In this document: one piece after another, positions 1 through 22,158 of the stretch
How positions within the stretch are numbered: position 1 is the first letter of the stretch
How the letters are laid out: every line of letters starts with the position of its first letter
Virus record (IMG/VR): IMGVR_UViG_3300031812_000024
Location: 1 to 22,158 of that record
Length of the DNA stretch: 22,158 nucleotides
DNA from: a virus
Direction: 5' to 3' (one strand)
The notes under the pieces: generated by a model
Told to the model about the DNA's origin: nothing
Databases searched by the model: none
Seen by the model: only the letters and a program-made list of their open reading frames with translations
Made by a program: the position numbers and the translations under genes

Positions 1-337
1 TATGAGCAATAATAGCTCCTACCTGGCGAAGCGAATTAAACGCAGCCTCTGTGATGCTTGCATCTGTAGTCTCATTGAATGATAAACCACCATCCGTATA
101 CGTGCCATCAGATTGTACAATGGCCACATACACGACCTGATTCGCGGTGGGTGCCGCGGCGAATTGCACATAGGCGCGCAGCTCATATTCTCCAGGCGAG
201 GCGCCTGTGCCGCGATCAACAAATGCACCTCGACGAGCAGCATTGGCGGCGAGATTCCGCAAATTGAGCTGCTTATCGCCGCCTGTATTGACAAACGTTA
301 TCGGCGTGCCTCGTTTCTCGTAAATCGGTGTAGGCAT
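1..337 (-). CDS. Virion-associated protein, 5' part only (cut by window edge)
   Basis: An open frame of 112 codons runs off the left edge. It starts at an ATG at 337 behind a perfect AGGAGG placed 7 bases upstream, and that AGGAGG lies inside the last codons and stop of the preceding gene, so translation is coupled. The protein begins MPTPIYEKRGTPITF. Its middle has the alternating hydrophobic pattern of a beta-rich domain, and it ends near RQVGAIIAH at the edge. No catalytic motif is visible. From position behind the tail genes and from resemblance to small proteins at the distal end of siphovirus tail operons, a minor virion or tail-fibre-associated role is inferred. The missing C-terminus prevents a firmer call. 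Confidence 0.75.
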   Translation of the reverse strand, partial: MPTPIYEKRGTPITFVNTGGDKQLNLRNLAANAARRGAFVDRGTGASPGEYELRAYVQFAAAPTANQVVYVAIVQSDGTYTDGGLSFNETTDASITEAAFNSLRQVGAIIAH

Positions 338-340
338 TTA

Positions 341-811
341 TCACCCTCCTATCATCGCACGTGCCGATGCAATGTTCCCTAGCTCTGGCGGCGTATCTAG
401 TCCGATCTTCCGCCACCGCGAAATTGGTCTTTCGGCAATCGCCAGAATCCTCGCCTTGACGTTTGCCGTCAGTATCTCGTTTTCAGGCAGGCTCTGAACG
501 AACTGCCTGACTGCCGGATGGCCAAAGTCGATGCCGCCGCCAACGCCGCGCTCGTCGCCAGGCATCTCCAGCATGCGCACCATGTCGGCAACCATGCGGC
601 TTTGGCCTGCCATGACGTCGAGCATGCTGCGCAGATAATCGTACTCGGCTTGCGAGAGAATCGCCGCAAGCGTGCGAAAGCCGGCGAAGTAGCTCACGAC
701 CTCAACGCCTGCCGGCTCCAGCATCTTCTGCGCGACCTGTGCATCGCTCATCGCGGCGTAACCCACACCGCCCGGATCGTCTCGTAGCTCGGGGACTAGC
801 TTGTCGTACAT
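341..811 (-). CDS. Conserved phage protein of tail-distal region, 156 aa
   Basis: The frame is open from 886, but the start chosen is the ATG at 811 (MYDKLVPELRDDPGG), preceded by GGAGA and overlapping the end of the HTH gene. The N-terminus has the pattern L..EL..DP.G.GYA.MSD.QVA seen in a family of small phage proteins that lie next to tail or lysis genes. The C-terminus ends with S-R-W-R-K-I-G-L followed by a short helical tail, which also fits that family. From memory, relatives often sit beside a small beta-rich protein like the one downstream here. The sequence is mostly helical, soluble, and shows no membrane segment or catalytic motif. Function is unknown; a structural or assembly role is inferred from context. 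Confidence 0.7.
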   Translation of the reverse strand: MYDKLVPELRDDPGGVGYAAMSDAQVAQKMLEPAGVEVVSYFAGFRTLAAILSQAEYDYLRSMLDVMAGQSRMVADMVRMLEMPGDERGVGGGIDFGHPAVRQFVQSLPENEILTANVKARILAIAERPISRWRKIGLDTPPELGNIASARAMIGG

Positions 812-1038
812 GTCATGTCTCCTGCAACATTCTTGGACTGTCGCAATTTCTTGCGCACGGCAATCGCCGCACGCGGAATCCACCACCGCCCACAGGCCAG
901 TACGGCGCCGGCAAGCTGCCCTCGGCGACAGAGCACAGCCACGCGCTGTCGCGACACGCGAAGCATCTTCGCCGCTTGAGACACGCTTACGTAATGACTC
1001 AGTAGCTCTTCAAAAGTCATTTCAGAACATGCAATCAT
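796..1038 (-). CDS. Small helix-turn-helix (excisionase/MerR-type) DNA-binding protein, 80 aa
   Basis: The start chosen is the ATG at 1038, with GAGG six bases upstream; the longer open frame to 1101 has no comparable ribosome-binding site. Residues about 15-60 form a winged HTH of the HTH_17/excisionase type: YVSVSQAAKMLRVSRQRV is the first helix-turn-helix, and GRWWIPRAAI is the typical wing strand followed by a helix. This fold is known in excisionases, small transcription factors and some phage DNA-packaging proteins. Its place between tail-tip genes and a conserved tail-distal gene is odd for an excisionase. The gene end overlaps the next gene start by 16 bases. Whether it regulates the operon, acts in excision, or has another role cannot be read from sequence. 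Confidence 0.75.
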   Translation of the reverse strand: MIACSEMTFEELLSHYVSVSQAAKMLRVSRQRVAVLCRRGQLAGAVLACGRWWIPRAAIAVRKKLRQSKNVAGDMTCTTS

Positions 1039-1119
1039 ATCTGACCTCAGAGTATGGCGCCCGCGATGTGTCAGTTTACCGATGTCAACATTGTCACGCA
1101 AGCAGTCGCAAGGCGCCTA

Positions 1120-1509
1120 TCATCGCAGCTTTCGCCGCTTCTGCTCTTCAAGCACATTGCGCTCCGCCATTTCGGGATCGTACTGCGTCCACGTCTCGCG
1201 TATCGCTGTTGCGTAGACGTGCCGCATGCCGCCATCGTCAAGCAGCGTTACCTGCCAGCCAAACGGCCACAGTCGTTGCGGGCCATAGCACGCGCGCCCT
1301 GATGGCGATGCCGCCCCTCGCAGCAATCGCCAGTCACGCACCTGGTGGCGGCGAGAATTGAAGCACCAGTCCCAGAAGATGACCTGGTCCAGGACGTGTT
1401 CCCCCATGTCGTTGTACAGGTGGTTCACCTCGACCAGATCGACGCGATGATGCCGGCTGTCGAGTAGCGGCGTAATGGCGAACAACGTCCAGGCAATCGC
1501 CGAGAACAT
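1120..1509 (-). CDS. Hypothetical protein, 129 aa, possible N-terminal signal/anchor
   Basis: The start is the ATG at 1509 with GAGG seven bases upstream, and that GAGG overlaps the stop of the glycosyltransferase gene (TGAGG). The first 15 residues (MFSAIAWTLFAITPL) are hydrophobic but short and lack a basic n-region, so an anchor or signal is uncertain. The body contains DSRHHRVDLVEVNHLY, a VIFWDW segment and a C-terminal RETWTQYDPEM followed by a charged helix. This pattern recalls, from memory, a hypothetical family widespread in Pirellula-like planctomycete genomes; that could not be checked. No catalytic motif is recognised. It is co-directional and coupled with the tail genes. If the resemblance holds, it supports a planctomycete host and may be a host gene taken up by the phage. 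Confidence 0.75.
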   Translation of the reverse strand: MFSAIAWTLFAITPLLDSRHHRVDLVEVNHLYNDMGEHVLDQVIFWDWCFNSRRHQVRDWRLLRGAASPSGRACYGPQRLWPFGWQVTLLDDGGMRHVYATAIRETWTQYDPEMAERNVLEEQKRRKLR

Positions 1510-1518
1510 GATAGGACC

Positions 1519-3168
1519 TCACGAGTATTGTTCGACGTGGGGTTCTGGCAGCCGTTCCCACGCTGCGCAGACATCCTCGAACCGTATGCGCCGCTTCTCC
1601 CATGGCCAGTAATTCCAATGATGTTCGATCATCATCATCCGCTTATGAAGCACCTCGACTGGCTCGTTACGCTTCTCAAAGCTTTGCTTCACAGCTTCCA
1701 GGTCGCGCTCAATCAACAGAAGCAGCGGCGCATCTGGCACCAGAACAGGGAGCCACAAATCCAAGTACTCGCATAGTCGCGGGTCTTTGATGACCCATGG
1801 GCGAGGCCATGCCTGCGCTGTACTGCGAAGCTCGGCCATTGGCACGTGCTCACCATAAAAAATGCGCTGATTGATTGCGCGCACATCGGTCGCCTCGGCA
1901 AACACTGGATCGTTGTTCGGAATATGCCACCCCATGGCGCGGAGCAGTTTGGTCACTACGCGCGACCCAGTATGGCCAGGTGTCAGCACGACCACACCGC
2001 GACCAGGTCGATCCAGGGCTGGCAGCGGGGCTGGCTCTTCGTTAGCACGCCAGTCGTCTGTCTCGACAAAGCGATAGTCGCTGGTGTTGTACCACTGCTT
2101 GCGGGTACGCAGCGCTAGGTAATTTTTATCGACGCGGCGGTCGGCTTGATGCGCAAGCGTCAGCGCAGGAGTTACGATGCACAGCAACCGCGCTACCGCC
2201 ATGTCGGCCAAGAACAAGCGATGCTCACCGGAGATTTTGACATCATCGCGCCAACGGACACGACGCAAGACGTCTGTCTTCGCGATAAACGAATTGAGGA
2301 AGCGCCCTGTGGGGCGCCATAATGTCCCGCGTTCGGACCTTTGCCACGGCCAAGGGGGACCTGCTCGCACAACTGGCGGGCTGCCTGGCAATACAGTAAT
2401 CGTCCCTGCCCAGTCGTGCACGCACTTCGTGCCCAGGTCGTATATCGGCCCCGCAGCCAGAACGGAATCCTTAACTTCCGCCAAAAGCCGAAGTGTTGCG
2501 ACGGCGTCTGTTGATGGCAGGACGACGAAGTCATCGTCCATCAGCCATGTGAACGGCGTGCGCACCTTAGCTACAGCGGCGTTGCGCGCAGCCGACAAGC
2601 CGCAGTCGTAAGGCAGCGACAGCCACTCGACCTGCGGATGCTGCCGGCACCATTGCGCTAGCTCGTTCGTCTCAGCTTCTTCGCCAGACTGGTCGGCCAC
2701 GATCACTCGTAGCTGCGGATAGTTGGCGCGTATCGACCTTAGCAGCGCTGCCAGACAGTTGAATCGCCTGAAGCTAACAACGATGATCGTAACCAGCCTG
2801 GCGAGAACGTCGCAAGCCTTTCCGCCTGCGACTTCTTCGATCTCTGATGCGGCACTCGCCGGCGAACTGCGGCGATCCAAGCACGTGGCACAGCACGCCA
2901 TGTTGTCGATTGCCTTGTACAGCGTGCATTGGCCATGCACCTTGCATGCGAATACCTTGACTTCCACGTGCCCGCGGCATGACGGGCAAACCTGTCGAGA
3001 AACCTCCTGGCCGCGAAATACACAGTCCGTCTCATTAGACGCTCTTGTAGTTGACGCTCTTGTAGTTGACGCTCTGCCGCCGCGGCAAGCGCAGTCCGAC
3101 GCCTCGGCGTACGACGCTCCATAGTTCTTGCGGCCGCAGTGCCGGCAAAAAACGATGTAGTGGCTCAT
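1519..3168 (-). CDS. Fusion: cysteine-cluster domain + GT2-like glycosyltransferase + sulfotransferase-like domain, 549 aa
   Basis: Three parts can be seen. Residues 1-100 hold cysteine pairs (CRHC 8-11, CAC 26-28, CPSC 61-64, CKVHGQC 75-81, CC 92-93, CATC 93-96) typical of zinc-ribbon-like metal sites. Residues about 126-345 are a GT-A fold: VTIIVVSFRR at the nucleotide-binding start, GLSAARN, a metal-binding DDD at 211-213, and SGEH at 313-316, where GT2/B4GalNT-like enzymes keep an acidic motif. Residues about 390-540 look like a sulfotransferase-family domain, with a PAPS-loop-like PGHTGSRVV at 397-405, a KDPRL motif at 461-465 and an LLLLIERD strand at 483-489. The likely role is sugar transfer plus a second modification of host surface or virion glycans. 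The substrate is unknown. The start ATG follows the previous stop by three codons and has only a weak ribosome-binding site. Confidence 0.8.
   Translation of the reverse strand: MSHYIVFCRHCGRKNYGASYAEASDCACRGGRASTTRASTTRASNETDCVFRGQEVSRQVCPSCRGHVEVKVFACKVHGQCTLYKAIDNMACCATCLDRRSSPASAASEIEEVAGGKACDVLARLVTIIVVSFRRFNCLAALLRSIRANYPQLRVIVADQSGEEAETNELAQWCRQHPQVEWLSLPYDCGLSAARNAAVAKVRTPFTWLMDDDFVVLPSTDAVATLRLLAEVKDSVLAAGPIYDLGTKCVHDWAGTITVLPGSPPVVRAGPPWPWQRSERGTLWRPTGRFLNSFIAKTDVLRRVRWRDDVKISGEHRLFLADMAVARLLCIVTPALTLAHQADRRVDKNYLALRTRKQWYNTSDYRFVETDDWRANEEPAPLPALDRPGRGVVVLTPGHTGSRVVTKLLRAMGWHIPNNDPVFAEATDVRAINQRIFYGEHVPMAELRSTAQAWPRPWVIKDPRLCEYLDLWLPVLVPDAPLLLLIERDLEAVKQSFEKRNEPVEVLHKRMMMIEHHWNYWPWEKRRIRFEDVCAAWERLPEPHVEQYS
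3038..3075 (-). repeat. 15-base in-frame tandem repeat, 2.5 copies
   Basis: The unit gacgctcttgtagtt (plus-strand) occurs at 3038-3052 and 3053-3067, with a partial third copy to 3075. On the coding strand it encodes RASTT repeats in the linker between cysteine clusters of the glycosyltransferase fusion. A 15-base unit keeps frame, so copy number could change the linker length without disrupting the protein. Confidence 0.9.
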
Positions 3169-3174
3169 GGAAGC

Positions 3175-4638
3175 TCATTGATACTCGTGGCATCCAATCG
3201 GATATGCAACGCACCGCCTTGCCAAAAAATCAAATAGCAGTACCTCGTTGGATTGATTTTCATCAGGCTTCCAAAACTTCAATCCGACGCGCGATGCATC
3301 AGGGAATACGTCCCTGCACCTAAGAAATTGTAGCTGTGGGTATTGTAACCAATGTCTAGTTTCAGACCAAATCCCTAAAAGTGCGTGACAAAACGGTGAT
3401 CCAATATAGTCTGGGTTCGTACTATTCGACAACATAAGAAACCCGCATTCTGATGGACCAAAATTATCAAAAACGCCTTCAGGTTCACCAATCCAATCCC
3501 CTTCTCCATCACACCATCCAAAATAAATGCTACGGTTGCGATAATCAACGCGAAAGCCGCCTATCGGACCATTGTCACCGTCAAAAAACAATGCCGCCAT
3601 GTTACTATTCGCACAGGACCAATGCACGTCAAATTCAAGATCGAAGTCGTCATACTCCGGCCCCTTCCAGGCCATTATATGCGGCCTCCAGATGAGCGTC
3701 TTGCGGTTCTGCTCGTCAACTGGAATCGTGTAGTTGTACGCAGATACTGGGTATACTTCATAACCGATCAACCCATAAACACTATTAAACCAATTGCAAA
3801 CATGTAACTTAAGCTCCTTTTCCACGTCTTGTGGAATTGAAATCCAATCATCTTCCTTCCACTGACAGTAAGGATTCATGCGGTTGACGAAACAATTATC
3901 AACAATCGCACACAACGCATCATCAGGATGCTCAGTGCGATGCCCCTCCGTGTGCGCTCTTTCCAAAACGATTCCAGGATCCGTTGCGTTGACATTTACT
4001 TTTATCACTCGCTCCAGTTCTCCGCCTTCCCATATGAACAAGTAGTTAAAATACTCTGCAGCAATTGAATCGCCGAGTAGTACGTTGACGGAACTGGAAG
4101 CGCTGTGAACGACGCAGCCTATCGAAAGCCTCCGATTGCCTTGCAAAATTCGCATGTGCCGCGTTGCGACATGCTGCCACTGCTCGCCTTCACGACGCTG
4201 AATGGTATATGTCGCATCGCATACCTCTGCCTCGCGTGCAATGTTAACCGAAAACTTGTTTCCAAAGATTACTGTTACGTTTCCATGCGACCCCTCCAGC
4301 CAAGTCAATTCGACCAACAGTTCGCCGCTACGCTCAATCGTAGGTACGCCGCCAACGCACGGCGTGATCGCTTCGCCGTAAGTCGTCTGTATGCCATCAG
4401 CGATCTTTGTCCATGTGCCAGAGAGCAACTTTATGCTGGCCTGCTCTGAGGGCGTTCCGAATGAATAGAAAATTGGATCGGCGGCACATGGACTTTCCAG
4501 GCAAACATTGAGCGGCAGCGTTTCGTAATTCTGAAATGTCTGTTCGCCATTGCGGAGACAAGAGCAGTCCACGAGGGGGAACTCACAAGGAAACTCGCTT
4601 TTGCAACACCCGCACGGCCCGTTCACCCGCAACTTCAT
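3175..4638 (-). CDS. Cysteine-rich virion/tail protein, 487 aa
   Basis: This large protein is not assigned to a known family. It contains 22 cysteines, six of them in the first 27 residues (CGCC, then PC, then CSC), an arrangement suggesting a metal site or disulfide knot at the N-terminus. The remainder is beta-rich. Residues about 330-420 (DDFDLEFDVHWSC through GFLMLSNSTN, with GGFRVDYRNRSIYFGW) resemble a jelly-roll or lectin-like sandwich, by pattern only. The ATG lies behind GGAG nine bases upstream and six bases after the preceding stop. Its position between tail genes and the glycosyltransferase suggests an adsorption or tail-tip protein. The DNA looks more AT-rich than the genes on either side, which may indicate different ancestry. 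No catalytic motif is visible. Confidence 0.8.
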   Translation of the reverse strand: MKLRVNGPCGCCKSEFPCEFPLVDCSCLRNGEQTFQNYETLPLNVCLESPCAADPIFYSFGTPSEQASIKLLSGTWTKIADGIQTTYGEAITPCVGGVPTIERSGELLVELTWLEGSHGNVTVIFGNKFSVNIAREAEVCDATYTIQRREGEQWQHVATRHMRILQGNRRLSIGCVVHSASSSVNVLLGDSIAAEYFNYLFIWEGGELERVIKVNVNATDPGIVLERAHTEGHRTEHPDDALCAIVDNCFVNRMNPYCQWKEDDWISIPQDVEKELKLHVCNWFNSVYGLIGYEVYPVSAYNYTIPVDEQNRKTLIWRPHIMAWKGPEYDDFDLEFDVHWSCANSNMAALFFDGDNGPIGGFRVDYRNRSIYFGWCDGEGDWIGEPEGVFDNFGPSECGFLMLSNSTNPDYIGSPFCHALLGIWSETRHWLQYPQLQFLRCRDVFPDASRVGLKFWKPDENQSNEVLLFDFLARRCVAYPIGCHEYQ

Positions 4639-4644
4639 CGCTGC

Positions 4645-5412
4645 TCACTCCGGAGGAATCGAAGGACTCGCCGCCTTGCAGTAAGCTTGTGTTACGTACC
4701 ACTTGCCGTTGAACGATTCGACACGCACCTTAGTTCCCGCCGGAACTGATTCGTTTGAATTCATCCAAAAGTCGTAAGCAACTAGAGTGTATGGGCTTTT
4801 CTTCCATCCGGTCTGATGTATCGAGAGGATCACTACATTTGCACTACTGCCTGCATTGAGCTGATTGCTTAATACGCCAAATACGATTGGCGCATGTTCC
4901 TGTATGGCCAATGCCTTGCCTTCTCCCAAGTCCTTCAATATCCGAAATCCAGGCAAGCCAACCCGAAGGAGCCAGGCGTTCGGATAACCACCAGCAATCC
5001 AGGGAGTAGATGGCAGCATGCCATTATACTTTACCGGCACTGGCTCCCACCCCCACGATGCAATGCCGTAATCGCGTGCTGGAACAGTGCCGCCAATGTT
5101 CACGAGATAGCGGCTCTGAAATACATCCCCTGGCTTTCCAACCTTGAAGTATCCCTGAGCATACCCAGCAGCCGGATCGGCGCCTTCCTCTACATCAATC
5201 ACAAAGTCGCGAATTTCGAGAATCGCCCCATGGGGAGCATCTTCATCCTCGTCGAGAACAAACGGCACTACATCAGACAGCGTTTCGTCGAGAATATCTC
5301 GACTCGGATGCCGACCAATATGGCGGCGCTCCTTGCGCTGTCTCTTAAACTCAAAGTACATCCGCCGCAGTTCACCAGCGGCGTACCTCGACAAACGTAC
5401 TCCGCGACTCAT
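4645..5412 (-). CDS. Tail-region structural protein, unknown, 255 aa
   Basis: The start ATG overlaps the previous stop in an ATGA junction, so the two genes are coupled. The N-terminus is strongly basic and helical (RRMYFEFKRQRKERR). It is followed by an acidic stretch (residues about 50-60, DEDED) and then a beta-rich body with many glycines and aromatics, such as WGWEPVPVKYNG. A C-terminal segment (GTKVRVESFNGKWYVTQAYC) looks like a small SH3-like or OB-like barrel. No family is recognised. Genes in this slot of siphovirus genomes, after the tape measure, normally encode tail-tip, baseplate or fibre proteins. The tail-region assignment is inferred from context alone. Confidence 0.75.
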   Translation of the reverse strand: MSRGVRLSRYAAGELRRMYFEFKRQRKERRHIGRHPSRDILDETLSDVVPFVLDEDEDAPHGAILEIRDFVIDVEEGADPAAGYAQGYFKVGKPGDVFQSRYLVNIGGTVPARDYGIASWGWEPVPVKYNGMLPSTPWIAGGYPNAWLLRVGLPGFRILKDLGEGKALAIQEHAPIVFGVLSNQLNAGSSANVVILSIHQTGWKKSPYTLVAYDFWMNSNESVPAGTKVRVESFNGKWYVTQAYCKAASPSIPPE

Positions 5413-6578
5413 AGCTTTCGCACTTGAATTTCTTGCATGCCGCTTAGAGTTATCGTCGGAGCGCCGCCATTGAATGAATCAGTACGCACGACGCCCTCCC
5501 AAAGCTCCACCTCTCCGACATTTACATCGACACCTGTTGCCATGTCAAGCAATGGCAACCGTCCAGTTTGACGCAGTGACTGTAGCACAATTTTTCTGAT
5601 GTACTTTGTGGTGCGAACAGAAACCGTTCCGCCAAGCACACTTATGCCATTGCCTGTTCCTGTCAATGTGAACGGCTCCTGAAAGTCCACACGCCCACCG
5701 TAAATCTGAATGTTGCCATTTGGTGGCGAAAAGACATGACGAAAAGTCGCTCGTCCCGCTTCTACGATAATCTGCGAATCGTTGGCCGTCATTTGCACAC
5801 CACGCCGCAGCACGACGTCTGATTCTTCGCCCCACATTTCCAATCTCTTGAGAAGACTCGTTGCATCCAACCGATCCGGCATGAACAACTGACCGCCGCG
5901 AATACGCACCACCGTGTTAGCATAGTTGCTGCGCAGAAATACCGTCGGGCCTTGCCTGGACTGTGTACCAATATGCACTTCGGGGTTGATGCTTTGGCCA
6001 TCAGCAAAAGCGATGTAATGCTCTCCACTGCCATCCAGCATCAAGCTGTCAGCGCCCCAAATCACAAGCGGACTGCCATCCTTACCAAGTTTCCCTCGAT
6101 ACGAAGCAGTCGTTGTAAACTCAGCGCAGTACATTGCCTGCGTGAAATCCCCGGTAAGACTGCCCGAAGCATCGTCGAAAATTACCGCATCAACGCTCTG
6201 CGGCACAGCACGATACGTCAAAGCATCGAGCAACAGATTGTCTGGATCGGGCGAAGGCTCACTTGCCGGCAATCGCACATAGATCGTGTCTTTGCCGAGC
6301 GAATCCTTGTCGTCCGTCTTCCACGTACCGGCCTCAAGGGGCCACGTCGAACTTGGCAGTAACGTCCCACGCAATGCCAGCTCAGAGTAAACCTGGGCAC
6401 TAATCAGCCCATCGGGGATCGTTCCATCGGCACGCTTCAGGTAATAGGCATTCGAGTCGGCTCCGGATTGCATCCATGTATACTCCGCAGAACGAATGCT
6501 GATCCATCGCCACGATGCTGCGACGTTAAAAAACCCATCGTTGCTACCGAAATACTTGCGCAGGCCAGTAACCGCCAT
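5409..6578 (-). CDS. Tail structural protein with beta-helix-like C-terminal half, 389 aa
   Basis: The start ATG at 6578 has AGGAG eight bases upstream. The N-terminal part (residues 1-130) contains many aromatic and acidic residues, including a YVRLPASEPSPDP segment. From about residue 200 to 340 the sequence is built of short strands separated by G, N and D turns (for example RIRGGQLF, IIVEAGRATFRHVF, IQIYGGRVDF, ISVLGGTVSV). This spacing of about 20 residues per rung fits a right-handed beta-helix, as in phage tailspikes and pectate-lyase-like folds. No hydrolase motif is obvious. A tailspike, fibre or adhesin role is inferred from fold pattern and position downstream of the tape measure. 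Confidence 0.75.
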   Translation of the reverse strand: MAVTGLRKYFGSNDGFFNVAASWRWISIRSAEYTWMQSGADSNAYYLKRADGTIPDGLISAQVYSELALRGTLLPSSTWPLEAGTWKTDDKDSLGKDTIYVRLPASEPSPDPDNLLLDALTYRAVPQSVDAVIFDDASGSLTGDFTQAMYCAEFTTTASYRGKLGKDGSPLVIWGADSLMLDGSGEHYIAFADGQSINPEVHIGTQSRQGPTVFLRSNYANTVVRIRGGQLFMPDRLDATSLLKRLEMWGEESDVVLRRGVQMTANDSQIIVEAGRATFRHVFSPPNGNIQIYGGRVDFQEPFTLTGTGNGISVLGGTVSVRTTKYIRKIVLQSLRQTGRLPLLDMATGVDVNVGEVELWEGVVRTDSFNGGAPTITLSGMQEIQVRKL

Positions 6579-6593
6579 GTCAATATCTCCTGG

Positions 6594-7796
6594 CTAACTG
6601 AACAAAGTCGAAAAGTCCATCTCCGGATACGGCATCCAGATGCCATAGTACGGCACGATCCTTCCCATGCGTTTGATATCTGATGGCTTGCCCGTTCCGT
6701 CTAGCAGTATAGGCCCAGTTGGCGCGCTGCCATCGCGGGTCCTGAACCGCGTACGCGGAATGATTGGCGTCTTGAGTGGATTTTCGGAAATCTTCTGGAG
6801 CCTGGCGTCGTCGAGCATTGCGTAACCCTGATCGAGCAGACGCACGGCCCAAGTCAATGGATTGAACAGTATCTCGACACTCAACTGCCAGTAGTTGCCC
6901 TGATCGCTGCGAACAAATCGACCGCCAAGCGATCTTAGCAATGCCTGCCACCTCGACGGAGCGCTGATCGAGAACCCCAGTTGCGGCCAGTTAATTGTGA
7001 ATGGACCGGAATTTACAACGTTCGTCAGACCATCCCATGCAGTCCCAAGATTAAACCAGAACGAAAGATAACTCAGACGAACAACAGTAATCTGAACCTC
7101 AATCTCCGCCGGTGGATCGTATGGCTCTAAAGCACTATTTGTAACTGGCATGATTTGACGCAGCGGCATCTGGTCTGGATGCCGCATGCCTATATCGCCA
7201 AAGTCTAGCCCATCTTCTGCAAAGCCATAGAAGAACGCTGTTTCCATCGGGACAGATATAGACTGATAGCTGACTTCGATTTCTGGTCCAATCTGACTGT
7301 TTTGTGGCCTATTGTCCTCATCCCTTCTGTTTTCACGGTTACTATTATCGCCGCCCTGAGGAACACTAGCCTGCACTTCGACATTAAAATGAGTCGCGTC
7401 AATCTGGTCAATTGTCAAAGACTTGACCATTGCAAGCGCAGTACCAGACCCAAACGATACGGCACGCCCAGGGGTCGGAAAGCCCGATTTTGATTCAAGC
7501 TCCTTCCGCAGATCATCCGCGCTAACGCCATCTTCCGTTTCGACAAAATATCGCCATGTCACCGACGGATCGAGGAACGCATCTTTGTCATTAACCTCAA
7601 ACCCAGATCGATGCTGCCGCAAATTCAGCTTTTTAATTTTCCCGCTCTGACCACCTTGCGTCGGAAATCTCGTCGATTGCGAATTGGCTCGAATATCAAG
7701 AGGCTGCGTAGAACTCGAAGATACATTCCCAAGAAGTTCCTCGATCCGTCGAGGATTCGCAATCCCCGCAGAATTCATCCCCGAAAAGCCAGTCAT
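6594..7796 (-). CDS. Tail-region structural protein, unknown, 400 aa
   Basis: The start ATG at 7796 is preceded by GAGGGGA, and the gene begins 11 bases after the tape measure stop. The N-terminal 60 residues are low in complexity and rich in S, N, Q and G. A second disordered polar stretch rich in N, R, D and E at about 150-170 splits the protein into two parts. The C-terminal part contains PYYGIWMPYPEMDFSTLF. The position directly after the tape measure is where distal-tail or tail-hub proteins sit in siphoviruses, so this is a candidate, but no DIT, Tal or hub motif is recognised. A tail-tip role is inferred from synteny only. Confidence 0.75.
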   Translation of the reverse strand: MTGFSGMNSAGIANPRRIEELLGNVSSSSTQPLDIRANSQSTRFPTQGGQSGKIKKLNLRQHRSGFEVNDKDAFLDPSVTWRYFVETEDGVSADDLRKELESKSGFPTPGRAVSFGSGTALAMVKSLTIDQIDATHFNVEVQASVPQGGDNSNRENRRDEDNRPQNSQIGPEIEVSYQSISVPMETAFFYGFAEDGLDFGDIGMRHPDQMPLRQIMPVTNSALEPYDPPAEIEVQITVVRLSYLSFWFNLGTAWDGLTNVVNSGPFTINWPQLGFSISAPSRWQALLRSLGGRFVRSDQGNYWQLSVEILFNPLTWAVRLLDQGYAMLDDARLQKISENPLKTPIIPRTRFRTRDGSAPTGPILLDGTGKPSDIKRMGRIVPYYGIWMPYPEMDFSTLFS

Positions 7797-7807
7797 AACC
7801 TATCCCC

Positions 7808-8959
7808 TCAAAAGTCAACAACATCACTTCCAGTGCCACGCAACTTAACGTTCATCGCTTGCAGCTCACGCAGTATATCTTCCGATATTTCCACCTGTCG
7901 CTCAGCAAGCTGCGTCTGTCGAACTTGCTCAGCCTCAGCCTTGAGGCGCGCGCTGACCTCGGCAGCCGTGCCGGCCTGCACAGCACCAGCAAAACGCTGC
8001 GTTGGCTCTGGCTCTAACTGCATTTTCGCTTGCTTGAGCTTTTCAACAGCCGCTGCAACGTTGCGGTCGAATGTCTCAGTGTCAATGAACGTTCCATTGA
8101 GAAGCTGCTTTAACTCTTCAATGGTGTCACGAAATTCCTCAACAGGCGTACGCACCGCTTTCGCCAGCTCTTCGCCACGTCGCTTGAGACGTTCGACGTC
8201 CGCCTCCATCTCACGCTGAATGCGGGCAATCTCCTGCTCCTCCTGGCGGCGACGCTCCTCAGCTTCCTGTTTCCGTTTCTCCGCTTCCTCCTTCATCTTC
8301 CTTGCACGTTCTAACGCCTGTTTCGCCATCGCGTCGCGGCGGCGAACCTCGGCCAGCGCTTCCTCGCCCAGGAACCACGTTGCAGCGGACTCAATAAGAT
8401 CGGCAAGCCCCAACTTCAAATCGGCGAAACTAAATCCAACAAACTCCCCCAAAGCTTCGCCAACACGACCGAGTGCTTTGTACAGCTCATCGCCAGCCTG
8501 CGCACTGGTCATTAGTTCGCGCGGCAGCACAAATTCCTTGCCGGCTATCTCAGCAAGGATACGCTCAGCCTCCTGAAGCTGAGTCAATCGAAAGTCGCGC
8601 GACGCCTGCCCAGCATTCGCAATTGTGGTACCGAGTAGTGCTACCGCGGCCACCGCGGCTGTGACGCCAGCAACGGCTGCCCCAGCCGCGCCGCCAATTG
8701 CACCAAGCCCCGAAGTCACTGTTCTTAGATACTTCGTTGCGTCTCGCGTTGCACCTCCGAATAAACGCGATGCTTTCAACAGGTCGTTGGACAGGTTTTG
8801 TAGAATGCCTTTTGATGCTGACCCGCTACCTCCTAACAATGCAGGCTTCTGCGCTTCCTGCTTAAACTGAACGATCTTTTGTATAGACTGATCCAGCGTG
8901 CGACGAAATTCCTCATCCGTCGCCGTAAGCTGAACGTTGAATTTACCGATGTTCGCCAT
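7808..8959 (-). CDS. Tape measure protein, short (383 aa)
   Basis: This sets tail length and is thought to occupy the tail tube lumen. Residues 1-40 (MANIGKFNVQLTATDEEFRR) match the usual N-terminus of tape measures. Residues about 84-116 are a glycine/alanine-rich hydrophobic stretch that could insert into membrane during DNA ejection. Residues about 205-275 form a long, highly charged coiled coil (repeated EE, RR, KR). It follows the frameshifted chaperone genes, which is the canonical position. Using the established rule of about 0.15 nm per residue, a tail of about 55-60 nm is expected, short for a siphovirus. The start overlaps the end of the chaperone extension by 17 bases. No lytic peptidase domain is seen. 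Confidence 0.88.
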   Translation of the reverse strand: MANIGKFNVQLTATDEEFRRTLDQSIQKIVQFKQEAQKPALLGGSGSASKGILQNLSNDLLKASRLFGGATRDATKYLRTVTSGLGAIGGAAGAAVAGVTAAVAAVALLGTTIANAGQASRDFRLTQLQEAERILAEIAGKEFVLPRELMTSAQAGDELYKALGRVGEALGEFVGFSFADLKLGLADLIESAATWFLGEEALAEVRRRDAMAKQALERARKMKEEAEKRKQEAEERRRQEEQEIARIQREMEADVERLKRRGEELAKAVRTPVEEFRDTIEELKQLLNGTFIDTETFDRNVAAAVEKLKQAKMQLEPEPTQRFAGAVQAGTAAEVSARLKAEAEQVRQTQLAERQVEISEDILRELQAMNVKLRGTGSDVVDF

Positions 8960-9550
8960 ACTGATCGCGCAGTTTCTTGGCCCGCATAATCAGATCATCG
9001 GGCGATGGACCGTCGTGCTCATAGTATGGCCACAACAACTGAGGCAACGGAGCACTGCTACCTAGACCATGCAGCCACATGACGTGCACAGCACCACGCA
9101 TGTCATCCCGCAGTTCTCCCCACGGGTCCTCGTGGTAGGCCTGCTTCCATGCAATCAGCTCCTCGGCAGGAAGCACGTCTAGCAGCCATTGAAACGACAG
9201 CACGCCGAGTGTACGCGCCAGCAGCACGCTGAAACGACGCCACTCGGCGGGTGTCAGTTTTTTGACGTGCCAGGCCAGACTGCATCAACCAGCTTCTGAG
9301 CTACGTCATATGGCACTGCTTCAACTAAATCGCGTGGCAATGGCTGCCCTTGCGCATCGCACAGCGTCCGCGCCAATAGCTCACGCCAAAAAACGGCCAC
9401 AGTCTCGGGCCTGGTCTGGTCGCAGCCAGCCAGCAAGACTTGCAGCTCGATCCAGTTCGTGGCATTGAGCGGACGAAAATACCACGTCACGCCGTCCAAC
9501 ACAACTTCGCGAGGCGCCAAACGCTGGCGCAAGTATTCGAGACAATCCAT
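8943..9550 (-). CDS. Tail assembly chaperone, frameshifted long form (GT-type), 202 aa
   Basis: This is the product expected if ribosomes slip back one base at 9257-9263. The first 98 codons (9550-9257) are shared with the short form. Translation then resumes in the minus-one frame at 9257 with L-T-P-A-E-W and runs to a TAA at 8943. The extension has no ATG of its own and would otherwise depend on an internal GTG at 9227 with no ribosome-binding site. It carries the pattern L.....AEELIAWKQAYHEDPWGELRDD, as in the C-terminal part of GT-type chaperones (DUF4035-like). In phage lambda gpGT links the tape measure to tail tube subunits during assembly and is absent from the finished virion. Confidence 0.85.
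9203..9263 (-). promoter_or_regulatory. Programmed minus-one frameshift signal: A-AAA-AAC heptamer plus stem-loop
   Basis: On the minus strand the sequence reads TCA AAA AAC TGA, giving the canonical X-XXY-YYZ heptamer A-AAA-AAC (9263-9257) in the zero frame, with the stop TGA directly after it. After a seven-base spacer, CGCCGAGTG (9249-9241) can pair perfectly with CACTCGGCG (9211-9203), giving a nine-bp stem around a 29-base loop. Stem spacing and heptamer frame both fit known frameshift sites in tail chaperone genes. The plus-strand poly-T run is 9258-9263. Confidence 0.85.
9254..9550 (-). CDS. Tail assembly chaperone, short form (G-type), 98 aa
   Basis: The start ATG at 9550 has AGGAG upstream (acaggagaacagc before ATG). 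The protein is acidic and helical, with MDCLEYLRQR at the N-terminus and a body matching small phage tail chaperones by size, place and pattern (WYFRPLNATNWIELQVLLAG). It lies between the tail tube gene and the tape measure, the universal slot for gpG. Its stop TGA at 9254 lies directly behind the slippery heptamer, so the short form should be the main product and the long form a minor one. The family function is to coat the tape measure during tail assembly. Confidence 0.85.
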   Translation of the reverse strand: MDCLEYLRQRLAPREVVLDGVTWYFRPLNATNWIELQVLLAGCDQTRPETVAVFWRELLARTLCDAQGQPLPRDLVEAVPYDVAQKLVDAVWPGTSKN

Positions 9551-9568
9551 GCTGTTCTCCTGTTATTT

Positions 9569-9970
9569 CTACAAAGTTCTCGATGGCTTCTGAGTCGCAA
9601 TGAAGCCTACCACAAATGCCAGAAGTCGGTTATTGCCAGTCGTTGCTACTGGAGCATGCTTCACAACTTTTGCTGTAAAACCATCAGAAACACCATTCGC
9701 ATACACGATCGACATATTCACTTGTTCTTTACTGTCAAGCTTGCTAAGCATTGCATTGATTGCCTCCCTGCTAATATCGTCATCGTACAGAATCGTCATC
9801 TCGAACTCGACAGTTTTGTACGTGCCAGGCTCTTTTGTTTCGTATGTCGCGCCAAGTGGCGTTGACTCGATCAGCTCACGCTCTAATGCAATAGGCTGCA
9901 AATCTGTAACTAGGCTCACGTTGTTTCCATCAAAATTTACAACAACTGCCGATCCAGTGTATTTTGCCAT
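9569..9970 (-). CDS. Major tail tube protein, 133 aa
   Basis: The start ATG at 9970 is eight bases behind a strong AGGAG. The N-terminus MAKYTGSAVVVNFDG is typical of small siphovirus tail tube subunits, followed by two beta strands and an acidic beta hairpin (YKTVEFEMTILYDDD), then a helix near EAINAMLSK and C-terminal strands. This is the gpV/HK97-tube-like fold pattern. The length is in the lower part of the usual range. It lies between tail terminator/completion genes and the tail chaperones, the canonical slot. The ribosome-binding region (ACAGGAGTAACT) is identical over 12 bases to that of the gene after the capsid, suggesting high expression. Confidence 0.85.
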   Translation of the reverse strand: MAKYTGSAVVVNFDGNNVSLVTDLQPIALERELIESTPLGATYETKEPGTYKTVEFEMTILYDDDISREAINAMLSKLDSKEQVNMSIVYANGVSDGFTAKVVKHAPVATTGNNRLLAFVVGFIATQKPSRTL

Positions 9971-9986
9971 GACAGTTACTCCTGTG

Positions 9987-10649
9987 TTACACTTTAGCCA
10001 ACGCTAGAACCGCCTGCTGCATTGCCGCACGCGACGCAAGTTCCTGCGAAATCTCGGCGGCACGCTGCAAAAAACGATACCCAGGGCCTGGACGCTTAGC
10101 GACAATGTGCGCATAACGTACAGGTACGCGAACTCGTACACCTGGAAAATTCGCCCTCACAAGCCGTCGCGCAAACAAGTACGGAGACAAGCGACGATCG
10201 CCCTTGAATTTGGCGAACTGACTTGGATCGATCGCCTTAGCAATATCGAGTACCTTCGGCGCTTTCTTGGAATTCGCTTCACGTCGATGCAAATACTCAA
10301 GCGCTGGAACAAGCTTCTTGTATAGCTTCGTCGCTTCAGTGTGCGTCTTTAGCCCTACCTTGCCTCTGCGCTTGGTCTTCTTTGCGGTAAGCCACTTTGC
10401 ATATGCCCTTGACGGACCAATGAGAACCCTCACGTTTGGGTGCTGAGCTGTTGGGGTCAATATCTTGATTTCCAAGCTGCTATGCAATGCACCAGTGTCG
10501 CGCGGAGCAAGAGCGCGAGCTGCCGTACGCACGACACTCCCAGCAGCATTGCCCATGCGCAGCAGCACTATATTGCGCGACTTTTCCTCAATGCTGCGAA
10601 GCTTCTCCATCACAGCAGCGTCGCCTTGAACCTTGACTGAAACATTCAT
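9987..10649 (-). CDS. Tail completion / HK97 gp10-like protein, 220 aa
   Basis: The frame is open from a TTG at 10658, but the better start is the ATG at 10649, which overlaps the previous stop as ATGA and has GGAGC about nine bases upstream. The N-terminus (NVSVKVQGDAAVMEKLRSIEE) followed by RTAARALAPRDTGALHSSL matches the HK97-gp10_like family, where the A-P-x-D-T-G-x-L motif is characteristic. The middle (residues about 85-160) is an unusual basic insertion with KKTKRRGK and several helices, making it longer than the usual 120-150 residues. In relatives this protein sits at the head-tail junction. Role is from family knowledge; the insertion is unexplained. Confidence 0.82.
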   Translation of the reverse strand: MNVSVKVQGDAAVMEKLRSIEEKSRNIVLLRMGNAAGSVVRTAARALAPRDTGALHSSLEIKILTPTAQHPNVRVLIGPSRAYAKWLTAKKTKRRGKVGLKTHTEATKLYKKLVPALEYLHRREANSKKAPKVLDIAKAIDPSQFAKFKGDRRLSPYLFARRLVRANFPGVRVRVPVRYAHIVAKRPGPGYRFLQRAAEISQELASRAAMQQAVLALAKV

Positions 10650-11041
10650 AGCGGCCAAGCTCCGATAGTCGCCTGGACAAGCATCAGCCCCGATTCATCT
10701 CCATCACCCTGCGGCACCACAACTTCACTCATCGCCTCCACTTTCCATTCCCACGTCACGTCACCATCGGCAGTTTGCGTTGAATCGACTTGATTGAGCA
10801 GTGCATCTTCAATGATGATTGCATCGACGTAATCTTGCACCACAAACTCGACCTGGTACGACCGCTTAAACACCTGCACGCCACTCACCACATTCTGCGA
10901 CTCGATGCCAAGCAACCACAGCACGGCATACGGCGCGACAAACGATTGCGGCGCCCGGCCATAAGCAACACGATCACCAACAACGCCAGCAATCGCAGCG
11001 TTGCTAATCATGGCCTGTCTCAATGCCTGTGGAGCGCTCAC
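10646..11041 (-). CDS. Tail terminator-like protein (DUF3168 type), 131 aa
   Basis: Start is a GTG at 11041, overlapping the previous stop as GTGA. The N-terminus (LRQAMISNAAIAGVVGDRV) and following YGRAPQSFVAPYAVLWLLG match the DUF3168 tail-terminator pattern, where a short helix precedes a strand with P.....PYA. A central VFKRSYQVEFVVQDY strand and a helix EDALLNQVD follow, as in that family. Tail terminators cap the tail tube and set its end at the connector. Order in the cluster (connector, closure, terminator, tail completion, tube) is consistent. It ends in an ATGA overlap with the next gene. Confidence 0.75.
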   Translation of the reverse strand: MSAPQALRQAMISNAAIAGVVGDRVAYGRAPQSFVAPYAVLWLLGIESQNVVSGVQVFKRSYQVEFVVQDYVDAIIIEDALLNQVDSTQTADGDVTWEWKVEAMSEVVVPQGDGDESGLMLVQATIGAWPL

Positions 11042-11355
11042 GATTCACCGCACAACATGCGAAGTCGCAATCCATTCGTCCTCACGTCGATCACCGACAG
11101 GATTTGCAGCTTGCGTCGTCGATCTGGAAGAATCTCAAGCCAGCACTCGCTGAGATTTTCCCACTGCGGGTCGCCATAGCCGTGGACCTCGTAAACCGCA
11201 CTGACTTCCGTCTTGTTCTGCCCCTCCGTCTCTCGATGCCCTGCTGGAAGTATCTGGCAAGGCCATTCAGGGCACACGACCGTCGGACTTCCTGTACGAT
11301 TTCCAAGCGAATCCACAGTCGATGGAGGCCTGAGAATCACAACGTGGTGCTGCAT
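11038..11355 (-). CDS. Head-tail joining / head-closure protein, 105 aa
   Basis: Start ATG at 11355 overlaps the previous stop by one base (TAATG). The small beta-barrel pattern (MQHHVVILRPPSTVDSLG, then WPCQILPAGHRE, then KLQILSVIDVR) matches the SPP1 gp16 / Phage_H_T_join family of head-tail adaptors, which close the connector after DNA packaging. The length of about 105-115 residues is typical. The gene lies between the connector and terminator genes, as expected. It contains three cysteines, which is unusual for this family; their role is not clear. Confidence 0.75.
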   Translation of the reverse strand: MQHHVVILRPPSTVDSLGNRTGSPTVVCPEWPCQILPAGHRETEGQNKTEVSAVYEVHGYGDPQWENLSECWLEILPDRRRKLQILSVIDVRTNGLRLRMLCGES

Positions 11356-11960
11356 TACGGATACGTCCCACGTCGCAATGACGACAACAACAAATCGAAC
11401 GCAGCAGGCACCGCTTGCGGAGCTGATGTCACCTGAATCGGGTCACGCTGCGCAAACCAATGTCCAACAAGCATAAGTACAGCCTGCGTTGCCCTGGCCG
11501 GAGGCGAAGTATCTCCAGCCGTGAAGCTGATACGCACGCCGTCAGGATGGCCATCAGTGATGGGCCATCCGTCATAGGCATATAACGTCGGCGATTCCTG
11601 TGGCTCTAAAAGCACGTACTGATTCGTTGAGACAATCTCCCAGTTGCCACTTTCATTGCGCACCTCGACCTGGACCGAATTGTTAACGATAGGTCTCACG
11701 GGAATCGGTAGAGCAGAAGTCAGTTCGCCTGGATACCAGACAAACGGACCAGGCGCAAGAATGCGGCCCGTTGCATGCTCTACCAAATCAACTGCTGCCT
11801 CTCGAAGCGACTCTAGATAGGCATCGTGATAGTCGATGCTTTGCGCAATGCCTGCCTGACGCTTAAGCGCATCAAGAGACAGCGCCGCCGGCCACTGCGT
11901 CGGCGGCGCTGTCCGCGTTGGTCGGGCAACAGGAAGCTGCCGCGTCATGGCGTTACGCAC
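11355..11960 (-). CDS. Head-tail connector protein (gp6-like), 201 aa
   Basis: The open frame starts at a GTG at 11960; a nested ATG at 11948 (MTRQLP) is equally possible, and neither has a good ribosome-binding site, so the start is uncertain by four codons. The GTG would overlap the previous stop by eight bases. The pattern LDALKRQAGI....DYHDAYLESLREAAVDLVEHATGR is the helical region of the Phage_gp6-like connector family that binds the portal. It is followed by a beta segment with RISFTAGDTSPP and a C-terminal helix pair (ATQAVLMLVGHWFAQR). This protein forms the ring beneath the portal. Position directly after capsid and accessory genes agrees. Confidence 0.82.
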   Translation of the reverse strand: MRNAMTRQLPVARPTRTAPPTQWPAALSLDALKRQAGIAQSIDYHDAYLESLREAAVDLVEHATGRILAPGPFVWYPGELTSALPIPVRPIVNNSVQVEVRNESGNWEIVSTNQYVLLEPQESPTLYAYDGWPITDGHPDGVRISFTAGDTSPPARATQAVLMLVGHWFAQRDPIQVTSAPQAVPAAFDLLLSSLRRGTYP

Positions 11961-12432
11961 GCATCAAGCAAGCCAGGCCTCGATCCGCGGCCGAATCAGG
12001 CTGCGACAGAGACTCTCGATGCAGCACAGCCAACACTGTAACGAACGCACCATTCGTGCCATTACCCACCGTCACAACAGGCTTGATGTACCTCTTGCGA
12101 CCGCCGTAGTTGCGCACTTCAAACTTCCAAACCTTGTTACCATCGGCCGCTGTAGGCAGCGCTGATGTGGCACCGTTGGGCTGCTTGTCTGTCCCTACGA
12201 CAGTACCAGGCACGTCGCTGGGTGTCCCACCAAGCGTCGTGTCACCCGTCTTGGAGTCGCTCTCCTGCACCTTAAGTGCAGTCAAGCCAACATCCGTACT
12301 GCCCAACACGACGAAAATGTCGCAGGAACCGTACTCCGCCAGGTCGATGACCCTGGTTGCCGCCGAAGCATTATTCACCCTAGCGGCAGGGTTCAGAACA
12401 ACGAAAACGTCAGAATGCTGGTTAGGATTCAT
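11953..12432 (-). CDS. Capsid-accessory / candidate head decoration protein, 159 aa
   Basis: The start ATG at 12432 has AGGAG six bases upstream within ACAGGAGTAACT, identical to the leader of the tail tube gene, which suggests strong expression. The protein is beta-rich and polar, with FVVLNPAARVNNASAATRVIDL, an IFVVLGSTDVGLTALKVQES strand pair, and WKFEVRNYGGRKRYIKPVVTVGNGTNG at residues about 101-127. Coming straight after the capsid, it is in the slot of decoration/cement proteins in other phages. The fold is unassigned. The strong leader and position are the evidence; decoration is inferred, and a minor capsid or connector-assembly role is possible. Confidence 0.75.
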   Translation of the reverse strand: MNPNQHSDVFVVLNPAARVNNASAATRVIDLAEYGSCDIFVVLGSTDVGLTALKVQESDSKTGDTTLGGTPSDVPGTVVGTDKQPNGATSALPTAADGNKVWKFEVRNYGGRKRYIKPVVTVGNGTNGAFVTVLAVLHRESLSQPDSAADRGLACLMRA

Positions 12433-12446
12433 GAGTTACTCCTGTA

Positions 12447-13862
12447 TTAGCTCGCAGGCGTATTGAGCATCACCACGCCGCCCGCAGTCGTGTCGTTGCC
12501 ACGTGCCACAAGCGTCGTATCGAACCGCGCCGTCGCATACAAGCGAACCTGACGAACATCGGGATCTCGGAACGTCTCGAACGTCAAGCCACGCCGCATC
12601 CCGAGAATTGCCGACATCGACAGATCACCGAACAACACCAACCCCTTAGTGCTGGTTTGCGTACCAGCATTGCTGTTCATGATCTGCACAATCTCGACCG
12701 GATAGCCCAGATAGGACGGACCAATCCGCCCTTCAAGGTCCATCATCGTGTTGCCGCCAGCCTTAGCCGCCAGTCGCAGCATCGACTTGGCCCAGCCAAT
12801 GTTGCTGATATACCAGCGCGGGTTCAAGGCAAAGCGAGGCAGCTTGCCAACCATCGACACGAAATCGTCTTCGGTCAATGTTCCGAAGCTGGTATGACCA
12901 GAAGCAGCCGTCACGTTGCTGCCGGCATACTTGGCATCAGACAGCAGCGGGATGATGCCGACGATCCCGCCATACGTGCTCGTTCCGTCACCCAGGAAAC
13001 CGCACTGGTCGATCTTCAAAGCCAAGCTCTGCGCCACGATCTGCGCGATATACGAAGCCAGGTCGATGAACGAATCCTCGGCCAGCTCGTAACTGACGCC
13101 CGTCTTGTAAACGAGCGTTCGCGCACGCAGTGTCGCAAGCTCGAAGGTCGGCTTCGACTCAATCGCCGGCGCTTCCTCAACGAGGAAATAGCCCTCCAAG
13201 AACCCATTCGAGATGTTGATCTGATGGGTATCGGTGGCCATCGGGAGCAACCGCGCAACACGAGCATACGTCCCATACTCCTCGACGAAACGCAGAATCG
13301 TCCGCTCCAGCTCTACCGGCACGAGCGATCCGCCGCTGCCGTCACTGCCGCCGGTCATCCCCATTTGAGGCGAGTAGCCGATCTCATTGCAAAATCGCTT
13401 CGCCCCCTCGTGGCCAAACAGAACAGCAGCGCACCAAGCGCCAGCACGCAATGCCGGCTCTACACCGCCAAACGCATCGGCACGCGACTGGCTACGCTGC
13501 GGAGGCAGGTGCTGCCGCGCAACAATCCGCGTCAACTGATCCAGATCGGCCGGTGCCTGAGTACTGGATGCGGGAGGCGATGCAGCCTGCCGGGCTTTCA
13601 TCGCGGCCGTGACAGCCTCACCAGCCAAATGTCGCTCGATGGCAACAATGCGGTCCAGCTCGTCGCGTACCTGGTCGAGCTTTCCAGGGGCATATCCAGG
13701 CTGCCCAGGCACACCGCGCCCGACAATCGAATCGTACTGCTGCTGCTCCTCTTCGGAGAGCGTCCCCGCCGTGAGCTTGTCTAAGAGTTCTTTGCTCTGT
13801 GCCAGCAGCTCTTCATGCTGCGCCATAAGCGCACGCTTGCGCTCAGAAAGAGAGGTAGACAC
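12447..13862 (-). CDS. Major capsid protein, HK97 fold with N-terminal delta domain, 471 aa
   Basis: The start used is GTG at 13862, with AGGA about nine bases upstream; an internal ATG at residue 13 is less likely. Residues 1-110 are charged, helical and coiled-coil, the expected delta (scaffold) domain, to be cut off by the co-encoded protease. The mature shell is expected to begin near the serine/glycine-rich GGSDGSGGSLVP at about 171-182. LVPVELERTILRFVEEYGTYARVARLLPM is the N-arm and E-loop entry seen in phage capsid family PF05065. Residues 331-345 (DDFVSMVGKLPRFAL) and FGDLSMSAILGMRRG complete the P and A domain patterns. Being fused to its scaffold, no separate scaffold gene is needed. 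Confidence 0.93.
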   Translation of the reverse strand: MSTSLSERKRALMAQHEELLAQSKELLDKLTAGTLSEEEQQQYDSIVGRGVPGQPGYAPGKLDQVRDELDRIVAIERHLAGEAVTAAMKARQAASPPASSTQAPADLDQLTRIVARQHLPPQRSQSRADAFGGVEPALRAGAWCAAVLFGHEGAKRFCNEIGYSPQMGMTGGSDGSGGSLVPVELERTILRFVEEYGTYARVARLLPMATDTHQINISNGFLEGYFLVEEAPAIESKPTFELATLRARTLVYKTGVSYELAEDSFIDLASYIAQIVAQSLALKIDQCGFLGDGTSTYGGIVGIIPLLSDAKYAGSNVTAASGHTSFGTLTEDDFVSMVGKLPRFALNPRWYISNIGWAKSMLRLAAKAGGNTMMDLEGRIGPSYLGYPVEIVQIMNSNAGTQTSTKGLVLFGDLSMSAILGMRRGLTFETFRDPDVRQVRLYATARFDTTLVARGNDTTAGGVVMLNTPAS

Positions 13863-13922
13863 TGGTGGTCATCCTGACGCCACCCGTGTCGCTGAAGAGC
13901 GCACGCGCCGGCGAAACCTGCC

Positions 13923-13958
13923 GCTTGCCTACAAGCAAGCCTGCTGCTGAAGAGCAGC
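13923..13958 (-). other. Two tandem short hairpins between protease and capsid genes
   Basis: On the coding strand one perfect six-bp hairpin (13943-13958, tetraloop CTTC, stem GCTGCT/AGCAGC) is followed by another (13923-13940, stem GCTTGC/GCAAGC, six-base loop). They lie in the only long gap (13863-13977) of the head cluster. There is no T-tract, so a factor-independent terminator is unlikely. An mRNA processing or stability role is possible. Confidence 0.4.
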
Positions 13959-13977
13959 TACAGCTATTATTAGCAGG

Positions 13978-14643
13978 TCACATACTAGTTGTCAACGGCC
14001 TGATATTTCGCACTGCGGCCGCCAATCGACGAATCATCTTGTCTCGCTCAGTCTCCTGTGGCGCTGCCACTTGCACCAAATCCTGCGGCGGCGGCTGGCG
14101 GCAAAATCGCCCACTGATCGTAATTTGCCCAGTACTTTGAGCTGGCCCAACCTCATCAACAAGCCCCCACTCCAGGGCCTGCTGCGCCGTAAACCAAGTC
14201 TCCTTTTTCATCGCTCGACGCACTTCGTCCACGTCGCGATTCGCCTTGGCCGCATAACGCTGAGCAACCGCATCGCCATGCACGTCGAGCGTATCCGCAA
14301 TCTTACGCAATTCCGACGCATTTCCGATAGCCATGACCCACGGATCATGAATCATAACCAGTCCGTTTTCGGCAATCCGCACATGCCGACTGGCCATTGC
14401 AACATAGGACGCACTCGACGCAGCCAACGATTCGATTCGCACCTCAGCATCGTACCGCTGTACCGTAGCATAGATCGCCATCGCCTCCAGCAAATCGCCA
14501 CCTTCGCTGTGAATGCGCAGAATTGGCCTTTGCCCCTTCGATGCGATCGCTCGCATCTGCGACTCGATCATTTCGTTCCCAATAAGTCCCATCCACTGGG
14601 GACCGATCACGCCGCTCAGCACAACCTCACGATCCTGGCTCAT
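13978..14643 (-). CDS. Prohead protease, ClpP-like (S14) maturation protease, 221 aa
   Basis: The ATG at 14643 follows GGAGG and overlaps the portal gene by 17 bases. The ClpP fold is clear: IHSEGGDLLEAMAIY at residues 44-58, the nucleophile in AASSAS (Ser76), and a histidine in MIHDPW (His99). A GLVDEV end of the core is present at about 160-165. The third triad member would be near Glu148, in KKETWF; this is less certain. The short helical tail after residue 170 is common for phage relatives. It cleaves the capsid delta domain and itself during maturation, in keeping with its place between portal and capsid. Confidence 0.92.
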   Translation of the reverse strand: MSQDREVVLSGVIGPQWMGLIGNEMIESQMRAIASKGQRPILRIHSEGGDLLEAMAIYATVQRYDAEVRIESLAASSASYVAMASRHVRIAENGLVMIHDPWVMAIGNASELRKIADTLDVHGDAVAQRYAAKANRDVDEVRRAMKKETWFTAQQALEWGLVDEVGPAQSTGQITISGRFCRQPPPQDLVQVAAPQETERDKMIRRLAAAVRNIRPLTTSM

Positions 14644-16297
14644 TTCTTGCCTCCTTGCTTAGCAATTGCCTGGTCCACTGTTCGGATAAATCGCGAATCG
14701 AAGCCAGCCAATTCTGCACACAATGCTCGACTTGTCCCACCGTCATACAGTCGAGCAAATCGCGTCGGTGCTGTTCCGCTACGGCAATACCGATTTCTTC
14801 TGGCAAACCAAGCTCTTCAGCAACCTCACAGTATCGCTGCTGCTGAGACTTGTACGCCTGCTCCACCCACGCCGGCCAATCCTTCTGCCGCGGATAGGCC
14901 GCCAAAGCCCTCCGCCCCTCTGCGGCCATGAGCGGCCGCAAGCGAGCCGTCATCGCCAAAGACAACGGGCCCGTCGCATCCCTCATCGCATCTGAAGTAG
15001 CAGTATCCTGAGCGGCACGATTGGCCTCTGCTCCGTCGCGCGAATCAAATGCCGTTGTGCTGGGATTGAGCAACACGTCACCTCCAGGCAACGGCGGCAA
15101 GCCTTCACGCGCACGAACCTCATTAGGCGTCAGCACCATGTTGCGAATCAATGTGCCGTAAGCCGTCACCCGCTCAGCCAGGCTGGGGCGCACTAACTCC
15201 CAATCGTTGAATGCAAACCGCAGAGTTTCTTGTTCCTCGCGACGAATCAGCTTGCGAGTCAACTCCGACTCCCATGCACGCAGCCAGGGGCGAATCGCAC
15301 GCTGCGCATACAGCGTCTGACGCTCAGCTTCTGTACCTCTAGCCTCGACTCCAGGAAGTACAGTAATGCCAGTTAGTTGCATGATTTCCTGCGCACTAAA
15401 CGCCCTCTGCTCCAGCATCTGCGCGTCGCGATGATTGAACGCTAAAACCTTGGCAGTCACACCTTCGCGTAACAGCCCGACACGATGCGCATTGGTCATC
15501 CCGGCATGATACTCGTTGAACGCCTGAAGGAATGAACGCGCATCCTTTTCATTGCGAAACACGCCGGGCGGCGCTTCGAGAATCAACGATGGCACGCCAC
15601 CAGTAATAAAGAACTTGCGGGCATACTCGTTCGCCGCGAAAGCCGTGTGCATAGCACGCTGCGCTAAAGACAGCAGTCCTTCCCCCATCAACCCATCATG
15701 GCTCATCAAATACAGATGCAGAACATCCTCGTCTGGAAACGCAATCGGCGCGCGATACTCCGAAAACACAACATGCCACTTCATCGGCAGACGCCACTCG
15801 ATGTTCTGCTCCTGCGGATAAATCAGAACAGTTACCGTATCTGGCGGCAGCAGCAGCAATTCTTCTGGAAGCCCATTGCGATCCCTTGCAATGGCAGCTC
15901 GCCCGTTGCCATGAAGCAGCGCATGAAGCTGCATCGCATGTCTTAAATGCCAGCCGTCGATAGCATCAGATGGCTCTCTAAGCAGCGTCAAAAGCGGATG
16001 CGCGCTGATTGGCTCAGACCATCCATCGCTACTGCGACGCAACAATTGCAACGGTAATGAAGCAATGTCAGAGCAAATCGCATGCAGGGTAGCCCATACC
16101 GGCGGCAGCCCAAGCGCCTTCTTCCAGTCCAGCGCATCACGGCCAAACAGCTCCGCCAAGCGCGATGCACTGCCTGCCTCGTCTAGGATTAGCGATGAAG
16201 CACTCGGCCAATGCTGCACACCCGAAGGCATCTGCGTCAATGGAACACCGACGCCCTGAGGGTGGACTACGACTTCAAACGATAAAGAGCGATCCAC
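14627..16297 (-). CDS. Portal protein, HK97 family, 556 aa
   Basis: The start is a GTG at 16297 with GGAGG six bases upstream, both inside the end of the terminase gene. Residues about 55-440 match the HK97-type portal (PF04860): VWATLHAICSDIASLPLQLLRR, then HPLLTLLREPSD, an LHALLHGNGRAAIAR helix, LLPPDTVTV, and later VLPGVEARGT and LTPNEVRAREGLPPLPGGD. The family is usually about 400-430 residues. This protein carries about 110-130 extra residues after 440, helical and charged, ending in QLLSKEARNEPGS. The portal forms the dodecameric vertex for DNA entry. The extension could anchor it to the delta domain or to DNA, but this is speculation. Confidence 0.93.
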   Translation of the reverse strand: MDRSLSFEVVVHPQGVGVPLTQMPSGVQHWPSASSLILDEAGSASRLAELFGRDALDWKKALGLPPVWATLHAICSDIASLPLQLLRRSSDGWSEPISAHPLLTLLREPSDAIDGWHLRHAMQLHALLHGNGRAAIARDRNGLPEELLLLPPDTVTVLIYPQEQNIEWRLPMKWHVVFSEYRAPIAFPDEDVLHLYLMSHDGLMGEGLLSLAQRAMHTAFAANEYARKFFITGGVPSLILEAPPGVFRNEKDARSFLQAFNEYHAGMTNAHRVGLLREGVTAKVLAFNHRDAQMLEQRAFSAQEIMQLTGITVLPGVEARGTEAERQTLYAQRAIRPWLRAWESELTRKLIRREEQETLRFAFNDWELVRPSLAERVTAYGTLIRNMVLTPNEVRAREGLPPLPGGDVLLNPSTTAFDSRDGAEANRAAQDTATSDAMRDATGPLSLAMTARLRPLMAAEGRRALAAYPRQKDWPAWVEQAYKSQQQRYCEVAEELGLPEEIGIAVAEQHRRDLLDCMTVGQVEHCVQNWLASIRDLSEQWTRQLLSKEARNEPGS

Positions 16298-17876
16298 ATT
16301 CGGCCTCCGTGCTCATGTTGAGCGATGCGCGTCCCACCGCCATGATTGCCGCTACCACACCATCAATGCGATCACCGCTACGCTCTTTATTCGGCTTGAT
16401 ATTCCCGGCCGGGTCTTGCGATATTGCCACGTTCCCCACCATCCATCGCATGACTGGATTGCCGTCATGCAGCAAGCGTCTCTCAAGGATGCGACGCTCA
16501 AACTCCTTGCTAGGTGCGCTCATCGATGCGTAGCCCTGGCGATGCTCAACGACAGTCAAATGTTCGCTTTTGAGTTGCTGAATGACTTGCTGAGCGTGCC
16601 ACGGGTCCATGGCAACTTCGCACACATTATAACGCTGCGAAAGCTCAAGTACAAATTGGGCAACCTGGTCGTATTGAATCGACTTTTCGCCACTGAGCGT
16701 CACATACCCTTGCTGCTGCCATGTCTGGTAAGGAACGCCGTCGAACTGCTCGCGATATGCTGCCGTCTTCCCCGGCACGAAAAACCAAAGCTTCAACGCA
16801 ACGCGGTCATCCTCCAATGGCCAGGCCGCGGCAATGGCCGTCAAGTCCGTCGTCGCCGAAAGGTCAACACCTAAATAACATGGACGCCATTGAACATCTG
16901 GCAATTCTCCGCGGCACGCATCCCAGTCTTCCAATGACAGCCACCGCGTCTCCTGGCCGACCCACTGGTTCAAATAGAACCGCCGAAACACATTCTCGTA
17001 GCCAGGACGCTTCAGCGCGTTCTGGTACTCTTCACGCAAAAACTCCAAGCTAATTGACTGCCCCAAGTTGGGATTTGCCTTTTTCCACACCTCCTCGTCT
17101 TGCCAGTCCACGCCCTCCAAAACCTCGTAAATGCACGGCAAAAAGTGCGGTGCAGAAATCGTTCCATCTCGTACGCTTCGAGCGTACGTCCACAACTCAT
17201 AGCACAAGCTGGCCTGGTTATAACCTGCCGTGCTCATCGACACCATCAGCGGCTGACGCCTCGCACCCATCGACGATTTTAGCGCATCGTACAAATCGCG
17301 AGTCCGCTGCGTGTGAAGTTCATCGAACAGAACCCCATGCGCACTGAAACCGTGCGCTCCGCGGTAGTCCGCGGGAATGGCACGAAACACACTGCGACTC
17401 GCCGTGTGGATAATGCGCGCCCGACTCTCGATTGGCGTCAGATGCCGACGCAACCGTCGCGATTGCTCTACCATCGCTACCGCGTTGTTATACAGCAATG
17501 TCGCCTGATCCTGAGTATAGGCTGCGCAGTAAATCTGAGCCCCTGGCTCGCGATCACAACCAAGCAAATAGAGGGCAATTCCAGATGTGAGCGCCGTCTT
17601 GCCGTTCTTTCGCGGGACAAACAGCACGCTCTCGCGGTACCTGCGCGTCCCGTCTGGTCGCAGCCAGCCAAACAGGGTTACTACATAGTCCCTCTGCCAC
17701 GGCGCAAGCATAAACGGCTTCCCTGCCCAAGCTCCCTGATAATGCCTTAGATATTCCTCGAAAAATCGCACAACCCGCTGCGCATGCTCTGGAGACCAGA
17801 CGCAATCGCCAGCATCGCGCGTCGGATCATAGCCAGCCACATTCGTCGGCGGATTATCCAAGCAGGTCGTCGTCAT
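16275..17876 (-). CDS. Terminase large subunit, ATPase and nuclease, 533 aa
   Basis: The motor that packages DNA and cuts it. Walker A is at residues 87-94 (VPRKNGKT) and Walker B at 182-187 (VLFDEL, with Asp185 and Glu186). A coupling motif, MSTAGYN, lies at 214-220. The nuclease domain (about 335-515) shows LGVDLSATTDLTAI with Asp338, MDPW with Asp424, and RSGDRIDG with Asp502/Asp505, the expected acidic residues of the RNase-H-like site. The length is typical for the Terminase_1 family of HK97-like phages. The start ATG at 17876 overlaps the end of the small subunit gene by 23 bases; its ribosome-binding site is weak, suggesting coupling. Confidence 0.95.
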   Translation of the reverse strand: MTTTCLDNPPTNVAGYDPTRDAGDCVWSPEHAQRVVRFFEEYLRHYQGAWAGKPFMLAPWQRDYVVTLFGWLRPDGTRRYRESVLFVPRKNGKTALTSGIALYLLGCDREPGAQIYCAAYTQDQATLLYNNAVAMVEQSRRLRRHLTPIESRARIIHTASRSVFRAIPADYRGAHGFSAHGVLFDELHTQRTRDLYDALKSSMGARRQPLMVSMSTAGYNQASLCYELWTYARSVRDGTISAPHFLPCIYEVLEGVDWQDEEVWKKANPNLGQSISLEFLREEYQNALKRPGYENVFRRFYLNQWVGQETRWLSLEDWDACRGELPDVQWRPCYLGVDLSATTDLTAIAAAWPLEDDRVALKLWFFVPGKTAAYREQFDGVPYQTWQQQGYVTLSGEKSIQYDQVAQFVLELSQRYNVCEVAMDPWHAQQVIQQLKSEHLTVVEHRQGYASMSAPSKEFERRILERRLLHDGNPVMRWMVGNVAISQDPAGNIKPNKERSGDRIDGVVAAIMAVGRASLNMSTEAECGSLFIV

Positions 17877-18243
17877 CTTTGTCGCTCATCGGTGGCGTAT
17901 ATTTGACCCGCTCTCCCGGACCAATACCAAGCTGCTTCAGTACCTGCTGATAACGACCCGAAAGCTGAACCACAAAACGCCTGTCCCCTTCTCGATGCGC
18001 TGACAACAAGTGATGCCGAAGCAATACGGCCAGCTCCAGAAGCCGACCATCCTGCTGGCGAAGCAGTGCCGTTCCAACCTGTTTCACCAAACGCCGCCAG
18101 TCACGCACCGCGTCCTTGCCCAGCGCACGAACTGCGTCGCTAGGTCGCGGCACACCATCTGGCGGCAAGTCTTCTGGAATTGGCCGAAAACTACGATTGC
18201 CTTCAAGTTGTCGAATCAATGATGGCTTTCTTGGTCTTGGCAT
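17854..18243 (-). CDS. Terminase small subunit, P27 family, 129 aa
   Basis: The start ATG is at 18243, inside the end of the HNH gene (41-base overlap). The N-terminus PRPRKPSLIRQLEGNRSFRP matches the P27 small terminase signature (RPRKPT...LEGN....RP), a conserved basic segment before a helical bundle. Residues 45-100 are helical (AVRDWRRLVKQVG, LLELAVLLRHHLL). An acidic end (SDKDDDDLLG) fits the part that contacts the large subunit. It recognises the packaging site and regulates the large subunit ATPase. Location just before the large subunit is universal. Confidence 0.9.
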   Translation of the reverse strand: MPRPRKPSLIRQLEGNRSFRPIPEDLPPDGVPRPSDAVRALGKDAVRDWRRLVKQVGTALLRQQDGRLLELAVLLRHHLLSAHREGDRRFVVQLSGRYQQVLKQLGIGPGERVKYTPPMSDKDDDDLLG

Positions 18244-18604
18244 AACGCTCTAAAATGCGATGACATCTACGACAAACTGGCAACAAATTACTGACCTCTA
18301 ACCGCAACTGCGGATCAACCTTGATCGGCACAATGTGATGCACTTCCTCCGCAGGACGACACAGCCCTTTCTCCAGACAGCGAGCACACAACGGCTGCTC
18401 TGCAATAACCCTCGCGCGCAACCTCAACCAATCGTTGTCGTACCCGCGTTTGTGCCGCGAAGGGCGATTGTCGCGAGAAGGGCGATTGTCGCGCCTCTCC
18501 AAACGCCATTTCCGCCGCCTCCTAGGCAGCGACGCTTGGCATCGCTCGCATGGAATCTCATGGCAAAGACGGCCACACGCACATAGCTTGTACACAGTCA
18601 CCAT
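18203..18604 (-). CDS. HNH endonuclease (terminase-associated), 133 aa
   Basis: The HNH core is at residues 54-118: YDNDWLRLRARVIAEQPLCARC, then EVHHIVPI with the paired His89-His90, then SNLLPVCRRCH with Asn106 and Cys111/Cys114/His115. Cys73 and Cys76 complete a probable structural zinc site. Residues 1-22 have an additional cysteine cluster (C8, C10, C14, C19, C22) not usual in the smallest HNH proteins. In HK97 and relatives an HNH protein beside the terminase is needed for specific cutting during packaging; that is established for the family and inferred here. The start overlaps the end of the zinc-ribbon gene by seven bases. Confidence 0.88.
   Translation of the reverse strand: MVTVYKLCACGRLCHEIPCERCQASLPRRRRKWRLERRDNRPSRDNRPSRHKRGYDNDWLRLRARVIAEQPLCARCLEKGLCRPAEEVHHIVPIKVDPQLRLEVSNLLPVCRRCHRILERYAKTKKAIIDSTT
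18459..18494 (-). repeat. 18-base in-frame tandem duplication, 2 copies
   Basis: Plus-strand gaagggcgattgtcgcga at 18459-18476 is followed at 18477-18494 by the same unit with one changed final base. On the coding strand it encodes the doubled DNRPSR in the linker between the N-terminal cysteine cluster and the HNH core. The unit is a multiple of three bases, so it adds residues without a shift. Confidence 0.9.
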
Positions 18605-18864
18605 AACTGGTCGTCTTCCTTATGTTTCCTTGGAACGACCTCGCTACGCAGTGCTTCACGAATGTTCCTCTGCGTCCATTCTTCGTAACAGGCACTGCAT
18701 AGCGGATATTTCTGTTTCCTGAACGACCGCTCAAAAAGCCACCAGTATAAATCACTGGTCAACTTCCCGCACTCGCGGCAGCGACGCAGAAGCGGACGGC
18801 TGGCTTCGTGCCGCGGCCGCCCTGCCCTCCGTCCGCCCCTGCGCTGCTGCCGCCTACTCCTCAC
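18598..18864 (-). CDS. Small zinc-ribbon-like protein, 88 aa
   Basis: The longer open frame overlaps the upstream HNH gene by about 100 bases. The start chosen is the GTG at 18864, with AGGAG ten bases upstream, inside the last codons of that gene. The N-terminal 28 residues are strongly basic (RSRRQQRRGGRRAGR). Two CxxC pairs follow, CREC at 29-32 and CSAC at 56-59, around the aromatic segment DLYWWLFERSF; this is a four-cysteine zinc-ribbon arrangement. The C-terminus is charged and helical. A nucleic-acid-binding role beside the nucleases is inferred. No known small phage protein is recognised. Confidence 0.7.
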   Translation of the reverse strand: MRSRRQQRRGGRRAGRPRHEASRPLLRRCRECGKLTSDLYWWLFERSFRKQKYPLCSACYEEWTQRNIREALRSEVVPRKHKEDDQLW

Positions 18865-19189
18865 GACACTTTCGCTCCTTGATCCGACGCCGAATAAAAG
18901 CCGCGTCCTCACGCACCAGAGGATTCCAACACCTCCAGTCCGCCAAATGCCCAATCAAAAAGTGGCACCCACGCTCTTCGCACAACGTAATCAAATTGTT
19001 CGGCTCCAACTCATACTGCTGAGCAATGTGCACAGGCAATATATGGTGCACCTCAAGCTTCTTCGTCCCTCCGCAGCACTGACATTCCGGTTCCCGCGCC
19101 AAATGCTCCAGCCTAACCCTCCACCATTCCGGCGACCGCGCCTGCGAAGTGCCGCGCAACCAGTCTACGTACCACCGCAGCAAACTCAT
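18854..19189 (-). CDS. HNH endonuclease, 111 aa
   Basis: The start ATG at 19189 overlaps the stop of the membrane protein gene (ATGA). The core shows ECQCCGGTKKLEVHHILPV with the paired His48-His49, then PNNLITLCEERGCHFLIGH with Asn64/Asn65, Cys70, Cys75 and His76. Cys36, Cys38 and Cys39 supply further metal ligands. The N-terminus (WYVDWLRGTSQARSPEWWRVR) resembles the lead-in found in phage HNH proteins next to terminases. It is distinct in sequence from the second HNH gene 250 bases downstream. One may be the packaging nuclease and the other a homing-type or accessory nuclease; sequence alone does not decide. Confidence 0.88.
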   Translation of the reverse strand: MSLLRWYVDWLRGTSQARSPEWWRVRLEHLAREPECQCCGGTKKLEVHHILPVHIAQQYELEPNNLITLCEERGCHFLIGHLADWRCWNPLVREDAAFIRRRIKERKCREE

Positions 19190-19584
19190 TTAAGATGCTC
19201 CTCAGCCTGGCGCAACTGCTCACGCGCTTGATCTTTTTTAGCCGACTTCTCTGGCACCAATGAATGCACAACATGCTTAGCAGCATGCACCGTATGCCTG
19301 AGCGCACTGTATGTACGATTAGCCGTGTGCTCGATGTTTTTCGTCCCTTCGCGAATATCATTCAGCGCCGAACGAATCTCGCGCCAGCTTTCAGTAATCT
19401 CTTGACGCATCGCGGCATCAGACCTCAGCCACTCATAGATCGCATCTGGAGTATTTTTCAGAAGTCGAATTAGCAACCACGCAAGCGTAATAAATACCGA
19501 CGCAATGCCCAGCGCCGTCACGCTGAGAAACACAAACGCCAGTCCATGCGTTGCTGTCGTGTTGACCCAATCCACGGCATCCAT
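19186..19584 (-). CDS. Membrane-anchored protein with coiled coil, holin-like position, 132 aa
   Basis: The start is the ATG at 19584, with GAGG five bases upstream; a TTG at 19599 lacks a ribosome-binding site. One clear transmembrane segment lies near residues 15-41 (FVFLSVTALGIASVFITLAW core), followed by an amphipathic, charged helix region rich in E, R, K and Q (residues about 55-130) that could form a coiled coil. The N-terminus is short and acidic. Size and topology would fit a holin-like or spanin-like factor, but the usual short basic tail of holins is longer here. Function unknown; membrane location is clear from the hydrophobic stretch. Confidence 0.72.
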   Translation of the reverse strand: MDAVDWVNTTATHGLAFVFLSVTALGIASVFITLAWLLIRLLKNTPDAIYEWLRSDAAMRQEITESWREIRSALNDIREGTKNIEHTANRTYSALRHTVHAAKHVVHSLVPEKSAKKDQAREQLRQAEEHLK

Positions 19585-19591
19585 GCCAACC

Positions 19592-19741
19592 TCACACAAA
19601 CAACAAAAGAATGCGAACGAACCACCACAAAATCGTCCACCATGAAAAGTCGAACCACTCGCGCAATTTCTGCGGACGACGGCGGCATCGACACTCCAAT
19701 TCTTCGCGCTTGCGAATCAACCACCCACGAAACCTTTTCAT
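19592..19741 (-). CDS. Small membrane protein, 49 aa
   Basis: A short gene, below usual length cutoffs. The ATG at 19741 overlaps the upstream stop in an ATGA junction and has a strong GGAGG nine bases upstream. The protein starts MKRFRGWLIRKREELE and is basic and cysteine-bearing (CRC), then ends in a tryptophan-rich hydrophobic segment (residues about 33-49, SWWTILWWFVRILLLF). The stop codon is overlapped by the GAGG of the next gene. The basic N-terminus with a C-terminal hydrophobic segment suggests a tail-anchored or amphipathic membrane protein, such as a holin-type or toxin-like peptide. Function is not known. Confidence 0.68.
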   Translation of the reverse strand: MKRFRGWLIRKREELECRCRRRPQKLREWFDFSWWTILWWFVRILLLFV

Positions 19742-20064
19742 GGCCTAAGCCTCCCCAATAAACCGCGTACCACAGAAAGCGGCCTCAAGATGCGACGCAC
19801 GGGGCCAGTGCGGTAACGATACGTGCCTGTGTACGTGTTCTCAGAAGACAGATTGCACTGACCAGAATCACAGGCTGTATTTTCAAAAGATGGCACAGGC
19901 GGAGACGATGGAGAGTCAGCGGTCTCGTCATCCGCCTGTGCCTGGGGCGGCGAATCGACCTGTGCAGCGGGTGGCGTCGCTGCTTCGCCGCTCGTAGTAG
20001 CCGGCGCATTCGCTATCGCGTAAATCACAGCGCAGCACGCAAGAAAGATAGGAACGTCACGCAT
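19738..20064 (-). CDS. Exported or anchored proline-rich protein, 108 aa
   Basis: The start ATG at 20064 overlaps the peptidase stop by one base (TAATG), with GGAG eight bases upstream; the longer open frame reaches back into the peptidase gene. Residues 1-20 (MRDVPIFLACCAVIYAIANA) are a signal-peptide-like hydrophobic core ending in small residues, with likely cleavage after ANA. The following 50 residues are low-complexity and rich in A, P, T, S, Q, D (a linker). The C-terminus (TGTYRYRTGPVRRILRP) is basic. No enzymatic motif is present. Placed next to the peptidase it may be a substrate, inhibitor or partner, but that is conjecture. Confidence 0.65.
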   Translation of the reverse strand: MRDVPIFLACCAVIYAIANAPATTSGEAATPPAAQVDSPPQAQADDETADSPSSPPVPSFENTACDSGQCNLSSENTYTGTYRYRTGPVRRILRPLSVVRGLLGRLRP

Positions 20065-20861
20065 TATGACAACTCCGGAGTGTACACGGTACGAATCACA
20101 AAAGCCCAACCCGCAGAAGCACGCATCATGCGCATCGAATCAGCGCCGAACCCATACTGAAAATCGCCAGCTCCAAACCCCCAACGCCCCCACGAATTCG
20201 CATAGATCGCATAAAGCTGGCCATCTTTGTACGTAAGTCCGCAGTAACAAATGCTATGGCCACTTCGGCCAACCACAACTGGTTCCTGTCGTAGAAGCGC
20301 TGTTACCAAACCCTCTAGCGTCCGAACAACGTATGTCTCTTGGCACCGAAACTGCCTGGCCACATCTTCCCATCTCTCTGGCCACTTCGTGTAAAAGCCC
20401 ACATTGGGCATCGTCGCCACAAAGCGATGGCGATTCTCTTCAGTGTTGAGCGGCAAAGCGCCCCGCCTCGATAGCTCGTCTAGCGCATCGTCCAACATCG
20501 ACCCGCTGTTCGGAGACCGACCAATCCTCTTATACAAGCTGATCGCCGAAAGCGGAATCACGCGATGCTTTCCCACTGTACGTGCCTGCACAATCTCATG
20601 CGCTTGACACGTCGCGTTGGCGACGCAAGAACCCTCTCCATCCTGATCGTAGATGCGCGTCACAAGCCTTACGGCACCACCGCCATCTGCCTCCATCGCT
20701 CGCACTAGCTCAGGCCACTGCGACGATGGTATCGGTGGCACAGCATTTTCGTAAGTACCAAAGCCATAAAGCGCACCGCCAGGCCGGGGGCCAAGATCGC
20801 CGCGTCGCCACTCCGGGACAACACGAAAATCGAAGTCCACAAATGCCGCATCAAAGTCCAC
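20064..20861 (-). CDS. Papain-like (C1) cysteine peptidase, 265 aa
   Basis: The start is a GTG at 20861, four bases after the preceding stop. The catalytic signature is complete: Gln73 in DQDGEGSCVANATCQ, Cys79 directly after it, His202 in VVVGRSGHSICY and Asn222 in YAIYANSWGRWG. This order Gln-Cys-His-Asn is that of papain-family clan CA proteases. No signal peptide or long pro-region is apparent; the first 60 residues could be a short propeptide. C1 peptidases are common in planctomycetes but rare in phage structural operons. Targets could be a host surface protein, a prohead component or the next exported protein. The catalytic assignment is firm, the role is open. Confidence 0.85.
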   Translation of the reverse strand: MDFDAAFVDFDFRVVPEWRRGDLGPRPGGALYGFGTYENAVPPIPSSQWPELVRAMEADGGGAVRLVTRIYDQDGEGSCVANATCQAHEIVQARTVGKHRVIPLSAISLYKRIGRSPNSGSMLDDALDELSRRGALPLNTEENRHRFVATMPNVGFYTKWPERWEDVARQFRCQETYVVRTLEGLVTALLRQEPVVVGRSGHSICYCGLTYKDGQLYAIYANSWGRWGFGAGDFQYGFGADSMRMMRASAGWAFVIRTVYTPELS

Positions 20862-20864
20862 GAC

Positions 20865-21281
20865 TCAGCCCCCATACTGAGCAACGATATGCTGGACCTC
20901 GCCAATCGACTCAGGCAATGGACCAACATAGAGCAGCCTCCCAGCAGCCGTGCCAATCATCAGCACAGGCAATCGATGCTGCTGCCATTGCGACCACTGC
21001 GTAAGCCATCTTGCCGGTTTCTCGTCAGCCGTGCGCTGATCCTTGTCCAAGATGAATACCTCATGCCCCTTGATGCGCCATTCTCCCGATGTCGCAGACG
21101 CACGCATCGCAGTGTAGAGTCTCCCTTGCTGCGGCGTTGTTTCCGCCGACTCCATCACCACGACAATGACACGCGGGCCCGGCGCCCACCAAATCGCCAA
21201 CTCTAGCGGACTCTTAGCGCCAGACGCTAGCCACACCACCAGCACCCACGCAAGAACAGTCCACGGCCTGATCGGTCGCAT
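20865..21281 (-). CDS. Membrane-anchored or exported thioredoxin-fold-like protein, 138 aa
   Basis: The start ATG at 21281 overlaps the previous stop by one base (TGATG). Residues 1-24 (MRPIRPWTVLAWVLVVWLAS) are a basic then hydrophobic signal or anchor sequence. The remaining part has a thioredoxin-like layout: a hydrophobic strand RVIVVVMES, a long helix, a short strand HEVFILDKD, then LPVLMIGTAAGRLLYVGPLPES with the cis-proline-like P in front of VLMI and a final helix. There is no CxxC active site, so redox activity is doubtful. It could be a binding or chaperone-like domain acting outside the cytoplasm. Fold assignment is by pattern and tentative. Confidence 0.65.
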   Translation of the reverse strand: MRPIRPWTVLAWVLVVWLASGAKSPLELAIWWAPGPRVIVVVMESAETTPQQGRLYTAMRASATSGEWRIKGHEVFILDKDQRTADEKPARWLTQWSQWQQHRLPVLMIGTAAGRLLYVGPLPESIGEVQHIVAQYGG

Positions 21282-21538
21282 CAGCCATCAGCCCCATCAA
21301 AAAAGCACGCATACAGCTTCGCAATATGCTCTGCCGCATGCGAACACCCGCGCCGCTCGAATCGCCGCTGAACTTGCTTAAGGGCCTGTAAGTCTGCTAC
21401 GTCTTGATCGACATTGGCAATAGCCTTTGAAGATGATGCCAATCGCGAATACACAGATGCAATGGCCGGCCAGAACTGCCACGCAAGCAAACAGACAGCA
21501 GCGACAATCGCCACCCACTGCTGAGGCGTCAAAGTCAT
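21281..21538 (-). CDS. Small membrane protein with C-terminal cysteine motif, 85 aa
   Basis: The start chosen is the ATG at 21538, overlapping the stop of the first gene (ATGA) with GGAG a few bases before; an upstream in-frame extension to 21739 lies over that gene and is rejected. Residues 7-28 (QWVAIVAAVCLLAWQFWPAI) form a transmembrane helix. Residues 30-60 are charged and likely coiled coil (SSKAIANVDQDVADLQALK). A short C-terminal segment has two cysteines (RRGCSHAAEHIAKLYACFF). A holin or assembly-factor role is possible but not supported by a specific motif. Confidence 0.65.
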   Translation of the reverse strand: MTLTPQQWVAIVAAVCLLAWQFWPAIASVYSRLASSSKAIANVDQDVADLQALKQVQRRFERRGCSHAAEHIAKLYACFFDGADG

Positions 21539-21816
21539 GTCACATCTCCTTGAGGCGGTGCCGACAATTGCAAAAGAATGACCTGGATTGCAGTCTGCAC
21601 CATCAATCGCCACTGAGCAAAAGCCGGGAATCGCGAAACCAACACTTCGTCGTAAAACTTCATCGCGACCGCCTCGATCTGCGCTCGCTCCTCGGGCGTA
21701 TCGATGAACGACCGCCCGTACTTCACGAGCCAGGTCCACACCGCAGACACGAAGTCAAACGGCGAAACTTTAACGCTCCAGTCGAACGCAACCAAATGGT
21801 ACTGTAGCGGATGCAT
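21535..21816 (-). CDS. First gene of the operon, hypothetical, 93 aa
   Basis: The start is the ATG at 21816, six bases behind a consensus AGGAGGT; a TTG further up at 21837 overlaps the promoter box and is rejected. The protein is helical with aromatic and hydrophobic segments (FDFVSAVWTWLVKYG, residues 20-34; MVQTAIQVILLQLS, 70-83). It has no confident transmembrane helix but the C-terminal segment could be membrane-associated. No family is recognised. It is the first translated gene after the promoter region and is coupled to the next gene by ATGA, so it may be an abundant product. Confidence 0.7.
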   Translation of the reverse strand: MHPLQYHLVAFDWSVKVSPFDFVSAVWTWLVKYGRSFIDTPEERAQIEAVAMKFYDEVLVSRFPAFAQWRLMVQTAIQVILLQLSAPPQGDVT

Positions 21817-21836
21817 GACTCGACCTCCTTTGTTCA

Positions 21837-21842
21837 ATTATA
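21837..21842 (-). promoter_or_regulatory. Candidate minus-10 box TATAAT before first operon gene
   Basis: On the minus strand a perfect TATAAT lies 20 bases before the first start codon, followed closely by AGGAGGT. No TTGACA-like minus-35 hexamer was found 16-18 bases upstream, so this could be a non-sigma70 promoter or one needing an activator. The leader would be about 15 bases. Confidence 0.4.
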
Positions 21843-21906
21843 CGCAGACCAATTTTGCTATCCCTTTGTTGTTGCAGCTCATTTGCATTTGCAATTGATC
21901 GTTATG

Positions 21907-21921
21907 CGGAAATTTTTTCCG
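21907..21921. promoter_or_regulatory. 15-bp dyad, possible operator
   Basis: Plus-strand cggaaattttttccg has perfect six-base arms around a three-base centre. It lies about 65 bases upstream of the TATAAT box, in an AT-rich part that also contains the direct repeat GCAAATGCAAAT on the minus strand. Repressor or activator binding is possible. Confidence 0.35.
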
Positions 21922-21960
21922 AGGTTCTCCCCCCAATACGGTTCCTGCGGGCGCGGATCG

Positions 21961-21991
21961 GCCGGCCCACCCCCCGGGAAGATGGGCCGGC
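21961..21991. other. Strong GC-rich hairpin, 9-bp stem
   Basis: Arms gccggccca (21961-21969) and tgggccggc (21983-21991) pair perfectly around a 13-base C/G-rich loop. No T-tract follows on either strand, so a classical terminator is not supported. It lies in the non-coding gap before the operon. Confidence 0.55.
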
Positions 21992-22053
21992 AATGCTGCG
22001 GCCAACCGCATAGCGCACCTTCTCTATGGAGTATTTCCAGATTACGCGACTAC

Positions 22054-22074
22054 CACTCACAGCGCTAGTGAGTG
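22054..22074 (-). terminator. Weak hairpin immediately after upstream gene end
   Basis: A seven-bp stem (CACTCAC/GTGAGTG) with a seven-base loop starts one base after the stop codon of the partial gene at 22075. There is no poly-T on the minus strand, so termination is only suggested. It could mark the end of the preceding transcript. Confidence 0.3.
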
Positions 22075-22158
22075 TCACCACTGATGAGTGTCTAGAGCGT
22101 AGATCAGCTCGCCGACACTGCGCACGACGAACGCATACGCGCCAGCCTTCTCCAGCTC
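22075..22158 (-). CDS. C-terminal end of upstream gene (partial, 27 codons)
   Basis: Read from the right edge on the minus strand, an open frame gives ELEKAGAYAFVVRSVGELI... and ends in a TGA at 22075. Third codon positions are mostly G or C, as in the genes downstream, and the residues look like a helix-strand end of a soluble protein. Only 27 residues are in the window, so the product cannot be named. It is separated from the operon by about 260 bases holding hairpins and a promoter box, and so probably belongs to another transcript. Confidence 0.45.
   Translation of the reverse strand, partial: ELEKAGAYAFVVRSVGELIYALDTHQW

Follow-up and report, generated by a model that had tools for sequence, protein, structure and literature searches.

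A recurrent phage gene joining a glycosyltransferase to a sulfotransferase-superfamily domain and its putative role in glycan modification

The gene described here raises the question of what a glycosyltransferase (GT) fused to a sulfotransferase-like (ST) domain may serve for in the tail region of a phage genome. To our knowledge, few systems of virion glycosylation by phages are known; that of mycobacteriophages was reportedly described by Freeman et al. in 2023. We propose, at slightly less than even confidence, that the protein is a bifunctional enzyme that builds and caps a glycan, most likely on a virion tail protein; its activity, donor, sulfation, target and timing are what we infer.

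The gene, its operon and its N-terminal domains

The window, i.e. the whole stretch of DNA analysed, is a virus contig of 22,158 bases. The fusion gene (1519..3168, minus strand) is an open reading frame running from an ATG at 3168 down to 1519 and coding for 549 amino acids, with homologues across both the GT and the ST domain in phages and planctomycete genomes; the plus strand over 1519-3168 is packed with stops and non-coding in that frame. It starts 6 nt past an ORF for a distal tail-region protein of 487 amino acids (3175..4638, minus strand; no Pfam match) and closes a co-directional phage operon. The genes for terminase, portal, the HK97-type major head protein (MCP) and structural proteins downstream share its strand, in accord with the tail-region setting that a sequence-only reading of this DNA had assigned to the gene; its count of 22 cysteines in the adjacent protein is exact as well. 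The tail-region genes of the operon (4645-5412, 5409-6578, 6594-7796 and 7808-8959, spanning 4645..8959, minus strand) are co-directional, overlapping or nearly abutting ORFs, and weak homologues of the ORF at 6594-7796 adjoin the fusion in L212, L213, L218 and L225. Small genes follow downstream (341..1509, minus strand), with products of 129 amino acids, 101 amino acids (HTH_17, 796-1101) and 181 amino acids. Elsewhere on the minus strand (20064-20861) a protein of 265 amino acids looks papain-like by eye (GSCVANATCQ) and has no PHROG match.

All motifs named in the sequence-only reading (the CxxC clusters, DDD, GEH, PGHTGSR and KDPR) are present in the protein. Its N-terminal module (residues 1-115; 2824..3168, minus strand) carries the RASTTRASTTRAS repeat and has no Pfam match. 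Thirteen of the 20 cysteines of the fusion protein fall in residues 1-120 (hypergeometric P=3e-5); the three CxxC motifs, at residues 8, 61 and 93, are by their count alone marginal (P=0.025, shuffling). AlphaFold2 (AF2) does not resolve the module (pLDDT mostly 27-53), and a regex search for other carriers returned the window gene alone. Cys modules are C-terminal in the relatives L212-L219. Judged from these arrangements in sequence, the Cys module is an accessory one, N-terminal in the window gene and C-terminal or absent in relatives.

The second domain (residues 122-345; 2134..2805, minus strand) had been read as a glycosyltransferase, and PF00535 matches it over residues 127-239 (E=1e-12). 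The nearest solved protein is human B4GALNT1, a member of GT12 (E=3e-10 with the single sequence, E=1.6e-37 with a 19-member profile), which is also the top Foldseek match for the full-length model (E=8e-19). By homology, the domain is an inverting GT-A glycosyltransferase of GT12-like type. Its DDD at residues 211-213 (2530..2538, minus strand), the predicted DxD metal/UDP site, aligns with the DDD of B4GALNT1, where D356 and D358 are ligands of UDP and Mn (PMC12217166). Within GEH at 314-316 (2221..2229, minus strand), E315 and H316 are invariant in 19 relatives by alignment. Outside this motif H340 is invariant in the family too, and another GEH, at 439, is incidental.

Recurrence, mobility and gene neighbourhood

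The same fusion is found well beyond the window, so that it is neither a rare one-off nor an artefact, the latter being ruled out by its recurrence in IMG/VR contigs and planctomycete genomes. When IMG/VR was scanned with the GT+ST alignment, 22 loci matched, 17 of them with the fusion by motif; with the look-alike pairs L212/213, L214/216 and L217/218 each counted once, at least 14 other distinct contigs carry it, 15 with the window. Full fusions are present in four planctomycete genomes and a truncated piece in a fifth. As just three of 392 planctomycete genomes match the GT+ST alignment at 1e-20, and one of these matches covers the GT domain alone, the fusion is rare in genomes; viral records hold most of the full fusions found. 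Searches of INPHARED by tblastn gave nothing, whether the query was the full-length protein or the C-terminal domain; peptide-seeded single-protein scans gave nothing either, and the stretches examined in terminase relatives (at most 46% identity) contained no fusion. In one planctomycete genome (L203:9401-9724), a truncated ST-domain ORF lies beside an apparent transposase sequence. Since the fusion profile was run on Planctomycetota only, a planctomycete host for the window phage is only suggested. The ST profile was run on 398 Pseudomonadota genomes, and among the matches examined there are fusions in reverse order and sulfotransferases whose loop position holds Arg.

The closest relatives of the window protein, encoded by L206-L208, are 62-63% identical to it. 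Because proteins so similar (~62%) are found in phages with no other gene detectably in common with the window (compared over the complete L206 record and part of the L208 record), we conclude that the gene moves laterally. Identities of the GT and ST domains co-vary (Mantel r=0.84, reached in 0 of 5000 permutations; 0.43 without close pairs).

Architecture varies around the constant GT–ST pair. L206-L208 encode GT71–repeats–GT–ST proteins, with an FkbM methyltransferase gene after the L206 fusion; L220 joins GT25–GT25–GT–ST in one protein (8228-11251), the N-terminus of which is a Tyr/Gly repeat (YGYxYGY); L224 has GT and ST as split neighbouring ORFs. A stand-alone canonical Sulfotransfer_1 (PF00685, E=9e-10, loop YPKCGRTW) is encoded near the fusion on the same viral contig in L222 (11559-12218). 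These glycan-related functions, fused or nearby (GT71 in L206-L208, two GT25 in L220, FkbM after L206, Sulfotransfer_1 near L222), point to a role in glycan synthesis. Directly upstream of the 1021-amino-acid GT71–GT–ST enzyme, a gene in L206 (6968-8230) and L208 (7073-8227) encodes a long Ser-rich (SSGP)n tract, limited to this one lineage, which is a plausible candidate for an O-glycosylation acceptor.

In most fusion contigs, across several unrelated backbones, the gene stands just downstream of tape-measure and other tail genes. L214-L219 share the order tape measure, protein of 315 amino acids, small ORF (in some), Cys-rich protein (30-32 Cys) and fusion, and in L202 and L220 the fusion again follows tape-measure and other tail genes; in L210, L221 and L222 it lies away from recognised tail genes. 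The 22-Cys neighbour had been read as possibly sharing metal or disulfide chemistry with the enzyme or serving as its substrate. Homology of the Cys-rich neighbours between lineages was tested and none is detectable, leaving their shared ancestry unsupported. Being unrelated to its counterparts in other lineages, the 22-Cys protein does not qualify as a conserved partner or substrate; Cys-rich distal tail proteins nonetheless recur beside the fusions of other lineages.

Homologues on planctomycete chromosomal contigs (L163/L184, L200 and L201) bear on the main rival of a virion target, namely that the enzyme alters and caps a glycan of the host envelope, as in serotype conversion or superinfection exclusion. 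Together with the lambda-type portal, glycosyltransferases and RHS-repeat protein of L163/L184, they favour that reading, and so do cellular ST–GT fusions containing RgpF or GT2 domains, which resemble surface-polysaccharide enzymes. Against it, neither a membrane anchor nor a flippase nor a GtrA/B-type partner was seen, adjacency to tail genes is repeated, and full fusions are mostly viral as against two of 392 planctomycete genomes. We regard a host-surface target as somewhat unlikely. The planctomycete contig L184 (3981-4997, 15221-19171) carries the fusion together with genes for a lambda-type portal, a glycosyltransferase/TPR megaprotein, a NifU-like protein, a DUF6171 protein and an RHS-repeat protein rich in Cys; a large RHS-like protein is encoded near the fusion of L201 as well.

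The C-terminal domain

The remaining domain (residues 387-545, ~160 amino acids; 1534..2010, minus strand), delimited by the AF2 model and by hhalign to a PF13469 set, had been read as a possible sulfotransferase, and homology to that superfamily is borne out by profiles. Pfam gives no PF13469 match over cut-off for the window protein and no match to any family for the C-terminal domain alone, and searches of this domain against the PDB (phmmer/hmmsearch) gave no meaningful match; two of the 19 family members match PF13469 directly. A planctomycete search yielded the full homologue L163, and a two-sequence domain profile retrieved more fusions and, at lower score, ordinary Planctomycetota sulfotransferases passing the PF13469 cut-off. 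Aligned by hhalign to sequences gathered independently with PF13469, the domain scores P=8.5e-7 (P=8e-8, 94% probability, with a cleaned set); the control, a profile of adenylate kinases (ADK) from the same phylum, gives P=0.39. GHTGS is thereby paired with RSGTT, KDPR with a conserved K-x-P, and R488…S496 with RDP…S. In Pseudomonadota, the ST profile matches GMHRSGTS…KDPR…RNPxEVAxSL proteins at 1e-8 to 3e-13. By these sequence comparisons, the C-terminal domain is homologous to PF13469-type sulfotransferases.

Three features speak for a rival reading, in which the domain is a kinase or some other P-loop transferase, or else binds the acceptor without being active. The AF2 model is confident (pLDDT 92, pTM 0.86), and Foldseek returns for it a weak mix in which P-loop kinases (adenylate, guanylate and glucono-) outrank sulfotransferases; because of this mixture the fold search remains ambiguous and the fold by itself indecisive, so homology rests on the profiles. 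The domain is also short, and its phosphosulfate-loop equivalent PGHTGSR (residues 397-403; 1960..1980, minus strand; G398, H399 and G401 invariant) carries His where the PSB Lys/Arg would stand, in 19 of 19 aligned members. Against a kinase stand the lack of a Walker A motif GxxxxGK[ST] in this loop, the lack of Pfam kinase matches among the 19 members and the ADK control. The conservation of KDPR and of the Arg…Ser pair argues for a sulfotransferase relationship, and one PF13469 protein (L195) has Asn at the same Lys/Arg position. On balance, we hold a non-sulfotransferase domain to be unlikely.

The residues expected of a PAPS site are retained in part. KDPR (residues 461-464; 1777..1788, minus strand) is invariant, occurs also in cellular GMHRSGTS/KDPR sulfotransferases and aligns near the KDPF of TPST. 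The pair R488…S496 (1681..1707, minus strand; spacing 8), by homology the 3'-phosphate-binding Arg and Ser, is kept: R488 is invariant, and S496 is present in the window and most relatives, with T or I in a few. The Lys/Arg of the 5'-phosphosulfate loop is treated as defining in a review of polysaccharide sulfotransferases (PMC11625862). As an invariant His stands in its place, PAPS use is unproven, and we therefore place the domain in the sulfotransferase superfamily but stop short of naming it a sulfotransferase. In L221 (9911-11260) and L222 (10004-11287), a Cys-rich, zinc-ribbon-like insertion separates the P-loop from KDPR.

Proposed role and comparison with known systems

A membrane helix-like segment is absent from 19 family members (maximal Kyte-Doolittle values 1.0-2.0). 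Because a soluble GT is combined with a capping domain, extra GT modules and a position in the tail operon, we favour a late glycan-building enzyme, and the presence of the pairing in ~15 mostly unrelated viruses means that it probably builds and caps a sugar, possibly a sulfated one, on the virion or the infected cell. According to this proposal, a soluble enzyme made late in infection alongside the tail genes would modify a glycan in two steps. The GT12-like domain would take a sugar from a UDP-sugar donor and attach it to a glycan or protein acceptor. The sulfotransferase-superfamily domain would then cap what has been formed, host PAPS most likely providing sulfate for this step. The likeliest acceptor would be a distal tail or fibre protein of the virion that the tail operon itself encodes, an altered host surface glycan being the main alternative. 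No PAPS-making gene, APS kinase included, was found in the phage records, so PAPS would need to come from the host. As 22 of 40 planctomycete genomes encode APS kinase, the fusion carrier G400 among them, a supply of host PAPS is plausible.

Glycosylation and decoration of hydroxymethylated phage DNA bases is very improbable: a TAGT (TET-associated GT) match is weak and below cut-off (E=0.0024) and phage DNA-modification systems with glycosyltransferases and sulfotransferases are mentioned in a passage of PMC10829341 citing Iyer 2013, but the GT is far closer to GT12, the gene sits among tail genes, and Tet_JBP has no match in 19 records (a count made without positive control, some records being fragments).

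The two-step glycan enzyme may be stated in a more specific form, namely that a mobile phage gene family makes sulfated virion-tail glycans by means of modular GT71/GT25/GT12 plus ST polypeptides with His in the phosphosulfate loop; in this full form we consider it doubtful. If the enzyme does sulfate virion glycans, phages would acquire a surface chemistry that is anionic and resembles that of eukaryotes, with consequences for adsorption, aggregation and recognition; the (SSGP)n protein encoded next to the fusion in L206/L208 is a specific candidate acceptor that lends itself to testing. Even without sulfation, a GT–ST module common to otherwise unrelated phages makes up a well-delimited enzyme family that can be tested and is marked by its diagnostic His substitution.

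Glycosylation of phage virions is already known, as cited in passages of PMC12619734 and PMC12894461. The mycobacteriophage systems covered there resemble our proposal in that capsid and tail proteins of the phage bear glycans; the passages citing them report no sulfotransferase domain. The open-access literature searched describes neither sulfated glycans on phage virions nor a GT–ST fusion of this kind, and as far as it shows, the new elements are a laterally shared phage family, the GT12-like–ST order, the modular extensions and the His-substituted phosphosulfate loop.

Each half of the fusion has well-described relatives. B4GALNT1 (CAZy GT12, PDB 9h6j-l) shares with the window protein the GT-A fold and the DDD metal site over ~215 aligned residues; it is a membrane-tethered eukaryotic ganglioside enzyme, whereas the window protein is putatively soluble, and many relatives of the latter carry E-E-D in place of D-D-D. 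Bacterial Sulfotransfer_3 (PF13469) proteins of the GMHRSGTS…KDPR type, a group whose characterised members or relatives include TPST and NodH, have in common with the C-terminal domain a strand-loop-helix P-loop, KDPR, the Arg…Ser 3'-phosphate pair and a terminal [FY]E strand. They differ from it in that the window domain has only ~160 amino acids, is fused C-terminally to a GT and bears the invariant His for the PSB Lys/Arg. Cellular fusions in Pseudomonadota (L288-L290; Pfam PF13469 in L289 and L290) likewise unite sulfotransferase-like and glycan-synthesis domains in one polypeptide, but in reverse order, with GT2 or RgpF type partners, with the PSB Arg present and in cellular genomes.
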